From NCBI RefSeq assembly GCF_028743715.1, contig NZ_CP117996.1:3038001-3102000 (forward strand): a DNA stretch of 64,000 nt, given 5' to 3'. The stretch is from Microbacterium sp. Clip185 (GTDB taxonomy: Bacteria; Actinomycetota; Actinomycetes; Actinomycetales; Microbacteriaceae). The translations under genes and the position numbers were made by a program. Shown here in pieces: positions 1-64,000 of the stretch. The notes under the pieces were generated by a model. It worked only from the letters and a program-made list of their open reading frames with translations, was not told the origin of the DNA and made no database searches. Positions within the stretch are counted from its first letter, which is position 1. Each line of letters begins with the position of its first letter.

Positions 1-138
1 GCGATCGACGGCGTGACCGACGTCTCCGTCGACCTACAGGCCGGCGGCGCGTCGCGCGTCACCTTCCGCTCCGCATCCCCCGTCGACGCGCAGGCGATCG
101 CCGCGGCGATCGACGAAGCGGGCTACTCGCTCGTCTGA
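1..138 (+). CDS. Heavy-metal-associated (HMA) domain protein, C-terminal fragment
   Basis: The 3' end of a gene that starts before the window; 45 codons remain, ending in TGA at 136-138. The peptide (AIDGVTDVSVDL... then AIDEAGYSLV at the end) is the second half of a ferredoxin-like HMA fold as found in CopZ-type copper chaperones and in the N-termini of copper P-type ATPases. The CxxC metal motif would be upstream and cannot be seen. Because the chain stops right after the domain, a small soluble chaperone is more likely than an ATPase, but the fragment could also be the tail of a larger protein. Confidence 0.7.
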   Translation, partial: AIDGVTDVSVDLQAGGASRVTFRSASPVDAQAIAAAIDEAGYSLV

Positions 139-154
139 GCCGCGCCCGCGCGCT

Positions 155-225
155 CGCGAGACTGCATTGTGGTCACGAGATCAGGGGTAATACCCATTAT
201 CTCGTGGCGCAAATGCAGTCTCGCG
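155..225. repeat. 71-bp multi-stem intergenic palindrome
   Basis: Outer arms CGCGAGACTGCAT (155-167) and ATGCAGTCTCGCG (213-225) are perfect. Inside them CACGAGAT pairs with ATCTCGTG, and GGGT pairs with ACCC in the centre. It lies between two convergent genes and could act as a bidirectional terminator, but it has no T tract and its nested design resembles the other palindromic elements of this window. Confidence 0.75.
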
Positions 226-249
226 GGAAGTAAAGGGGTGGCCGGCGCG

Positions 250-1971
250 TCAGCTCACGGTCACGAGCGTGCGCTGCCAGCCGGACGACCCGTCGGGGGC
301 GACGGGGGCCGGCTGCTCGATCTGCAGCTTGCCCGCCGCATCGATCGCCCGCACCGCGATGTAGTGCGAGCCGGGCGTCGCATCCCACTCGAGCACCCAC
401 TGCACCCAGGCATCCTTGTTCACAGGCGAGGAGAGCGTCGCGCGCTGCCACTCGCCATCGTCGATGCTCACCTCGACGGCCGAGATGCCGACGCCCTGCG
501 CCCAGGCCATGCCGGCGATCGGCACCTTGCCCGCGGCCACCGGCTTGCCGAGCTTGGGAGTGTCGACGCGTGACGACAGCTTGATGGGGGCACGGTCGCT
601 GTAGCCTCGGGGCGTCCAGTATGCGGTGTCAGCGGCGAAGGTCGTGACCTTCAGCTCCTCCACCCACTTCGTCGCCGACACGTAGCCGTAGAGACCGGGA
701 ACAACCATCCGCACGGGGAAGCCGTGCTCCAGCGGCAGCGGTTCGCCGTTCATCCCGACCGCGAGGATGGCGTCGATGCCGGGGTCGGTGAGGGTTTCGA
801 GCGGAGTGGATGCGGTGAAGCCGTCGACGCTGCGCGAGAGCACCATGTCGGCCCCGGACTGCACACCGGCGGCGGCGAGCACGGTGCGCACCGGAACGCC
901 GAGCCACCGCGCGTTGCCCACGAGGTCGCCGCCGACCTCGTTCGAGACGCATGTGAGCGTGATCACGTACTCGTCGAGTCCGAGGGCGAGAAGGTCGTCG
1001 AAGCTCAGCTCGACGCGCTTGTCGACCATGCCGTCGACGACGAGGCGCCACGTGTTCGGGTCCACGGTGGGAATCGTCAGCGCGGTGTCGACGCGGTAGA
1101 AGTCCGCGTTGGGGGTGAAGAGGGGCGAGATCCCGTCGATGTCGAGCTCCGCGCCCTGCGGGATCGGAACCGTCGTCTTCGGCGCCGGCAGCCGGAGGGC
1201 ATCGCGGATCTGCCGGATCGATGCGGTCGTCGCGTTCAGCGCCCGCGCTCCGAGGCCCACCACGACGGCGGATGCGGCGACGATGCCGGTGAGGAGGAAG
1301 AACCCGCGGCGGTCCAGCTGCATCTCGGACGGCGCCCGCTTCGGGCGTCGTTCGGGGGACGCGAGATGCGGTACCGAGCCGCCCGAGCCCGCATCACGGG
1401 TCACTTCAACAGGACTTGTGGCGGCATCATCCGCTTCGAGGGACGCAGGATGCGGCGGAATCGCGCCGGAGGCCGCATCACGGGTCCCTTGAACAGAGAC
1501 AGTGGCAGCCGCGGCGGCGAGCTTCCAGCGGCGAAGGCGAGAGGTGAGCAGCATCAGCATCCAGATGCCGACGGCGGCGCCGGCGATGCACGCCACACCG
1601 GCCAGGGCACCCGCATCCGCGCGCGTGACCACGGCGGCGGTCGCGAGGGCTGCGGCGAGCGCGAAGAGCACGACGCCCCACAGCGGTCGGAGGGTCTCGA
1701 CGATGCCGATGACGGCGGCCGCGATCACCACGGCCACCGCGAGGGAGGCGAGCAGCACCGCTTTGTCGGCGGTGCCGAACGTCGAGATCGCGAACTCCTT
1801 GAGCGGACGCGGCACGATGTCGATGACGAACGACCCGACGGCGATCAGGGGACTGGTGCCGCGCGAGACGAGGGCGGCGACCGCCTCGCTGACCGCGAGG
1901 AAGGCCGCTGCCGCAACGACACCGGCGAGCGAAGCCCAACCCCACGTCGTGCGCATCCGCAGTCGTGTCAT
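250..1971 (-). CDS. Membrane-anchored molybdopterin-dependent oxidoreductase (sulfite oxidase/YedY-like)
   Basis: 573 aa. The first ~150 residues hold several hydrophobic helices; a polar linker follows (about 155-215); a twin-arginine-like DRRGFFLL segment leads into another helix; the C-terminal half is an oxidoreductase molybdopterin-binding domain with a Mo-co dimerisation-like tail. The TCVSNEVGG stretch carries the family's molybdenum-ligating cysteine (about Cys341). The active site is expected outside the membrane, and the substrate is unknown. I chose the ATG at 1971 because GGAG precedes it; an in-frame ATG at 2004 has no ribosome site. It lies 59 bp after the fasciclin gene in the same direction, probably one transcript. 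The linker contains two in-frame copies of a 61-bp palindromic repeat. Confidence 0.88.
   Translation of the reverse strand: MTRLRMRTTWGWASLAGVVAAAAFLAVSEAVAALVSRGTSPLIAVGSFVIDIVPRPLKEFAISTFGTADKAVLLASLAVAVVIAAAVIGIVETLRPLWGVVLFALAAALATAAVVTRADAGALAGVACIAGAAVGIWMLMLLTSRLRRWKLAAAAATVSVQGTRDAASGAIPPHPASLEADDAATSPVEVTRDAGSGGSVPHLASPERRPKRAPSEMQLDRRGFFLLTGIVAASAVVVGLGARALNATTASIRQIRDALRLPAPKTTVPIPQGAELDIDGISPLFTPNADFYRVDTALTIPTVDPNTWRLVVDGMVDKRVELSFDDLLALGLDEYVITLTCVSNEVGGDLVGNARWLGVPVRTVLAAAGVQSGADMVLSRSVDGFTASTPLETLTDPGIDAILAVGMNGEPLPLEHGFPVRMVVPGLYGYVSATKWVEELKVTTFAADTAYWTPRGYSDRAPIKLSSRVDTPKLGKPVAAGKVPIAGMAWAQGVGISAVEVSIDDGEWQRATLSSPVNKDAWVQWVLEWDATPGSHYIAVRAIDAAGKLQIEQPAPVAPDGSSGWQRTLVTVS
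1350..1494. repeat. Two copies of the 61-bp palindromic repeat, in frame inside a gene
   Basis: Copies at 1350-1410 and 1434-1494, each 61 bp, separated by 23 bp. Ends are TTCGGGGGAC/GTCACTTCAA and TTCGAGGGAC/GTCCCTTGAA, with inner arms GATGCGG/CCGCATC. The same unit with 13-bp spacers occurs at 12377-12585 and 41502-41710. Here the period is 84 bp (28 codons), so the encoded peptides TRDAASGAIPPHPASLE and TRDAGSGGSVPHLASPE repeat in frame in the linker between membrane and catalytic domains. Confidence 0.85.
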
Positions 1972-2030
1972 GGTCGGTCTCCGCTCGCCGGTCCGGCGAT
2001 TCACGCCGGGGTGTCGTCAGTGTTCAGGGA

Positions 2031-2687
2031 TCACATGGGGGGCATCAGCACCGAGTCGATGAGGTACACGGTCGCGTTCTTCGTCTTCACGCCACCGCAG
2101 ATGACCTTGGCGCCGTTGACCATGATGTTGTCACCGCTGCCGGTCACCGTCACGTCCTGACCCTCGACCGTGGTGTGCGTGCCGTCGATGGCGCTCGGCG
2201 CGATCTGGCCGGGGACCACGTGGTAGGTGAGGATCTTGGTCAGAGCCGCGCTGTCGGTCTTCAGCGAGTCGATGGTCGCGGCGTCGATCTTCGCGAAGGC
2301 GTCGTCGACGGGCGCGAAGACCGTGAACTCGCTGCCGTTGAGCGTGTCGACGAGGTTCACGTCGGGGTTCAGCTTGCCGCTGACGGCCGACACGAGGGTC
2401 GTGAGCAGCGGGTTGTTGGATGCGGCCGTCGCGACCGGGTCCAGCGACATGCCCTCGACCGAGCCCGCACCGCTCGGAACCATCGCGGCGTAGTCGGCGC
2501 AGCCGGCGCCGACGAGGTCGGATGCCGCATCCATCGTCTTGCTGGGCATCGGTGCCGCCGTCGAGGTCTCGGGCGCCATGGTGCTCTCGGACGTGCCGGC
2601 CGATCCGCCCGCACAACCTGCGAGCGCGAATCCGGCGACGGCGAGAAGGGTGAGGCCGCCGAAGAGGTGCTTCTTGTTGGTGCGCAT
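2031..2687 (-). CDS. Fasciclin-domain lipoprotein (MPT70/MPT83-like)
   Basis: 218 aa. A lipoprotein signal peptide ends in the lipobox LAGC at about residues 22-25, so the mature protein should be anchored outside the cytoplasmic membrane. A Ser/Thr/Ala-rich spacer follows, then one fasciclin (FAS1) domain from about residue 60 with family motifs such as [14 protein letters not shown] and YHVVPGQ. FAS1 domains act in adhesion and protein contacts; no enzyme function is implied. The start has a strong GGAGGA site six bases before ATG. It precedes the molybdopterin oxidoreductase in the same direction. Pairing of fasciclin lipoproteins with redox membrane proteins is known in actinobacteria, so a shared envelope redox role is possible. 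Confidence 0.92.
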
Positions 2688-2822
2688 GATGTCCTCCGAA
2701 TCAGAGAGTCGCTGTGTACCGACTCGTTCAGAACACGCCCCGGTGCCGGGAGCGAGGCAGCCGCACTCTTGCGGCGTACATCCTCTGTTCGGCGTGCTCT
2801 CTGAAACGGATGGGAAGAATTT

Positions 2823-3653
2823 CTAGCGAGTGCGTACGGCCCGTCCGGACACGACGATTCCGCCCGAGGAGGTCACGTCCACATCCAGTTCGCTGGGCCG
2901 ACCGACGTGCGCGCCCTGACGGATCCGGATGCGGCGCGGAGCCAGGCCCCGGCTGCGCAGGTACCCGCCCGTTGCCGCGGCCGCGGCGCCCGTGGCCGGG
3001 TCCTCGGAAACAGTGCCGACGGGGAAGATGTTGCGTGCATGCCAGAGCGTGTCGCTCTCGGGCCAGAGCACGATGATCGTGGCCGGCCACCCGTTCGCAT
3101 CCAGCAGGCGGCGCGCGGCGGCGGGGTCGAAGACGAACGCGTCGAACACCGGGCGCTCGGCGAGCACGAGCAGCGGATGCCAGTTCCCTCCGTACGCGAG
3201 AGCCGGCGGATACGACGGATGCAGCGCCTGCCTGTCGATTCCGAGCAGCGCCGTGATCTCGTCCAAGGTCGCCGGCGCCAGCTCTGCCGCATCCGGTTCC
3301 ACGCTCGTGAACGACACGATGCGCCCGCGCTCGTCCGACCGCGTCGTGATCTCGATCGCGCCCGCCGCGGTCTCGAACACGAAGCGGCCGTCGCCGTCTC
3401 GCTCTGCGAGCGCCGCGGCCGTGGCGACCGTCGCGTGACCGCAGAAGGGCACTTCGGCGATCGGGGAGAAGTACCGGATGCGGCGGGCGCCGTCCGCATC
3501 CGTCGTCGTGAAGGCGGACTCGGCGTAACCGAGGTCGGCGGCGGTGCGCTGCATCCGCTCGTCGCTCCAGCCCTCGGCTCGGCGCACGACACCCGCCGGG
3601 TTGCCGCCGGCCGGGTCGTCGGAGAAGGCGGTCCAGTGCTCGATCTCGCTCAC
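2823..3653 (-). CDS. PhzF-family isomerase/epimerase-like protein
   Basis: 276 aa, the normal size for the PhzF/diaminopimelate-epimerase-like fold. The N-terminus shows the family pattern FSDDPAGGNPAGVV, followed by ESAF near residue 45 (the family's conserved glutamate region), RIRYFSP and EVPFCGHATVATA; the C-terminal half has SEDPATGAAAAATGGYL. PhzF itself isomerises a phenazine precursor, but most homologues have unknown substrates and no phenazine genes are nearby. The GTG start lies six bases after a TAGCGT hexamer and has no ribosome site, so a leaderless mRNA is likely. It stands as a single gene downstream of the acyl-CoA synthetase region. Confidence 0.88.
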   Translation of the reverse strand: MSEIEHWTAFSDDPAGGNPAGVVRRAEGWSDERMQRTAADLGYAESAFTTTDADGARRIRYFSPIAEVPFCGHATVATAAALAERDGDGRFVFETAAGAIEITTRSDERGRIVSFTSVEPDAAELAPATLDEITALLGIDRQALHPSYPPALAYGGNWHPLLVLAERPVFDAFVFDPAAARRLLDANGWPATIIVLWPESDTLWHARNIFPVGTVSEDPATGAAAAATGGYLRSRGLAPRRIRIRQGAHVGRPSELDVDVTSSGGIVVSGRAVRTR

Positions 3654-3659
3654 GCTCTC

Positions 3660-3665
3660 ACGCTA
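3660..3665 (-). promoter_or_regulatory. -10 hexamer TAGCGT of the phzF-like gene
   Basis: On the minus strand TAGCGT is followed by six bases and then the GTG start at 3653. This places transcription initiation at or next to the start codon. Confidence 0.55.
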
Positions 3666-3722
3666 CCCACGCGTGAGCGTCCCGGCCCCGGTCCACCCGT
3701 GTGTGCGTGGACCGCCCGAGGC

Positions 3723-5423
3723 TCAGCCCTTGAGGTCGGGGAAGTCGCTCTCGCGGAACTCGGAGCCGATGCGCTCGGTCCCGGCCGCCTCCTCGCGCTC
3801 ACGCAATTCGACACGGCGGATCTTGCCGGAGATCGTCTTGGGCAGCTCGAAGAACTCGACCCGGCGCACCCGCATGTAGGGCGGCATGTGCTCGCGCGCG
3901 TGGGCGAGGATGCTGCGTGCCGTCGCCGCGTCCGGTTCCACGCCCGCGGCGAGCGCGACGTAGGCCTTCACCACGTTCAGCCGCACCGCATCCGGGGCGC
4001 CGACGACACCGGCCTCGGCCACGGCCGGGTGCTCGAGCAGGATCGACTCCACCTCGAACGGCGACACCTTGAAGTCGCTGGCCTTGAACACGTCGTCCGT
4101 GCGCCCCACGAACGTCAGGAAGCCCTCCGCGTCACGGACGGCGACATCGCTCGTGTGGTAGTACCCGTCGTGCTCGACCTTGGCGGTGCGTTCGGGCTCT
4201 CCGATGTAGCCGGGCGTGAGGTTGAGCGGCCGCACGGGGGCCGTGGGCAGACAGATCTCCCCCTCGTCAGCCACCTCGCCGGTGAGCGGATCCAGCAGCA
4301 CGATCTCGACGCCGGGAAGCGCACGCCCCATGGATCCGGGCTTGAGCGCCACACCGGGGGTGTTGCCGATGACGGCCGTCAGCTCGGTCTGCCCGTATCC
4401 GTCGCGGATCTGGATGCCCCACCGGCGCTCGATCGTGGCGATCACCTCGGGGTTGAGCGGTTCGCCCGCCGACAGCAACTCGCGAAGCGCCCGCGGCTTG
4501 TGCTCGAGGTCGGCCTGGATGAGCATGCGCCACACCGTCGGCGGCGCGCAGAACGTGTTGACGCCCGCATGGTCGAGCTCGCCGGCGAGGGCCACCGCGT
4601 CGAAGCGGCGGTAGTTGTAGACGAACACGGTCGCCTCGGCGATCCACGGCGAGAAGAACAGGCTCCAGGCGTGCTTGCCCCAGCCGGGCGCACTGATGGT
4701 CATGTGCACGTCGCCAGGGCGCACGCCGATCCAGTACATCGTGCTGAGGTGACCCACCGGGTACGAGACGTGCGTGTGCTCGACCATCTTCGGACGCGAA
4801 GTCGTTCCGGAGGTGAAGTAGACGATCGCCGTGTCGGTGGAGTCCACGACGACGCCTGGGCGCTCGTCGGATGCGGCGTCCGCATCCGTGAACGAGGCCC
4901 AGCCCTCTCGGTCTCCGCCCACGACGACCCGCACCAGCTCAGGATCGAGCCCGTCGAACTTCTCGGCATCCGCCGCATCCGCGATCACGACGCGGACGCC
5001 CGCGCGCTCGATGCGCTCGGCCAGATCGTCGGGTCCGAGCACGACCGAGGTCGGCAGGATGACGGCACCCAGCTTCATGATGGCGAGCATCGCCTCCCAG
5101 AGCTCGACCCGGTTGTCGAGCATGAGCATCACGGCGTCGCCGCGGCGCACACCCGCGTCGCGCAGCCAGTTCGCGACACGGTCGGAGCGCACGCGCATCT
5201 CGTCGTACGTGCGTGACGCCTCGGTGCCGTCCTCCTCGAGCACCCGCAGGGCGAGCCGGTCGTTGCCGAGGGCGATCTCGTCGAACCAGTCGACGGCCCA
5301 GTTGAAGTGGTCTCCCACGTCGGGCCAGACGAACCCCGCGCGAGCGGCCTCGATGTCGTGGGAGTGGGCGAGCAGGAAGTCCCTGGCCTCGCGGAATGCG
5401 CGGCCGGCGGCGGAGTGGAGCAT
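3723..5423 (-). CDS. Acyl-CoA synthetase (AMP-binding, ANL superfamily)
   Basis: 566 aa, full length. It should activate a carboxylic acid with ATP and CoA through an acyl-adenylate. Visible motifs: the P-loop-like YFTSGTTSRPKMVEHTH at about residue 200, GYGQTE in the middle (A5), YYHTSDVAVRDAEGFLTFVGR (A7-A8) and the C-terminal PKTISGKIRR with the adenylating lysine. The arrangement matches medium-chain/benzoate-type ligases of the MACS group, but the chain-length preference cannot be read. It is probably transcribed alone; two acyl-CoA dehydrogenases elsewhere in the window would fit a fatty-acid oxidation role. ATG follows a modest GAACGAAG ribosome site. Confidence 0.92.
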   Translation of the reverse strand: MLHSAAGRAFREARDFLLAHSHDIEAARAGFVWPDVGDHFNWAVDWFDEIALGNDRLALRVLEEDGTEASRTYDEMRVRSDRVANWLRDAGVRRGDAVMLMLDNRVELWEAMLAIMKLGAVILPTSVVLGPDDLAERIERAGVRVVIADAADAEKFDGLDPELVRVVVGGDREGWASFTDADAASDERPGVVVDSTDTAIVYFTSGTTSRPKMVEHTHVSYPVGHLSTMYWIGVRPGDVHMTISAPGWGKHAWSLFFSPWIAEATVFVYNYRRFDAVALAGELDHAGVNTFCAPPTVWRMLIQADLEHKPRALRELLSAGEPLNPEVIATIERRWGIQIRDGYGQTELTAVIGNTPGVALKPGSMGRALPGVEIVLLDPLTGEVADEGEICLPTAPVRPLNLTPGYIGEPERTAKVEHDGYYHTSDVAVRDAEGFLTFVGRTDDVFKASDFKVSPFEVESILLEHPAVAEAGVVGAPDAVRLNVVKAYVALAAGVEPDAATARSILAHAREHMPPYMRVRRVEFFELPKTISGKIRRVELREREEAAGTERIGSEFRESDFPDLKG

Positions 5424-5597
5424 CGTGTCTTCGTTCTCGACGGGGAGAGGATGCGGCGCTCGCGAGCGGGCTCTGGCACCGTCCGGTCAGTCTAGGACGG
5501 GGTATGTGCGGGCCGCGGCATCCTCTCCCAGGTGATGCCCGATAGCATCGGTGCGGTCGTCGCCGCCAGGGGGAGCCGGCCAGGAGGTCTCGGAACC

Positions 5598-6752
5598 ATG
5601 CACACGACCAGACGACAGCAACGTGGACGCCGCTCGGTGCTGCGCCGCAGGAGAGCCCTGGCTGCGATCGTCGCCGCGCTCGCGGTCGTTCTGATCGTCG
5701 TCGGTGTGGTGGCGGTCGTGCGGGGGATGACGTCAGCTCCCTCACCGGCGGCTCAGGCGGATCCCGGCGAGTCGACGTCGACTCCCACACCCACGCCCAC
5801 ACCTCTCACCGCGAGCCAGCAGCTGCTCGCCGACAGCGACGACCCGGCCGCGTGCGCCGTGAGCTTCGCCGGCGACGGCATCGCCGAGCCGCCTCAGCTG
5901 CAGTCAGAGGGCAAGCTCTACGCCTATCTGCCGATCCCGAGCCGGGAGGGCGCCGTCTTCGCCGGGTGGTACGCGACTGCGGCCGACGCACAGGCGCTCA
6001 CCATCCCGGCGCGCGTGAACGGCGCCGACATCGTGACGTGCACCGACAAAGAGATCACGCTCTACGGCGCGTGGAAGACGCCGGAAGAAGTGGCGAGCGA
6101 GAACGTCGGCGTCCCGATCCTCATGTACCACCAGTTCACGACCCGCCCCGAGGGCGAGGACGGCTGGCTCAAGGGCAACTACGCGTACATCAACGACTTC
6201 GACGCGCACATGGCCTACATCGCCGAGAAGCAGTTCTACCTGCCGACCTGGGATGAGCTCAGCGCCTTCATCGACGGCCGGCTCTTCCTTCCCCACCAGT
6301 CCGTGATCGTCACCGACGACGACGCCGACCAGACCTGGCTGGATCTGGCGGTTCCCGTGGTCGAGAAGTACCAGGTGCTGACGACGTCGTTCGTCATCAC
6401 CGGTGCCCGACAGGCACCGTCGCCCGGGCTGCACGTGCTGCAGCGCTCGCACACCCACGACATGCACACGGCCGGCGACAACGGCAAGGGGCGGATGGTC
6501 AACTACTCGGTCGACCAGATCGTCGCCGATATGAACACCTCTGCACAGATCCTGGGCGCCAAGGAAGTCATGGCCTATCCCTACGGCCACTACAACGACA
6601 CGGCGAAAGAGGGCCTGCGCCAGGCCGGTTACGAGATGGCCCGCACGATTGAACCCGGCTACGTGCGCGCAGGGACCGACAAGCTCGCGCTTCCGACGGT
6701 GCGCATCAACTACGGGATGGGCCTGCAGGACCTCATCAACCTGATCGGCTGA
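5598..6752 (+). CDS. Membrane-anchored polysaccharide deacetylase with InlB B-repeat-like module
   Basis: 384 aa. A basic N-terminus and one hydrophobic helix (about 20-45) anchor the protein. A Pro/Thr spacer follows, then a module at about 95-155 ending in a Listeria-Bacteroides/InlB B-repeat-like strand pattern (FAGWYAT ... ITLYGAWK), then the NodB deacetylase domain. Deacetylase motifs: IVTDDDADQTW in place of the usual TFDDG (about 238), HTHDMH for the metal histidines (about 285) and AYPYGHYND (about 325). The likely substrate is cell-wall glycan outside the membrane. ATG at 5598 is chosen because GGAGG lies ten bases upstream; an in-frame ATG at 5532 lacks one. The aspartate-rich motif 1 is unusual. 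Confidence 0.85.
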   Translation: MHTTRRQQRGRRSVLRRRRALAAIVAALAVVLIVVGVVAVVRGMTSAPSPAAQADPGESTSTPTPTPTPLTASQQLLADSDDPAACAVSFAGDGIAEPPQLQSEGKLYAYLPIPSREGAVFAGWYATAADAQALTIPARVNGADIVTCTDKEITLYGAWKTPEEVASENVGVPILMYHQFTTRPEGEDGWLKGNYAYINDFDAHMAYIAEKQFYLPTWDELSAFIDGRLFLPHQSVIVTDDDADQTWLDLAVPVVEKYQVLTTSFVITGARQAPSPGLHVLQRSHTHDMHTAGDNGKGRMVNYSVDQIVADMNTSAQILGAKEVMAYPYGHYNDTAKEGLRQAGYEMARTIEPGYVRAGTDKLALPTVRINYGMGLQDLINLIG

Positions 6753-6761
6753 TCTGCCGGA

Positions 6762-7916
6762 TCAGATCTCCCCGGGCGAGATCGCCTGACGGTCGATCTC
6801 CTCGACGAAGTACCGTGCCCGCGAGGGCGCCGGGCGCGGCGACGAGGCGCGGCGGGGTGCGTAGACCACGAGCGAGTGGAACAGGAAGCGCACCACGAAG
6901 GCGGCGACGAGGGTGACGGCGGTCGCGATGACCACCGAGATGTGCCAGGTCGAGATCATCAGCGTCGTGATCGGGATGCGGATGAGCAGCTCGATGTTGT
7001 TGAACGAGAACGACTTCGCGAACCTGCTGCCGATCCCGGACGCCTGCTCACGCATGTCCTGGAAGACGAAGCGCTCCTGCAGCAGGAAGTTGGCGATGAT
7101 CGTCGTCTCCGCGGCGATGATCATGGCGGCCAGGTCGTGGACGCCGGCGTGCGAGAGCAGCCAGACGATCGCGACGTTGGCCACGGCCCCCAGCGCACCG
7201 ATGAGCGCGAAGGCGGACATCTTGCCGAAGCGGAGCATCGCCAGCTGCGTCAGGAACGAGATGCCCTGCGAGAACGAGGCCTTCGACGCACCCGCGAACC
7301 GGTCCGCGAACGCGAACGGGATCTCGGCCACGCGCAGCGACCGACGAGCGAGGATCTCCAGCAGGATCTTGAAGCCGCGCGGGCGCAGCTGGTCGAGGTC
7401 GATGGCCCGACGGTCCACGAGGAAGAACCCGGTCATCGGGTCGGTGACCTCGCGCAGGCGGATCGGGAACATCGCCTTCGTCACGGCGGTCGAGCCGCGA
7501 GAGACGATCACACGAGAACGATCGGCGAGCCCACCAGCGGTGCCGTCGGCGGTGTAGCGCGAAGCCACCACCACGTCGACGTCGCCGTGCAGGTAGCGCG
7601 CGACGAGGCGCGCAATGTCCTCCGGCGGATGCTGCAGGTCGCCGTCCATGACGATGCAGACATCGCTGGGCGCGGCATCCAAGCCCGCGACGACGGCTCC
7701 GCTCAGACCGCCCGCGGGGTCGTCGCGGTGGATGAGGCGAACGGGGATGCTGGCGGTGGACGCCACGCGACGGATGACGTCGGGCGTCTCGTCCGTACTG
7801 TCGTCGACGAAGAGGATGTCGACGCTGAAGCCCTTCGCGGTTGCGGCGACCCGACGCACGAGCTCGGCCACATTGGGCGCCTCGTTGAACGTGGGGACGA
7901 TGACCGTGACCTGCAT
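6762..7916 (-). CDS. Family 2 glycosyltransferase with C-terminal GtrA-like membrane domain
   Basis: 384 aa. Residues 1-230 form a GT2 domain of the dolichyl/polyprenyl-phosphate sugar synthase type: VIVPTFNEAPN at the start, DDSTDETPD, DGDLQHPPE and SRYTADGT. The remaining part is a GtrA-like domain with four hydrophobic helices (FALIGALGAVANVAIVW onward). Such fusions transfer a sugar to polyprenyl phosphate and may help flip it for envelope glycosylation. The ATG at 7916 follows AGGCGG at good spacing; a GTG at 7922 is possible. It converges with the polysaccharide deacetylase gene, separated by nine bases. The 162 bp upstream are a divergent promoter region shared with the glutaredoxin-like gene. 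Confidence 0.9.
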   Translation of the reverse strand: MQVTVIVPTFNEAPNVAELVRRVAATAKGFSVDILFVDDSTDETPDVIRRVASTASIPVRLIHRDDPAGGLSGAVVAGLDAAPSDVCIVMDGDLQHPPEDIARLVARYLHGDVDVVVASRYTADGTAGGLADRSRVIVSRGSTAVTKAMFPIRLREVTDPMTGFFLVDRRAIDLDQLRPRGFKILLEILARRSLRVAEIPFAFADRFAGASKASFSQGISFLTQLAMLRFGKMSAFALIGALGAVANVAIVWLLSHAGVHDLAAMIIAAETTIIANFLLQERFVFQDMREQASGIGSRFAKSFSFNNIELLIRIPITTLMISTWHISVVIATAVTLVAAFVVRFLFHSLVVYAPRRASSPRPAPSRARYFVEEIDRQAISPGEI

Positions 7917-8065
7917 TTGCACCGCCTGATGGAAGCTGTGAACGCCCGAATGCGGGCGACATTGTTCATCCTGGCACGCTCGTCATGTCAATTCCCTGGG
8001 GTTGAGCATCCACATAGGAATCCGCTAGCCAACTCGTAACCACCCGATCACGGGCTGTTTACCCG

Positions 8066-8071
8066 TACGCT
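8066..8071 (+). promoter_or_regulatory. -10 hexamer TACGCT of the glutaredoxin-like gene
   Basis: TACGCT is followed by seven bases and the ATG at 8079, with no ribosome site between them, which fits a leaderless transcript. Confidence 0.5.
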
Positions 8072-8078
8072 GGAATTC

Positions 8079-8339
8079 ATGAGCGAAACGGGATCCGGCA
8101 TCACGATGTTCGGCGCCGAGTGGTGCCGCGACTGCCGCCGCACGAAGGCTCAGCTCGACGAGCTGGGCGTGGAGTACACCTACGTCGACCTCGAGGCCGA
8201 CCCGGCCGCCGCCGATGTCGCCCGCGAGATCTCCGGCCGCACCAACATCCCTGTCGTGGTCTATCCCGATGCGACCCACCACGTCGAGCCGTCCAACGCG
8301 GACGTCGACGCGAAGCTTCGCGAGCTGTCGATCATCTGA
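8079..8339 (+). CDS. Glutaredoxin-like protein (mycoredoxin/NrdH type)
   Basis: 86 aa thioredoxin-fold protein. The redox motif is EWCRDCRRTK (CxxC, about residues 15-18), and TNIPVVVYPDATHHVEP gives the cis-proline loop. Length and motif fit actinobacterial mycoredoxins, which reduce mycothiol-mixed disulfides in the cytoplasm, or NrdH-like electron donors. The CRDC motif differs from the usual CPYC/CGYC, so the precise donor is uncertain. It is divergent from the glycosyltransferase and ends 90 bp before the acyltransferase. Confidence 0.85.
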   Translation: MSETGSGITMFGAEWCRDCRRTKAQLDELGVEYTYVDLEADPAAADVAREISGRTNIPVVVYPDATHHVEPSNADVDAKLRELSII

Positions 8340-8400
8340 GCGGCTCCCCGCTTCTCGGCGGGATGCGGGTGCGACGGAGCGTGGGACCGCTCCCCGTACA

Positions 8401-8426
8401 CTGATTCCGGCTTCCGCCGGAATCAG
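8401..8426. repeat. 26-bp perfect hairpin before the acyltransferase start
   Basis: CTGATTCCGGC, a four-base loop TTCC, and GCCGGAATCAG: perfect 11-bp arms. It ends three bases before the GTG at 8430 and begins at the end of a possible TACACT -10 hexamer (8397-8402), so it would occupy almost the entire leader and leave no room for a ribosome site. It could be a terminator of the upstream gene or a translational control hairpin. Confidence 0.65.
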
Positions 8427-8429
8427 CAC

Positions 8430-10796
8430 GTGAACCGCACCTCTCCCCCCGCTCCTCGCCGAGACATCCAGGGCCTGCGCGCCCTCGCTGTGCTCGCGGT
8501 CGTCGGCGCCCACGCCGCCGGGTGGCCCCGCGGCGGCTTCGTGGGCGTCGATGTGTTCTTCGTCATTTCCGGCTTTCTGATCACCGGCCTGCTGCTGCGC
8601 GAGGTCGAGACGACGGGGCGGGTGAGACTGGCCCGCTTCTACGGGCGGCGAGCGCGGCGGCTGCTGCCGGCGGCGCTGATCGTGCTCGGCCTCACCGTCG
8701 GCGCCGGCTTCGTCGTGTTCAACGCGGTCGTCGCTCAGCGCACCCTCCACGACGCCGCATGGTCGGCGCTCTTCGCGGCGAACTGGCACTTCGCGGCGGA
8801 CGGCACCGACTACTTCCACGCGACGGATGCGGCCTCCGCGCTGCAGCACTTCTGGTCACTGTCGGTCGAGGAGCAGTTCTACCTCGTGTGGCCGGGGCTC
8901 GTGATGCTCAGCCTCCTGCTGCTGCCCGCCGCCGCGCGGGGCGGTCGACGCGGGCGCCTCAACGTGGGGGCGGTCGCGACGGTGATCGTGTTCGTCTCTG
9001 CCCTGTGGGCCGCATCCCAGACGACGTCAGAGCCGACGGTGGCCTACTTCTCCACACTGACTCGCGCGTGGGAGCTGGGCGTGGGAGCCGTCCTGGCCGC
9101 CGCTGCGCCGCTGCTCGCGCGCATCCCCCGACCCGTCGGCGGATTGATGGGGTGGGTCGGCCTCGCGGGCATCCTGACGGCTTTCGCAGTGATCGATCCC
9201 GCCGCGGGCGGCTTCCCCGCGCCCTGGGCTGCCCTCCCCGTCGCCGCCACGGCGCTCGTGCTGGCGGGCGGGGTCGCCGGCGATCCGCGCCACCGCCACC
9301 TCTTCCCCCTGACCAACCCCGTCAGCGTGTTCGTCGGCGACATGTCGTACTCGCTGTACCTGTGGCACTTCCCCGCCATCGTGCTCGCCTCGGTCGTGCT
9401 CGCCGGACACGACGGCGCGCTCTGGCTCACGCTCGGGGCGATCGCGGTCCTCTCGCTGGCGACCTACCTCATCGTGGAGCAGCCGTTGCGGTATGCGCCG
9501 CTGCTGCCGACTCGAGCGGATGCGGTCGAGCCGGCTGCGGCCGAGCCGATCGCCGCCCAGCCCGCCGCCGCTCCGGCGGTGCCGGCCGCACCGCAGCCGC
9601 GCGTGGTGGCGACGCGCCCCGCGGGGTGGACGCCGGGCACCCGGTACTACCCCGGCTCGCCCCGGCCGCGACCGCTCGCCGCCGACCCCGTCATCGAACC
9701 GGAACTCGCCGATCCCGATCCGGAACCGGTCGTCGTGCCGCTCGCCGCGCCGGACACCTCGCCCGCGGAGCAGGAGCGCGGGAGTCGGTCCGCCTGGAAG
9801 GCGTGGCGGGCCCGCTTCGGAACGCAGATCGCTCTCGCCTCCTCGGGGCTCGGCATCGCCGTCCTGGCGGCCGTACTGGTGGCGCAGAGCATCTTCGGCG
9901 CACCCGTGATCGGGCCTCTCACCCCGCCCGCCGAGGCGCAGGGAGACGGCGGCGACGACCCGATCGCCGCCGTGCAGAGCGAGCTGGCGGCCGCCGCATC
10001 CGCCACCGCATGGCCTGCGCTCTCTCCCTCTCTGGACACCGTGATCGCGCGCGGCTCTGCGGACAATCCGGCACGGGACTGCTTCGCACCCGACGTGGCA
10101 CCGGATGCAGGCCGGTGCAGCTGGGGGTCGGAGCAGGCCCCCACCCGCATCCACCTCGTCGGGGATTCGACCGCCATGGCCTACGCCCCGGCGTTCAAGA
10201 AGATGGCGGAGGACAGCGGCGGCGCCATCCGCGTCACGACCGTGGGGCTCTACGGCTGCCGATTCACCGACGTGGCCGTGCAGAACGACGGCGCCGGCGT
10301 CATGGCGGCCTGCGAGCAGCGCAAGGCCGACGTGCGCGCCATGGTGCTCGCCGACGCCCCGAACATCGTCGTGATGAGCAACGCCTACACCCTGGGCCAC
10401 ACGCCGGCCGGGCAGGATCTGAGCGCCGAGACGCTCATCGCCTCGCAGCAGGCGGAGGCGGCCGGATACGGTGCGCCGGGACGGATCGTCCATCTCGCGC
10501 CACCCCCGGAGGGCGCCGACCTCGCTCGCTGCTACTCGCCGCTGACCTCGCCCTACGACTGCGCGAGCGCGGTGTCACCGACCTGGCAGCAGATGGAGGC
10601 TCTGGCAGAGCGGACAGCCGCCGCATCAGGTGATCACGCGATCAGCTCGCTGCCGTTCAGCTGCTGGGAGGGCGTGTGCCCGGCATTCGCGGGAACTCTG
10701 CCGGTCAAGTACGACCAGACGCACCTCAGTGTGCCGTTCGCGGAGCGCATCGCCCCGATCCTGCAGGCCGAGCTCACTGCGGCCGGACTTATGTGA
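8430..10796 (+). CDS. OafA/YrhL-type acyltransferase with SGNH domain
   Basis: 788 aa. Residues 1-360 form the acyltransferase-3 domain with about ten membrane helices; it opens with RDIQGLRALAVLAVVGAHA (catalytic-type histidine in this family) and has FSVEEQFY-like LSVEEQFYLVWP. A long Ala/Pro-rich linker (about 365-465) and one more helix lead to an extracytoplasmic SGNH hydrolase-like domain with GDSTAMAY (about 578) and the C-terminal DQTHLS carrying the Asp-His pair. This architecture O-acetylates cell-surface glycans, with the membrane part passing the acyl group to the outer SGNH domain. The start is GTG with no clear ribosome site; a hairpin precedes it. Confidence 0.92.
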   Translation: MNRTSPPAPRRDIQGLRALAVLAVVGAHAAGWPRGGFVGVDVFFVISGFLITGLLLREVETTGRVRLARFYGRRARRLLPAALIVLGLTVGAGFVVFNAVVAQRTLHDAAWSALFAANWHFAADGTDYFHATDAASALQHFWSLSVEEQFYLVWPGLVMLSLLLLPAAARGGRRGRLNVGAVATVIVFVSALWAASQTTSEPTVAYFSTLTRAWELGVGAVLAAAAPLLARIPRPVGGLMGWVGLAGILTAFAVIDPAAGGFPAPWAALPVAATALVLAGGVAGDPRHRHLFPLTNPVSVFVGDMSYSLYLWHFPAIVLASVVLAGHDGALWLTLGAIAVLSLATYLIVEQPLRYAPLLPTRADAVEPAAAEPIAAQPAAAPAVPAAPQPRVVATRPAGWTPGTRYYPGSPRPRPLAADPVIEPELADPDPEPVVVPLAAPDTSPAEQERGSRSAWKAWRARFGTQIALASSGLGIAVLAAVLVAQSIFGAPVIGPLTPPAEAQGDGGDDPIAAVQSELAAAASATAWPALSPSLDTVIARGSADNPARDCFAPDVAPDAGRCSWGSEQAPTRIHLVGDSTAMAYAPAFKKMAEDSGGAIRVTTVGLYGCRFTDVAVQNDGAGVMAACEQRKADVRAMVLADAPNIVVMSNAYTLGHTPAGQDLSAETLIASQQAEAAGYGAPGRIVHLAPPPEGADLARCYSPLTSPYDCASAVSPTWQQMEALAERTAAASGDHAISSLPFSCWEGVCPAFAGTLPVKYDQTHLSVPFAERIAPILQAELTAAGLM

Positions 10797-10844
10797 CCCG
10801 CGGCGTTCATAGCGTCTGCTTCGCTCACCCTTAAGTTCGCTCGT

Positions 10845-10858
10845 TATACGTTCGTATA
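10845..10858. promoter_or_regulatory. Palindrome TATACG-TT-CGTATA over the chorismate mutase start
   Basis: Perfect 6-bp arms with a 2-bp centre; its last base is the A of the ATG start. TATACG also fits a -10 hexamer seven bases before ATG, so this may be promoter and operator in one for a leaderless mRNA. Confidence 0.45.
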
Positions 10859-11514
10859 TGACAGACGTGCGTCTTACGAAATCGTCCGCTCCGACCCCGG
10901 CTCGCCGCCGCTTGCGCGCACTTGCCGCCACCGCGGCCTTCCTCTCCGCGACCATCGGAGGTCTCGCCGCGGCTGCCCCCGCATCCGCGCAGACCCTCCC
11001 CGGTGAACGCGTCGCCGCATCCGCCGCATCCGAGGCACTGGCACCCCTCGGCGATCTGCTGCGCGAACGACTGCTGCTGGCGGACACGGTCGCTCAGGCG
11101 AAGTGGGTCAAGGGCACGCCCGTCTCGGACCCCGCCCGCGAGAAGAAGGTCATCGACGACGCGGTCGCGCTTGCGGCACAGAAGGGCGTCGACGCCGATC
11201 TCGTGCGTCGCGTGGTCTCGGCGCAGATCGCGGCCAGCAAAACGGTGCAGAACCGCCTGATCACCGAATGGAGTCACGACCCCGCGAACGCACCCACGGT
11301 GGCGCCGGATCTCACACAGGTGCGGCAGCGACTCGACGCCATCGACACCGACCTCGTCGACGTCCTGGGCACGGTGCAGCAGCTGAGCGCGGACCCCGGT
11401 TGCGCGCACCTCGTCGACGCCGAGCGCACCCGCGAGTACCCGGGGTTCGATGCCGTGCACCGCAAGGGCGTGCACGTGGCGTGGGGCGGCTTCTGCACCC
11501 CCACGCAGAGCTGA
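10858..11514 (+). CDS. Secreted chorismate mutase (AroQ-gamma)
   Basis: 218 aa. A signal peptide (RRRLRALAATAAFLSATIGG, cleavage near ASA-Q at about 44-46) precedes an all-helical AroQ domain. Family signatures: RERLLLADTVAQAKW with the active-site Arg and Lys, PVSDPAREKKVI with the Asp/Arg/Glu cluster, and VSAQIAASKTVQ with a glutamine. This is the exported form known from Mycobacterium tuberculosis (converting chorismate to prephenate outside the cytoplasm, where the purpose is unclear). C-terminal cysteines (DPGCAHL, GGFCTP) match the disulfide of that family. It stands alone, with no aromatic-pathway neighbours, and lacks a ribosome site at its ATG. Confidence 0.9.
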   Translation: MTDVRLTKSSAPTPARRRLRALAATAAFLSATIGGLAAAAPASAQTLPGERVAASAASEALAPLGDLLRERLLLADTVAQAKWVKGTPVSDPAREKKVIDDAVALAAQKGVDADLVRRVVSAQIAASKTVQNRLITEWSHDPANAPTVAPDLTQVRQRLDAIDTDLVDVLGTVQQLSADPGCAHLVDAERTREYPGFDAVHRKGVHVAWGGFCTPTQS

Positions 11515-11535
11515 TCCCGACCGCGCGGTGATGGT

Positions 11536-11549
11536 GGGACCTAGGTCCC
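11536..11549. promoter_or_regulatory. DosR-type box GGGACCTAGGTCCC
   Basis: A perfect 14-bp palindrome 107 bp before the DoxX start. It keeps the GGGAC...GTCCC core of the mycobacterial DosR consensus (GGGACTWWAGTCCC). A DosR-like regulator with a near-identical DNA-binding helix is encoded about 1 kb away. Confidence 0.65.
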
Positions 11550-11656
11550 TATTCGCACCCGAGCGAGCGGAGGAGGGTGGAACCACCAAACACACACAGC
11601 CCCCAGGTTCCGGCCCCACACCGCCGCTCCGAGGGATCGAAAGGAGCACACCTCTC

Positions 11657-12232
11657 ATGGCCACCATCACCGCAAACGTCCGGGCGCAGGTCGCTGCCAA
11701 GCCGATCACGGCAGAGGCGAGCGTCGTCACGAGCCTCGCGGCTCGACGCACCGTCGCCATCGCACGTTTCGCGACCGGCTTCATCTTCCTGTGGGCCTTC
11801 CTCGACAAGACCTTCGGCCTGGGCTTCTCCACCCCGGTCGAGCGGGCCTGGATCAACGGCGGCACGCCGGCCCAGGGCTTCCTCAACAGCGAGGCCGTGA
11901 GCGGCCCGTTCAAGGGCATCTTCCAAGCGATCGCGACGCCGCTGACCGACGTCCTGTTCATGGCCGGCATGCTCGGCGTGGGACTGGCCGTCATGCTCGG
12001 CATCGGGATGCGGGTCGCCGCCGTCGCAGGCAGCGCGATCATGTTCTTCATGTGGATGGCGGAGTTCCCGATGATCTGGGGCACCGGCTCCACCAACCCG
12101 GTCGTCGACTACCACATCATCTACGCCCTCATGCTCATCGTTTTCGTCGCACTTGCGGCCGGCGAAACGTGGGGCCTCGGCGCCCAGTGGCGCAAGCTGC
12201 CCATCGTGCAGAAGAACCACTGGCTCATCTAG
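11657..12232 (+). CDS. DoxX-like membrane protein
   Basis: 191 aa with four predicted membrane helices: about 35-52 (AIARFATGFIFLWAFLDKT), 95-115, 117-140 and 150-168. This matches the DoxX/TQO-small-subunit-like family, membrane proteins linked to respiration, oxidative stress and quinone redox reactions; no enzyme site can be read. The ATG follows AAGGAG. A perfect DosR-type palindrome upstream and the neighbouring DosR/DosS-like genes suggest control by oxygen or redox state, which is an inference. A GC-rich hairpin just downstream probably ends the transcript. Confidence 0.85.
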   Translation: MATITANVRAQVAAKPITAEASVVTSLAARRTVAIARFATGFIFLWAFLDKTFGLGFSTPVERAWINGGTPAQGFLNSEAVSGPFKGIFQAIATPLTDVLFMAGMLGVGLAVMLGIGMRVAAVAGSAIMFFMWMAEFPMIWGTGSTNPVVDYHIIYALMLIVFVALAAGETWGLGAQWRKLPIVQKNHWLI

Positions 12233-12251
12233 CCGACCTGCTGGCCGCGTG

Positions 12252-12290
12252 ACGGTGCGGCGCTTCCTCGCCCGGGGAGCGCCGCATCGT
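12252..12290 (+). terminator. Hairpin terminator after the DoxX gene
   Basis: ACGGTGCGGCGCTTCC pairs with GGAGCGCCGCATCGT with few mismatches and an 8-base loop, starting 20 bp after the stop codon. It has no long T tract, as is common in high-GC actinobacteria. Confidence 0.6.
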
Positions 12291-12376
12291 CATGTCTGCA
12301 TGTCCGCCCTTCTCGCCCTCGTGCGGCACCCGCCCCAGAGCCTCGCGGCCCGCTCCCGACCCCGGGGCCTCTGCAT

Positions 12377-12585
12377 GTTCGAGGGACCCGGAACGTCACG
12401 CCCACGGCCCGAACACGACAACACGCGTCCCTCGAACGAGAACACCCCACGTTGAAGGGACCCGGAACGTCACGCCCACGGCCCGAACACGACAACACGC
12501 GTCCCTCGAACAAGAGGACGCCCCATTCGAGGGACGCGAAACGTCACGCCCGCGGCCCGAACGCGACAACACGCGTCCCTCGAAC
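12377..12585. repeat. Three 61-bp palindromic repeats with a 74-bp period
   Basis: Units at 12377-12437, 12451-12511 and 12525-12585, with two 13-bp spacers. Units begin GTTCGAGGGAC (or close variants) and end GTCCCTCGAAC, an 11-bp terminal inverted repeat; the middles are also near-identical among the three. They fill most of the 370-bp gap between the convergent DoxX and dosR-like genes; apart from the hairpin at 12252 I see no gene there. Confidence 0.9.
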
Positions 12586-12602
12586 GAGGAGCGGGGGCGG
12601 GG

Positions 12603-13226
12603 TCAGGAGCGGCGCTGCTCGGCGCGGTAGACGGCGGCCTGGGTGCGCCGCTCCATGCCGAGCTTGCGCAGCAGCCCCGACACGTAGTTCTTGACCGTTT
12701 TCTCGACCAGGTTGAGCTTCTCGCCGATCTGGCGGTTGGTCAGCCCGTCGGCGATGAGGTCCAGGATCTGCCGCTCGCGCAGCGTGAGGTCGACCTCGGG
12801 CGCCGCATCCGCATCCGCACGCGAGCGGACGAGCTCGGCTGCGCGGGTTCCGGTGAGCGTCTTGCCCGCCGCGACTTGACGGATGCTGTCCAGCAGCCCG
12901 TTCGCGCGGATGTCCTTGAGAACGTAGCCCGCAGCGCCGGCGAGCACCGCCGCTTCGCTGGCACGGTCGTCGTCGAACGCGGTGAGGATGAGGCACGCGA
13001 TCTCCGGATGCGCGGAGCGTACGTCGCGGCAGACGTCGATGCCATCGCCGTCGGGCAGGCGCATGTCGAGCACCGCGACATCCGGACGCACCGCATCCAC
13101 GCGCGGGAGCGTCTGCGCCGCCGTCGACGCTTCGCCGACGACCTCCATATCGGGTGCGGCGTCGATGAGGTCGACGACCCCGCGGCGCACGAGTTCGTGG
13201 TCATCGAGAACGAAGACGCGGATCAT
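12603..13226 (-). CDS. DosR/DevR-like NarL-family response regulator
   Basis: 207 aa. Receiver domain 1-120 has the acidic pair in VFVLDDHE, phosphoacceptor Asp54 in VLDMRLPDGDG, and the Lys of YVLKDI. A LuxR-type helix-turn-helix lies at 140-200; its recognition region (TNRQIGEKLNLVEKTVKNYV, then LGMERRTQAAVY) is almost that of mycobacterial DosR, which binds GGGACT-type palindromes under hypoxia and nitric oxide. It overlaps the upstream sensor gene by four bases (ATGA), so the pair is co-translated. A matching palindrome sits upstream of the nearby DoxX gene. The symbol is left out because function in this organism is inferred. Confidence 0.92.
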   Translation of the reverse strand: MIRVFVLDDHELVRRGVVDLIDAAPDMEVVGEASTAAQTLPRVDAVRPDVAVLDMRLPDGDGIDVCRDVRSAHPEIACLILTAFDDDRASEAAVLAGAAGYVLKDIRANGLLDSIRQVAAGKTLTGTRAAELVRSRADADAAPEVDLTLRERQILDLIADGLTNRQIGEKLNLVEKTVKNYVSGLLRKLGMERRTQAAVYRAEQRRS

Positions 13227-14866
13227 GAATCGGCCTCCTGCCGGGAAGTGTCGTCATCGGATGCGGCCGTCGGAGCTGCCAGCGGCACGCTCCACGCGGC
13301 GAGGGTGCCGCCGCCGGGGCGGGGTGCGAGTGCGAAGGTGCCTCCGCGGGCCTCGGCGCGGGCCTGCAGATTGCTGAGCCCGCTGCGCCGTTCCCGCGCA
13401 GGGTCGAGCCCCCGACCGTCGTCGCCGACCTCGATGAGGATGCGACCTCCGCGCACCTCCACCCGCACTTCGGCGTGCGAGGCACGCGCGTGGCGGACGA
13501 CGTTCGAGAGCGCCTCGCGCACGACGGCGGCGGCCTCCGGGGCGAGATCGGCGGGGACGTCGTGGTCGACGGGACCACGGAAGACCAGCCGCGGCGGCTC
13601 CGCGAGAAGGGCTCGATACTCTCCGACGACGTCGACGATGCGGTCGCGCAGCGTGACGCCGCCCACGTCGTCGTGCTGCAGCGCGAAGATCGCGGTGCGG
13701 ATCTCGGCGATCGCCTCGTCGAGGGCGTCGATCTGCGCCGAGAGGCGGTCGCCCAAGCGCGGATCGTCGACACCGGCAGAAACCACCTGCAGTTGCATGC
13801 CCGCGGCGAACAGCCGCTGAATCACGTTGTCGTGCAGGTCGCGGGCGATGCGGCCGCGGTCCTCCAGCAGGGCGAGCCGATGACGGTCGGCACGCGCGCG
13901 ACTCAGTTCTCCGGCCAGGTCCGCAACGGAGGCCAGCGCGGTCGTGCGGCGGATGTCGTCGTCGCTGAACGGCCGTTCACGCAGGTGCCGAGCCAGCAGC
14001 ACCCCCACATCCGCGCCGTCCTGTCCGCCGAGACTCACCACGAACGCGTCGCCGAATCGCACGGTCTCGCCCTCGAAAGTGGGCAACGCCACCTCGGGAA
14101 GCACAGTGGCCCCCGTCGCGAGCAGAGCGCGGGCGACCCGGTCGTGACCGGGCAGCTCCACGCTCTCCAGCTGTCGCGCCATCGCGTCGCCTCGCACGAT
14201 CTGCAGCCGCACGGTGCCGCGCTCGGTGGAGGTGATGATCGCCACGAGAGCCGCACCGGTCAGCATCGGCAGCTGCTCCGCGAGCAGTCGGTAGGGCCGC
14301 TCGTCGTCGACCTCGAGAAAGGCCGCGCGCACCTCGGCGGTCGCCGCGGCCCACCGCTCGCGCAGCCGGGCGGCCTCGTACAACCGCGCCTTCTCGATCG
14401 CGATGCCCGCCGTCACGGCGAGCGAGCGCAGCAGCTCGGTGTCTTCTTCGGTGAAGTGGCCTTCAGGATGCTCGGCCAGATAGAGGTTGCCGAACATCTC
14501 CTCACGCACCCGGATCGGGACGCCGACGAAGCTGTCCATGTGGGGGTGGTGCGCGGGGAATCCGGTGAACCGCGGGTCGGCGGCGACGTGGTCGACCCGC
14601 ACACTCTCGGACACGATGGCTCCCAGCAGCCCGCGCCCGCGCGGCGGATGCCCCATCCGCGCCGCGGTCTTCTCGTCGATGCCGACGTGCACGAAATCGA
14701 CGATCGTGCCGTCCGCGCCCAGTACCCCGATCGCGCCGTACCGCGCGCCGACGAGGTCCACGGCGGACTCCACGATCTCGCGCAGCACGGAGTGCAGATG
14801 GATGTGTCCGACGATCGCCTGGTTGAGCGAGAGCAGGCTGCGCAGTCGCGCCTCGATGTCGGCCAC
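13223..14866 (-). CDS. DosS/DevS-like GAF sensor histidine kinase
   Basis: 547 aa. Two GAF domains (about 20-165 and 185-320), then HisKA_3 with phosphoacceptor His345 in ARDLHDNVIQRLF, and a C-terminal HATPase with EALSNVVRHAR and VGDDGRGLD. GAF-A resembles the heme-binding domain of DosS/DosT: GFPAHHPHMDSFVGVPIRVR keeps the histidine (about His107) that corresponds to the proximal heme ligand in that family, so oxygen/NO/redox sensing is plausible but unproven. No membrane segment is seen. The GTG start at 14866 follows a GGGGAGG site and gives the usual N-terminus; a longer frame to 14974 would run toward the intergenic palindrome and is less likely. Confidence 0.9.
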   Translation of the reverse strand: MADIEARLRSLLSLNQAIVGHIHLHSVLREIVESAVDLVGARYGAIGVLGADGTIVDFVHVGIDEKTAARMGHPPRGRGLLGAIVSESVRVDHVAADPRFTGFPAHHPHMDSFVGVPIRVREEMFGNLYLAEHPEGHFTEEDTELLRSLAVTAGIAIEKARLYEAARLRERWAAATAEVRAAFLEVDDERPYRLLAEQLPMLTGAALVAIITSTERGTVRLQIVRGDAMARQLESVELPGHDRVARALLATGATVLPEVALPTFEGETVRFGDAFVVSLGGQDGADVGVLLARHLRERPFSDDDIRRTTALASVADLAGELSRARADRHRLALLEDRGRIARDLHDNVIQRLFAAGMQLQVVSAGVDDPRLGDRLSAQIDALDEAIAEIRTAIFALQHDDVGGVTLRDRIVDVVGEYRALLAEPPRLVFRGPVDHDVPADLAPEAAAVVREALSNVVRHARASHAEVRVEVRGGRILIEVGDDGRGLDPARERRSGLSNLQARAEARGGTFALAPRPGGGTLAAWSVPLAAPTAASDDDTSRQEADS

Positions 14867-14977
14867 GGTCCCCTCCCCTGGTGTCGCGCCCAAGTCTAGG
14901 TGCGCCCCTGTCCGGCCCCTCCGACCGCCGCCGTGACTACTGCGCCCTCCCCCGCCCCCGCTCCTCTCACCCACCCC

Positions 14978-15027
14978 GTTCGCCTGTCACAGATCGAGCC
15001 GGCGGGCTCGATCTGTGACAGGCGAAC
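14978..15027. repeat. 50-bp perfect hairpin between divergent genes
   Basis: Perfect 23-bp arms (14978-15000 and 15005-15027; core CTGTCACAGATCGAGCC) around a GGCG loop. It lies in the 271-bp gap between the sensor kinase and the aldehyde dehydrogenase, which diverge, so it cannot be a simple terminator for either gene. The rest of this gap shows no gene. Confidence 0.85.
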
Positions 15028-15137
15028 AAAACGGGCGACCCCCGACGACCGGGGCGTTGTGCTCGAGGCGCGGTTCACAGCATCCGGGATGCCGGGCGCG
15101 GCACACTTGCCTGGTGGCCCACCCGAAGGAGAGCGCC

Positions 15138-16874
15138 GTGCCCGCGTCCGAGTCCTCTGCAACGCCCGCGCCTGTGTCCACGCCCGAGCTCGATCCGCGG
15201 CTGCGCGCCGCGATCGACGACGACCTCGTCGCGCTCCGCCAGGGCGCCGCCCTCTGGATGCGCTCGAGCATCGTCGAGCGCATCCGGGCACTCGCGGCCA
15301 CGAGGGATGCGGTCGGCACCGCCGCCGCGGACTGGGCCGGCATCGCCGCGCGCGCGAAGGGACTCGCGCCCGACCATCCGCTGCGCGGCGAGGAATGGCT
15401 CTCCGGTCCCTACGCGGTGCTCGGCGCGCTCGACGGCTACCTCGCGACGCTTCACCGCATCGCCGCCGGCGGCAGCCCGCTCGACGGCGTGCGGATCGAT
15501 AGAGCCCCGGGCGACCGTGTCCGCGCGCACGTCTTCCCCCGCGAGCCCATCGACAACCTGCTGCTGTCGGGTTTCACGGGCGAGATCTGGCTGCGGCCCG
15601 GCACCGACGCCTCCACGGCGATCCGCAGCGCCGGGCTCGCGCAGGTCGCACCCGGGACCGCGGGGGTGGGGCTCGTGCTCGGCGCCGGGAACATCTCCGC
15701 GATCCCCGTGCTGGACGTGCTCTACGAGCTGCTCGCGTTCGACCGCGTGAGCCTGCTGAAGGTCAACCCCACCCAGGACGACCTCGTGCCGGTGTTCGAG
15801 CGCGCGCTCGCGCCGCTCATCGGGCGCGGGCTCGTGCGGATCGTCCGCGGAGGCGGGGATGTGGGCGCCTACCTCACTGCGCACGAGGGCATCGAGCACG
15901 TGCACATCACGGGGTCTGCCGCGACGTTCGACGCGATCGTCTGGGGCGACCGCGACCGCACGACGGACCAGCCGCGGCTCGGCACCCCCATCACGGCCGA
16001 GCTCGGCGGGGTGTCTCCGATCATCGTGGTGCCGGGCGAGTGGACCGACGCCGACCTCCGTTTCCAGGCGGCCCATATCGCGACGATGCGCCTGCACAAC
16101 AGCGGGCACAACTGCATCGCGGGTCAGGTCGTGCTGATGAGCGCGGACTGGCCGCAGCGGGAGCAGTTCCTGCGGGCGCTGCACGAGGCCTACCGCGACG
16201 CGCCGACCCGGCCGGTCTGGTACCCCCGCGCCGACGAACGACTGCACGCGCTCTCGGCCACGTATCCGCGCGCCGAGTGGTCGGCCGGGCACAGCCGCGC
16301 GCTCGTGCAGGTGGCGCCGGACGAGGACGCCGCCGAGCTCGAGACCACCGAGTACTTCGCCCCCGTCCTGGGGGTGGTCGAGCTCCCCGGCACGGGTCAG
16401 GGCTTCCTCGACGCCGCCGTCGCGCACGCGAACGAGTCGCTCGCCGGAACGCTCGGCGCCAACGTCATCGTCGACCCCGACACGGAGGATGCGATGGGGG
16501 CGGGCTTCGAGCGGGCGATCGCCGAGCTCCGCTACGGCGGCATCGCGATCAACGCGTGGACCGGCGTCCTGTTCGCGACGCCCGTGCTGAGTTGGGGCGC
16601 CTTCCCCGGCTCCGACGTGCGGGAGGTCGGGTCGGGGATCGGCGTGGTCCACAACACCTCGCTGCTGGCAGACGTCGAGCGCTCGGTGCTGCGAGGGCCC
16701 TTCCGTCCGTTTCCGCGCTCGATCGGCACGGGACGTTTCTCCGTGCTGCCCACCCCGCCGTGGTTCGTGTCCGCCCGCACGGCTGCGGCGGTCAGCGAGG
16801 GGCTGACCCGCTACCGGGTCGACCGCAATCCGCTCGGACTCGCCCTGACCCTCATCAGGGCGATGGGCGCGTGA
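15138..16874 (+). CDS. Aldehyde dehydrogenase family protein
   Basis: 578 aa, longer than the usual ~480-500 aa because of an N-terminal extension. The catalytic domain shows GAGNISAIP (cofactor region), HITGSAATFDAIVWG, AELGGVSP with the general-base glutamate, and NSGHNCIAGQ with the nucleophilic cysteine. It should oxidise an aldehyde with NAD(P)+, but the substrate is unknown and the GHNCIAG motif is not the classic GQxC. The GTG at 15138 follows AAGGAGA with good spacing. It converges with the prolyl aminopeptidase gene, only three bases apart. Its promoter region contains the 50-bp hairpin. Confidence 0.88.
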   Translation: MPASESSATPAPVSTPELDPRLRAAIDDDLVALRQGAALWMRSSIVERIRALAATRDAVGTAAADWAGIAARAKGLAPDHPLRGEEWLSGPYAVLGALDGYLATLHRIAAGGSPLDGVRIDRAPGDRVRAHVFPREPIDNLLLSGFTGEIWLRPGTDASTAIRSAGLAQVAPGTAGVGLVLGAGNISAIPVLDVLYELLAFDRVSLLKVNPTQDDLVPVFERALAPLIGRGLVRIVRGGGDVGAYLTAHEGIEHVHITGSAATFDAIVWGDRDRTTDQPRLGTPITAELGGVSPIIVVPGEWTDADLRFQAAHIATMRLHNSGHNCIAGQVVLMSADWPQREQFLRALHEAYRDAPTRPVWYPRADERLHALSATYPRAEWSAGHSRALVQVAPDEDAAELETTEYFAPVLGVVELPGTGQGFLDAAVAHANESLAGTLGANVIVDPDTEDAMGAGFERAIAELRYGGIAINAWTGVLFATPVLSWGAFPGSDVREVGSGIGVVHNTSLLADVERSVLRGPFRPFPRSIGTGRFSVLPTPPWFVSARTAAAVSEGLTRYRVDRNPLGLALTLIRAMGA

Positions 16875-16877
16875 GCC

Positions 16878-17891
<1,014 letters not shown>

Positions 17892-17932
17892 CTATGGGGC
17901 TCACCGGGATGTGTCCGTCGCGAGGCTGCTCG

Positions 17933-17938
17933 TATGCT
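17933..17938 (+). promoter_or_regulatory. -10 hexamer TATGCT of malate dehydrogenase
   Basis: TATGCT is followed by CATCGC and the ATG at 17945. Six bases between hexamer and start, with no ribosome site, point to a leaderless mRNA. Confidence 0.6.
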
Positions 17939-17944
17939 CATCGC

Positions 17945-18958
17945 ATGAGCACAGCTGCGCCGACCACGATCACCATCACCGGCGCCGGGGGGCAGATCGG
18001 CTACGCGCTGCTGTTCCGTATCGCGGCGGGCGACATGCTCGGACCCGACCGACCGGTCAGGCTGCGGCTGTTGGAGATCCGCCAGGGCCTGCGCGCTGCG
18101 GAAGGTGCGGCGCTCGAGCTGCAGGACGGCGCGTTCGAGCTGCTGCGCGACGTGGAGGTCACGGAGGATCCGGCCGTGGCCTTCGACGGCTGCAACATCG
18201 CCCTGCTCGTGGGCGCGCGCCCGCGCGGCCCCGGCATGGAGCGCGCCGACCTCCTCGCCGCGAACGCGGGCATCTTCGGCCCTCAGGGCGCCGCGATCGC
18301 GGCGCACGCCGCATCCGACGTCCGCGCGGTCGTGGTGGGCAACCCCGCGAACACGAACGCGCTGATCGCGTCGGCATCCGCACCCGACGTGCCTGCCGAG
18401 CGCTTCGCCGCGCTCACCCGTCTCGACCACAACCGCGCCGTCGGGCAGCTCGCAGAGGCGGTCGGCGTCGGAGTGTCCGCCGTGCGCGACGTGGCCATCT
18501 GGGGCAACCACTCCGCCACCCAGGTCCCCGATGTGACCCACGCGACGATCGACGGCGCACCCGCCCTCGACGTTCTCGCCGCGCGCCTCGGCGGCGAGGA
18601 TGCGGCAATCGGCTGGCTCGAGGACGAGTTCACCCCGCGGGTCGCGAAGCGCGGAGCCGAGATCATCGAGGTGCGCGGATCCTCCTCCGTCGCCTCCGCG
18701 GCGAACGCGACGATCTCCCACATCCGGGACGACGTCGCGGGCACGCAGAGCGGCTGGACCTCCGCTGCGGTCGTCTCGCACGGCGAGTACGGCGTGCCGG
18801 AGGGGCTCTTCAGCTCCTTCCCGGTGCGCTCGGACGGCAACGGCTACCGCATCGTCGAGGGGCTGGAGGTTCCCGCCCGCATCCGCCGCCGTCTGGACGC
18901 CTCGATCGCCGAGCTCGCTGACGAGCGCGAGGCCGTGCGAGCACTGGGGGTGATCTGA
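17945..18958 (+). CDS. mdh: Malate dehydrogenase
   Basis: 337 aa. NAD-dependent enzyme of the citric acid cycle that interconverts malate and oxaloacetate. The Rossmann motif [17 protein letters not shown] opens the protein; GNPANTNA, the substrate-binding TRLDHNRA and the active-site IWGNHSATQ follow. It belongs to the larger MDH type 2 group, related to cytosolic enzymes, common in actinobacteria. The chosen ATG is placed by the upstream -10 hexamer. The MDH stop is one base before the GTG of the Na+/H+ antiporter, so the two are probably one transcript. Several usual Gly/Arg positions are slightly varied ([14 protein letters not shown] for the mobile loop) but key residues remain. Confidence 0.94.
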
Positions 18959-18959
18959 C

Positions 18960-20684
18960 GTGGAGCATCTGGCCGTCATCGTCGGCGGCGTCATCGTCGT
19001 CGCGATCGTGACGGCCCTGGGCCGGCGGCTGAACATCGCGGGCCCTCTCGTTCTCGTCGCCATCGGTCTCGTGCTGGCCGCCCTGCCGTTCGTGCCCGAC
19101 ATCCCCGAGGTCGATCCCGAGTGGATCCTCGTGGGCGTGCTGCCACCCCTGCTCTACTCGTCGGCCGTCCAGCTTCCCGCGATCGAGTTCCGCCGCGACT
19201 TCACCCCTATCGCCGGGTTGTCGGTCGTGCTCGTGGTCGGCAGCGCGGTGCTGCTCGGCTTCTTCTTCACCTGGGTGATCCCCGATCTCAACCTGGCGCT
19301 GGGCATCGCGCTGGGCGCGATCCTCTCCCCCACGGATGCGGTGGCCACCTCGATCGTGAAGCGGATGGGGATCTCGACACGTGTGACGACGATGCTCGAG
19401 GGCGAGAGCCTGCTCAACGACGCGACCGCTCTGGTGCTGCTACGCACCTCGACCGCCGCGATCGCCGCCGGCTTCTCGTTCGGAGAGACCATCCTGTCGT
19501 TCCTGTGGGCGGTGCTGATCGCCCTCGTGATCGGTGGGCTCGTCGGGTGGGTCAACCTGCGCGTGCGCGCGTGGGTCGGCCACTCGGCCGCGAACACCGC
19601 GATCAGCTTCGCGATCCCCTTCATCGCGTACTTGCCCACCGAAGAGCTCAACGGCTCGGGACTCGTCGCCGCCGTGGTCGCGGGCATCGTCACCGGGCAG
19701 GGCGCGGCCCGCCGCTTCGCCCCCGAGCAACGGCTGTCGGAGGAGGCCAACTGGCGCACGATCGAGCTCGTCCTCGAAGGCGGCGTCTTCCTCGTCATGG
19801 GGCTGGAGCTCACCGACGTCGTCAACAAGAACCTGACCGAGCACGACGGTCTCTGGCATGGCACGTGGCTCGCCCTGTCGGCCCTCGGCATCATCGTCGC
19901 CGTCCGCGGCGTGTACGTCGCCATCCTGATCTGGCAGCAGGGGCGACGAGCGCGGCGGTTCGCCGGTTTCGACATCGAACGCGTCGACAACAGGCTGCAG
20001 GGCATGGCCGACGGCACGATACCGATCGAGAGATCGAACCCGGAGCGGGCGATGCGCCGCATCCCGTCGATCCGCAAACGAGTGGCGCGCCTCGGCGCCG
20101 ATCTGGACTACTACCGCTCCTCCCCGCTCGGCTGGAAGCACGGCACGATCATCGTCTGGGCCGGGATGCGGGGTGTGGTGACTCTCGCCGCGGCGCAGAC
20201 CCTCCCGCGGGGCACCGACCACCGCCCGCTTCTCATCTTCGTCGCGTTCATGGTGGCCATCATCAGCCTGCTCCTGCAGGGCTTCACTCTTCCGGCCCTG
20301 GTACGCCTGCTCCGCATCCCGCCGGAGTCCTCGGGACCGACGCGTGAAGAGCAGCGGCGCCTGGACGACGTGCTGCGCGAGGCCGCATCCGAGCGACTGC
20401 AGGGCGGTGATCTGCGCCGGCGCGACGGTACGGCGTTCAGCGAACGCATCCTCACCCGGGTGGGCGCACGGCTCGTCGACCCGCCCGACGAGGAGATGAC
20501 CGCTGCCGCGCGCGAGGTGCTGGAGCTGCGTCTGGAGATGATCGACGCCATGCGCGAGCGCCTGCTCGAAGCGGGGTCGTCGGGCTCGTTCAGCACAGCC
20601 GCACTGCGCCACGCTCTCGCAGAGCTCGATGCCGACCAGCTCAGCCTCGAACTGCGTCTGTCGGACGAGACGGGCGCAGAGTGA
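18960..20684 (+). CDS. Na+/H+ antiporter (CPA1 family, NhaP-like)
   Basis: 574 aa. Around twelve membrane helices in the first ~430 residues, with the family's ion-site pattern LSPTDAVATSIVK (about 122-135) and EGESLLNDATALVL (about 145-158), followed by a cytosolic tail rich in charged residues (about 450-574). It should exchange Na+ or K+ for protons and support pH and salt balance. The GTG start one base after the MDH stop suggests co-transcription. The ion preference cannot be told from sequence. Confidence 0.92.
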   Translation: MEHLAVIVGGVIVVAIVTALGRRLNIAGPLVLVAIGLVLAALPFVPDIPEVDPEWILVGVLPPLLYSSAVQLPAIEFRRDFTPIAGLSVVLVVGSAVLLGFFFTWVIPDLNLALGIALGAILSPTDAVATSIVKRMGISTRVTTMLEGESLLNDATALVLLRTSTAAIAAGFSFGETILSFLWAVLIALVIGGLVGWVNLRVRAWVGHSAANTAISFAIPFIAYLPTEELNGSGLVAAVVAGIVTGQGAARRFAPEQRLSEEANWRTIELVLEGGVFLVMGLELTDVVNKNLTEHDGLWHGTWLALSALGIIVAVRGVYVAILIWQQGRRARRFAGFDIERVDNRLQGMADGTIPIERSNPERAMRRIPSIRKRVARLGADLDYYRSSPLGWKHGTIIVWAGMRGVVTLAAAQTLPRGTDHRPLLIFVAFMVAIISLLLQGFTLPALVRLLRIPPESSGPTREEQRRLDDVLREAASERLQGGDLRRRDGTAFSERILTRVGARLVDPPDEEMTAAAREVLELRLEMIDAMRERLLEAGSSGSFSTAALRHALAELDADQLSLELRLSDETGAE

Positions 20685-20716
20685 CACGGTCGACGGATCC
20701 GGGGGAGAATGGACGC

Positions 20717-21184
20717 ATGACGAGCGAGGGGACGGGCGTCGACGCCGGTGCGGGAGCCGATCCCGCGACCGCGCCGTTGCACCTGCCCCACTCGGCGGCC
20801 GACTGCCCCAAGTGCTTCACCGAACTGCAGTCCGACCGCAACTGGTGGCGCGCCCGGCCGACCGGCGCTCGCCTGGTGGGTCTTGTCGTGAATCGCGACG
20901 ACATGCCCTCCGTGGTCGAGCAACGCGCTGAGCTGACGCGTTTCGGGGTGCCCATCGATGGCTTCCGACACCCGGCCCCCGACATCCTCGAGTCGTGGGA
21001 GGAGCGTCTGGGCCGCCTGTTCGGTCGCCTCACCCGCGGCGACGTGCTCGTCGTGGCGAGCGTGCATGCGCTGGGACGCAACATCGACGAGGAGACCCGT
21101 ACAGTCGCGGAGCTTCGTCGTCGCGGTGTGATGGTGAAGGTGTTGGGCCACTCCGGCCGGCACCTGTTCGACACTGGTCGCTGA
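20717..21184 (+). CDS. Resolvase-fold protein with degenerate serine-recombinase active site
   Basis: 155 aa. Residues 1-50 are unrelated to recombinases and hold DCPKC, a possible zinc knuckle. Residues 52-145 look like the N-terminal resolvase domain: LVGLVVNRDDMPSVVEQR aligns with the catalytic start, and GDVLVVASVHALGRNIDE aligns with the DRLGRS region. The catalytic serine appears replaced by Asn (about 59) and the first active-site arginine by Ala (about 118), and no DNA-binding domain follows. A role in recombination is therefore unlikely; the fold may have been reused. The ATG at 20717 is six bases after GAGAAT. Confidence 0.6.
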   Translation: MTSEGTGVDAGAGADPATAPLHLPHSAADCPKCFTELQSDRNWWRARPTGARLVGLVVNRDDMPSVVEQRAELTRFGVPIDGFRHPAPDILESWEERLGRLFGRLTRGDVLVVASVHALGRNIDEETRTVAELRRRGVMVKVLGHSGRHLFDTGR

Positions 21185-21242
21185 CGCCGAGCGCGTTTCG
21201 TCTCGCCTGAGGCTCGCTCAACGACCCGCGCGCTGACAGCGC

Positions 21243-21824
21243 TCAACGAGCGGTGCTTGCAGCTCGCCAGCACCCGGCGACGTGATCGTCGACGAGGCCG
21301 GCGGACTGCATCAGGGCGTACATCGTCGTCGGGCCGACGAAGCGGAAGCCTCGCCGGCGCAGCTCCTTGCTGAGCGCCGTCGACTCGGCCGTCGTGGCCG
21401 GCACCTCCGAGAAGGTGGCCGGCGGTACGTGGCCCTGGGGCGCGAACGACCAGATGAGCGCATCCAGCTCGCCGGGCGACATGGCGTGAACGAGACGCGC
21501 ATTGCCGATCACGGCCTCGATCTTCGCCCGATTGCGCACGATGCCGGCGTCGCCCATCAACCGCTCGATGTCGGCCTCGTCGAAGGCGGCGACCGCATCG
21601 GGTTCGAAGCCCGCGAACACCTCACGGAAGCGCGGACGCTTGCGCAGGATGGTGATCCAGCTGAGACCGGCCTGGAACCCCTCGAGGCTCATCTTCTCGA
21701 ACAGCGGCCGGTCACCGCGAAGCGGACAGCCCCACTCCTCATCGTGGTAGCGCAGATACTCGGGATCGGCGCCGGCCCACGCGCATCGCGCACGGCCGTC
21801 TTCTCCCACGAGGATGTCGGTCAT
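21243..21824 (-). CDS. tag: DNA-3-methyladenine glycosylase I
   Basis: 193 aa. Removes 3-methyladenine from alkylated DNA, starting base-excision repair. The N-terminal RCAWAGADPEYLRYHDEEWG and the C-terminal VDDHVAGC hold the two Cys and two His that bind zinc in the E. coli enzyme; the helix-hairpin-helix region FEKMSLEGFQAGLSWITIL is clear. It carries its own promoter: TAGCGT six bases before ATG, probably leaderless. It ends 58 bp from the resolvase-like gene, convergently. Confidence 0.95.
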   Translation of the reverse strand: MTDILVGEDGRARCAWAGADPEYLRYHDEEWGCPLRGDRPLFEKMSLEGFQAGLSWITILRKRPRFREVFAGFEPDAVAAFDEADIERLMGDAGIVRNRAKIEAVIGNARLVHAMSPGELDALIWSFAPQGHVPPATFSEVPATTAESTALSKELRRRGFRFVGPTTMYALMQSAGLVDDHVAGCWRAASTAR

Positions 21825-21830
21825 CCGCCC

Positions 21831-21836
21831 ACGCTA
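21831..21836 (-). promoter_or_regulatory. -10 hexamer TAGCGT of tag
   Basis: On the minus strand TAGCGT, six bases, then ATG at 21824; no ribosome site. Confidence 0.55.
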
Positions 21837-21856
21837 TCGGCGCCCGCCGACACCGC

Positions 21857-23965
21857 TCAGCGCTTCTTCTGCAGCGACTTCTCCGAGACCGGCGCCGCGC
21901 CGGATGCGGCGAGCTGGGCGTAGTACGCGTGCGCCTCATCCTGTCGCTGCTGTTCGGCACCCGACGCGATGTGCGCGCGGATGTGCTCAGGCTCGAAGCC
22001 CCACGCATCCACCAGATCCTGCGCGTGCGGGCGGAGTCTGGACGACAGGCGACCGATGTAGCGCGACACGGAACCCGCGCGCTGGGCCGAGAGGCGACCG
22101 TTGATGAGGTACCACGAGAGGTGCTTCTCGATGAGGCTCATCCCGAAGAGATCGCGCAGCCACGTGAGAACCCGCAGCGTGCCGTCGTCGCCGATGCGGT
22201 GCACGGCGTCGGTGAAGGCCTCCCACTGCAGCAGCTCACCGTGTGCACGAGCGGCCTCGATGAGGTCGTGCTGGCACTCGTTGAAGAGCGCGGCGGCCTC
22301 GGCTGCGGGCAGCTTCGCCGCCGGACGCAGCCGCGCGGCGACGTCGGCGACCATCTGCTGCACCCGTCCCGCCAGCAGCTCGAACTGCTGGTCCTCGCGC
22401 AACCCGAGCTCGACCGAGCGCGCGGTCGAGCCGAGGTCGGCGAGCGACTGCCCGAGCTGGCGGAGCCCCGCTCCGTGGAACACCTTGCCCGCCGTGCTGC
22501 CGACGGCGAAGCGCGCGAGCGCGGCCGCATCCTTGCCCTTGAACTGCGAGGCGTAGTCCGACAGCAGACGCTTGCCGACGAGCTGGAGGAGCACGTTGTT
22601 GTCACCCTCGAACGTGACGTACACGTCGAGGTCACTGCGCAGCCCGACGAGGCGGTTCTCGGCGAGGAAGCCGGCACCGCCGCTCGCCTCGCGGCACTCC
22701 TGCAGGATGTCGAGCGCGTTCCACGTCGACAGGGGCTTGAGAGCCGCAGCGAGGGTCTCGAGATCCTCGCGCTCCTCGGAGGTGTCGGTGCGTCCGGAGA
22801 ACACACCGTCGAACTTCTTCAGGAACTCGTCGTGCGCGAAGGCCTGCGCGTAGACCGTGGCCAGCCGCGGCAGGAGGCGGCGCTGGTGCTTTCCGTAGTC
22901 GAGCAGGGTCACCTCGGGCGTTCCTGCTCCGGAATCGAACTGACGACGCTGGTTGGCGTAGGTGACGGCGATCTTGAGCCCGAGAGCGGCGGCCGTGGTG
23001 GCCGCACCGTCGAGCGAGACGCGGCCCTGCACCAGCGCCCCGAGCATCGTGAAGAAGCGACGGCCGGGGCTCGCGATCTCGCTCGAGTACGTGCCGTCGG
23101 CGGCGACGTCACCGTAGCGGTTGAGGAGGTTCTCGCGGGGGATGCGGACCTGGTCGAAGTGCAGGCGGCCGTTGTCGATGCCGTTGAGACCGCCCTTGAC
23201 GCCGTCGTCCTCACCGCCGACGCCGGGCAGGAAGTCGCCGGCCTCGTCGCGGATCGGAACGAAGAAGCAGTGCACGCCGTAGTTGACGCCGCCCGTGATC
23301 AGCTGGGCGAAGACGGTGGCGGCACGCCCGTGCACCGCCGCGTTGCCGAGGTAGTCCTTCCACGCACCGCGGAACGGGGTGTGGATGACGAACTCCTCCG
23401 CGTCGGCGTCGTACGTCGCGGTCGTGCCGATCGCGGCCACATCCGATCCGTGACCGGTCTCGGTCATCGCGAAGGCCCCCGGCAGCTTCAGCGTGACGAC
23501 GTCGGCGAGCCACTTGTCGTGGTGCTTCTTCGTGCCCAGCTGCTGGATGGCGGCACCGAAGAGCCCCCACTGCACGCCGGCCTTGATCTGCAGGCTGGGG
23601 TCCGCGAGCACGAGCTCCTCGAAGCCCGCGATGTTCGCGCCGTTGTCACCGAGGCCGCCGTACTCGACGGGGTACGCGCGCGCCGAGACGCCCTGCTCGA
23701 CGATGAGTCCCAGCTGACCGAAGACACGGTCGCGGTGCTCGGCGACGGTCTGCCCGTCGATCCGCCAGAACGCCGGGTCCTTGATCATCTCGCGCGCCTC
23801 ACGGCGCGTCTTGCCCCATGTGCCGAGCAGCATCTCGGTCACTGCGGGCAGGTCGATGCGCGGCTCGGCGGCTTCTGCCGCGGAGTGCGCCGCCGTGGGC
23901 GCACCTCCGGCGGGGGTGCGACGGTTGGTCGCAGGCTTGGCGGGACGGACGACGGCGTCGGTCAT
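21857..23965 (-). CDS. Acyl-CoA dehydrogenase/oxidase (ACOX-like, long form)
   Basis: 702 aa. The central part has acyl-CoA dehydrogenase signatures: GAFAMTETGHGSDVAAIGTTA (FAD and substrate loop), IPRENLLNRYGDV, GRVSLDGAATTAAALGLKIAVTYANQRRQF and RECREASGGAGFL; the long C-terminal part is like peroxisomal acyl-CoA oxidases. It likely oxidises acyl-CoA to enoyl-CoA in fatty-acid breakdown. The chosen ATG at 23965 has GAAGG upstream and is followed by an Ala/Pro-rich leader; a frame extending further upstream has no ribosome site. The operator-like CCAACTCGGTTGG lies 64 bp upstream. Confidence 0.88.
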   Translation of the reverse strand: MTDAVVRPAKPATNRRTPAGGAPTAAHSAAEAAEPRIDLPAVTEMLLGTWGKTRREAREMIKDPAFWRIDGQTVAEHRDRVFGQLGLIVEQGVSARAYPVEYGGLGDNGANIAGFEELVLADPSLQIKAGVQWGLFGAAIQQLGTKKHHDKWLADVVTLKLPGAFAMTETGHGSDVAAIGTTATYDADAEEFVIHTPFRGAWKDYLGNAAVHGRAATVFAQLITGGVNYGVHCFFVPIRDEAGDFLPGVGGEDDGVKGGLNGIDNGRLHFDQVRIPRENLLNRYGDVAADGTYSSEIASPGRRFFTMLGALVQGRVSLDGAATTAAALGLKIAVTYANQRRQFDSGAGTPEVTLLDYGKHQRRLLPRLATVYAQAFAHDEFLKKFDGVFSGRTDTSEEREDLETLAAALKPLSTWNALDILQECREASGGAGFLAENRLVGLRSDLDVYVTFEGDNNVLLQLVGKRLLSDYASQFKGKDAAALARFAVGSTAGKVFHGAGLRQLGQSLADLGSTARSVELGLREDQQFELLAGRVQQMVADVAARLRPAAKLPAAEAAALFNECQHDLIEAARAHGELLQWEAFTDAVHRIGDDGTLRVLTWLRDLFGMSLIEKHLSWYLINGRLSAQRAGSVSRYIGRLSSRLRPHAQDLVDAWGFEPEHIRAHIASGAEQQRQDEAHAYYAQLAASGAAPVSEKSLQKKR

Positions 23966-24028
23966 GGCATCACCCTTCGGTGGGACAGAGGAAGACGATC
24001 TCGACGGTAGGAGCACGACAACCACTCC

Positions 24029-24041
24029 CCAACTCGGTTGG
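24029..24041. promoter_or_regulatory. Operator-like palindrome CCAAC-TCG-GTTGG
   Basis: Perfect 5-bp arms upstream of the ACOX-like gene. It may bind a regulator of fatty-acid breakdown, but the arms are short. Confidence 0.3.
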
Positions 24042-24050
24042 ACATCCCCC

Positions 24051-24086
24051 ACAAGCGGATGCGGCCACGTCGCCGCATCCGGTTGT
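24051..24086. repeat. 36-bp hairpin upstream of the ACOX-like gene
   Basis: ACAAGCGGATGCGGC and GCCGCATCCGGTTGT pair except for one position, around a CACGTC loop. It sits in a 262-bp gap between this gene and the DinB remnant; nothing else recognisable is in that gap. Confidence 0.6.
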
Positions 24087-24227
24087 GCGCTGGCGACATC
24101 GGGAGCGCGAGGCGCTTGCCGATTCGGCAGGAAGTTTGCGTGGTGACGGACCTCCTCACGACGATCGTGAGAACGCCGCCGATCGACGGCCGCGCCGGAC
24201 CCGAGCACGCCGAACGAGGGAGATCGC

Positions 24228-24539
24228 ATGCCGCACGACGACGTGGGGCGTGTGGTTCGGCGAGGCGGCCACGGGCCGCGCCCCCGGTCGGAGTTCGGCC
24301 TTCCCTCCTCCACGGCGAACTCATGGAAGGCGCGGAAGGTGGACACGATCGAGTCCGTCTCCGCCGACTGTCGCCGGATCCATCAGCATTCTCGCGACGA
24401 CCTGGCCGCGCTCGGTCTCGACGACGTCGTCACGGGGCGCGGTCGCCGCACCGTCCTGAGCCTGTTCACACACGTGCTGAGCGAGCTCGCGTGGAACACA
24501 GGGCACCTCGACATCCTCCGGGCGATCCACACCCCCTGA
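24228..24539 (+). pseudogene. DinB/DUF664-like remnant
   Basis: The open frame encodes 103 aa. Its second half (DLAALGLDDVV ... VLSLFTHVLSELAWNTGHLDILR) matches the C-terminal helix and metal-histidine region of DinB/DUF664 proteins. The first half does not fit, and a typical upstream DinB piece (WFGEAATGRAP) is in another reading frame at about 24250-24285. This suggests a gene broken by frameshifts. A complete short protein with diverged N-terminus is the alternative. Confidence 0.45.
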
Positions 24540-24587
24540 GAGACGATGTCGGAGACCTCGGCGACACTGGATGCGGGAGGTTCACCC

Positions 24588-25844
24588 ATGACGCTCGCCT
24601 TGACGCCCTGGTCCACCGCTGATCTTCCCGTGCTCCAGCGCGCGAACACCCCGGAGATGACGCGGTTCATCGGGGGACCCGAGACCGAGGCGCAGGTCGC
24701 CGACCGCCACGAGCGCTACCTGCGCCTGAATCGGAGCGGCGAGGCCGAGATGTACCGCATCGACGTCGATGACGAGCCCGTCGGCGCGATCGGATTCTGG
24801 CAGGTCGACCACGACGACGTTCCCGCGTACGAGACCGGATGGAGCGTCGAGCCCGCGTGGCAGGGGCGAGGCATCGCCTCCACAGCCCTGCGGCAGCTCA
24901 TCGCGCGCGTGCGGCAGCGCGGCGACCGTACCTTGCTCGTGGCCTATCCCGGTGCCGACAACGCGGCGTCCCAGGGGATGTGTCGCGCGGTCGGCTTCAC
25001 CCGCGGCACCACGTTCACCGAGCCCTGGCGCGGGGGCTCGCTCATGGTCACGACGTGGACCCTCGACATGTCGCCGCTCGAGGTCGCCGCTCGTGACGCG
25101 GATGTCGACGAGCGGTTCTCCGGCGCCCTCGATCGGGAACGCTGGTGGCCGTACTACCTGCCGCACTGGGCGTCGCGCGCGACGACGAGCGCCAGGTGGC
25201 GCACCGGTGCCGACGGACTGGAGCTGCGCATCGACGACGACACCGAGCCGTGGGCCCCTGAGATCGACGGCGACGTCCGCGTCTCGCATCTGCAGACGGG
25301 GCAGCACTCGGGCCCTCTGGGATCGTCGATCGGACAGCATCGCTTTCGCGACGGGTTGATCGTGCGCGAAGAGCAGCCCGATGCCAGGCTGTGGCTCGTA
25401 CAGTACGGCGTGATCGAGGCGCGACTGACGGCCGTGCGCGACGCACGCGCGATGGTGGCCTTCTGGCCCATCGGCGTCGAAGACACCCCCGAGCAGTCGG
25501 GTGAGATCTGCGTGTGCGAGATCTTCGGACACGAGCTCGACGACGATGGCGGCTGGGTGGGAGTCGGAGTGAAGGCGCAGCACGATCCACGGCTGCGCGA
25601 CGATTTCGAGAAGATCCGCGTCGAGGGCGATCTCACCCGGCCGCACGACTACGCGGTGGAGTGGTCGCCCGACCGCATCCGATTCTTCATCGACGGACGT
25701 TGGGTCAAGACCGTCAACCAGTCGATCGACTATCCGGTGCAGCTCATGCTCGACGTGTACGACCTGCCGCTCGCACCGCGTGAGGAGTCGAGCTACCCGT
25801 TCCGGATGCGGGTGGAACGGGTGCGCAGCTCCCCGCCGGTCTGA
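24588..25844 (+). CDS. GNAT acetyltransferase fused to a GH16-like domain
   Basis: 418 aa. Residues 1-160 are a GNAT domain with the acetyl-CoA loop WQGRGIAS (about 91-98). From about 172 to 415 a second domain begins DERFSGALDRERWWPYYLPHW and has the beta-sandwich pattern of family 16 glycosidase-like proteins. The GH16 active-site pattern ExDxxE appears as EICVCE (306-311): both glutamates remain but the middle Asp is Val. The protein lacks a signal peptide, so a cytosolic sugar-related enzyme or binding role is likely. ATG 24588 follows GGGAGG; an ATG at 24546 is in frame. It converges with recQ. Confidence 0.8.
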   Translation: MTLALTPWSTADLPVLQRANTPEMTRFIGGPETEAQVADRHERYLRLNRSGEAEMYRIDVDDEPVGAIGFWQVDHDDVPAYETGWSVEPAWQGRGIASTALRQLIARVRQRGDRTLLVAYPGADNAASQGMCRAVGFTRGTTFTEPWRGGSLMVTTWTLDMSPLEVAARDADVDERFSGALDRERWWPYYLPHWASRATTSARWRTGADGLELRIDDDTEPWAPEIDGDVRVSHLQTGQHSGPLGSSIGQHRFRDGLIVREEQPDARLWLVQYGVIEARLTAVRDARAMVAFWPIGVEDTPEQSGEICVCEIFGHELDDDGGWVGVGVKAQHDPRLRDDFEKIRVEGDLTRPHDYAVEWSPDRIRFFIDGRWVKTVNQSIDYPVQLMLDVYDLPLAPREESSYPFRMRVERVRSSPPV

Positions 25845-25866
25845 GCCGGCCATCGGGTGCGACGTG

Positions 25867-27843
25867 TCAGGCGGCGGCGATGACCTCGAGCACAGCCTCG
25901 CCGTACGCGTCGCGCTTCTTGGCCCCGATCCCCGTGATGCCGTCGAGGTCGGCGAGGGAGCCAGGACGATGCTCGGCGAGCGCGCGCAACGTCGCGTCGC
26001 CGAACACGATGTACGCGGGGACGCCTTGCTCGCGCGCGGCCTGGGCGCGCCACTCACGCAGAGCCTCGAACAGCGCGCGATCACCCTCAGCCACGGCGTC
26101 GGATGCGGCTGCCCGCCGTGCGCGCGGCACGCTGGCGGGGCGGCCGATCACGTCACGCCGGAGGCGCACCGCGGTCTCGCCCCGGAGCACTCCACCGGCT
26201 TCCTCGCCCAGTGCGAGAGTGCCGTACTCACCGCGCGCGACGAGCACGCCGCGTGCGAGGAGCTGGCGGATGATGCTGCGCCAGTCCTGGTCACTCAGGT
26301 CGGCGCCGATTCCGTACGTCGCCAGCTCGTTGTGCCGTTGCTGACGGATGCGGTCGGTGTCTGCCCCGCGCAGGATGTCGATGATCTGGCCCGCGCCGAA
26401 GGACTGGTTGCGCTCCCGCTGGAGGCGCACGACCGTCGACAGGAGCTTCTGGGCCGGCACGAGGCCGTCGAAGATCTCGGGCGGGGTGAGGCACGTGTCG
26501 CAGTTGCCGCAGGGCTCGGCCTGTTCGCCGAAGTAGTTCAGCAGGTTCTGCCGTCGACACTCGACGGTCTCGCACAGCGCCAGCATGGCGTCGAGGTGCT
26601 GTCCCATCCGGATCTTGAACGTGCGGTCGCCGGGGCTCTGGTCGATCAGTCGCCGTTGCTGCACGACGTCGCCGAGCCCGTACGCCATCCACACGACCGA
26701 GGGATCGCCGTCACGGCCGGCGCGCCCGGTCTCCTGGTAGTAGCCCTCGACGGACTTCGGGAGATCGATGTGCGCGACAAAACGCACATCCGGCTTGTCG
26801 ATGCCCATGCCGAAGGCGATCGTGGCCACCATCACGACGCCGTCGTCGCGCAGGAACCGTGACTGGTTCGCGGCGCGGGTCTCTGCTGGCAGACCGGCAT
26901 GGTACGGCAGGGCATCGATCCCCTGCGCACGCAGATAGTCGGCCGTCTGCTCGACGCTCTTGCGGCTCAGCGCGTACACGATGCCCGCGGAGCCCTCCGG
27001 CTGTGATCGGATGAAGGACACGAGCTGGCGGCGCGGATCGACCTTGGGCTCGATGCGGTACTGGATGTTGGGTCGGTCGAAGCTCGCCACGAAGTGGCGG
27101 GCATCGCCGAGCGCCAGCCGCTCGGTGATCTCGCGGTGGGTGGCGCGCGTCGCCGTGGCGGTCAGCGCCATCCGGGGCACGCCGGGGAAAAGGGCGCCCA
27201 GCTCGCCGAGGGCGAGGTAGTCGGGGCGGAAGTCATGGCCCCACTGCGACACGCAGTGCGCTTCGTCGATCGCGATCACGCTCAGCCGGCCGCGCTTCAA
27301 CAGCGCCGTGGTGGTGGGGAGGTTGAGCCGTTCGGGCGCGACGTAGAGCAGGTCGATCTCGCCCGCGACGAACGCACGCTCGACGCTCTGACGTTCTCCG
27401 GGCAGCTGCGTGGAGTTGAGGTAGGCGGCGCGCACGCCGTTGGCCAGGAGCGCTTCGACCTGGTCGTGCATGAGGGCGATGAGCGGACTGACGACGAGCC
27501 CCGTGCCGGGCCGCACGAGCGCCGGCACCTGGTAGGTGACGCTCTTTCCGCCGCCCGTCGGCATGAGCACGATGGCGTCGCCGCCGCCGACCACATGATC
27601 GACGATGTCGGCCTGGTCGCCCCGGAAAGCGTCGTAGCCGTAGACCTCGTGCAACACGGCCCGCGGGTCCTGGCCGGTGAAGTCTCGGCGCGGCGCGGCG
27701 GGCGGCGCATCCTCCGGCGGGACCCAGCCGTCGTCGGGCGGAACTGGGCCGCTCTCGCCGTACGGATCGTACGGCGGCTCGTCTTCGGGAGGCGCCCAGT
27801 CATCCGGTGGGACGTCCCACGAGGACGGATGCGGCGAACTCAC
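25867..27843 (-). CDS. recQ: ATP-dependent DNA helicase RecQ
   Basis: 658 aa. 3'-5' DNA helicase in recombination and repair. A proline-rich acidic N-terminal extension (about 1-60) precedes the helicase core: motif 0 AFRGDQADIVDHV, Walker A MPTGGGKSVTYQ, IDEAHC box, SAT-like TATATRATH, and motif VI ETGRAGRDGDPS. The RecQ zinc domain shows cysteines in VECRRQNLLNYFGE and CGNCDTC, and a C-terminal HRDC domain is present (QRARREQ... LDGITGIGAKK). The start GTG is six bases after TACCCT, consistent with a leaderless mRNA. A tandem palindrome array lies upstream. Confidence 0.95.
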   Translation of the reverse strand: MSSPHPSSWDVPPDDWAPPEDEPPYDPYGESGPVPPDDGWVPPEDAPPAAPRRDFTGQDPRAVLHEVYGYDAFRGDQADIVDHVVGGGDAIVLMPTGGGKSVTYQVPALVRPGTGLVVSPLIALMHDQVEALLANGVRAAYLNSTQLPGERQSVERAFVAGEIDLLYVAPERLNLPTTTALLKRGRLSVIAIDEAHCVSQWGHDFRPDYLALGELGALFPGVPRMALTATATRATHREITERLALGDARHFVASFDRPNIQYRIEPKVDPRRQLVSFIRSQPEGSAGIVYALSRKSVEQTADYLRAQGIDALPYHAGLPAETRAANQSRFLRDDGVVMVATIAFGMGIDKPDVRFVAHIDLPKSVEGYYQETGRAGRDGDPSVVWMAYGLGDVVQQRRLIDQSPGDRTFKIRMGQHLDAMLALCETVECRRQNLLNYFGEQAEPCGNCDTCLTPPEIFDGLVPAQKLLSTVVRLQRERNQSFGAGQIIDILRGADTDRIRQQRHNELATYGIGADLSDQDWRSIIRQLLARGVLVARGEYGTLALGEEAGGVLRGETAVRLRRDVIGRPASVPRARRAAASDAVAEGDRALFEALREWRAQAAREQGVPAYIVFGDATLRALAEHRPGSLADLDGITGIGAKKRDAYGEAVLEVIAAA

Positions 27844-27849
27844 CCTTCC

Positions 27850-27855
27850 AGGGTA
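27850..27855 (-). promoter_or_regulatory. -10 hexamer TACCCT of recQ
   Basis: On the minus strand TACCCT, then GGAAGG, then GTG at 27843. The GGAAGG directly touching the start is too close to serve as a ribosome site. Confidence 0.5.
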
Positions 27856-27962
27856 ACCAGCCCCGCCGACAGACTCGCCGCGGTCGCACCCCGCCGCATC
27901 CACCGCACCGGCGCCCGCCGCCTGCCGCGCACCCCCTCCGCGCACACCCCTCCCCGCGCCCT

Positions 27963-28210
27963 CCGTGTCTCACAGGTTCACGCGCCCTGCGTGTCTCACA
28001 CGTTCACGCCCGAAGCCCCCGAAACCTGCACAACTGAGACACGCAGCGCCCCCAATGCCGCGCACACCCCTCCGCGTCTCACACGTTCACGCCCAACGCC
28101 CCCGAAACGTGCACAACTGAGACACGCAGCGCCCTCGATGCCGCGCACACCCCTCCGTGTCTCACACGTTCACGCCCGAAGCCCCCGAAACGTGCACAAC
28201 TGAGACACGC
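27963..28210. repeat. Tandem 56-bp palindromes with an 83-bp period
   Basis: Full units at 27989-28044, 28072-28127 and 28155-28210, each ending in TGAGACACGC and starting with GCGTGTCTCA or one/two-base variants; two 27-bp spacers differ by two bases. A truncated unit begins at 27963. This array occupies most of the 463-bp gap between recQ and the DUF1697 gene (both minus); no gene is seen. The bases from 28211 to 28304 are GC-rich short repeats of CCGCGCAC/GCAGCC. Confidence 0.9.
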
Positions 28211-28304
28211 ACGGGACAGCCCCGCGCACCGGACAGCCGCACGCACGCGGCAGCCCCGCGCACCGCGGCAGCCCCGCGCGCAGGGGCGGCCTTAAGGCCC
28301 GCGA

Positions 28305-28841
28305 TCAGCACCAGCGATCGGCGAGGGCCCCGACGACGTTGAGGTTGCGGTTCGTGGCGATGCCCAGCAGCTTCGCGGCGGACAGCGGGTCGACCGTGCC
28401 GTCGTTGTACCCGGGTCCCAGCAGCGCGTGCGCCGCCCGGCCCGAAACGACCATCTCGCCCTTGTCTCCGCTGGTCGCCTCGACGAGTGCCGCCTGCTCC
28501 GGGGTGAGCTCTTGTTTCAGCAGGTACACGTAGTGCCGCGCGAGATTCGGTCGGGCCTCGCTCAACGCGCGCGCCTCGTCGGCGATGCGGGCGAACTCGT
28601 CGGTCGTGAACACGATCGTTGGCACGTCGAAGCCCCGGTCCGCGTGGAACGCCCGCTCCAGCGCCTCCTCGATGCGGGCGCGCGAACGCATCCGCGTGGA
28701 GAATCGCAGATTGCCGGTGTTGAGGTGCGTGGTGACGTCCTCGAAGCCGAGCGCTGACGCCACCCGGCAGATGTCGTCCTTGGGGAAGACCCGCTTCGCT
28801 CCGAGGTTGATGGCGCGGAGAAACCCGAGATACGTCGGCAC
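28305..28841 (-). CDS. DUF1697 domain protein
   Basis: 178 aa, matching the family length. The start PTYLGFLRAINLG corresponds to the conserved N-terminus of DUF1697, and HLNTGNLRFSTR to the central conserved motif. Function unknown. The GTG at 28841 is chosen because a CACAAT hexamer lies seven bases upstream and the family starts here; longer options are ATG 28850 or 28877. Confidence 0.85.
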   Translation of the reverse strand: MPTYLGFLRAINLGAKRVFPKDDICRVASALGFEDVTTHLNTGNLRFSTRMRSRARIEEALERAFHADRGFDVPTIVFTTDEFARIADEARALSEARPNLARHYVYLLKQELTPEQAALVEATSGDKGEMVVSGRAAHALLGPGYNDGTVDPLSAAKLLGIATNRNLNVVGALADRWC

Positions 28842-28892
28842 CCGGCCCATTGTGGCCCGCCGCGCCCGATCACGCATCCCCGCAAGCGTGGA

Positions 28893-30056
28893 TCACTCGC
28901 CGGGGAAGGCCTCCTTGAGTCGCAGGATGCGGCCGGCCGCCGCATCCACCTTCTCGGCGAAGGCGGGGTCGGTCTTCGCCCGCTGCAGCACGGCCTCGTA
29001 CATCTCGGGGAACACGGACGTGTCTGCGGACAGCAGCAGCAGATCGACGCCGGCGTCGACGGCGAGCACCGCGCGGTCCGCCGGCGCCCAGCGCTCCACC
29101 TGCGCCGTGGCCGAGATGTCGTCGGTCATCACGACACCGTCGAAACCGAGCTCGTCGCGCAACAGCCCCGTCACGACGGGTTCGGAGAACGCCGCGGGCA
29201 TCGACGGATCTATGCGCTGGTAGACCGCGGTGGCCATCATGACCGCGGCCGGACCTTCATCGAGCAGGGTGCGGTAGACGTCGACGTCGGGGGAGTCTGC
29301 GCCGACCTCGGTGTCGACGACGTCGGCCGCGTAGTCGGTGTTCCCGGTCACCCGGCCGAGCCCCGGGAAGTGCTTGATCGTCGGCAGGACGCCAGCCTCC
29401 CGCATCCCCTGTGCGAAGACGCCCGCCTTGTCGGCGACGGTCGCCTCGTCGTAGCCGTAGTGGCGGTTGTAGACGCCGATGGGCTGGTTCAGACGCGCGG
29501 TGTCGGCGCTCGTGACGATGTCGGCCACCGGCGCGAGATTCATGTCGACACCCGCCGCGCGCAGCTGGGCACCCCACCGCTCGGCGTCAGCGCCGAGGGT
29601 CGCGTCGTCGCGTTGCGCGCTCGTGAGCGCCGTGGGCATGGGTTCGAACCCCTCGCCCGAGAGCACCTGCACATCGCCGCCCTCCTGGTCCGTCGCAATC
29701 CAGGTGCGTGGGCCGGTCACAGGCTCCACCGCCGTGAACTGCGCGACGAGCGCAGCCGTGGCCGCCGAGCCCGCCGACGAGCGTCCACGCAGGAAGAGCC
29801 CTCCGACACCCGGATCGGCCATCGCGGCGAGGGCCGTGGGATCGGGGGCGTCGGCCGGGGTGCCGACCATGAACAGCTGTCCGACACGCTGCTCGAGCGT
29901 GAGCGCCTCGACCGGGTCGGGCGTCGGAGTCGGCGTGGGAGTCGGGGGCTTCGTCGAGGGAGCGGCCGTCGGCGCGGCCTGCGTGGTGGAGCATCCCGCG
30001 AGCACCGCCACCGCGGCGAGAACGGCGAGCGCGCGAACCGTGATCGTCTTGCGCAT
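28893..30056 (-). CDS. GH3 beta-N-acetylhexosaminidase-like lipoprotein
   Basis: 387 aa. A lipoprotein signal with lipobox LAGC near residues 19-22 and a Pro/Thr spacer precede a family-3 glycosidase domain. Motifs: DQEGGDVQ, TIKHFPGLGRVTGNTDY (NagZ-type KHFPG loop with the Asp/His region) and GVVMTDDISATA bearing the nucleophile-type aspartate. It likely trims N-acetylglucosamine from cell-wall fragments outside the membrane. ATG 30056 follows GACACT by six bases. It is divergent from the ESX-like locus. Confidence 0.9.
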   Translation of the reverse strand: MRKTITVRALAVLAAVAVLAGCSTTQAAPTAAPSTKPPTPTPTPTPDPVEALTLEQRVGQLFMVGTPADAPDPTALAAMADPGVGGLFLRGRSSAGSAATAALVAQFTAVEPVTGPRTWIATDQEGGDVQVLSGEGFEPMPTALTSAQRDDATLGADAERWGAQLRAAGVDMNLAPVADIVTSADTARLNQPIGVYNRHYGYDEATVADKAGVFAQGMREAGVLPTIKHFPGLGRVTGNTDYAADVVDTEVGADSPDVDVYRTLLDEGPAAVMMATAVYQRIDPSMPAAFSEPVVTGLLRDELGFDGVVMTDDISATAQVERWAPADRAVLAVDAGVDLLLLSADTSVFPEMYEAVLQRAKTDPAFAEKVDAAAGRILRLKEAFPGE

Positions 30057-30157
30057 CACTCCAGTGTCGCCCACCCGACCTGGACGAGTCCGGGGTTGTG
30101 GAGGAGCCCGGCGGCCGCATCCGCGCCCGTGCGACACTGTGGCGAAGGGGGAGGCCC

Positions 30158-30454
30158 ATGACCATCTCGATGTCCTTCGACGAACTTTCCGCCCTCAGCA
30201 CACGACTGCACGACGCCGCCGGTCGACTGGCGGATGTCGACGCGCAAGTGCCCACGGATGCGGGCACCCTCGGTGGCGATGACGTCGCCGGCGCTGCGGC
30301 GTCGTTCGCAGCCGCGACGGAGCGCATGCGCGACGCAGCGCATGAACGGTGGCAGCAGCTCGGCGATGCGGTGACCGCGACCAGCGACGCCATGCACGAG
30401 CGGGAGTCCGCACTGTCGGCGAGCCTGGCCCGGATCCACGGCGACCTCCCGTGA
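30158..30454 (+). CDS. EspC/WXG100-like small helical protein (ESX-type)
   Basis: 98 aa, nearly all helical. It lacks the W-x-G motif but resembles EspC/DUF2580 proteins of type VII loci in size and pattern: MSFDELSALSTRLHDAAGRL, then FAAATERMRDAAHERWQQLGDAV. The ATG follows GGGGAGG. It overlaps the next gene (GTGA) and starts a four-gene operon whose last member has a WxG helical domain and a calpain protease. It is probably a partner or targeting factor for that protein. No type VII core genes lie in the window. Confidence 0.6.
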   Translation: MTISMSFDELSALSTRLHDAAGRLADVDAQVPTDAGTLGGDDVAGAAASFAAATERMRDAAHERWQQLGDAVTATSDAMHERESALSASLARIHGDLP

Positions 30455-30720
30455 CCGAGCGGCTGGTGCTGCGGCAGGGCACACAGTTCCGGGATGACGC
30501 ACTGACGATCGGGTTCATCTCCGCCGACCTGCGGCCGTCCGCTGAGGGCGGCGGCGTCACCGTGCGCCTCGGCATCGCCGGCGCCGAGGGCCGCACCTCC
30601 GCCCGGCTGGCCTCCGGAGAATCCGCTCCGCTGCCGGGTGGCGGCTCGCTGCGGGTGGCCGCGATCTCGTTCTCGCCGGACGGCTCCGAGAGCGCAGTAT
30701 CGATCGAGATCGAGCGATGA
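30451..30720 (+). CDS. Hypothetical protein in the calpain operon
   Basis: 89 aa, unrecognised. GTG overlaps the preceding stop (GTGA) and its own stop overlaps the next ATG, so translation is coupled. The sequence alternates polar and hydrophobic residues (GGGVTVRLGIAGAEG, GGGSLRVAAISFSPDG), suggesting a small beta-sheet protein. No signal peptide. Possible roles are chaperone or inhibitor of the calpain-like protease; this is inference from position. Confidence 0.65.
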   Translation: MTERLVLRQGTQFRDDALTIGFISADLRPSAEGGGVTVRLGIAGAEGRTSARLASGESAPLPGGGSLRVAAISFSPDGSESAVSIEIER

Positions 30721-31040
30721 GAAGCCGCAGGATCGCGCTCTTCGTCGCGGGCGGCCTGATCGCCGTCGCCGCCGCGGCGGTCACGGCGTGGCAGATCGTG
30801 GGCGTGCCGCAGACCCTCGCCGCGGGGGCGCAGACCGAGGTGTGCGGCGTGCGCATCGGGGTCGTCGACGCCGGCGAGCCCGTCGTGCTCACCTGGGGCG
30901 ACCGGCAGCGCGCCGCTCTGACGGCCGGCGAACGTGCGCGGGTGGCTGCCTGGTGCGTGATCCAGATCGAACGCGTCGAGGGCTCCGACGACGGGGTGGA
31001 CGGCGGCGGTCGGGTGTTCGTGAGGTGGCGCCCGTGGTGA
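30717..31040 (+). CDS. Hypothetical single-pass membrane protein
   Basis: 107 aa. One helix at residues 7-30 (RIALFVAGGLIAVAAAAVTA), then a soluble region with two cysteines (EVCGVRIG, AAWCVIQIE) that may form a disulfide outside the membrane. Overlaps both neighbours (ATGA, GTGA). Unrecognised; an envelope immunity or anchoring partner of the downstream protease is possible. Confidence 0.65.
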   Translation: MRSRRIALFVAGGLIAVAAAAVTAWQIVGVPQTLAAGAQTEVCGVRIGVVDAGEPVVLTWGDRQRAALTAGERARVAAWCVIQIERVEGSDDGVDGGGRVFVRWRPW

Positions 31041-32272
31041 ACGCGATGGGGGATGCAGGCACGATCGCCGCCGCAGCCGAGCGTCTGCGCGCGGCCACCG
31101 ACGCCGTGACCGACGCCGTCTCGCTCGGCCGCAGCGCCAGCGCGGACGGGTGGCAGGGGGAGGCGTCGGCCGCCTTCAGCAGCGCCCGCTCCGATGCCGC
31201 CGACACGACGGCGCGGCTCGCAACGGCGTACTCCCGCGCCGCCAGCACGCTCGAGTGGTATGCCGAGCACATCCGCAGCGTCGGCGCGGACTACGATCGC
31301 GCGGTCGCAGCGTACGATCGCGCCGCGGACGCCGTGCGCTCCAACCCCTTCGACCTCGGCGCCTACGGCGCGGCCGTGGGCGCCCGCCTCGACGCCTTCG
31401 CCGCCCTCGGCGCACACCAGGAGGCCGCGGCGCGCGCCGCGGCGGAACTCCGCGCTGCGGCGGGTCAGGATGCGGAGGGCAACGCCTGGTGGGACCCGTT
31501 CGGCTGGTTCACGGGCGATGAGAGCGAGCCCGACCAGCCGGTGACGGAGTCGATCACCGACGACGACGCCTTCGACGCCGATGACGTGGCCCAGGGTCAG
31601 ATCGGCGACTGTTTCATGCTGTCCAGCATCGTGTCGCTCCTGGGCACCGACGGCGGCGACGACTTCATCCGCGACAACGTGCGGTGGGATGCCGATCGCG
31701 AGGGCTACTGGGTGACGCTCTACGAGAACGGGGAGCCCAAAGAGGTCTTCGTCGACAACGTCTTCGGGCACGGGGCACGCCAGTCCGACTGGGAGTGGTT
31801 CCTGTTCTCCGGCGACAAACCTTCGATCGCGGCCCTGTACGAGGCGGCGCTGCGCGAGGAGTACGGATACGACTTCCTCGACGGCGGCATCCCCGCCGAC
31901 GCGATGGAGATCATCACTGGACGCGACGTGACCGTCACCGAGAACGATTCCTACGCGGGGCTCACTGCCGAGCAGCTCGCTCCGCTCCGGGAGAATCTGG
32001 AGCAGGGCGGTCAGGTCGTCATCTCGTCGCCGCGCAGCGGTGACCACACGATCACCGTCGAGGCGCCCGACGGCAGCACGCGCGAGGTCGACATCGTCTC
32101 GACTCACTCGTACGCCGTCACGCGCATCGAAGAGGACGGCAGCGTGTGGATGCGCAACCCGTGGGGCCCGGGCAACAGCGCCGACGGCGGCGGCGAGTTC
32201 CGCGTGTCGGCGGACGACGTCGCGGCGCTGTTCTGGCGCGCGACCTCGACGAACGTGACGGCTCCCGACTAG
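31037..32272 (+). CDS. WxG-domain calpain-type (C2) cysteine protease, probable type VII substrate
   Basis: 411 aa. Residues 1-135 are helical with the WxG turn GWQGEASAAF (Trp39), as in ESX-secreted proteins. A short acidic linker (150-180) precedes a calpain-like domain: oxyanion Gln186 and nucleophile Cys192 in QGQIGDCFMLSS, His357 in STHSYAV, Asn374 in MRNPWG. The full triad is present, so it should cleave proteins. Export by a type VII system and action on a competitor, or a cell-wall role, are inferences. GTG 31037 overlaps the previous stop and GAGG precedes it; an ATG lies at 31046. Its stop overlaps that of the convergent helicase by three bases. Confidence 0.85.
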   Translation: MNAMGDAGTIAAAAERLRAATDAVTDAVSLGRSASADGWQGEASAAFSSARSDAADTTARLATAYSRAASTLEWYAEHIRSVGADYDRAVAAYDRAADAVRSNPFDLGAYGAAVGARLDAFAALGAHQEAAARAAAELRAAAGQDAEGNAWWDPFGWFTGDESEPDQPVTESITDDDAFDADDVAQGQIGDCFMLSSIVSLLGTDGGDDFIRDNVRWDADREGYWVTLYENGEPKEVFVDNVFGHGARQSDWEWFLFSGDKPSIAALYEAALREEYGYDFLDGGIPADAMEIITGRDVTVTENDSYAGLTAEQLAPLRENLEQGGQVVISSPRSGDHTITVEAPDGSTREVDIVSTHSYAVTRIEEDGSVWMRNPWGPGNSADGGGEFRVSADDVAALFWRATSTNVTAPD

Positions 32273-34875
32273 AGCCGCACGACCTCCGTCACGCTGACGT
32301 GGGCCGCGCCCTCCTCGGCGGATGCGGCGAGATCGACGACCGCGCGGATGCGCCAGTCGTGGTCGCCCGCCGGATCGTCGATGACCTGCTCGACGCGCCA
32401 GAGACCCTGCGCCGCATCCGACTCGTCGATCGTGCAGAGCGCGGGCGAGCGCGCGCCGGCCCCGGTGAGGACGGCGTCGTGCTCGTCGTAATAGGCGTCG
32501 AGGGCGTCGGGCCAGCCCGCATCCGGATCCAGCGCGACCAGGTCGTCGTCGCGCTGCAGCGCCGCCAGCTGCACGCGCCGGAACATCTCGTTGCGCACGA
32601 GCACGACGAAGGCGCGACGGTTCGCGACGACCGAGGGAGGTGCGGGCGGAACGACGGGCTCGCCCGCCTCATCCGCGGGGTTCACGAGCCGCTCCCACTC
32701 ATCGACGAGGCTCGAGTCCACCTGCCGCACGAGCTCGCCGAGCCAGGCGATCACATCCAGCAGCTCCTCGGTACGCGCCTCGGCCGGCACCGTCTGCCGG
32801 ATCGCACGGTACGCATCGCTGAGGTAGCGCAGCACGAGGCCCTCGCTGCGGCCGAGCTGGTACCAGGAGACGAACTCGGCGAACGAGAACGCCTGCTCGA
32901 ACATGTCGCGGACGACCGATTTGGGGCGCAGCTCGAAGTCCCGCACCCAGGGCTGGCTGGAGGCGAACACCTCGAAGGCTTCGCCGAGCAACGTGGCGAG
33001 GGGCTTCGGATAGGTGACGTCCTCGAGCGCCGCCATCCGCTCGTCGTAGTCGAGTCCGTCGCGCTTCATCGCCGCGACCGCCTCGCCGCGCGCCTTGAAC
33101 TCCTGCTGCGCGAGCACGGGACGGGGGTCGTCGAGCGTCGCCTCGATCACGCTGACCACATCCAGCGCGTAGTGACCCGACCCCGCGGTGCGCGCCGATC
33201 GGAGATCCGGCCCGATGTCGGAGGTTTCGCCGTCGATCCTCCGACTTTCGTCGCTTTCTCCGACCGGAGCGAGCTCGACGGCGGATGCGGGCGGCGCCGC
33301 ATCCGGGTCGAGCAGCTCGATGGCGGCGAGCGCGAAAGGCGAGAGCGGCTGGTTGAGCGCGAAGTTCGGCTGCAGGTCGACCGTCAGGCGGATGCGGCCA
33401 TCCGCCACCTCGACGACGTCGGCGGCGACGAGCGTGCGGAAAATGGCGAGCGCTCGGCGTGCGAGCTCGTATCGGCGCGCACGGGGCTCGTGGTTGTCGA
33501 AGACGAGGGAACGCACGTGGGCGAAGACATCGCCCCCGCGGGCGATGACGTTGATGAGCATGGCGGCCGTCAGCTGCATCTGCGGCACGAGGGGCTCGGG
33601 CACGGCCTGCACGAGCCGCTCGAACGAGCCTTCGCCCCAGTTGACGGCGCCGGCCGGCGCCTTCTTGCGCACGATCTTCTTGCGCTTGGCGGCGTCGCCC
33701 GCGGCTTTGCGCAACGCCTGTTCGTTCTCGATCTCCCACTCGGGAGCCATGACGACGACCGTTCCGGCGGTGTCGTAGCCCGCACGACCGGCGCGCCCGG
33801 CGATCTGATGGAACTCGCGCGCGGTGATCTGCCGCATCCGGACGCCGTCGAACTTGGTGAGCGCCGTCAGCAGCACGGTGCGGATGGGCACGTTGATGCC
33901 AACGCCGAGGGTGTCGGTTCCGCAGATCACGCGCAGCAGCCCGCGCTGCGCGAGCGTCTCGACGAGACGTCGGTAGCGCGGCAGCATTCCGGCGTGGTGC
34001 ACGCCGATGCCCGCGCGCACGAGACGCGACAGGGTCTTGCCGAACGCCGTCGTGAAGCGGAAGCCGCCGATGGCCTCGGCGATCTCGTCGCGCTGCGCAC
34101 GCGTGGCCACTTTGACGCTCGCAAGCGCCTGCGCACGCTCCATCGCCTGCGCCTGCGAGAAGTGCACGATGTACACCGGCGCCTCGTTCTCCTCCAGGAG
34201 CTTCTCGACCTGCTCCTGGATCGGGATGCGGGCGTAGGAGAAGTGCAGCGGGACGGGCCGCTCCACGCCCGTGACCTCGACGGTGGGGCGCTCGGTGCGA
34301 CGGGTGAGGTCGGCCGCGATCTCGGTCACGTCGCCGAGCGTCGCCGACATCAGCAGGAACTGCGCCCGCGGCAGGAGCAGGAGCGGTACCTGCCAGGCCC
34401 ACCCACGGTCTGGCTCGCCGTAGAAGTGGAACTCGTCCATCACGACCTGATCCACCGCCGCATCCGCCCCGTGGCGCAGGGCGAGATTCGCCAGGATCTC
34501 CGCCGTGCAGCACACGATCGGCGCGTCCGGGTTGACCGAGGAGTCGCCCGTCACCATCCCGACGTTGTCCGCACCGAAGATGTCGACGAGCGCGAAGAAC
34601 TTCTCACTCACGAGGGCCTTGATGGGCGCGGTGTAGTAGCTGCGCCCGCCCCGCGCGATGCTCACGGCGTGTGCGGCGACGGCGACGAGCGACTTGCCCG
34701 TGCCGGTGGGAGTCGACAGGATCACGTTCTGACCCGAGACGAGCTCGATGACCGCCTCATCCTGCGCGGGGTACAGCTCGATGCCGCGTCCGGTGGTCCA
34801 GTCCACGAATGCGTCGTACAGCGCATCCGCGTCGTCCCCGGCTGCGCGGGCGAGCTCGGTGAGGGATGCGGTCAT
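32269..34875 (-). CDS. DEAD/DEAH RNA helicase with DUF3516
   Basis: 868 aa. Superfamily 2 helicase of the Ski2/Mtr4 relationship: STPTGTGKSLVA (Walker A), MDEFHFYGEPDRG (motif II, DEFH), LMSATLGD (III), HHAGMLPRYRRLVE (V region) and HQIAGRAGRAGYD (VI). The C-terminal ~450 residues are the DUF3516 region, an actinobacterial addition. It probably unwinds RNA in turnover or processing. The ATG is six bases after CAGACT. An imperfect palindrome (33217-33264) sits in a poorly conserved linker of the C-terminal region. Confidence 0.93.
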   Translation of the reverse strand: MTASLTELARAAGDDADALYDAFVDWTTGRGIELYPAQDEAVIELVSGQNVILSTPTGTGKSLVAVAAHAVSIARGGRSYYTAPIKALVSEKFFALVDIFGADNVGMVTGDSSVNPDAPIVCCTAEILANLALRHGADAAVDQVVMDEFHFYGEPDRGWAWQVPLLLLPRAQFLLMSATLGDVTEIAADLTRRTERPTVEVTGVERPVPLHFSYARIPIQEQVEKLLEENEAPVYIVHFSQAQAMERAQALASVKVATRAQRDEIAEAIGGFRFTTAFGKTLSRLVRAGIGVHHAGMLPRYRRLVETLAQRGLLRVICGTDTLGVGINVPIRTVLLTALTKFDGVRMRQITAREFHQIAGRAGRAGYDTAGTVVVMAPEWEIENEQALRKAAGDAAKRKKIVRKKAPAGAVNWGEGSFERLVQAVPEPLVPQMQLTAAMLINVIARGGDVFAHVRSLVFDNHEPRARRYELARRALAIFRTLVAADVVEVADGRIRLTVDLQPNFALNQPLSPFALAAIELLDPDAAPPASAVELAPVGESDESRRIDGETSDIGPDLRSARTAGSGHYALDVVSVIEATLDDPRPVLAQQEFKARGEAVAAMKRDGLDYDERMAALEDVTYPKPLATLLGEAFEVFASSQPWVRDFELRPKSVVRDMFEQAFSFAEFVSWYQLGRSEGLVLRYLSDAYRAIRQTVPAEARTEELLDVIAWLGELVRQVDSSLVDEWERLVNPADEAGEPVVPPAPPSVVANRRAFVVLVRNEMFRRVQLAALQRDDDLVALDPDAGWPDALDAYYDEHDAVLTGAGARSPALCTIDESDAAQGLWRVEQVIDDPAGDHDWRIRAVVDLAASAEEGAAHVSVTEVVRL
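33217..33264. repeat. 48-bp palindrome-like stretch within the helicase gene
   Basis: Begins GTCGGAGG and ends CTCCGAC, with an internal CCTCCGAC at 33238-33245. The 48 bp equal 16 codons in the linker ESDESRRIDGETSD. It might be another in-frame palindromic insertion, but only one copy exists in the window. Confidence 0.35.
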
Positions 34876-35009
34876 CCCTCGAGTCTGCCCGACGCCGGCG
34901 GCATCGGGCGGGCAGCCCTCGTCATCGGATGCAGGCTCGCTCGGCGGATGACGCAGCCCGAGAGCGCCGGCCCCCGGCTAGCGTGGGAGCACGCGAGCAG
35001 AGGAGAGCC

Positions 35010-35303
35010 ATGTCGGATGAGCTGAACGTGCGCGTCGAGCGCGGCGAGGACAGGTACGAGGTCTTCCTCGACGACGTGCCCGCGGGCTTCACGGCCTTCT
35101 ACACGGACGAGGAAGGCCGCACGGTCTTCCCCCACACCCAAGTGGATCCCGCCTTCAAGGGTCACGGCGTCGCCAGCATCCTGGTCGAACGCGCTCTCGA
35201 GGACGAGGCGAAGCGCGGCGAGACCATCGTGCCGCTCTGCCCGTTCGTGGCGAAGTACCTGCGCGAGCACGAGGTGCCCGGCCTCAAGGTCGCCTGGCCG
35301 TGA
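35010..35303 (+). CDS. YjdJ-type GNAT acetyltransferase
   Basis: 97 aa minimal N-acetyltransferase fold. FPHTQVDPAFKGHGVASILVERAL carries the acetyl-CoA loop (KGHGVAS), and LCPFVAKYLREH is the family's conserved C-terminal part. Substrate unknown. ATG follows AGGAGAG, and a TAGCGT -10 is at 34979-34984. It overlaps the pirin gene (GTGA), suggesting co-translation. Confidence 0.9.
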   Translation: MSDELNVRVERGEDRYEVFLDDVPAGFTAFYTDEEGRTVFPHTQVDPAFKGHGVASILVERALEDEAKRGETIVPLCPFVAKYLREHEVPGLKVAWP

Positions 35304-36274
35304 CCCGACTCGACGCCCACGCCGAGGAGAGCCTCGAACAGTCCGTCGAGTGCGACGGGCCCCGTGCCGTCGTGCTCGACGCGCGCGAGGTTCCCCTGGG
35401 CGGTGTACGCGCGATGCAGGTGCACCGTGCCCTTCCGCAGCGCGAGCTGCCGATGGTCGGCGCGTGGTGCTTCCTCGACCGCTTCGGACCCCAGGAGGTG
35501 CGGATGCGGGTCGAGCCGCACCCCCACATCGGTCTGCAGACGGTCACCTGGCCGCTGGTGGGCGAAGTGCGCCACCGCGACGGGATCGGCAGCGACGTGC
35601 TGATCTCGCGCGGCCAGCTCAATCTCATGACGAGCGGGCGCGGCATCGCGCATTCCGAGTACTCGGTGACCGACGAGGAGATCCCCCTCGACGCCCTGCA
35701 GCTGTGGGTCGCCCTGCCCGACTCTCGCCGCCACGGCGAACCCGCATTCGAGCAGCACGCGGACCTTCCCGAGCTGGTGCTCGACGGCGGCGGGCGGGCC
35801 ACGGTGGTGATGGGAGAGCTCGGCGGCGTTCGCTCACCCGCATCCGCCTACACACCGATCGTGGGCGCCGAGATCCGCGTGCCCGCCGGCTCCCGCATCA
35901 CGCTGCCGCTGCGTGAGGACTGGGAGTACGCGCTCGTCGGCGTCGCCGGAGCCCCGCGCGTGCACACGGCGGATGCCGAGCACACCGAGCTGGTGGGGCT
36001 GCAACTGCTGTATCTCGGTCGCGGGCGCGAGCAGGTGCAGATCTCGAGCGCCGAGGACACGACGCTGTTCCTCCTGGGCGGCGAACCCTTCGAGGACGAG
36101 ATCGTCATGTGGTGGAACTTCGTCGGACGTGACCACGACGAGATCGTGGCTGCCCGCGAGGAGTGGGAGGCGGGCTCGGCGCGCTTCGCGCACGTGGTCG
36201 GCCACGGCAACGAACGCGTCCCCGCACCTCCGCTCCCGGCCGTTCGGCTGACGCGTCGTCGGCGACGGCTCTGA
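35300..36274 (+). CDS. Pirin family protein
   Basis: 324 aa bicupin. N-terminal cupin has the metal histidines in EPHPHIGLQTVTW and the pattern RGIAHSEYS; the second cupin is at about 180-290. Pirins bind iron; some act as quercetinases or transcription cofactors, and the activity here is unknown. GTG overlaps the stop of the GNAT gene by four bases. The gene ends 62 bp before the ECF transporter's first gene and seems to be a separate unit. Confidence 0.92.
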   Translation: MTRLDAHAEESLEQSVECDGPRAVVLDAREVPLGGVRAMQVHRALPQRELPMVGAWCFLDRFGPQEVRMRVEPHPHIGLQTVTWPLVGEVRHRDGIGSDVLISRGQLNLMTSGRGIAHSEYSVTDEEIPLDALQLWVALPDSRRHGEPAFEQHADLPELVLDGGGRATVVMGELGGVRSPASAYTPIVGAEIRVPAGSRITLPLREDWEYALVGVAGAPRVHTADAEHTELVGLQLLYLGRGREQVQISSAEDTTLFLLGGEPFEDEIVMWWNFVGRDHDEIVAAREEWEAGSARFAHVVGHGNERVPAPPLPAVRLTRRRRRL

Positions 36275-36324
36275 GCGGCGGAGTTCTCCCGGTCGCTGAG
36301 AGCCGCTCGTCAGCCTCGCGCCGA

Positions 36325-36330
36325 TAGTCT
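36325..36330 (+). promoter_or_regulatory. -10 hexamer TAGTCT of the ECF S-component gene
   Basis: TAGTCT, then GGGGAC, then GTG at 36337: leaderless architecture. No thiamine (TPP) riboswitch is visible upstream. Confidence 0.55.
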
Positions 36331-36336
36331 GGGGAC

Positions 36337-36885
36337 GTGGCCCGCACCTCCGTTCTGTCGACGCGCGTGCTGCTCGTGTGCGCCGCGATCGGCGTGGCCA
36401 CCGGCATCCTCGGCGGCATCGCCGGATGGGCCACGGTGCCGCTTCTCGGCTTCGTCCCGCCGCTGTACGGGCTGCTGCTGGGCGTGCACGTGCTCCCCGG
36501 CATCATCGCGCAGGAGGTGCTGCGCCGGCCCGGCGTCGCCCTGCTGGCCCACCTGCTGGCAGCACTCGTGTCCAGCGCCACGGCGCCCCAGTACGCGCTG
36601 CAGTTCCTGGGGACGGCGGTGCTCTTCGGAGGCATCCAGGAGGTGGTCGCCGCCGCGACCCGCTACCGTTCCTGGCGCGCGTGGCGCTTCTTCGTCTCGG
36701 CCCTCGTGATCGGCGTCATCATCGCCGCCGCCGTGTTCTTCGCCGCACACCTGAAGACGCTGCCGCTCTGGGCGCAGATCGCATACCTCGCCATCTCGGT
36801 GCTGGCCCCCGTCGCATGGACCGGCGTGGGCCTGTGGGTCGGCATCGGACTGCGCCGCGCCGGCGTCGTGCGCGGCGGACGATGA
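36337..36885 (+). CDS. ECF transporter S component, YkoE-like (first copy)
   Basis: 182 aa with about five hydrophobic helices, matching the YkoE family of substrate-binding S components of energy-coupling factor transporters. In other bacteria YkoE works with YkoD (double ATPase) and YkoC (T component) on thiamine precursors. It is clearly paralogous to the S component at 40954 (shared VLLxCAAIGVA start and RPGV motif). It lies five bases before a TetR gene, and the ATPase and T component follow. Its substrate is uncertain; the locus signals point to iron. Confidence 0.8.
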   Translation: MARTSVLSTRVLLVCAAIGVATGILGGIAGWATVPLLGFVPPLYGLLLGVHVLPGIIAQEVLRRPGVALLAHLLAALVSSATAPQYALQFLGTAVLFGGIQEVVAAATRYRSWRAWRFFVSALVIGVIIAAAVFFAAHLKTLPLWAQIAYLAISVLAPVAWTGVGLWVGIGLRRAGVVRGGR

Positions 36886-36889
36886 GTCG

Positions 36890-37471
36890 ATGACCGACGC
36901 CGTCGACAGCCCGGAACGCCGCCGACTCGCACAGCTCGTCGCCGACCTCATCCTCGAGAACGGCCTCATCGACCTGAGCCTGTCCGGCATCGCCCGCGCG
37001 GTGGGCTCCAACAACCGGATGCTGCTGTACTACTTCGGCTCGAAGGAGCGACTGCTGGAGGCCGCATCCGAGACCGCGATCGAGCGCTTCCCCCACCTCG
37101 CCGCCGTCTTCGAACGCCTCGCCGCCGACGATGCCCCGCTGCGAGAGCGCCTGCTGCGCGCGTGGCACGACATCGGTGCCCCCGAGAACCGGCCCTACCT
37201 GGTCATGTTCTTCCACCGTTTCGCGGTCGCCCTCGGAGACCCCGTGCGCTGGAGCGAGTTCCTTTCGCACCTCGGCACCGGATGGGTGCGTCACGTACGT
37301 GCGGTGTTCATCGCCGAGGGCTGGGCTCCGGATGCGGCCGAGCTCACCGCGACGCGCGTCGTCGCCGAGTGGCGCGGCCTGCAGTTCGCTCTCCTGTGCG
37401 GCATGGAGCCCGCGCGACTGACAGCGGCCTACGAACGCAGTATCGACGAGCTCCTGGAGAAGGCGAGTTAG
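36890..37471 (+). CDS. TetR-family transcriptional regulator
   Basis: 193 aa. N-terminal helix-turn-helix DLSLSGIARAVGSNNRMLLYYFGSKERLL is the TetR DNA-binding pattern, followed by a helical ligand domain. Located four bases after the S component and just before the ATPase, it probably controls the transporter locus. Its stop codon lies inside the iron-box-like sequence. Confidence 0.9.
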   Translation: MTDAVDSPERRRLAQLVADLILENGLIDLSLSGIARAVGSNNRMLLYYFGSKERLLEAASETAIERFPHLAAVFERLAADDAPLRERLLRAWHDIGAPENRPYLVMFFHRFAVALGDPVRWSEFLSHLGTGWVRHVRAVFIAEGWAPDAAELTATRVVAEWRGLQFALLCGMEPARLTAAYERSIDELLEKAS

Positions 37472-37486
37472 GTTAGGCTAAGTTGG
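37468..37486. promoter_or_regulatory. DtxR/IdeR-type iron box (imperfect)
   Basis: TTAGGTTAGGCTAAGTTGG matches the 19-bp DtxR/IdeR consensus (TTAGGTTAGSCTAACCTAA) at about 15 positions when the central S is allowed; the left arm is perfect and the right arm is weak. It lies at the TetR/ATPase gene boundary. Confidence 0.55.
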
Positions 37487-37518
37487 GAGGACCCGCCCGT
37501 CCGAACTCTGGATCCTCC

Positions 37519-39267
37519 GTGCCCGCTGCCTCCGCCGATCGCGACGCTCCGTCCGCCGCATCCGGCGTCGACGCACCCCTCCTGCGGGTCGAAGACCTCT
37601 CGGTCACCCACGAGGGCGCCACGCGGCCATCTCCCGCATCCGCCTCGTTGCGGATCGACCCTGGCGAGGTCGTGCTGCTCCTGGGGCCGAGCGGCTCCGG
37701 CAAGTCGACGCTGGCCCTGGCGCTGAACGGACTCATCCCCCACGACATCCCCGCCGAGGTCACCGGACGAGTGAGGGCCGGGAACCTGGACACCCGCGAC
37801 GCCTCCGTCGCCCAGCTGAGCACGCAGGTGGCGATGGTGTTCCAGGATCCGGACGCCCAGCTCGTCACCGGCACCTTGCTCGACGAGGTCGCCTTCGGCC
37901 CCGAGAACCTGCGGCTTCCCGTCGACGAGGTGCTCCGCCGCGCCGAAGACGCCCTGCGCCGGGTCGGGCTCTGGGACCGGCGCCACGAGAACCCCGATCG
38001 CCTGTCCGGCGGCGGACGCCAGCGGCTCGCGATCGCCGCGGCTCTGGCCATGGGCTCTCCCCTGCTGGTGCTCGACGAGCCCACGGCCAACCTCGATCCG
38101 CGCGGTATCGAAGAGGTGTACGCGACGCTCGCCGAACTCGTCGCGGCCGGCGATCGCGCCATCCTGCTGATCGAACACAACCTGGATGCGGCCGTGCCGC
38201 TGATCGATCGCGTCGTCGTGCTCGATGCGGCGGGCGCGGTCATCGCGGACGGGGGCGTCGACGAGGTGCTGCGTGCGCGGGCCGACGAACTGCACGAGCT
38301 CGGCGTGTGGCTGCCGACCTGCACCCTCGCGGCGCTCCGCCTGCGGGCGGCTGGCTACCGCATGGCCCCGTTGCCGCTGAGTCCTGCCGAACTGCGCGCG
38401 GCGCTCGAAACGCAGCCCGCGCCCGCATCCGTTGCCTCCGCCGCGCGGTCGGCCGTCACCTCACGCGAACCCCGCGAGCCCATCGTCCAGGTGCGCTCGC
38501 TGAGCCTGCGACGCGGGCGCACCGAAGTGCTGCACGACGTCTCGCTGAGCGTCGCGGCGGGCTCCTTCGTCGCGATCGTCGGAGCCAACGGCGCCGGAAA
38601 GACGAGCCTGCTGCAGGCGATCGCGGGAGTCGTCGTGCCCCCGCGCGGCACCGTGACGGTCGCCGGGGTCGACGTGGGCCGCGCCGACCCGCGGACGCTT
38701 CCCGCCCGCATCGGTTTCGTGTTTCAGAACCCGGAGCACCAGTTCATCGCCCACACGGTCGCAGACGAGATCGCGCACGGCCTGCGTCGGCAGCGGCTCG
38801 CCGATGACGAGGTGCGCCGGCGCACCGACGAGCTGCTCGCGCGGTTCGGGCTGACAGAGCGGGCCGGGGCCCATCCCTTCCTCCTCTCGGGCGGCCAGAA
38901 GCGCCGTCTCTCCGTCGGCACCGCGCTCGTGGCCGGCGCCCCGGTGCTTGCGCTCGACGAACCGACCTTCGGGCAGGACCGCGCCCGCGCCGACGAACTG
39001 CTCGCGCTGCTCGCCGAGCTCAACGCCGCCGGCACCACGGTGCTCGTGGTCACACACGACATGCAGCTCGTGACGGAGTACGCCGATCACGTGGTCGTGG
39101 TGCACGAGGGGCGTATCGCCGCATCCGGCGCCACATCCGACGTGTTCGCCGACGCGGCACTCATCGAGCGAGCTGGGTTGCGCCCTCCGCCGCTGCGGCA
39201 CGCGCTCGCTCAGCTCGAGGGGCATCCGGCCCTCACCGGCGTCGCGCGGTTGGCGGATCTGCCATGA
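37519..39267 (+). CDS. ECF transporter double ATPase (YkoD-like)
   Basis: 582 aa with two ABC ATPase domains. First: GPSGSGKSTLAL, signature LSGGGRQRLAIAAA, Walker B LLVLDEPTANLDP. Second (from about 325): GANGAGKTSLLQ, LSGGQKRRLSVGTA, VLALDEPTFGQDR. It powers the shared ECF module. Start is uncertain: GTG 37519 fits domain position but has no good ribosome site, and a TTG at 37483 is in frame. The iron-box-like site is just upstream. Its stop overlaps the T-component start (ATGA). Confidence 0.93.
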   Translation: MPAASADRDAPSAASGVDAPLLRVEDLSVTHEGATRPSPASASLRIDPGEVVLLLGPSGSGKSTLALALNGLIPHDIPAEVTGRVRAGNLDTRDASVAQLSTQVAMVFQDPDAQLVTGTLLDEVAFGPENLRLPVDEVLRRAEDALRRVGLWDRRHENPDRLSGGGRQRLAIAAALAMGSPLLVLDEPTANLDPRGIEEVYATLAELVAAGDRAILLIEHNLDAAVPLIDRVVVLDAAGAVIADGGVDEVLRARADELHELGVWLPTCTLAALRLRAAGYRMAPLPLSPAELRAALETQPAPASVASAARSAVTSREPREPIVQVRSLSLRRGRTEVLHDVSLSVAAGSFVAIVGANGAGKTSLLQAIAGVVVPPRGTVTVAGVDVGRADPRTLPARIGFVFQNPEHQFIAHTVADEIAHGLRRQRLADDEVRRRTDELLARFGLTERAGAHPFLLSGGQKRRLSVGTALVAGAPVLALDEPTFGQDRARADELLALLAELNAAGTTVLVVTHDMQLVTEYADHVVVVHEGRIAASGATSDVFADAALIERAGLRPPPLRHALAQLEGHPALTGVARLADLP

Positions 39268-40079
39268 CCGCGACGATCGACCCGTTCGCGGCGCCCACGG
39301 CGGCATCCGGGACACGCTTCCTCTACGCGCTCAATCCGCTCGCCAAGTTCGCGGCCATCATCCCCCCGAGCCTCGCGCTGATCTTCGTCCGCGACCTCGC
39401 CACCCCGCTCGCGTTCCTCGTGCTCGCCTACGCGGTGCTGCTCGTGGGCGCGCGGGCGTCGCGTCAGGTGCTGCTGACGCTGTTCCTGGCGCTACCGGCC
39501 GCCGTCGTCGTGCTCGGATGCGGCTTCGCCGCGTGGACGGATGCGGCCCAGGTCGACACGACACCGCTCGTGCTGCAGATCGGCGAATGGCGACTGTTCT
39601 CCGGCGCTCTCACGATCGGTTTCGCCACGGCTCTGCGCCTGATCGCGATCCTCGCGCTCGCCCTAGCCGCCGGATTCACGACCTCGGGAGCCGACCTCGC
39701 CCGATCGCTCGTGCAGCAGCTGCGTGTGCCGTACCGCATCGGCTACACGGCTCTGGCCGCATTCCGTTTCGTGCCGCGGTTCGCGCACGAGCTGGACGTG
39801 ATCCGGCAGGCGCACCGGGTGCGCGGCTCGCACGGCGGGCGCGGACCCTTCGCCGCGATCGCCCGCTGGGGCGGGTACATCGTCCCGCTCCTCGCTGGTG
39901 CGATCCGTCACGCCGAGCGCGTCGCGCTCGCGATGGATGCGCGCGCGTTCGGCGCCCACCCCGATCGCACCGAGCGTCATCTGGTGCCCTTCGGCATCCG
40001 CGACGTCGTCTTCGTCCTGGCGTTCTGGGCCGTCTCGGCGGCCGTCTTCCTCATCACCCGCCCCTGGGCGCTCGCCTGA
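39264..40079 (+). CDS. ECF transporter T component (EcfT/CbiQ-like)
   Basis: 271 aa integral membrane protein with five to six helices and the coupling-helix pattern typical of EcfT (the basic stretch MDARAFGAHPDRTERH near residue 225 resembles the ATPase-contacting A-R-A/R-G motifs). It joins the ATPases to the S components. Overlaps the ATPase gene by four bases; the reductase follows after 23 bp. Confidence 0.92.
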   Translation: MTATIDPFAAPTAASGTRFLYALNPLAKFAAIIPPSLALIFVRDLATPLAFLVLAYAVLLVGARASRQVLLTLFLALPAAVVVLGCGFAAWTDAAQVDTTPLVLQIGEWRLFSGALTIGFATALRLIAILALALAAGFTTSGADLARSLVQQLRVPYRIGYTALAAFRFVPRFAHELDVIRQAHRVRGSHGGRGPFAAIARWGGYIVPLLAGAIRHAERVALAMDARAFGAHPDRTERHLVPFGIRDVVFVLAFWAVSAAVFLITRPWALA

Positions 40080-40102
40080 CCCACCCGACAGAAAGGCTCC
40101 GC

Positions 40103-40957
40103 ATGGCTCGGTTCTCCCGTCTCGTGAAGCCCGCATCCCCCGACCTCCTGCACCTCAGGGTGCTCCGCACCGAACGCCTGAGCGAGCATTGGATGCGGGT
40201 GACGCTCGGCGAGGGGGAGATCGACCGGTTCGTGCCGCTCGGCTACGACCAGTGGTTCCGCCTCTTCCTCCCCGTCGGCGGCGACGAAGGCCTGGAGCGG
40301 ATCCCGGCCAAGGCGAACAAGCTGATCGGGTACCTGAAATACCTGCGCATCCCGGACGGCGTGCGTCCCGTCATGCGCAACTACACCGTGCGCGCCTACC
40401 GACCGGCTACCGCGAACGCGGGTGCCGAGCTGGATGTGGACTTCGTCCTGCACGGCACAGGGCCCGATGCGGGTCCCGCATCCCGGTGGGCGGCGTCCGC
40501 ACGCCCCGGCGACAGCGTCGTGATCATCGACGAGGGGCTCGGGTTCGACCCGGAACGCGGCGTCGATCGGGTGATCCTCGCCGCGGACGAGACGGGGCTG
40601 CCCGCGGTGTCCGGGATTTGCGCCTCGCTGCCGGCGAGCGCGACGGGCGTCGCCCTCGTCGAGGTGCCGTCGGAGGCCGACGCACTGGCATTCGATGCGC
40701 CCGCCGGCGTCGAGGTGCGGTGGCTCGTCCGCGACGCCCAGGCCCGCCCCGGCACACTCGCACTCGCGGCTCTCGAGGACGTCCCGCTGCCTGCAGAGGG
40801 AGTACACGCATTCATCGTCGGCGAGCAGTCGCTGCCGACATCCGCCCGCCGCGCTCTCGTCGCCCGGGGCCTCGACAAGGCCTCGATCAGCTTCATCGGC
40901 TACTGGCGCGTGGGCGCGGCGCGCCCCGCGCGCACCTCCGCGGAGGTCGACGCGTGA
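40103..40957 (+). CDS. Siderophore-interacting protein (FAD-binding ferric reductase)
   Basis: 284 aa. SIP/ViuB-like: the FAD-binding domain includes RNYTVRAYRP and VDFVLHGTGPDAGPASRWAASA, and the C-terminal NAD(P)H-like domain has LAADETGLPAVSG and FIVGEQSLPTSARRALVARG ending in SFIGYWRVG. These proteins release iron from ferric siderophores in the cytoplasm by reduction. Its position within an ECF transporter operon downstream of an iron-box-like site suggests that the transporter imports iron-related cargo. ATG follows GAAAGG. Overlaps the next S component (GTGA). Confidence 0.9.
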   Translation: MARFSRLVKPASPDLLHLRVLRTERLSEHWMRVTLGEGEIDRFVPLGYDQWFRLFLPVGGDEGLERIPAKANKLIGYLKYLRIPDGVRPVMRNYTVRAYRPATANAGAELDVDFVLHGTGPDAGPASRWAASARPGDSVVIIDEGLGFDPERGVDRVILAADETGLPAVSGICASLPASATGVALVEVPSEADALAFDAPAGVEVRWLVRDAQARPGTLALAALEDVPLPAEGVHAFIVGEQSLPTSARRALVARGLDKASISFIGYWRVGAARPARTSAEVDA

Positions 40958-41517
40958 GCGCTTCGTCGGCCGAGACCCCGCGCACGGCGCGCGGCCGCAT
41001 CCCCACCCTCGTACTGCTGACCTGCGCCGCGATCGGCGTCGCCGGCGGCGTCGTGCTGTGGGGCGCGACCGGTCTGTCGACGCTGCTCTTCGCGGTCGTG
41101 CCGTTCGCCTCGGTGGCGCTGGCAGGGATGTGGCTGCTGCCTGCCACGATCGCGCTGCGACTGCTGCAGCGGCCGGGGGTGGGCCTGCTCGTGGGCCTCA
41201 TCTCGGGCATCGTCGTGCTGCCCTACATCGGCACCAACCTGTGGTGGGCGTTCTTCGCCGAGCTGCCGTTCCTGCTCGTCCTGTACCGCTACTGGGGAAC
41301 CTGGCTGCACTTCGCCGGCGCACTCATCATCGGCGTGGTCTACCCGCTGTTCGCGGCCGAGTACTTCAACCTGTGGGCCATGCCGCTGCCCGCGGTGATC
41401 GGCTTCTTCGCGCTGACGATCGGGAGCTGCCTCGCGGGCACCGCGCTCGGGGTCGTGATCGCCGATGCGCTCCGGCGCGCGGGTGTCGCCCGTCTCGCCC
41501 GCCGCCAGCCCCGCTGA
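40954..41517 (+). CDS. ECF transporter S component, YkoE-like (second copy)
   Basis: 187 aa, about five helices, paralogous to the protein at 36337. GTG overlaps the reductase stop, so it is translationally coupled to it. Two S components around one ATPase/T pair suggests two related substrates sharing an energising module. The last codons overlap the first, degenerate copy of the 61-bp repeat array. Confidence 0.78.
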   Translation: MSASSAETPRTARGRIPTLVLLTCAAIGVAGGVVLWGATGLSTLLFAVVPFASVALAGMWLLPATIALRLLQRPGVGLLVGLISGIVVLPYIGTNLWWAFFAELPFLLVLYRYWGTWLHFAGALIIGVVYPLFAAEYFNLWAMPLPAVIGFFALTIGSCLAGTALGVVIADALRRAGVARLARRQPR

Positions 41518-41710
41518 CCCCGCGGCGGCGTCACGCCGCACGACGTGTCTCGTCCCTCGAAGACGGGCCCACCCGGTCGGAGGGACCCGAAACGCGGCCC
41601 GCACGACCGAACCACGACGTTTCGCGTCCCTCGAACGCGGACCCATCCGATTCAAGGGACCCGAAATGCGGCCGGCGCGCTCGCACAGCGACATCACGGG
41701 TCCCTCGAAC
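41502..41710. repeat. 61-bp palindromic repeats, 74-bp period (second locus)
   Basis: Clear units at 41576-41636 and 41650-41710; a degenerate unit at 41502-41562 keeps CGTCCCTCGAA at its right end and overlaps the stop of the S-component gene. Spacers are 13 bp (41563-41575, 41637-41649). Units share AGGGACCCGAAA and GTCCCTCGAAC with the array at 12377. It lies between the convergent ECF operon and an acyl-CoA dehydrogenase. Confidence 0.85.
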
Positions 41711-41726
41711 GGGATGGGGGCGGCGG

Positions 41727-42890
41727 CTACTTCCGGCCGGTCACCTGACGCGCGACGATCTCACGCATGATCTCGTTCGTGCCGCCGTAGATGCGGTGCA
41801 CGCGGGCGTCGACGAAGGCGCGGGCGACGGGATACTCCAGGATGTAGCCGTATCCGCCGTGCAGCTGGACGGCGGCATCGAGCACCTCCCACTCGCGCTC
41901 CGTCGTCCAGAACTTGACCTTGGCCGCCTCCTCCGGCGTGAGCTTGCCCTCGCCGTACAGCGCGATGGCGCGGTCGACGTAGGCCCACAGCACATCGACC
42001 GTCGTCGCCATGTCGGCCAGGCGGAAGCGGGTGTTCTGGAAGTCGGCGATCGCGTGACCGAACGCCTCGCGGCTGCTCGTGTACTCGAGTGTCCACCGCA
42101 GACCCGCGTCGGCTGCCGCGGCCGCGGCCACGCCGATCGACAGCCGCTCGAGCGGAAGGTTGCGCATGAGCTGCACGAAGCCGTGGCCGGGCTCGCCGCC
42201 GATGAGGTTCTCGTCGGGGATGAACACGTCGGTGAACGACAGCTCCGCCGTGTCGTGCCCGGCGAAGCCCATCTTGTGCAGCTTCTTGCCGTGATCGAAG
42301 CCCGCCATGCCGTTCTCGACGAGCACGAGACTGAACGCGTCGGGGCGGTTGCCTTCGCCGGTCTTGACGAACGTCACCACGAGATCCGCCGTCGCGCCCG
42401 ACGAGATGAACGTCTTGGCGCCGTTGAGGATCCAGCCGCCGTCCACCTTCTTGGCGACGGTGGAGATTCCGCGCAGATCGCTTCCCGCACCGGGCTCGGT
42501 CATGGCGAGCGCGCCGATCACCTCGCCGGTGGCCATGCCGGGCAGCCACTTCTGCTTCTGCTCCGGCGTGCCGAAGTGAGCGAGGTACGGCACGGCGAGG
42601 TCGTCCTGGATGCCGAAGGCACCGGCCAGCGACCCGAGCCCGGCCTTGATGACCTCCTCGTTGACCACGGCGCGGAAGCGGTAGTCCTGCAGCATCCCCG
42701 CGCCGCCGAACTCCTCAGGAACCGACAGTCCGATGATCCCGGCGTCGCCGGCGGCCCTCATGGTCTCGCGGTCGATCTGACCGGCCGCATCCCATGCTTC
42801 GCGCCGGGCGTTCGTGCCGTAGCGCTTGATGAACTCGACCACGACCTCCCGGAAAGCCTCGTGATCCTCGTCGTAGATGTCGCGTTCCAC
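41727..42890 (-). CDS. Acyl-CoA dehydrogenase
   Basis: 387 aa, standard length. Motifs: VPEEFGGAGM, GALAMTEPGAGSDLRGISTVAKK (FAD/substrate), KTFISSGATADLVV, RLSIGVAAAAAADAG and C-terminal QLHGGYGYILEYPVARAFVDARVHRIYGGTNEIMREIVAR. It desaturates acyl-CoA with FAD and electron-transfer flavoprotein. The GTG at 42890 follows GGAGGAG with ideal spacing and begins the usual N-terminus; ATG 42905 is the alternative. Overlap with the repeats is avoided by 16 bp. A palindrome GTGGAAT-CGC-ATTCCAC about 100 bp upstream may be its operator. Confidence 0.93.
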   Translation of the reverse strand: MERDIYDEDHEAFREVVVEFIKRYGTNARREAWDAAGQIDRETMRAAGDAGIIGLSVPEEFGGAGMLQDYRFRAVVNEEVIKAGLGSLAGAFGIQDDLAVPYLAHFGTPEQKQKWLPGMATGEVIGALAMTEPGAGSDLRGISTVAKKVDGGWILNGAKTFISSGATADLVVTFVKTGEGNRPDAFSLVLVENGMAGFDHGKKLHKMGFAGHDTAELSFTDVFIPDENLIGGEPGHGFVQLMRNLPLERLSIGVAAAAAADAGLRWTLEYTSSREAFGHAIADFQNTRFRLADMATTVDVLWAYVDRAIALYGEGKLTPEEAAKVKFWTTEREWEVLDAAVQLHGGYGYILEYPVARAFVDARVHRIYGGTNEIMREIVARQVTGRK

Positions 42891-42989
42891 TGACGTCTCC
42901 TCCATCTCGGGGCGCCTGCGTCGACACGCTGCGGCGCCATCGCCTGCCGCGATCCTAGACCGGCGGATGCGTGGTGAGCACATCACGCT

Positions 42990-43006
42990 GTGGAATCGCA
43001 TTCCAC
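42990..43006. promoter_or_regulatory. Operator-like palindrome GTGGAAT-CGC-ATTCCAC
   Basis: Perfect 7-bp arms, 100 bp upstream of the acyl-CoA dehydrogenase start, as expected for a TetR-type fatty-acid regulator operator. The regulator gene is not adjacent. Confidence 0.45.
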
Positions 43007-43051
43007 GCACACCGAAACCGAGTGTCGCGATTGTGGAGGCTCTCCAGCGAG

Positions 43052-44224
43052 TCAGTTGCCCTCGGTGCGCACCGGGTCCGTGCCGTCGGGGGCGACGTCG
43101 TAGTAAACCGATCGGTAGTCCCCGTCGAACCAGAAACTCACCCGAACCGGCCCCGCATGCTGCGCGAACGTCGGCGAATCGGTGTCGCCGTCGATCTCCC
43201 GCTCCACCCGCAGTGTGACGTCGCTCAGGCTGTCGATCCCCTCCGCGTCGGCGGCCGTCTGCACCGCGGCCCACAGCCCGGGCCACGACACCTCGTCGAG
43301 CGAGAACTGTTCGGCGGCGGAATCCGGCTGCGACGGCGCGGGACCTTCGCGAGTCACCTCGCCGCGGCGGTACTCCCAGCGGTCGGTGTCGGTGGAGCCG
43401 GGCGTCACAGGAGCATCCACGACGATGACGTCCTCGCTCACCGAGATGCTGACCACCCGATCGTGCCCGATCTTCGCGGCGAGGGCGCCGACAGCGTCGG
43501 CGGTGGTCTCCGGCTGACGCAGATCCGCGGTGAGCCGCCCCTGGCCGAGGGCGGTGATGGTCTGCGCGACGGCCGTCGGGTAGGGCAGGGCCACCGCTGC
43601 ACCGGCGACGAGGAACGCGAGGGCGAACAGGACGAACCGCGGCCCCCTGCCCTTCGGGCCGATACCGATGAGGGGTCCGCGTCGCCGCCCCTTGATCGTG
43701 ACCGCCCCGGGCTCGGGCAGGCGGGGCTCGCCGAGTTCGGTCGGCGGGGGAATGCGGATTCCCGCGTACGGAGCTTGGGTGACGTCATCGTCGGTGAGCG
43801 CCACTTCGGCGCCGTCCGCGCTCAGCAGCGCCACCGCGCGCAGGTTCCCCGGCTGGACGGCGGGGATGTCGACGAGCCGCACGAGCTGGCGCACGCGCGC
43901 GCGATACGCGGGGCCCTCCAGCGGCTGGATGCTGAGATCGAGGTCGCACACCGGCTGATCGTTGATCAGCGTGCCGGTCTGTGTCACGGCGTCGATGCGG
44001 GCGAGGGCCATCCTGCCCTCGGATCGCGCCGCGTCGAGGTCTGTGGTGGACGCGGCAGGCATCCCTCGGGTGGCGCGCGCGATGAGGATCAGAATGCCGC
44101 TGAAGATGGCCAGGACCATCCCGGTCGGAAAGGTGATCTCGCCGGCACCCGGCGGGCCGATCTCCGAGACGACGAGAGCGCCGAGGGCCATCCCCGCCCC
44201 CACGAAGAACAGAAGGCGGATCAC
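43052..44224 (-). CDS. Hypothetical membrane protein
   Basis: 390 aa, unrecognised. Two N-terminal helices (about 2-20 and 35-50), a cytosolic-type middle domain (60-185), another helix at about 193-213 and a C-terminal soluble domain (215-390) with beta-rich pattern and acidic stretches. The GTG is six bases after TAGCAT, so leaderless. Convergent or tandem neighbours give no functional hint: it sits between an acyl-CoA dehydrogenase (downstream) and VanY (upstream), all minus strand. Confidence 0.75.
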   Translation of the reverse strand: MIRLLFFVGAGMALGALVVSEIGPPGAGEITFPTGMVLAIFSGILILIARATRGMPAASTTDLDAARSEGRMALARIDAVTQTGTLINDQPVCDLDLSIQPLEGPAYRARVRQLVRLVDIPAVQPGNLRAVALLSADGAEVALTDDDVTQAPYAGIRIPPPTELGEPRLPEPGAVTIKGRRRGPLIGIGPKGRGPRFVLFALAFLVAGAAVALPYPTAVAQTITALGQGRLTADLRQPETTADAVGALAAKIGHDRVVSISVSEDVIVVDAPVTPGSTDTDRWEYRRGEVTREGPAPSQPDSAAEQFSLDEVSWPGLWAAVQTAADAEGIDSLSDVTLRVEREIDGDTDSPTFAQHAGPVRVSFWFDGDYRSVYYDVAPDGTDPVRTEGN

Positions 44225-44230
44225 CCGTCC

Positions 44231-44236
44231 ATGCTA
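44231..44236 (-). promoter_or_regulatory. -10 hexamer TAGCAT of the hypothetical membrane protein
   Basis: On the minus strand TAGCAT, GGACGG, GTG: the leaderless spacing seen at many genes here. Confidence 0.5.
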
Positions 44237-44274
44237 TCCAGCCCGGCGGAGCGCTTTGGATGCGGTGAGCCGGG

Positions 44275-45240
44275 TCAGCCGGTATAGGCGGGCGCGGCGG
44301 GCAGCCCGAAGAACTCCTCGAGGGTGTGCCAGCCGCCCTCATGGTACGCCCGCGCCAGTTCCGGGCCGATGTAGCGCAGGTGCCAGGGCTCCGCCTCGTA
44401 GCCCGTCACGGGCGTGTAGCCCTGTTCGTAGCGCACGATGAACCCGAACTGCCAGGCGTTCGCGGCCACCCACTGCCCCTCGGGGGAAGAACCGAAGTCG
44501 TCGAGCGTGCCGCATCCGCTGCCGCAGGGCATGAGGTCCATCGCGAGCCCGAGCTGATGCTCGCTGAACCCGGGTCTCGCGCTGGAGACCTCCGCCTCCG
44601 CCTGTCCGCCTCGCGCGACGTTCTCCTGATAGGTCCTCACCTGGGTGTCGTAGGAGCGGTATCCGCTGAGCTGTCCGAGTGAGCCGACACCAGCCGTCTC
44701 GACGGCCTCCGCCATCTGCTGCAGCGCAGCAGCGGCGTCCTGACGGAGCACGCCGGCGTTGAAGGTCTGCAACCCCTGCACCTGCACGATGCCCTGGGGC
44801 TCGTAGTCGAGCGGGTTCAAGGGACGCTGCTTGTTGACGACGACCCAGCGACGAGCCGCATCCGAGAGCGAGATGCAGGGCGCGGTTCCCGAAACGACCG
44901 CCTCACGGAAGGACAACCCTCCGCCGGCGGCCACGATCACGGCCTCGTCATCGCCGGCCGCGATCGCCGCGGCGACGGCGGGGTCGTCGCAGATGGATGC
45001 GGCCGCAGGCGCTCGGGTGAAGACCGGAGCGGGGATGCTCTGCGCGGCGGGCGGGCCCGCCTTGGCGCCGGGAGCGACCACCGGCGCTCCCCCTACGAGA
45101 GCGCTGACCCAGAGAGCCGCCACCACGGTGCCGGCCACCGCGGCGCACGCGACCGCGATGCGGCGGCGACGGAGGCGCCCGGACGCGACGCGCGCAGCGC
45201 GGCGCGACGTGAGCGTCTCGGGTGACGCGGTGGAGATCAC
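44275..45240 (-). CDS. D-alanyl-D-alanine carboxypeptidase (VanY/M15B family)
   Basis: 321 aa. One N-terminal membrane helix (about 28-50) places the catalytic domain outside. Peptidase family M15 motifs: SGYRSYDTQVRTY, SEHQLGLAMDL (zinc His and Asp) and EPWHLRYIG (second zinc His and base). It cleaves the terminal D-Ala of peptidoglycan stems. The GTG at 45240 is divergent from the radical SAM gene with about 110 bp of shared promoter region. No vancomycin resistance cluster is present, so a housekeeping wall-remodelling role is more likely than resistance. Confidence 0.93.
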   Translation of the reverse strand: MISTASPETLTSRRAARVASGRLRRRRIAVACAAVAGTVVAALWVSALVGGAPVVAPGAKAGPPAAQSIPAPVFTRAPAAASICDDPAVAAAIAAGDDEAVIVAAGGGLSFREAVVSGTAPCISLSDAARRWVVVNKQRPLNPLDYEPQGIVQVQGLQTFNAGVLRQDAAAALQQMAEAVETAGVGSLGQLSGYRSYDTQVRTYQENVARGGQAEAEVSSARPGFSEHQLGLAMDLMPCGSGCGTLDDFGSSPEGQWVAANAWQFGFIVRYEQGYTPVTGYEAEPWHLRYIGPELARAYHEGGWHTLEEFFGLPAAPAYTG

Positions 45241-45314
45241 GCTCTATTGTGCCTCCCGCACACGGCCGCGACGAGCGCGATCAGACTCCTGTACGACCTT
45301 GAGTCTCACCAGGG

Positions 45315-45343
45315 TTGACATAGCTTCGTATCTTTGTTCCACT
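45315..45343 (+). promoter_or_regulatory. Promoter of the radical SAM gene
   Basis: A perfect -35 TTGACA (45315-45320), 17-bp spacer and a poor -10 TCCACT (45338-45343), six bases before the ATG at 45350. The spacing suits a leaderless mRNA; the weak -10 suggests an activator may be needed. Confidence 0.45.
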
Positions 45344-45349
45344 GTCGTC

Positions 45350-46414
45350 ATGCGGTGGAACGGTCAGAGGGTCGGCGAGGAGGATGCGGCTGCGCTCCCC
45401 GGCATGGAGCGACTCGACTCTCTCGTGCGCTCGGTGACGACACCGGAATTCGCCGGCATGACGTTCCACGAGGTCGCGGCGCGCTCCGCGTTGAACCACG
45501 TCCCCGGCTCGTCCGCGATGCCCTTCGACTGGACCATCAACCCCTACCGTGGGTGCAGCCACGCCTGTACGTACTGCTTCGCGCGGGGCACCCACACGTA
45601 CCTCGACCTCGATGCGGGTCGCGACTTCGACACCCAGGTCGTGGTGAAGGTGAACATCGCCGAGGTGCTCGAGCGCGAGCTCGCCCGCAGCTCGTGGGGC
45701 CGGGAGCACGTCGCCCTCGGCACGAACACCGACCCCTACCAGCGCGCAGAAGGGCGTTACCGGCTCATGCCCGGCATCATCGATGCCCTGGCCGCATCCG
45801 GAACACCCTTCTCCATCCTCACCAAGGGCACGCTGCTGCGTCGCGACCTGCCGGTGCTGCGTCAGGCGCACGAGCGCGTACCGATCTCGATCGCGATGTC
45901 GATCGCCCTTTTCGACGACGACCTGCAGCGCTCGGTCGAGCCGGGGACGCCCACGGCGCAGGCGCGCCTCGACACGGTGCGCGCGGCGACGGATGCGGGC
46001 TTTCGCGTCACCGTCTTCCTCATGCCGGTGATGCCGCATCTCACCGACTCGATCGCGGCCCTCGACGACGCGCTGCGGCGCATCAAGGCGGCGGGGGCGG
46101 TGCGTGTCGTCTACGGCGCGCTGCATCTGCGCCCCGGCGTGAAGCCCTGGTTCATGGCCTGGCTGCGGCGCGAGCATCCCGAGCTCGTCTCGAGCTACCT
46201 GGGGCTGTATCCGGGAGCGTCGGTGAGCGCGCCCAAGGCGTATCGGCAGTGGCTCGCGCGACGCGTTCGACCCTTGCTGCGGGTGCACGGCCTCGACGGC
46301 CGCGACGAAGAGGAGCCGGTGCGCGCGCGTCCGGTCGCTCCCGGCGCACGCGCGGCGGCCGCCGCATCCGTGCGCTTCACCGGATCGGCGCCGGAGCCGG
46401 CACGCCTGTTCTGA
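45350..46414 (+). CDS. Rv2578c-family radical SAM protein
   Basis: 354 aa. The 4Fe-4S cluster motif is CSHACTYCF (CxxxCxxC) in the family context INPYRGCSHACTYCFARGTH; GTNTDPYQRAEG and SILTKGT follow. It matches the actinobacterial Rv2578c family, related to SplB-like/elongator-type radical SAM enzymes, but its reaction is not established. It is divergent from VanY, and a strong hairpin terminator follows. Confidence 0.9.
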   Translation: MRWNGQRVGEEDAAALPGMERLDSLVRSVTTPEFAGMTFHEVAARSALNHVPGSSAMPFDWTINPYRGCSHACTYCFARGTHTYLDLDAGRDFDTQVVVKVNIAEVLERELARSSWGREHVALGTNTDPYQRAEGRYRLMPGIIDALAASGTPFSILTKGTLLRRDLPVLRQAHERVPISIAMSIALFDDDLQRSVEPGTPTAQARLDTVRAATDAGFRVTVFLMPVMPHLTDSIAALDDALRRIKAAGAVRVVYGALHLRPGVKPWFMAWLRREHPELVSSYLGLYPGASVSAPKAYRQWLARRVRPLLRVHGLDGRDEEEPVRARPVAPGARAAAAASVRFTGSAPEPARLF

Positions 46415-46423
46415 CCCGAGACG

Positions 46424-46462
46424 CGGCAACGCCCCCTCGCACGGGGCGAGAGGGCGTTGCCG
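46424..46462. terminator. Bidirectional hairpin terminator
   Basis: Arms CGGCAACGCCCCCTCGC and GCGAGAGGGCGTTGCCG pair with one mismatch around a 5-base loop, between the convergent radical SAM and DEAD-box genes. Confidence 0.75.
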
Positions 46463-46470
46463 ACTCGATG

Positions 46471-48534
46471 TCAGGCGGAGGCGACGTCGGCGAGCTGGCG
46501 CCCAGCGACCTCCTCGACGACGTCGTCGCCGGGGCGGACCTCTTCGAACGGTGCGTCGATCTCGGCGCGCGAGAGCAGCTCCGTCATGCGACGACGGCGC
46601 TGCCGCGGGACCAGGGTGACCACGGTGCCGCTGCGGCCGGCCCGGCCGGTACGGCCAGAACGGTGCAGGTACGTCTTGTACTCGTCGGGAGCGTCGGCCT
46701 GGATGACCAGATCGATGTCGTCGACGTGGATGCCGCGGGCGGCCACGTCGGTGGCGACCAGCACGTTGACCTTGCCGTCGGTCAGACGCTGCAGGTTGCG
46801 CGTGCGCTTGGCCTGGTTGAGGTCTCCGTGCAGAGCGACGGCGGAGATGCCGGCGTCCTCGAAGTTCTCGACGAGCATCTCGGCGAACGCGCGGGTGCGG
46901 GAGAAGACGAGCGTCTTGCCGTCGCGGTCCACGAGGGAAGCGAGCAGCTCGGCCTTGTCGCGGTGGTCGACGACGAAGACGCGGTGATCGATCGTTCCGG
47001 TCTCCTGCGTCTCACCCGCGACCTCGTAGACGGCCGGGTCGACGAGGAACTCGTCGACGAGGGCCGCGACCTCACGGTCGAGCGTGGCGGAGAACAGCAG
47101 CTTCTGGCTGCCTTCGCCGGTCAGGCGCAGGATGCGCTGCACCGGCTCGGCGAATCCGAGCTCTGCCATGTGGTCGGCCTCGTCCAGCACCGAGATCTGC
47201 ACCTCGGACAGGTCGAGCTTTCCCTGGTTGATGAGGTCCTCGATGCGACCCGGGGTACCGATGATGATGTCGATGCCCTTCTTGAGCGCACCGACCTGAC
47301 GCGCCTGGGGCACGCCGCCGTAGATCTGCGTGGTGAACAGGCCGACGCTGCGCGCGATCGGCTGCACGGTGCGGTCGATCTGGAGGGCGAGCTCGCGCGT
47401 GGGAGCCAGGATGAGCGCCTTGGGGCGGCGGCCGAACTCGCGGCGGGTACCCGCCTGCGAGCGCAGGATGCGCTCGACCAGGGGAGCACCGAAGGCGATG
47501 GTCTTGCCGGAGCCGGTACGGCCACGGGCGAGCACGTCGCGTCCTTCGAGGATCGGAGGGATCGTCGCGGACTGGATCGGGAACGGGCTGGGCGCGCCGA
47601 GCTCGGCGAGCACCTTCACGATGTTCTGACCGAGCCCGAGCTCACCGAAGCCCTGACCCTCGACGGTCTCGGCCTGGACGGCCTCGGCCTCGAGCCGCTC
47701 GTGGACGACATCGACGTGCTGCTCGTGCGCCTTGGCTGCGGTCGCGTTCCAATCCGACCGGTTGCCACCCTCGCGGCGGGCGGGACGATCGTCGAAGGAA
47801 CGGCGCGGACGGTCGTCGAACGAACGCGCGGGGCGATCGTCGAACGAGCGGCGGGGACGGTCGTCGAACGAACGAGCCGGACGGTCCCCGTCACGACGAG
47901 CCGGACGGTCGTCGAAGGAACGGCGCGGACGGTCATCGAACGAACGAGCCGGACGGTCGCCATCGCGACGAGCCGGACGGTCGTCGAAGGAACGGCGCGG
48001 ACGGTCATCGAACGAACGAGCCGGACGATCGCCATCGCGACGAGCCGGACGGTCATCGAACGAGCGCGCGGGACGGTCGTCGAACGACCGACGCGGACGG
48101 TCGTCGAACGAACGAGCCGGACGGTCGCCATCGCGACGGGCGGGACGATCGTCGAACGAACGGCGCGGGCGGTCGTCGTAGGAACGCGCCGGACGGTCGT
48201 CGAAGGAGCGACGCGGACGGTCATCGAACGAACGAGCCGGACGGTCGCCATCGCGACGGGCGGGACGGTCGTCGAAGGACCGTGCGGGACGACCCTCGCG
48301 GATGCCGCGGGCCTCATCGCGGCCGGCGCGCTCGGCCGAGGTCCAACGACGCTTGGGAGCCGACTCCGCGGTCTCCTCGCGGTAGCCGCGGTGATTCGGG
48401 CTCTTGGAGCCGGTCGAGCCGGCAGAGGACTCGCCCGGACGACGCTTGCGGTCCTGGAACGAGGTCTTCGCGCCGTAGCGGGGCTCGAAGTTCTTGGCCG
48501 GACGTCCGCCGGCGGGCTTCTTGTTCTTGGGCAT
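46471..48534 (-). CDS. DEAD-box RNA helicase with N-terminal octapeptide repeats
   Basis: 687 aa. Residues 82-257 are 22 tandem octapeptides of the types RPARSFDD, RPRRSFDD and RPARRDGD, an Arg/Asp-rich disordered tail. The helicase core has Q-motif region FPIQSATIPP, ARGRTGSGKT (I), PTRELALQ (Ia), VLDEADHM (II), LFSATLD (III) and HRSGRTGRAGRSG (VI), a RhlE/DeaD-type enzyme that remodels RNA, often important in the cold. The usual basic tail is placed at the N-terminus here. ATG follows AGGAAG. The 234 bp upstream hold its leader and the promoter of the divergent epimerase. Confidence 0.94.
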   Translation of the reverse strand: MPKNKKPAGGRPAKNFEPRYGAKTSFQDRKRRPGESSAGSTGSKSPNHRGYREETAESAPKRRWTSAERAGRDEARGIREGRPARSFDDRPARRDGDRPARSFDDRPRRSFDDRPARSYDDRPRRSFDDRPARRDGDRPARSFDDRPRRSFDDRPARSFDDRPARRDGDRPARSFDDRPRRSFDDRPARRDGDRPARSFDDRPRRSFDDRPARRDGDRPARSFDDRPRRSFDDRPARSFDDRPRRSFDDRPARREGGNRSDWNATAAKAHEQHVDVVHERLEAEAVQAETVEGQGFGELGLGQNIVKVLAELGAPSPFPIQSATIPPILEGRDVLARGRTGSGKTIAFGAPLVERILRSQAGTRREFGRRPKALILAPTRELALQIDRTVQPIARSVGLFTTQIYGGVPQARQVGALKKGIDIIIGTPGRIEDLINQGKLDLSEVQISVLDEADHMAELGFAEPVQRILRLTGEGSQKLLFSATLDREVAALVDEFLVDPAVYEVAGETQETGTIDHRVFVVDHRDKAELLASLVDRDGKTLVFSRTRAFAEMLVENFEDAGISAVALHGDLNQAKRTRNLQRLTDGKVNVLVATDVAARGIHVDDIDLVIQADAPDEYKTYLHRSGRTGRAGRSGTVVTLVPRQRRRRMTELLSRAEIDAPFEEVRPGDDVVEEVAGRQLADVASA
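47764..48291 (-). repeat. 24-bp tandem coding repeat (22 octapeptides)
   Basis: In-frame 24-nt units within the DEAD-box gene; units differ by a few bases and come in three peptide types. The nucleotide identity is high enough for slippage or recombination to change the copy number. Confidence 0.9.
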
Positions 48535-48756
48535 GGGTGATTCTTCCTGGGTTCTCTTCGCACGAGAACAGCACCCGCTCAGAACGCGGGCATACCCGGA
48601 CTACCGTCGGCCGGGGCCATTTTCGATGATGGTCATGTGCGCCGAGCGGCGCTCACCATCGGCCCCATGGACTCACAAACCCATCCGCGCACCACGCGGT
48701 GTCCAGAGCCGACATTCCAGAGTAACCCATGCGACTGGGAAAGTGCCCCGCGTGAG

Positions 48757-48762
48757 TACGCT
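48757..48762 (+). promoter_or_regulatory. -10 hexamer TACGCT of the aldose epimerase gene
   Basis: TACGCT, then GAGAGG, then the ATG at 48769. GAGAGG touching the start cannot be a normal ribosome site, so leaderless translation is likely. Confidence 0.55.
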
Positions 48763-48768
48763 GAGAGG

Positions 48769-49677
48769 ATGAGCGCCGATCCGACCGGAGTCCGTCACCG
48801 CTTGTCGTCATCGAACGGGTTGGCCGAGATCACCGAGGTGGGAGCCTCCCTGCGCGCACTGCGGATCGACGGCGTCGACCTCGTGCCGCACTATCCGGAC
48901 ACCGCGGCGACGCCCGCCGCATCAGGGGTCGTCCTGGTGCCCTGGCCCAACCGGGTGCGCGACGGCCGCTGGTCGCAGCGCGGCACCGACTACCAGCTCG
49001 CGCTCACCGAGCCCAAGCTGGGCAACGCCTCGCACGGGCTGCTCCGCTTCGCCCCGTACCGGGTCGTGGGCGCCGAGACCGACGCCGTGACGCTCGAGGC
49101 CGATGTCTTCCCGCAGACCGGCTATCCGTTCCACCTCGCGACCCGCGTCACGTACGCCCTGACCGACGACGGCATCGACGTCCTGCACCAGATCACGAAC
49201 GTCGGAGCGGATGCGGCACCTGTCGCGCTCGGCACGCATCCGTATCTCTGCATCTCGGACGTGGCAACCGCGGAGCTGCGCCTCGAAGTGGATGCGGCGA
49301 CGTGGTTCCGCCTCGACGAGCGCAACCTTCCGATCGCCGAGGAGCCTGTCGACGCGGCGCACGACCTGCGCACGCCGCGCCGGGTCGGAGACCTGACGCT
49401 CGACACCGCCTACTCGACGCTCCGCCGCGGCGGGGATGGTCGCGTCCGCGGCGTGCTCCACGCCCCGGACGGTCGCCGCCTCGAACTCTGGGCCGGCGCC
49501 GGGTTCGAGTACCTGCAGGTCTTCACGACCGACCGCTACCCGGGGCAGGATCTCGCCGTCGCGATCGAGCCGATGACCGCCCCTGCGGACGCCTTGAACT
49601 CGGGTCGCGACCTCCGCTGGCTCGGGCCCGGCGAGACCTGGGAGCTGGAGTGGGGCATCTCCCTCACCCGCCCCTGA
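48769..49677 (+). CDS. Aldose 1-epimerase family protein
   Basis: 302 aa, typical size. Interconverts anomers of sugars in the cytoplasm. Motifs: VLVPWPNRVRDGRW, NASHGLLRFAPY with the catalytic-type histidine, LGTHPYLCIS with the second histidine, and AVAIEPMTAPADALN with the base glutamate. No sugar operon is nearby. The start is fixed by the upstream -10 hexamer. Confidence 0.92.
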   Translation: MSADPTGVRHRLSSSNGLAEITEVGASLRALRIDGVDLVPHYPDTAATPAASGVVLVPWPNRVRDGRWSQRGTDYQLALTEPKLGNASHGLLRFAPYRVVGAETDAVTLEADVFPQTGYPFHLATRVTYALTDDGIDVLHQITNVGADAAPVALGTHPYLCISDVATAELRLEVDAATWFRLDERNLPIAEEPVDAAHDLRTPRRVGDLTLDTAYSTLRRGGDGRVRGVLHAPDGRRLELWAGAGFEYLQVFTTDRYPGQDLAVAIEPMTAPADALNSGRDLRWLGPGETWELEWGISLTRP

Positions 49678-49700
49678 AACGCTCCGGCACCGCCGCCGAG

Positions 49701-49741
49701 TGAGCACTCCTTCGTCGAGCGCGCACCCGATGGGGTGCTCA
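49701..49741. repeat. Inverted repeat after the epimerase gene
   Basis: TGAGCAC and GTGCTCA, 27 bp apart, followed by ATTCGGCGAACGGATGCTCGTTCGGCG, which contains two related ATTCGGCG/GTTCGGCG words. It may end the epimerase transcript. The 287 bp from the epimerase stop to the next start hold no other visible gene. Confidence 0.35.
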
Positions 49742-49964
49742 TTCGGCGAACGGATGCTCGTTCGGCGCGTACGGACGACGCCAACCGCGTCCGCTGGTAA
49801 CACGCACCGGGATTGTCGGTAACCTCCGACGGATATCGTTGACCCATGCGGTTTCGACCGCTGCGGCGACGCTGACCGGCTGCGCTGCTCGCCAGCCGGT
49901 GCGTGCAAGGGGCTCCACGTTTCCACCGGCTGGATCGGTGTCCGTCTGGGTGGAGGGTACCCGC

Positions 49965-50978
49965 ATGCTGCGTACCGTTTTCGCGTCGTTTCCCGCTTCG
50001 AGCCTCAGCGGGGCAGACCCCACGCCGCCGCGCGTGCGACTGCACCGGGCGGTGAGCGGGCTCCTGCAGGCGGATGCCCTGCGTCTCGCCGTCCTGACGC
50101 TGGCCATCCTGCTCACCGGGCTCGGGATCTCAATCGCGACGACGACGAACCCGCAGTGGTGGCGTCTGCACTTCAGCCAGCTGGGCACCTACGGCGACGC
50201 GTCGGCAATGTTCTTCAACGGCACGCTCATCCTCGGCGGCTCCACCGTGCTGCTGTTCGCACGCGCCGCCGCGCGCCAGCTGCGCCCACTGGAGGGGACG
50301 CATGTGCGCCGCGGCACGGCAATGACCGCCCGCATCCTGTTCTCCGTCGTCGGCGCCAACCTCGCCCTGGTGGGATGCGTGCCGCTGACCACCAACGGAT
50401 TCGTGCACGACCGCGTCGCCGCCGCGATGGTCCTCGGTTTCGCGGGACTCCTGCTGACGAGCCCGTTCATGATGCACCGCTTCCCGAAGCGGCTGGTGCT
50501 CACGACGGGATTCGTGTTCGTCGGACTGTTCGCGGGAGCCTGGGTCTTCGTCGCAGGCACGATCAACCTCGCCCTGTTCGAGGTCATCGCCTTCAGCGCG
50601 ATGTTCGGCTGGTCGGGCGTGTTCCTCAGCGCTCTGTCGGCGTGCGGCGCCCCGGCCGAACCCGCCACCCCCGTGCCCGCGTCCGCAGCAAAGCCCGCAT
50701 CCGCGCCCGAGGAGTCGGCGTTCCTTCCCGTCATCGCGACGGCATCCGATGCCGGTCCGCGGCTCGCGGGAGGCGCGGAGATCGTCGAGATCAGGACCCT
50801 CGCAGAGCCCTCCGCGTCGTCGGCGCATCGGGTTCCCCGGCGGTCTCGGGCAAGCCGGATGCCGGTCCGTCGCCGCCGTGTCGCAGTCGGCGGCGTTCCC
50901 TCGCACCCTCGACGAGGTTGTAGAGCGTCGGCAGCACGAGCAGCGTCAGCACCGTCGAGGAGACCAGCCCGCCGATGA
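49965..50978 (+). CDS. DUF998-like membrane protein
   Basis: 337 aa. Six to seven hydrophobic helices at about 35-235 (LAVLTLAILLTGLGISIA onward) match DUF998. An Ala/Pro-rich cytosolic stretch follows. The last ~60 residues are Arg-rich and lie entirely opposite the 3' end of the RND gene, so the natural stop may have been lost and the frame read on. ATG 49965 follows GGAGGG. Function unknown. Confidence 0.75.
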   Translation: MLRTVFASFPASSLSGADPTPPRVRLHRAVSGLLQADALRLAVLTLAILLTGLGISIATTTNPQWWRLHFSQLGTYGDASAMFFNGTLILGGSTVLLFARAAARQLRPLEGTHVRRGTAMTARILFSVVGANLALVGCVPLTTNGFVHDRVAAAMVLGFAGLLLTSPFMMHRFPKRLVLTTGFVFVGLFAGAWVFVAGTINLALFEVIAFSAMFGWSGVFLSALSACGAPAEPATPVPASAAKPASAPEESAFLPVIATASDAGPRLAGGAEIVEIRTLAEPSASSAHRVPRRSRASRMPVRRRRVAVGGVPSHPRRGCRASAARAASAPSRRPARR

Positions 50979-53955
50979 CCACGATGGCCAGCGGCTGCGA
51001 GATGAAGCCGCCGTGGCCCGTGATCCCCAGCGCCATCGGGGTGAGCGCGAAGATCGTCGCCGCCGCGGTCATCAGGATGGGTCGGAGCCTGCGTGACCCG
51101 CCGGCGACCGTCGCGTCGTGGGCGTTCAGGCCCTTCTCGCGGTACTGATTGACCAGGTCGACGAGCACGATCGCGTTCGTCACCACGATGCCGATGAGCA
51201 TCAGCACGCCGATGAGCGAGGCCACCCCCAGCGGCACACCCGTCGCGATCTGCAGCAGGATGGCGCCGGTCGCCGCGAACGGAACGGACACGAGCAGCAG
51301 CAACGGCTGACGCAGCGACTTGAAGGTCGCGACCATGACGATGTAGACGATCAGGATGGCCGCGAGCATCGCGAGACCCAGCTGGGTGAACGCGTCGGTC
51401 TGCTGGGTGACGACACCACCGAGCGAGGCATCGGCGCCCGTGGGCAGCGACACGTCGGCCAGCGCCTTGTTGACGGTCGCGTTGGCCGATGTCAGATCGT
51501 CGCCCGCCGGGGTGACGGTGACGGTGGCGGTGCGCTGGCCGCGCTCGGTCGTGATGGAGGTGGGCCCCTGGCTCTGCTCGACCGTCGCGATCTGGTCGAG
51601 TCGCACCACGCCCCCGGCGCTCGGGATGGTGAGCGCGCGCAGGTCGTCGAGGGTCGCCGGAACCTGGGATGCGGCCAGGTAGACCGTCAGCGAGGTGCCG
51701 TCGATCTCCACCGATCCGACCTGACGCGGCTGCATCGTGCCGGAGACGAGCCCGCCCACGGCGACCTCGGACAGGCCACGGGCCGCAGCCGCATCCCGAT
51801 CCACGGTCACGGCGATGTAGGGCAGCGACGCGGAGAGATTGCTCGTGACCTGCGAGATGCCGTCTTTGCCTTCGAGGCCCGACTGCACCGCATCCGTGGC
51901 CTCCTGCAGCGTCTGCTGGTCCGGCGCGGTCACATCGATCTCGATGTCGCTCGAGCCGAAGCCGCCGCCGGAGGAGGCGAGCGCGATCGTGCCCACGTCG
52001 TCGAGATCCGCGAGGGCCGACTGCACGCGGTCGCGGAGGGCGAGCTGATCGGCGCCCGCATCCGTCGTGATCGAGTACGTGATGCCGCCGCTGCCGCCGG
52101 AGAACGCGTCGCGCACGGCGGAGCCGCTCGAGCCGATCGAGACCTGCACGGTCTCGATGCCGTCGACGCCCTTGAGGGTCTCCTCCACGCGGGCGGCCGC
52201 CGCATCCTCCGCGTCGAGGCTCGCGGCCGGACCCAGGGTCTGCGTGATGGTCAGGGTGTTCTGACCGGAGTCGCCGAGGAAGTTCGTCTTCATCAGCGGG
52301 GCCAGCGCCCCCGTGCCGACAAGCACGAGCAGTGCGATGCCGAGCGTCACCCACGAGTGCTTGAGCGTCCACGACAGCACCGGCAGATAGGCCTTCTGCA
52401 GACGCGAGGGCGGCGCGGAGGGGTCTTCCGGGTCGATGTGCTCACCGTCGGGGCCCTGCACGGGCTTGCCGGGCTTGAGGAACCAGTACGCGAGCACGGG
52501 CACGATCGTGAGCGACACGAACAGCGAGGCCGTCATCGCGAGGGTGACCGTCAATGCGAAGGGCCGGAACAACTCCCCCGTGAGATCGCCCACGAAGGCG
52601 ATCGGCAGGAAGACCGCGACGGTCGTGATGGTGGATGCGGTCACCGCCGCCGCAACCTCGCGCACGGCGAGCAGGATGGAGGCGCGTTTGTCGGCGTCGC
52701 CCACGTAGTGCCTGCGGATGTTCTCGATCACGACGATCGAGTCGTCCACGACGCGGCCGATCGCGATGGTCAGAGCACCGAGGGTCAGGATGTTGAGCGA
52801 GTAGCCGAACGCCTGGATCCCGATGAAGGTGATCAGCACGCTGGTCGGAATCGAGATCGCGGTGACGATCGTCGCTCGCACCGACAGCAGGAAGATCAGG
52901 ATGACGAGAACGGCGAAGACGAGCCCGAGCAGCCCCTCCTGCGCCAACGCCTCGATCGACTGCTCGATGTAGGGCGCCTGATCGAAAACCACGGAGAACT
53001 GCGCATCGCCGCCCAGCGCATCGCTGAGCTGCGGCAGCGCGTCGGTGACGGCACGAGAGACATCGACCGTGTTCGCCGCCGGGAGCTTGGTGACGGCGAT
53101 CGTCAGAGCCGGCTCGCCGTTGACCCGAGAGAGGGATGTGACCGGATCGGCCGCTTCGGCGACGGCGGCGACCTGACCGATCGTCACGGTTCCCGCACCG
53201 AACTGCGCCGCATCCGTCGGCACGAGCGGCAGGGCCGCGAGCTCGTCGACCGATGTGATCTTGGCTCCGGTCTGCACGGTCAGCGTCTGGTCGCCCTCGG
53301 TGATGGCGCCGCCGGGGAAGAGCACGCCGTTCTTGTCGAGGGCGTCGGTGATCGCCTGCTGCGTGAAGCCGGATGCGGCCAGCTTCGCCGCATCCGGGGT
53401 GATGACCACACGTTTGCCGATGCCGCCGACGATCTGCGCGGCGTTGACGCCGGCGACATCCTGGATCTCGGGGATGACGGCGGACTCGAGCTTGTCCTGG
53501 ATCGCCTGTTCGTCGCTGTAGCCCGTGACGGCGAGCTGGATGACGGGCAGGTCGTCGATCGACACGGAGATGACGTTGGGCTCGACACCGGTCGGCAGCT
53601 GGTCCTTGATCCGGCCGATCGCAAGACTGATCTTCTGCTCGGCGGTGGCGAGGTTGGTGCCGTAGGTGAACGACGCGCGCACGATCGAGGCGTTGGTGGT
53701 GCTCGTCGCCGTCGTGGACTCGAGACCGGGCACGCCCTGGATCGCGGTCTCGATCGGCGTGGAAACGTCATTGGAGACGACCTCGGGCGAGGCGCCGGGG
53801 TACGTCGACAGGATCGACAGCTGCGGGAACTCGACGGAGGGGATGAGCTCCTGCTTGAGACTGGTGAGCGCGAGCGAACCGAAGATCGCAGCGACGATCG
53901 TGATGAGCGCGATGAGCGCGCGGTTCTTCAGGCTGAGGACTGCCAGATGTGACAC
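50791..53955 (-). CDS. RND-family efflux transporter (AcrB/HAE1-like)
   Basis: 1054 aa. First helix 10-32, first porter domain with YPGASPEVVSNDVSTPIE, helix block at about 335-500 with the proton-relay type GRVVDDSIVVIENI, second porter domain, and a final helix block with a second NAIVLVDLVNQY. The architecture is that of actinobacterial HAE1-like RND pumps working without a known adaptor. Substrate unknown. GTG start; a TetR-type palindrome is 50 bp upstream. Its 3' end overlaps the DUF998 gene by 188 bp. Confidence 0.92.
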   Translation of the reverse strand: MSHLAVLSLKNRALIALITIVAAIFGSLALTSLKQELIPSVEFPQLSILSTYPGASPEVVSNDVSTPIETAIQGVPGLESTTATSTTNASIVRASFTYGTNLATAEQKISLAIGRIKDQLPTGVEPNVISVSIDDLPVIQLAVTGYSDEQAIQDKLESAVIPEIQDVAGVNAAQIVGGIGKRVVITPDAAKLAASGFTQQAITDALDKNGVLFPGGAITEGDQTLTVQTGAKITSVDELAALPLVPTDAAQFGAGTVTIGQVAAVAEAADPVTSLSRVNGEPALTIAVTKLPAANTVDVSRAVTDALPQLSDALGGDAQFSVVFDQAPYIEQSIEALAQEGLLGLVFAVLVILIFLLSVRATIVTAISIPTSVLITFIGIQAFGYSLNILTLGALTIAIGRVVDDSIVVIENIRRHYVGDADKRASILLAVREVAAAVTASTITTVAVFLPIAFVGDLTGELFRPFALTVTLAMTASLFVSLTIVPVLAYWFLKPGKPVQGPDGEHIDPEDPSAPPSRLQKAYLPVLSWTLKHSWVTLGIALLVLVGTGALAPLMKTNFLGDSGQNTLTITQTLGPAASLDAEDAAAARVEETLKGVDGIETVQVSIGSSGSAVRDAFSGGSGGITYSITTDAGADQLALRDRVQSALADLDDVGTIALASSGGGFGSSDIEIDVTAPDQQTLQEATDAVQSGLEGKDGISQVTSNLSASLPYIAVTVDRDAAAARGLSEVAVGGLVSGTMQPRQVGSVEIDGTSLTVYLAASQVPATLDDLRALTIPSAGGVVRLDQIATVEQSQGPTSITTERGQRTATVTVTPAGDDLTSANATVNKALADVSLPTGADASLGGVVTQQTDAFTQLGLAMLAAILIVYIVMVATFKSLRQPLLLLVSVPFAATGAILLQIATGVPLGVASLIGVLMLIGIVVTNAIVLVDLVNQYREKGLNAHDATVAGGSRRLRPILMTAAATIFALTPMALGITGHGGFISQPLAIVVIGGLVSSTVLTLLVLPTLYNLVEGARERRRLRHGGDGPASGLPETAGEPDAPTTRRALRGS

Positions 53956-54006
53956 GGGAGCGCTTTCATGACGGCCGACTCGAGAGGGTGCAGCGGCGAG
54001 GAGGCA

Positions 54007-54024
54007 CGATACAGGGTTGTATCG
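54007..54024. promoter_or_regulatory. Operator-like palindrome upstream of the RND gene
   Basis: CGATACA-GGGT-TGTATCG, perfect 7-bp arms, about 50 bp before the GTG start. A drug-sensing TetR-type repressor would be the expected binder, but none is adjacent. Confidence 0.5.
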
Positions 54025-54069
54025 GGGTCAGTATCTCACGCGTTCTCGCGCGGAAGCCGGGCCCGTTGC

Positions 54070-54441
54070 CTACCCCGCGGCGAGCCCGCCGATCGCGAGA
54101 CCGGCAGCCGCGGCGGCGAGGGCCAGGACGAGTGTCCCGATCGTGTTGGTCGCCGCGGCCCATCCGCGCCCGTCGGTCGCCATCACGGCGCTGACCGCGG
54201 CCACCGAGCTGAAGGTCGTGAAGCCGCCCAGGAGTCCCGTCCCGATGACGGCCAGCAGCGCCGCATCCGACACCGCGCCCGTCAGAACGCCGAGCGCGAA
54301 GGAGCCCACGACGTTGATGACGAGCGTGCCCCAGGGGAAGCGGGCACCCACGAGCGCGGTCACCGCGAGGTCCACGATGTAGCGCGCGCCGGCGCCGATC
54401 CCTCCCGCGACGGCCACGATGAGAAAGGTCAGGGGTGTCAT
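54070..54441 (-). CDS. crcB: Fluoride channel subunit FluC/CrcB (second of a pair)
   Basis: 123 aa, four helices. Exports fluoride as a dimer. GTGLLGGFTTFSSVAAVSAV carries the family's TTFS pore motif and GAGARYIVDL the Arg/Asn-type N-terminal signature. The ATG overlaps the stop of the other subunit by four bases, so the two chains are made together and likely form a heterodimer, as known for Gram-positive pairs. Confidence 0.93.
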   Translation of the reverse strand: MTPLTFLIVAVAGGIGAGARYIVDLAVTALVGARFPWGTLVINVVGSFALGVLTGAVSDAALLAVIGTGLLGGFTTFSSVAAVSAVMATDGRGWAAATNTIGTLVLALAAAAAGLAIGGLAAG

Positions 54442-54812
54442 GCGGGGCGCCTCCGCCCGAGCGCGAGGCCCGCCCACGCGGCAGCGAGTCCCACGGCAGC
54501 CGTCGCGAGGGTGAGTGCGACCGCCGCACCGTCGACCGCCTGCACCGCGAAGGTGCTGTAGGTCGTGTAGCCGCCGAGCACTCCGGTTCCGAGCAGCTGG
54601 CGCAGATCGCGCGAGCGTGCGGTCTCGGCGCGACGGGTCAGCACCGCCGTCAGCAGGCCCAGAGCGAAGGCACCGGTGACGTTGATGACGGGCACCGCGA
54701 TCGGGTGCCATCCCGGCGCATCGATGAGCAGCAGCCCGGCGCGCGCGGCGGTGCCGAGGGCGCCGCCGCACACGATCAGTCCGAGATGCCGCCACGAGAA
54801 CCCTGCTGCCAC
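54438..54812 (-). CDS. crcB: Fluoride channel subunit FluC/CrcB (first of a pair)
   Basis: 124 aa, four helices with GTGVLGGYTTYSTFAVQAVD and the GGALGTAARAGLLL N-terminal motif. GTG start at 54812 has no good ribosome site. It lies 35 bp after topoisomerase IB in the same direction; no fluoride riboswitch fits in that gap, so expression probably follows the upstream gene. Confidence 0.92.
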   Translation of the reverse strand: MAAGFSWRHLGLIVCGGALGTAARAGLLLIDAPGWHPIAVPVINVTGAFALGLLTAVLTRRAETARSRDLRQLLGTGVLGGYTTYSTFAVQAVDGAAVALTLATAAVGLAAAWAGLALGRRRPA

Positions 54813-54847
54813 CCGGCAACGGTACCGCCGTCGTTGCGGGTCTGCGC

Positions 54848-55810
54848 TCAGCCCTCGACGAGACGGCGGATCGCGGTCTCGGGCGAAACGCCCGACTCCA
54901 GCAGTCGTCCCCTGGCGTACGCCCGCCACACGCGCGGGTCGATATAGCTGCTGCGCGCGACGGAGGGCGTGTTGCACAGCACCGCGGCCGTCGCCTTCAC
55001 GGCGTCGCGCTCAGCAAGCTTGCGCGCCTTCTTCGATTCCACGTGCCCCAGGCGCGCGAGACTCTCCGCCGCCGTCACGGTTCCCCGCAGCGTCCGGAAG
55101 TCCTTCGCCGTGAAGTCTCCGCCGGTCAGCACCCGGATGTAGGCGTTCACCTCGCCGGGGGTCAGGGCGACGCGGCGCCGACCCCGCCGGTACGCGAGCA
55201 GCGGAGAGCGCGGACGCCCCGCCGTCAGCTGCTCGAGGACCACGGCGAGGTCCTCGTCCTCGATCCGGATGCGGGCGCGCACGCCGCTCTTGGCGGGGAA
55301 GTCGAGCTCGATGACCCCCGCTTCGACGCGGACATCGCGGCGCTGGAGGGTCGTCAGACCCCGTCCGCCACCGCGGCGCAGGTACTTCGTGGATCCGATG
55401 CGGATGGCTCCCGCATCCAGCATCCGAAACGCTGCGGCGAGCACGGCCTCACGCGAGTCGTCCGCGCGCCGCAGCGCCGCCGTCACCCGACCGCGCGCAC
55501 GCGGCAGCGACTCCGCCAGCGCCAGAGCACGCGCGTACTTGCCCTTGTCCCGTTTGGCCGACCAGTCGGGGTGGTACAGATACTGCCGGCGCCCGGCGTC
55601 GTCGGTGCCGACCGCTTGGATGTGACCGTTGTCCTTCGTGCAGATCCACACGTCCTGCCAGGCCGGCGGGATGACGAGAGCCTCGATGCGCGCACGCTCG
55701 GCAGCGGTGACCTTCGCGCCGTCGGGCCGCGTGTAGCTGAACCCCGTGCCGCTGCGCGTGCGGGAGATTCCCGCATCCGATCCGGGATCGACCCGAGCCA
55801 GTCGCGCCAC
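54848..55810 (-). CDS. DNA topoisomerase IB
   Basis: 320 aa, the small poxvirus-like type IB enzyme found in many actinobacteria. N-terminal domain includes GFSYTRPDG and IPPAWQDVWIC; the catalytic part has RIGSTKYLRR and DFRTLRGTV with active-site arginines and a lysine, and the nucleophilic tyrosine is in SSYIDPRVW. It relaxes supercoils through a 3'-phosphotyrosine link. GTG start follows the small Rho_N-like gene by one base, so both are probably one transcript with the fluoride channel genes. Confidence 0.93.
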   Translation of the reverse strand: MARLARVDPGSDAGISRTRSGTGFSYTRPDGAKVTAAERARIEALVIPPAWQDVWICTKDNGHIQAVGTDDAGRRQYLYHPDWSAKRDKGKYARALALAESLPRARGRVTAALRRADDSREAVLAAAFRMLDAGAIRIGSTKYLRRGGGRGLTTLQRRDVRVEAGVIELDFPAKSGVRARIRIEDEDLAVVLEQLTAGRPRSPLLAYRRGRRRVALTPGEVNAYIRVLTGGDFTAKDFRTLRGTVTAAESLARLGHVESKKARKLAERDAVKATAAVLCNTPSVARSSYIDPRVWRAYARGRLLESGVSPETAIRRLVEG

Positions 55811-55811
55811 G

Positions 55812-56081
55812 TCAGTGGTTGCGCAGAGCCGAGATCAGCTCCGCCTTGCGCTTGCCGGAGTACCCCGTGAGGCCGAGTTCCTTGGCGCGCTTGCGCAGCT
55901 CGGGCACCGTCCAGTCCTCGTAATCGCCCGATCGCCCGCCGCGCCTACCGACCGCCGATCGCCCGTCGCGGGCAGCGGCGTTGGAGATGCGCGCGGCCTT
56001 CTCCTTCGAAGCGCCCTCGTCGCGCAGTTCTTCGTACAGCTTCGGATCCTTCAGGCTGTTCGCCCCGCGTCCACCCGGCAT
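55812..56081 (-). CDS. Small protein with Rho_N/SAP-like C-terminus
   Basis: 89 aa. Basic N-terminal half (SLKDPKLYEELRDEGASKEKAARISNAAA) resembles the short plasmid-stabilisation-like or DUF7218 motif, and the C-terminus (YEDWTVPELRKRAKELGL, then GKRKAELISALR) is a Rho-N/SAP helix-extended-helix, a nucleic-acid-binding fold. ATG follows GGGAGAGG. It heads the transcript of topoisomerase IB, consistent with DNA binding. Confidence 0.85.
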   Translation of the reverse strand: MPGGRGANSLKDPKLYEELRDEGASKEKAARISNAAARDGRSAVGRRGGRSGDYEDWTVPELRKRAKELGLTGYSGKRKAELISALRNH

Positions 56082-56310
56082 GTCGGCCTCTCCCGCCCCG
56101 CGTCCGCGAAGCGTTCCCCCGACGCTAGAGCGCCCGGCATCCGTCCATCAGCGGGCTTGACATGTGAGACGACGCGCGCCTACGCGACTAGCACCGGGCG
56201 CTTTCGAGCGTCAACCCCTCTGACGCTGTGAGTGCGCAGTGGGAATGTTGGGATGTGCCCACGAGGCATCCGGGTCGCGCGGCGTCCCGGCGAGAACGAG
56301 GAGAGTCCAG

Positions 56311-56475
56311 ATGAACATCGCACTGCTCATCATCATCGTCGTCGCCATCGTGCTGGCGATCGTCGGAGGCCTCAACACAGCACTGAACTGGCTGCTGTGG
56401 GTGGCACTCATCGTCGGCGTCATCGCGCTGATCGCATTCCTGCTCCGAGTCATCCGAGGCGGCAGCAAGGTCTGA
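56311..56475 (+). CDS. Small membrane protein
   Basis: 54 aa with two helices (MNIALLIIIVVAIVLAIVGG and ALNWLLWVALIVGVIALIAF). Resembles actinobacterial DUF2207-free small hydrophobic proteins of unknown role. The ATG follows GAGGAGAG, and a strong terminator follows, so this is a genuine single-gene unit. About 230 bp upstream show no gene. Confidence 0.8.
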   Translation: MNIALLIIIVVAIVLAIVGGLNTALNWLLWVALIVGVIALIAFLLRVIRGGSKV

Positions 56476-56484
56476 CACCTCGAG

Positions 56485-56519
56485 AAAGGGGCATCCGTCG
56501 CCGACGGGTGCCCCTTTTT
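56485..56519 (+). terminator. Rho-independent terminator
   Basis: AAAGGGGCATCCGTC, loop GCC, GACGGGTGCCCCTTTTT: a long stem with one mismatch and a T tract, ten bases after the small membrane protein's stop. Confidence 0.93.
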
Positions 56520-56539
56520 CGTGCGTGGCCGTCCGCGGG

Positions 56540-56545
56540 TAGCGT
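56540..56545 (+). promoter_or_regulatory. -10 hexamer TAGCGT of the methyltransferase gene
   Basis: TAGCGT, then GAGTGC, then ATG at 56552; no ribosome site. Confidence 0.6.
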
Positions 56546-56551
56546 GAGTGC

Positions 56552-57415
56552 ATGGTCTCCGCGCGCGAGCACATCGATCCCACCCCGTTCGTCGAGGCGA
56601 ACCGCGCGAACTGGGACGAGCGCGCTGAGCTCCACGCCGCCCGCGACGGGTCCGGATACGGGATCGAGCGCTTCGTCGCCGACCGCGAGGCGCTCTCCGA
56701 CGTCGTCCGGTTCGATCTGCCCCTCCTCGGCGACATCCGCGGAAAACGCGCCGTGCACCTGCAGTGCCACATCGGCACCGACACGCTCTCCCTCGCCCGC
56801 CTCGGCGCGCACGTGACGGGGCTGGACTTCTCCGAGACGGCGATCGCCGAGGCCCGGCGGCTCGTCGCCGAGTCCGGCGACGACGTCGACTTCGTCCGCT
56901 CCGACGTGAGGGATGCCGCATCGGTGCTCGAGCCCGCATCCTTCGATCTCGTCTACACCGGCATCGGCGCGCTGTGCTGGCTGCCGCGGGTCGATGAGTG
57001 GGCGCGCGTCGTCGCAACGCTGCTCGCACCCGGCGGCTCGCTGTTCATCCGCGAGGGGCACCCGATCCTGTGGTCGGTCAACGAGACGCTCGAAGACGAC
57101 ATCCACCTCCGCTTCTCCTACTTCGAGCCGGCCGAGCCGCTCGAATGGGACGACGACTCGACCTACGTGCCCACGACGCGTCCGTTGACGGCGACCAAGA
57201 CGTATGAGTGGAACCATGCACTCGGCGAGATCGTGACCGCGCTGCTGGATGCGGGCCTGCGCATCGACGCGCTCGTCGAGCACGACAGCGTGCCGTGGGA
57301 GGCGCTTCCCGGCCGCATGTCCCATCGGGCGACCGACGGCGAATGGGTGCTGACCGGCCGTTTCGCCGGGGTCATGCCGCTGACCTACACGATCCGGGCC
57401 ACCAAGCCCGCCTGA
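56552..57415 (+). CDS. Class I SAM-dependent methyltransferase
   Basis: 287 aa. Rossmann motif I HLQCHIGTDTLSLARLGAHVTGLDFSE (GxG variant with C-H-I-G-T-D), motif II FVRSDVRD, and FDLVYTGIGALCWLP. Substrate unknown. Leaderless promoter; palindromic elements follow downstream. Confidence 0.9.
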   Translation: MVSAREHIDPTPFVEANRANWDERAELHAARDGSGYGIERFVADREALSDVVRFDLPLLGDIRGKRAVHLQCHIGTDTLSLARLGAHVTGLDFSETAIAEARRLVAESGDDVDFVRSDVRDAASVLEPASFDLVYTGIGALCWLPRVDEWARVVATLLAPGGSLFIREGHPILWSVNETLEDDIHLRFSYFEPAEPLEWDDDSTYVPTTRPLTATKTYEWNHALGEIVTALLDAGLRIDALVEHDSVPWEALPGRMSHRATDGEWVLTGRFAGVMPLTYTIRATKPA

Positions 57416-57452
57416 TCTTCGCCGGCATCCCTCACCGGCACCACGCACCTCG

Positions 57453-57528
57453 GTGCACAGCTCAGCCGCATCCCGCCTCCTGCGCATCCCGCCGGGCGAC
57501 GGCCCGCGGTGCCGGCTGAGTTGTGCAC
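57453..57528. repeat. 76-bp palindrome with 16-bp arms
   Basis: GTGCACAGCTCAGCCG and CGGCTGAGTTGTGCAC pair with one mismatch; inner GCCGGGCG-type bases add further stem. Ten bases separate it from the next palindrome. Confidence 0.75.
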
Positions 57529-57538
57529 GCCCGCCAGC

Positions 57539-57611
57539 GCCCGAACTCCTGCAGAACCCATGAGGCGGCGGGCCCTGCGGCCCGCATCAGCCGATATGCA
57601 GGAGTTCGGGC
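57539..57611. repeat. 73-bp palindrome with 15-bp arms
   Basis: GCCCGAACTCCTGCA (57539-57553) and TGCAGGAGTTCGGGC (57597-57611) are perfect; inner GGGCC/GGCCC adds stem. It is directly upstream of the PadR-type operator. Confidence 0.8.
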
Positions 57612-57620
57612 CTTCCAATT

Positions 57621-57660
57621 CGAGATATATCGTGTTATCTTCGCAACGCGATATATCTCG
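57621..57660. promoter_or_regulatory. PadR-type operator and promoter of the DUF4097-padR operon
   Basis: CGAGATATATCG (57621-57632) and CGATATATCTCG (57649-57660) are perfect 12-bp inverted arms 16 bp apart, 20 bp before the operon's first ATG. AT-rich arms in a GC-rich context suggest a regulator site, most likely for the PadR protein of this operon (autoregulation). Confidence 0.6.
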
Positions 57661-57679
57661 ATAGACGAGGAGAACCGAC

Positions 57680-58513
57680 ATGGCACCGGAAAAGTGGCTC
57701 ATCCACCCCGGCGAGACGCGCGTGATCGACCTGGACGACATCACGCACCTGAAGGTGGGGCTGGTCGGTGGTGAGATCGACATCGTCGCCCACGACGAAC
57801 CCGGCGTGCGCATCGAGGTACACGCTGTGACGACGAAGGATCTGCGCATCTCCGCCGAAGACGGCCGGATCGAGATCGACCACCCGCAGTTGCGGTGGGA
57901 CAACTTCCTCGAAGTGTTCCGCAACTTCGGCTCCGGCGGCCCGAAGGCCGAGATCAGCGTCGCGGTCCCCGCCGACATCGCACTGACCCTCGGCGTCGTC
58001 AACGCCAGCGCGCTCGTTTCCGGCCTCGCCGCGGATGCGCGCGTCAACACCGTCTCCGGCGACGTGATCGTCGACGGCCTGAGCGGCGACCTCACCGTCA
58101 ACGCCGTATCGGGCGACGTCCAGAGCCGCGGACTCGACGGCGCGCTGAACGCCAACAGCGTCTCGGGCGACGTAACGGCGACGGGACGCATCACGAAGGC
58201 GACGGTCGACACGGTCTCCGGCAGCATGATGATCGACGCGATCGGCCCGGTGCACCAGATCGGCCTGAACACCGTCGCCGGCAGCACCACCATCCGCCTG
58301 GATGCGGGGCTGCCCGCCAACTACGTCGTGCGCAGCGTCAGCGGCCGCGTGCAGATCGACGGGGTGCCGCACTCCGGTCGCGGCAGCGGTCCGACGACGA
58401 ACTACTCCGGCTCGGTCGGCGAGCTCAGCGGCAGCTTCGTGGACGTGCGGGCGAACTCGGTCTCGGGCGACATCACGGTGCTCCGCCGCGCCGTCGGGGA
58501 GGGCGAGCAGTGA
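57680..58513 (+). CDS. DUF4097 beta-helix-like protein
   Basis: 277 aa. Residues 100-270 hold about seven repeats of the DUF4097 pattern (VNTVSGDVIVDGL, VNAVSGDVQSRGL, ANSVSGDVTATG, VDTVSGSMMI), forming a parallel beta-helix. No signal or membrane segment, so cytosolic or membrane-associated by contact. Function unknown; paired with PadR in many actinobacteria. ATG follows GAGGAG. Its TGA overlaps the next ATG by one base. Confidence 0.9.
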   Translation: MAPEKWLIHPGETRVIDLDDITHLKVGLVGGEIDIVAHDEPGVRIEVHAVTTKDLRISAEDGRIEIDHPQLRWDNFLEVFRNFGSGGPKAEISVAVPADIALTLGVVNASALVSGLAADARVNTVSGDVIVDGLSGDLTVNAVSGDVQSRGLDGALNANSVSGDVTATGRITKATVDTVSGSMMIDAIGPVHQIGLNTVAGSTTIRLDAGLPANYVVRSVSGRVQIDGVPHSGRGSGPTTNYSGSVGELSGSFVDVRANSVSGDITVLRRAVGEGEQ

Positions 58514-59118
58514 TGGCGCCGGTCTTCTCGCACGGCGACCTGCGCCTGTACCTACTCAGCCTCCTCGACGAGGCCCCTCGTCACGGCTACGACCTCATGC
58601 AGGCGCTGGCCGACCGCACGGGCGGCACCTACACGCCGAGCGCCGGAACGATCTACCCGCGCCTCGCGAAGCTGGAGGAGGAGGGGCTGGTCACCAAGAC
58701 CATTGACGGGCGCAAGACGATCTATGCGCTCACGGATGCGGGGCGCGCCGAGGTCGCAGCGCGTGCGGGTGAGCTCGAGGGCATTCAGTCCGACCTCGCC
58801 GACTCCGTGCGCCTGATCGCCCAGGAGGTGCGCGGCAGCGTGCGCGAGGCGATGCGGAGCCTGCGCGCAGATCTCGCCGCGGCATCCAAGGCCGACCGGG
58901 ATGCGCCGACGCCGCCGCGCGAGGACGACGAGCGAAGTGCCACGCGCGAGCAGTTGCGACGTGCCGAGGCAGCCGTCACCGAGTTCCGCACGCAGGTGCG
59001 CGCCGACATGCGCACGCACGTGGCACGGGGCGGTCAGCTCTCCGCATCCGCCGTCGACGCCTTCGTCGAGGCGATGGATGCGGCAGCGCGCGAGCTCACC
59101 CGCAGGATCCGCGGCTAG
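58513..59118 (+). CDS. PadR-family transcriptional regulator
   Basis: 201 aa. N-terminal winged helix LYLLSLLDEAPRHGYDLMQAL, then TPSAGTIYPRLAKLEEEGLVTK, the classic PadR pattern; C-terminal helical region with a long polar stretch. TGATG overlap couples it to the DUF4097 gene. It probably binds the inverted repeat at 57621-57660 and controls its own operon. It ends two bases from the universal stress protein stop. Confidence 0.93.
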   Translation: MAPVFSHGDLRLYLLSLLDEAPRHGYDLMQALADRTGGTYTPSAGTIYPRLAKLEEEGLVTKTIDGRKTIYALTDAGRAEVAARAGELEGIQSDLADSVRLIAQEVRGSVREAMRSLRADLAAASKADRDAPTPPREDDERSATREQLRRAEAAVTEFRTQVRADMRTHVARGGQLSASAVDAFVEAMDAAARELTRRIRG

Positions 59119-59120
59119 GG

Positions 59121-59615
59121 TTACTCGACCCAGGGATCGTCGGCATCGGCCAGGGGCTCCTCGAGAGGAACGACGAGCACCGGCCGGTGCTGACGATGCG
59201 CCAGGCGCGCGGCGACCGAACCGGTGAAGAACTCCCGCAGGGTCTCGCCGAACCCGCGCCGGCGCGTGCCGACCACGATCATCACCGCATCCACCTGATC
59301 GGCGAGATCCTTCAGCGCCATCGCGGGATCGCCCACGAGCGAGCGCAGCGACCACGAGTCCGGCGCGAGAAGCTTCTCGGCTCGAGCACGCACCGCATCC
59401 GCCTGCGCCTGGCCGGCAGCGAGGTTCATGTCGATCGGCGCGCTGTGCTCCACCCCGTCGGGATCGGCATAGGTGACGAAACGGGTCACGTCGACGTAGG
59501 CCACGATGAGATCGCGGCCGAAGAGCCGCGCGTAGCGGGCGGCTTCCATCCAGACCCGATCGGGAAGATCCGCCGTCGCTCCCAGAACGACCGGTCCCAC
59601 AGCCTCTTCGCCCAT
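59121..59615 (-). CDS. Universal stress protein
   Basis: 164 aa UspA fold. N-terminal GPVVLGATADLPDRVW; C-terminal ATP-type motif VVGTRRRGFGETLREFFTGSVA and VLVVP ending. Binds nucleotides and is often induced under stress; Usp genes are classic members of DosR regulons, but I see no DosR-type palindrome upstream of it. The ATG at 59615 follows GGAGGAG; a longer frame starts at 59657. Confidence 0.93.
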   Translation of the reverse strand: MGEEAVGPVVLGATADLPDRVWMEAARYARLFGRDLIVAYVDVTRFVTYADPDGVEHSAPIDMNLAAGQAQADAVRARAEKLLAPDSWSLRSLVGDPAMALKDLADQVDAVMIVVGTRRRGFGETLREFFTGSVAARLAHRQHRPVLVVPLEEPLADADDPWVE

Positions 59616-59760
59616 GACTCCTCCGCGGGCGGCCGCGGGAGAGACCCCGCGAGCCACCGTGTTATTGTTGATGCTACTCTTCCCGGTTCAGAAACCGGAC
59701 TACGCGGATGCGATGGGCGCCAGCTGCAGCCCTCGCCGTCAGAATATGAGGGGGTCTCGC

Positions 59761-59955
59761 ATGGGGCGTGGCCGTCAGAAGGCGAAGCACACGAAGATCG
59801 CCCGTGAGCTGAAGTCATTCAGCCCGTCGGTGAACTACGCGGCGCTCGAGCGCGAACTCGGTCACCCGAGTGACGAGAACGAGTACGTCGACAAGTGGGC
59901 CGACCAGTACGAGGACGAAGACGAAGACGAGGACTCGCTCGAGGGCGCCCGGTAA
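59761..59955 (+). CDS. DUF3073 protein
   Basis: 64 aa. MGRGRQKAKHTKIARELKSFSP is the conserved DUF3073 N-terminus, and the C-terminal acidic run EDEDEDED is typical. Found throughout actinobacteria near purM/purF; function unknown. GAGGGGG lies eight bases before ATG. Convergent with purF over a terminator. Confidence 0.93.
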   Translation: MGRGRQKAKHTKIARELKSFSPSVNYAALERELGHPSDENEYVDKWADQYEDEDEDEDSLEGAR

Positions 59956-60005
59956 CACACCGGCGCCCGCGCGGCGACACCTCGCCCGCTCATCGTCACA
60001 GCCAG

Positions 60006-60039
60006 GCCGCACGGCGCACCGCTTCGGTGCCCGTGCGGC
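60006..60039. terminator. Bidirectional hairpin terminator
   Basis: GCCGCACGGCGCACCG and CGGTGCCCGTGCGGC pair with one bulged base, loop CTT, between the convergent DUF3073 and purF genes. Confidence 0.8.
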
Positions 60040-60051
60040 TGCTCTGTGGTG

Positions 60052-61512
60052 TCAGGACGTCTGCGTGCCCTCGACCCAGGCGAGGTACTCCTCGCTGACG
60101 GTCCCGGTCACATAGCGCCCGTCGAAGCAGCTCATGTCGAGGTCGGTGATGTCGGAGCCCTCGAGGATCGCCGCCTTCAGGTCGTCGATCTCCTGGTAGA
60201 CCATGTAGTCCGCGCCGAGCTCCTCGGCGATCTCGGGAATCGTCCGGCCGTGGGCGACCAGCTCGTGCCGAGAGGGCATGTTGATGCCGTACACGTGCGG
60301 GAACCGCACCGGCGGGGCCGCGGAGGCGAACGTGACCGACAGCGCGCCCGCATCCCGCGCCATCTGGATGATCTCCTTGCTCGTCGTGCCGCGCACGATC
60401 GAGTCGTCGACCAGCAGCACGTTCTTGCCCTTGAACTCGCTCGGCATGGCGTTGAGCTTCTGGCGGACGCTCTTCTTGCGCACGGCCTGGCCGGGCATGA
60501 TGAACGTCCGGCCCACGTAGCGGTTCTTGTAGAAGCCCTCGCGGTACTCGATACCGAGCTTGCGGGCGACCTGCATCGCCGCGGGACGGGAGGAGTCCGG
60601 GATCGGCATGACCACGTCGATCTTGCCCTGGGGGGTGTACTTCGCGATCGTGTCGGCGAGGCGGTCGCCCATGCGCAGGCGCGTCTCGTACACCGAGATC
60701 CCGTTCATGACCGAGTCGGGACGCGCGAGATAGACGTACTCGAACGAGCACGGCGCGAGCGTCGTCTCGCTCGCGCACTGGCGCGCATGGAGGGTCCCGT
60801 CGAGCGCGACGAACACGGCCTCGCCGGGAGCGACGTCGCGGACGACCTCGAAGCCGGCGTTGTCGAGCACCAGCGACTCGGACGCCACCACCCACTCGTC
60901 GTGACCGTCCGGGTTGGAGCGGCGACCGAGGATCAGCGGACGGATGCCGAACGGATCCCGGAAGGCCAACAGACCGTGACCGGCAATGAGGGCGATGGCG
61001 GCGTACGAGCCCTCGACGCGCTCGTGCACACGCGCGACGGCGCGGAACACCTGCTCGGCATCCAGTTCGAGACCCGGGATCTCGGACTGCAGCTCGCCCG
61101 CGAGCACGTTCACGAGAAGCTCGGTGTCGGAGCTCGTGTTGAGGTGACGGCGGTCCTTGCGGAACAGCTCCTCGGTGAGCTCCCGCGTGTTGGTCAGGTT
61201 GCCGTTGTGCACCAGGACGATGCCGTAGGGCGCGTTGACGTAGAAGGGCTGGGCCTCTTCTTCGTTGGACGCCGTGCCCTTCGTCGCGTAGCGCACGTGA
61301 CCGAGCCCGATCTCACCGAGAAGGGCGCGCATGTCGCGGGTGCGAAACGCCTCGCGCACCTGACCCTTGGCCTTGGCGATATGGAAGACCCCCGAGCCCT
61401 CCGCGGTCGCGATACCGGTGGAGTCCTGTCCGCGGTGCTGCAGCAGCAGGAGCGAGTCGTAGATGTCCTGATTGATCGGGCCCTGCCCGACCATTCCGAC
61501 GATGCCGCACAT
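60052..61512 (-). CDS. purF: Amidophosphoribosyltransferase
   Basis: 486 aa. First step of purine synthesis: transfers ammonia from glutamine to PRPP. MCGIVGMVG begins with the nucleophilic Cys2 of the class II glutaminase domain; RGQDSTGIA and GHVRYATKG follow; the PRPP-binding loop is LLVDDSIVRGTTSKEII at about 360-376. Cysteines for an iron-sulfur cluster appear absent or partial. It follows purM by six bases, one operon. Confidence 0.96.
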   Translation of the reverse strand: MCGIVGMVGQGPINQDIYDSLLLLQHRGQDSTGIATAEGSGVFHIAKAKGQVREAFRTRDMRALLGEIGLGHVRYATKGTASNEEEAQPFYVNAPYGIVLVHNGNLTNTRELTEELFRKDRRHLNTSSDTELLVNVLAGELQSEIPGLELDAEQVFRAVARVHERVEGSYAAIALIAGHGLLAFRDPFGIRPLILGRRSNPDGHDEWVVASESLVLDNAGFEVVRDVAPGEAVFVALDGTLHARQCASETTLAPCSFEYVYLARPDSVMNGISVYETRLRMGDRLADTIAKYTPQGKIDVVMPIPDSSRPAAMQVARKLGIEYREGFYKNRYVGRTFIMPGQAVRKKSVRQKLNAMPSEFKGKNVLLVDDSIVRGTTSKEIIQMARDAGALSVTFASAAPPVRFPHVYGINMPSRHELVAHGRTIPEIAEELGADYMVYQEIDDLKAAILEGSDITDLDMSCFDGRYVTGTVSEEYLAWVEGTQTS

Positions 61513-61518
61513 GAGGTG

Positions 61519-62637
61519 TTACTTCGCTCCGTCTCGCGTGCCGTCGCCGTAGGCGCCCACCAGGCGCACGGCACCGCCGTCGACGCCCTTGGCACCCTCG
61601 ATCCATTCCCCGTCGGACCGGGCTCCCTCGCCCACGACGCCGACCTGCCAGGCGTCGATGCCGTACCGGGCGAGGACGGATGCGGCCGCATCCACGCGCT
61701 CGGCGGAGATCACCGCGAAGAAGCCGATACCCAGGTTCCACGTGCCCTCGGTGGCGGTGAGCTCCAGATCGCCCAGGTCGGCGAGAACCCGGAACACCGG
61801 AGCCGGCGACCACGTGGAGCGGTCCACCTCGACCCAGCTCCCGGGGGCGAGCACGCGAGCGAGGTTCGCGCCGATGCCGCCGCCGGTCACGTGACTGAGG
61901 CTGTGCACGTCGCCACCCAGCTCGTCGATGAGCGCGAGGATCGGCGTCGTGTAGAGACGGGTGGGCTCCAGGAGCGTCTCGCCCCAGGTGCGGCCGAAGT
62001 CGGCGGCGTGGTCGCCGTACTGCACGCCGGCACGCGCGACGATGTGACGCACGAGCGAGTAGCCGTTGGCGTGGAGACCGCTCGAGGCCAGGGCGATCAC
62101 GGCGTCGCCCGGGCGGACGCGGTCGGCGCCCAGCACCCGGTCGGCCTCGACAACGCCGGTGGCGGCACCGGCGACGTCGTAGTCGGCGACTCCGAGGAGC
62201 CCCGGATGCTCGGCCGTCTCTCCGCCCACGAGCGCGGTTCCGGTGGCTTCACAGCCCTCGGCGATACCGCGCACGATGGCGGCGATGCGCTCGGGGACGA
62301 CCTTGCCGCACGCGATGTAGTCGGTCATGAACAGCGGCTTGGCGCCGACCACGACGATGTCGTCGACGACCATGCCGACCAGGTCCTGCCCGATCGTGTC
62401 GTGCTTGTCGATCGCCTGCGCGATGGCGACCTTGGTGCCCACGCCGTCGGTGCTGGAGGCCAACAGCGGCCGGCGGTAGCCGAGAAGAGCGGAGGCGTCG
62501 AACAGCCCTGCGAATCCGCCGACGCCGCCCAGGACCTCGGGGCCCTGGGTGCGACGCACGGCCGACTTCATGAGTTCGACGGCCAGATCACCCGCGGCGG
62601 TGTCTACACCCGCGGCGGCATAGGGATCGGGAGCCAC
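61519..62637 (-). CDS. purM: Phosphoribosylformylglycinamidine cyclo-ligase
   Basis: 372 aa. AIR synthetase of purine synthesis. STDGVGTKVAIA, VDDIVVVGAKPLFMTDYIA, GGETAEHPG and HVTGGGIGANLARVL are the family motifs. GTG start six bases after TAGGCT, leaderless. Upstream of purF and co-transcribed. Confidence 0.96.
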   Translation of the reverse strand: MAPDPYAAAGVDTAAGDLAVELMKSAVRRTQGPEVLGGVGGFAGLFDASALLGYRRPLLASSTDGVGTKVAIAQAIDKHDTIGQDLVGMVVDDIVVVGAKPLFMTDYIACGKVVPERIAAIVRGIAEGCEATGTALVGGETAEHPGLLGVADYDVAGAATGVVEADRVLGADRVRPGDAVIALASSGLHANGYSLVRHIVARAGVQYGDHAADFGRTWGETLLEPTRLYTTPILALIDELGGDVHSLSHVTGGGIGANLARVLAPGSWVEVDRSTWSPAPVFRVLADLGDLELTATEGTWNLGIGFFAVISAERVDAAASVLARYGIDAWQVGVVGEGARSDGEWIEGAKGVDGGAVRLVGAYGDGTRDGAK

Positions 62638-62643
62638 CCCCTC

Positions 62644-62649
62644 AGCCTA
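62644..62649 (-). promoter_or_regulatory. -10 hexamer TAGGCT of purM-purF
   Basis: Minus strand TAGGCT, GAGGGG, GTG at 62637. Confidence 0.55.
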
Positions 62650-62850
62650 CCCGGCCGAGCGCACCGTCGCTCCGCCCCCGTGGGGCGGGGCGACATGTGC
62701 ACGATCGGTGGGGCGCACGTGTACGCACGGGGCGCATGGGGCGGAGAGATCGGCAGCGGTCGTGCAGACCTCGCCGCACGGATGCGGGGTGGGCGAGGAG
62801 GGGATGGACGCAGTGAGGGGAAGCACCCGCGACGAGGGCGAGGCGGCCCC

Positions 62851-62856
62851 TACAAT
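62851..62856 (+). promoter_or_regulatory. -10 hexamer TACAAT of the 62863 gene
   Basis: TACAAT, then GACGGC, then ATG at 62863. The best -10 match in the window and the clearest leaderless start. Confidence 0.65.
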
Positions 62857-62862
62857 GACGGC

Positions 62863-63453
62863 ATGCCGAGCGCCGAGAGGCCGCAGTGGGTGGTCCGCGA
62901 AGACGCGGGGCCGAGCGTGCTCGCGGCGCTCTATCTGCGGCAGATGCTCGGCATCCGCAGCCCCGAGGAGCTGCCAGGGCTCCGCGGTGTCCGGACCGAC
63001 GCACCCGAGGCGGATGCCGTGCTGGAGCGGCAGTGGCGTGCGCTGTGGGCGATGACCGTAGAGCCGTTGGCGCATCCCTCAGAGGTGCCGCTGGAGCTCA
63101 TCGCGGGCATGGACACCCTGCTCGCGCTGCCCGCCGACGGCGCCGATGAGTTGCGCGCGGCGATCGTCCCGCACGCTGGTGCGGCTCTCGCCTTCGCCCG
63201 CTCCGCGAGCGCCGTCCACACCGATCGCGTGCGCGGCTCGTCGTACCGCGCCTACGCGAGCGCGATCGCCGTGCACGAGCGCGAGGTGGGCCGGCGCGCG
63301 CACTCGTTCGAGCTGAACGTCCAGGTGCTGCCGCTCGCCCAGCGAGGTCTCTGGTGGATCGGATCCCTCACGATCGCGGTGACCGACGGTCTGCGCGCAG
63401 ACGTGGCTGCCTTCGACGCGGCGATCCACCCGATCATCGCGGAACTGGCCTGA
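62863..63453 (+). CDS. Conserved hypothetical protein
   Basis: 196 aa, no signal peptide or membrane helix, helical N-terminus (VLAALYLRQMLGI) and a mixed C-terminal half (RAHSFELNVQVLPLAQRGLWWIGSLTIAVTDG). I do not recognise a family with confidence. It is divergent from purM and convergent with the small membrane protein gene two bases away. Confidence 0.8.
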   Translation: MPSAERPQWVVREDAGPSVLAALYLRQMLGIRSPEELPGLRGVRTDAPEADAVLERQWRALWAMTVEPLAHPSEVPLELIAGMDTLLALPADGADELRAAIVPHAGAALAFARSASAVHTDRVRGSSYRAYASAIAVHEREVGRRAHSFELNVQVLPLAQRGLWWIGSLTIAVTDGLRADVAAFDAAIHPIIAELA

Positions 63454-63455
63454 GT

Positions 63456-63806
63456 TCAGTCGTCGTCGCGTCGCACGTGGGCGACTTCCACCGAGACATC
63501 CCGTGCGCGTCGCACCATGGCCCGGTCGAAGAGGAGGGCGATGACCCCGCCGATCGTGAGGCCGACGACGGCGCAGACGAGGGCGAGGAATCCGAACACC
63601 TGCATCTGCGTGTACTGCACGCCCGCGGCGCTCGGCTCGTCGGTGCCGTGGAACGCGAAGGTCAGGATCATCGCGACGAGCACACCCACCGCCGCACCCA
63701 GAACGAGGAAGACCCCGTACTTGGGTGCGCGACGAACCCGCAGGGTCTCGACGTGCTCGTCGGTCACCATTCGGGGGGTCTGGGGGTCCTGCGGCTCGGG
63801 GGCCAT
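63456..63806 (-). CDS. Small membrane protein
   Basis: 116 aa with two helices (about 29-51 and 70-93, VFGFLALVCAVVGLTIGGVIA) and a basic C-terminus. Actinobacterial, function unknown. ATG is six bases after GACAAT. Confidence 0.82.
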   Translation of the reverse strand: MAPEPQDPQTPRMVTDEHVETLRVRRAPKYGVFLVLGAAVGVLVAMILTFAFHGTDEPSAAGVQYTQMQVFGFLALVCAVVGLTIGGVIALLFDRAMVRRARDVSVEVAHVRRDDD

Positions 63807-63877
63807 GCATCCATTGTCGCATCCGCGGGGTACACAGCCGGGCCGCCTCCCGCGCAGCTCCTATCGTGGATCGGGTG

Positions 63878-64000
63878 ATGACTGCTGTCGAGCTGAGGGA
63901 GGGCTTCGTCCTGCGGCCGCTGGCGATGGGAGACGCGAGCGCGCTGGCGGATGCCTATCGACGCAACCGGGAACATCTCGCGCCCTGGGAGCCCCTGCGG
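63878..64000 (+). CDS. GNAT acetyltransferase, N-terminal fragment
   Basis: The first 41 codons run off the window. FVLRPLAMGDASALADAYRRNREHLAPWEP is the N-terminal strand-helix of GNAT enzymes of the RimJ/RimL type. An in-frame GTG at 63875, seven bases after TATCGT, may be the real start. Confidence 0.8.
   Translation, partial: MTAVELREGFVLRPLAMGDASALADAYRRNREHLAPWEPLR

Follow-up and report, generated by a model that had tools for sequence, protein, structure and literature searches.

Palindromic repeats located between genes and in frame within two enzyme genes of a Microbacterium clade

The genome analysed carries a family of imperfect palindromes, called F1, that occurs between genes and, in frame, within two unrelated protein genes. 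The family is restricted to one clade of Microbacterium; in two of its species it has decayed, and at many sites it has been replaced in place by a second palindrome family, F2. The F1 sequences are probably REPIN/RPE-like palindromes, which spread, are tolerated within protein linkers and gave way to F2 at the same sites.

The window, i.e., the whole stretch of DNA that was analysed, comprises 64,000 bp and corresponds to positions 3038001-3102000 of the single 3,305,635-bp contig of its source genome (G000). Coordinates up to 64,000 are window positions, and larger G000 coordinates are contig positions. The features are as follows:

154..226, F3 palindrome with GAGACTGCATT...CACGAGA arms, directly 3' of the oxidoreductase gene
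250..2004, minus strand, membrane Mo-cofactor oxidoreductase of 584 aa, host of two F1 units
1351..1411, F1 unit 1, 61 bp, nearer the catalytic domain, half-sites of 25.7 and 22.2 bits
1412..1434, spacer between the in-gene F1 units, 23 bp, maintaining an 84-bp (28-codon) period
1435..1495, F1 unit 2, 61 bp, half-sites of 18.1 and 36.2 bits
about 12375..12587, F1 array of three units with a period of 74 bp, between convergent genes
14979..15026, F2 palindrome of 48 bp with TTCGCCTGTCACAGATCG arms, between divergent genes
about 41540..41712, F1 array of a right half-site and two full units with a period of 74 bp, between convergent genes
C1:379881-382469 of G000 (L006:882-3470), minus strand, FbiC-like gene of 862 aa

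F1 units within two reading frames

The oxidoreductase matched the Pfam families PF00174 (Oxidored_molyb, 9.3e-46) and PF03404 (6.4e-06). Its insert is located after the N-terminal part and before a DRRGFF stretch, which is followed by the catalytic domain. The two 61-bp palindromes that the preliminary description of the window had placed in frame in this linker were found at 1351-1411 and 1435-1495, with a spacer of 23 bp and a start-to-start distance of 84 bp; they encode the peptides TRDAASGAIPP and TRDAGSGGSVP. When synonymous codons were shuffled, which preserves the protein and its codon usage, the gene contained on average 0.44 half-sites vs the four observed, and a paired unit was re-created in 18 of 1000 shuffles, while the real gene has two.

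The alignment of orthologues, proposed earlier as a check, showed that the insert is absent in all 26 aligned oxidoreductases from outside the clade. The linker peptides, which an ancestral repeat would have left in every orthologue, were missing from each of them, and none contained an F1 half-site of at least 12 bits. The linkers of 25 of these proteins have 8-40 residues and that of one has 55, compared with 69 in G000; judging from this variable length, the linker is probably flexible. Within the clade, two units are present in G000, G078 and G313. Genomes G303 and G079 have a single one, as unit 1 is kept in a decayed form (weak half-sites of 8-15 bits) and unit 2 is missing. The G313 linker (L055) also contains a run of PAASS-type repeats besides the palindromes, which may be a further sign of a linker that freely accepts sequence.

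The second coding case is the 862-aa gene, which matched Radical_SAM (1.6e-22) and, below the threshold, CofH_C (20.4 bits vs a cut-off of 27); its domain order suggests an FbiC (FO synthase) fusion. Three in-frame F1 units with periods of 84 and 99 bp are located at 381000-381247, in the linker between the CofG and CofH halves, and they are read in the same frame as in the oxidoreductase (VQGTR...SLE). The number of units at this site is three in G000, one in G313, one in G078 and none in G303 and G079, where TGTTCGAAGGAACA and GTTCAGAGGAACA persist and look like remnants of the outer ends of a unit. Synonymous shuffling re-formed a paired unit in 333 of 1000 cases and is a weak control here, because the FbiC peptide itself repeats. 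The gene was not found in any of the three non-clade genomes tried, hence the comparison has no outgroup.

Among 42 intergenic F1 units, the VQGTR...SLE frame has no stop in 41 on one strand and in 38 on the other. All 42 are open in frame +0, so openness alone cannot single out the frame that is used. The in-gene periods are all divisible by three (84, 84 and 99; 3/3), vs 3/26 of the intergenic periods up to 120 bp (Fisher p 0.005, small numbers picked by hand from the G000 period list). This result, the second case in FbiC and the absence of the insert in 26/26 orthologues support the earlier proposal that a palindrome spread and was tolerated within a linker. Five close species form a natural series, in which the oxidoreductase linker has either a pair of units or a single decayed one and FbiC has three, one or none, and the arising, duplication and vanishing of inserts in living enzymes become testable.

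Structure and distribution of the F1 family

In the own-genome loci read and a 124-kb block, 51 paired F1 units were identified, or 48 under a stricter rule. The unit is an imperfect inverted repeat, mostly of 59 bp (TTC to GAA) or 63 bp including the outer TG/CA, in which two inverted copies of a half-site of about 25 nt, TGTTCRAGGGACNCGNNNYGYSG, surround a variable middle of about 15 nt. The GGGAC inside the half-site is 93-99% conserved per base (96 half-sites). The unit ends are TGTTC...GAACA, and CGTC is present only within the right arm. The genome-wide search that had been recommended confirmed the family: TTCGAGGGAC occurs 59 times, and its reversed control does not occur. A half-site matrix trained on units of G000 itself gave 42 matches of at least 12 bits in the 124 kb and none in the same sequence reversed.

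Among 32 neighbouring pairs in G000, in-gene ones included, the tandem periods were 74 bp (17 pairs), 73 bp (3) and 84 bp (3), and 75, 83, 89, 96, 99, 113, 240, 270 and 640 bp in one pair each. The 74-bp period previously given for the two intergenic arrays of the window holds for both, but in the second array the first unit consists of the right arm only. The 84-bp period, which had been presented as peculiar to the coding copy, is not special to coding DNA, because one of the three 84s (161577 to 161661) and the 83 (3145260 to 3145343) are intergenic.

The variable arm bases do not match between left and right at positions 6, 13, 16 and 18 (z -2.7 to -4.1; weaker, z -0.7 to -1.7, with one unit per array). 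The existence of two distinct kinds of F1 arm is only suggestive: the signal is strong over 85 units, or over the 80 of 65 nt, and weak when each array contributes a single unit. An origin of the asymmetry in replication-strand mutation bias is unsupported, because A/T skew is almost nil in other intergenic DNA (12.3 kb, one replichore).

Matches to TTCRAGGGACNCGNNNYG numbered 61 in G000, 31 in G313 and 11 in G078, with at most three in each other genome among 366 genomes of the genus; the G078 count may be low because that assembly is a draft of 160 contigs. F1 is thus restricted to the clade. A scan of 56 loci from other bacteria, most of them Microbacteriaceae, found few long palindromes (one in 113 kb, seven in 252 kb; none in shuffled sequence), so a general genus-wide class of palindromes is unsupported. 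A different long palindrome, GGGCACGTTG..., is common to two Leifsonia records (L148:812-872 and L140:3095-3153), which hints that this bacterial family contains further lineage-specific palindromes.

On the chromosome of G000, 18 of 19 F1 arrays lie no further than 0.8 Mb from dnaA (KS p 8e-7, or 1.9e-6 with lone matches restored). In G313 the bias was found for 16 of the 20 match clusters (KS p 1.1e-5), and with the four lone matches restored p was 1.1e-3; two of these four were inspected and had no paired unit. F2 is likewise concentrated near the origin in G303 (2.4e-6) and G079 (3.9e-4) and is borderline in G313 (p 0.05, n=6), while F3 in G313 shows no bias (KS p 0.93, n=5). Orientation toward the origin was seen for the F1 units of 14 of the 16 arrays scored (p 0.004), a count that omits three of the 19 arrays with mixed or unclear direction (3039348, 315153 and 3127085) and shares its orientation call with the only suggestive signal of two kinds of arm.

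Seventeen arrays for which the genes on both sides were called were classified by hand, omitting one at a locus edge and the two in-gene arrays. Eight are situated between convergent, eight between tandem and one between divergent genes, whereas the 51 gaps of 80 bp or more in the 124 kb predict 3.0, 9.0 and 5.0, respectively. Placement at gene ends has been described for REPs (PMC3733652).

Inheritance, decay and replacement by F2

All eight aligned loci of the 124-kb block that carry F1 in G000 also carry it in G313, as does FbiC, which points to an old family passed on by descent. The loci compared showed no recent insertion marked by a clean empty site or a target duplication. The palindrome had originally been called mobile or spreading; spreading fits most of the tests, but present-day mobility is unsupported, given the eight shared loci and the transposase searches, which found none. 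The gene tree, in which the outgroup attaches to the G313 branch (91% support) and G303 pairs with G079 (58%), fits an F1 family already present in the common ancestor of the five species.

In seven intergenic arrays compared between G000 and G313, the identity of core half-site positions was 0.898 (289/322), vs 0.73 (390/534) for variable positions, middles and spacers (p 2e-9); the semi-variable (99/134) and edge (33/44) positions group with the variable class. The slower evolution of the core hints at selection for function, though homogenising copying could produce it as well as purifying selection. In the coding units, third codon positions gave no clear signal: core positions were identical in 13/14 and 12/14 cases in the oxidoreductase (rest of the gene 0.82 and 0.78), and in 7/7 vs G078 and 5/10 vs G313 in FbiC (rest 0.77 and 0.75).

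F2 was found in exactly five of the 366 genomes (G079 23, G303 21, G078 17, G313 8 and G000 4), and F3 is limited to the same species (G000 9, G078 8, G313 5, G079 2 and G303 1). In five of six F2 pairs within 200 bp the tandem spacing is 63 bp, leaving a gap of 15 bp, as in F1.

F2 replaces F1 at eight of the 13 comparable F1 loci of G000, in G303 and/or G079. It is present in both genomes at a41 (the array at 41540..41712), a89 and a94 and at the F1 loci at 418 kb and 3009-3010 kb; in G079 at a115 and a116, where G303 was unmapped; and, as a variant, in G079 at the 185 kb locus. Decayed F1 was found in G303/G079 at a12, a107 and the oxidoreductase, with a small remnant in FbiC, and the 29-kb site is empty in G303, where the right flank is just 74% identical. 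The comparison covers array loci with a partner among the G079/G303 stretches compared, and those at 161, 315, 709, 2150 and 2518 kb had none. Seven of the 14 exact F2 loci of G079 fall on F1 loci of G000 (hypergeometric P 1.5e-10 for 20 F1 loci and an extrapolated total of 1360 gaps; 7e-7 if the gaps number only 400). To our knowledge, it is unusual for one palindrome family to take the place of another at shared intergenic positions, and this bears on the question of whether these repeats represent junk, parasites or functional sites.

Relation to known repeats and possible roles

Rickettsia palindromic elements (RPEs) are described as palindromic repeats that keep the reading frame of unrelated genes and occupy their non-structured parts, and in R. 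conorii about half of the elements are within reading frames (PMC10969869, PMC2996958). The comparison with Rickettsia elements made in the preliminary description stands for the in-frame habit, which F1 has in common with RPEs and their Wolbachia counterparts, and for the absence of the insert in orthologues of other taxa. It does not extend to size, taxon and array form: RPEs as first reported have about 150 bp and belong to alphaproteobacteria, whereas F1 units have 59-63 bp and form 74-bp arrays in a high-G+C actinobacterium.

REPINs are reported to have two conserved parts in inverted orientation, separated by a spacer, and to form tandem clusters (PMC3116915). F1 resembles REPINs/BIMEs, as described, in its inverted conserved parts, variable spacer, tandem clusters, location at gene ends and intragenic copies (PMC3733652, PMC3116915). 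Unlike the REPIN/RAYT system, the 51 paired F1 units in the loci read end in TGTTC...GAACA without GTAG, and the Y1 (RAYT-type) transposase family PF01797 was found in none of five genomes searched; the control search was positive in 5 of 14 known genomes. A RAYT as the mover was rejected. We therefore call F1 REPIN/RPE-like rather than a member of either group, because it combines a REPIN layout with the coding habit of RPEs but no Y1 transposase was found in the five genomes. CGTC-tagged REPs are likewise presented as short palindromes that lack a transposase of their own and in some cases lie within reading frames, but they have stems of 8-9 bp, and the F1 ends have no CGTC tag (PMC3733652). 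PARCELs are also palindromic DNA encoding tandem peptide repeats; according to the description they encode a conserved amphipathic 25-residue repeat, whereas F1 is mostly non-coding and its peptides are short linker inserts (PMC2996958). In-frame palindromic inserts are documented in Rickettsia, Wolbachia, Methanocaldococcus and some REP-rich bacteria (PMC10969869, PMC3733652, PMC2996958), and no report from Actinomycetota was found among the open-access papers searched.

As REPIN/RPE-like palindromes, F1 would have spread in the ancestor of the five-species clade and then multiplied locally into arrays. Most copies would have settled at gene ends with convergent or tandem neighbours, and others in frame in the linkers of the oxidoreductase and FbiC, where the element would have grown by frame-keeping duplications. 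In two sister species it has decayed, and many of its sites there are now occupied by F2, which is of similar layout. The copies may have been moved or copied by a trans-acting factor, and the protein inserts would be neutral.

A serious rival, which we nevertheless regard as unlikely, is that F1 and F2 are binding arrays for a putative sequence-specific DNA protein organising the origin half of the chromosome, that F2 replaced F1 upon a change in specificity, and that the copies in coding DNA are binding sites placed within a gene. The sites of Noc, SlmA and ParB are models for such arrays, and the origin-proximal distribution of these is shared by F1 in G000 and G313 and by F2 in G303 and G079. 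A protein-binding role also agrees with the conserved core half-site positions, with the in-place switch from F1 to F2 with the same 15-bp spacer and, by simple arithmetic, with periods of 74 and 84 bp close to whole helical turns. As the variable arm bases are not matched from left to right, pairing is not what is kept, which is also in line with binding. However, the restriction to a single clade, the fall from 61 to 11 matches among the three carriers (the latter in a draft, G078) and the decay in two species argue against it, as do the unbiased F3 and borderline F2 in G313 and the likeness of some arrays to plain tandem duplications. A broader version, in which the recognition sequence of an origin-centred, sequence-specific palindrome system switched from F1 to F2 and numerous loci in a few closely related species were converted on the spot, by a copying machinery without a known transposase that sets the 15-bp spacing and also edits linkers in frame, appears quite unlikely.

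It is very unlikely that the palindromes act as RNA hairpins, e.g., two-sided terminators or stabilisers of mRNA 3' ends between convergent genes, where 8 of the 17 classified arrays are located. The predicted folds of F2 at 14979..15026 (-49.7 kcal/mol, z -12.45) and F3 at 154..226 (-49.5 kcal/mol, z -10.56) are very stable, and those of the intergenic F1 unit at 12376 (z -3.33 and -3.93 on its two strands) and of in-gene unit 2 (z -2.57) also point that way; but in-gene unit 1 folds much like its shuffles (z -0.70), F1 is present within two reading frames, and the arms are less alike than under random pairing at positions 6, 13, 16 and 18, the opposite of compensatory change, though less so with one unit per array. 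An ancestral protein repeat with DNA similarity due to codon bias is extremely improbable, since, although FbiC shuffles often re-form a paired unit and the G303 and G079 oxidoreductases retain the peptide of one unit with weaker palindromy, the peptide and half-sites are absent in all 26 outside-clade orthologues, the same palindrome occurs between genes, and just 18/1000 oxidoreductase shuffles gave a paired unit.

No transposase was found by Pfam among 35 neighbouring or nearby proteins of the arrays, five of which matched no family. A phage or plasmid vector was also rejected, as the 12.4-kb F1 array matched nothing in phage or plasmid collections; viral contigs contained no F1 and a single lone F2 half-site without a palindrome. 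Rfam gave no match above the gathering score in the window. A YqaJ-like recombinase domain adjoins the array at 2518090. F1 arrays are located on both sides of a DUF559/REase_MTES_1575-like gene (C1:3009692-3010726 of G000, L016:2193-3227) that was missed by the codon-usage gene caller and is adjoined by a Cro/C1-type HTH protein; the matching interval in G303 and G079 holds three F2 units.
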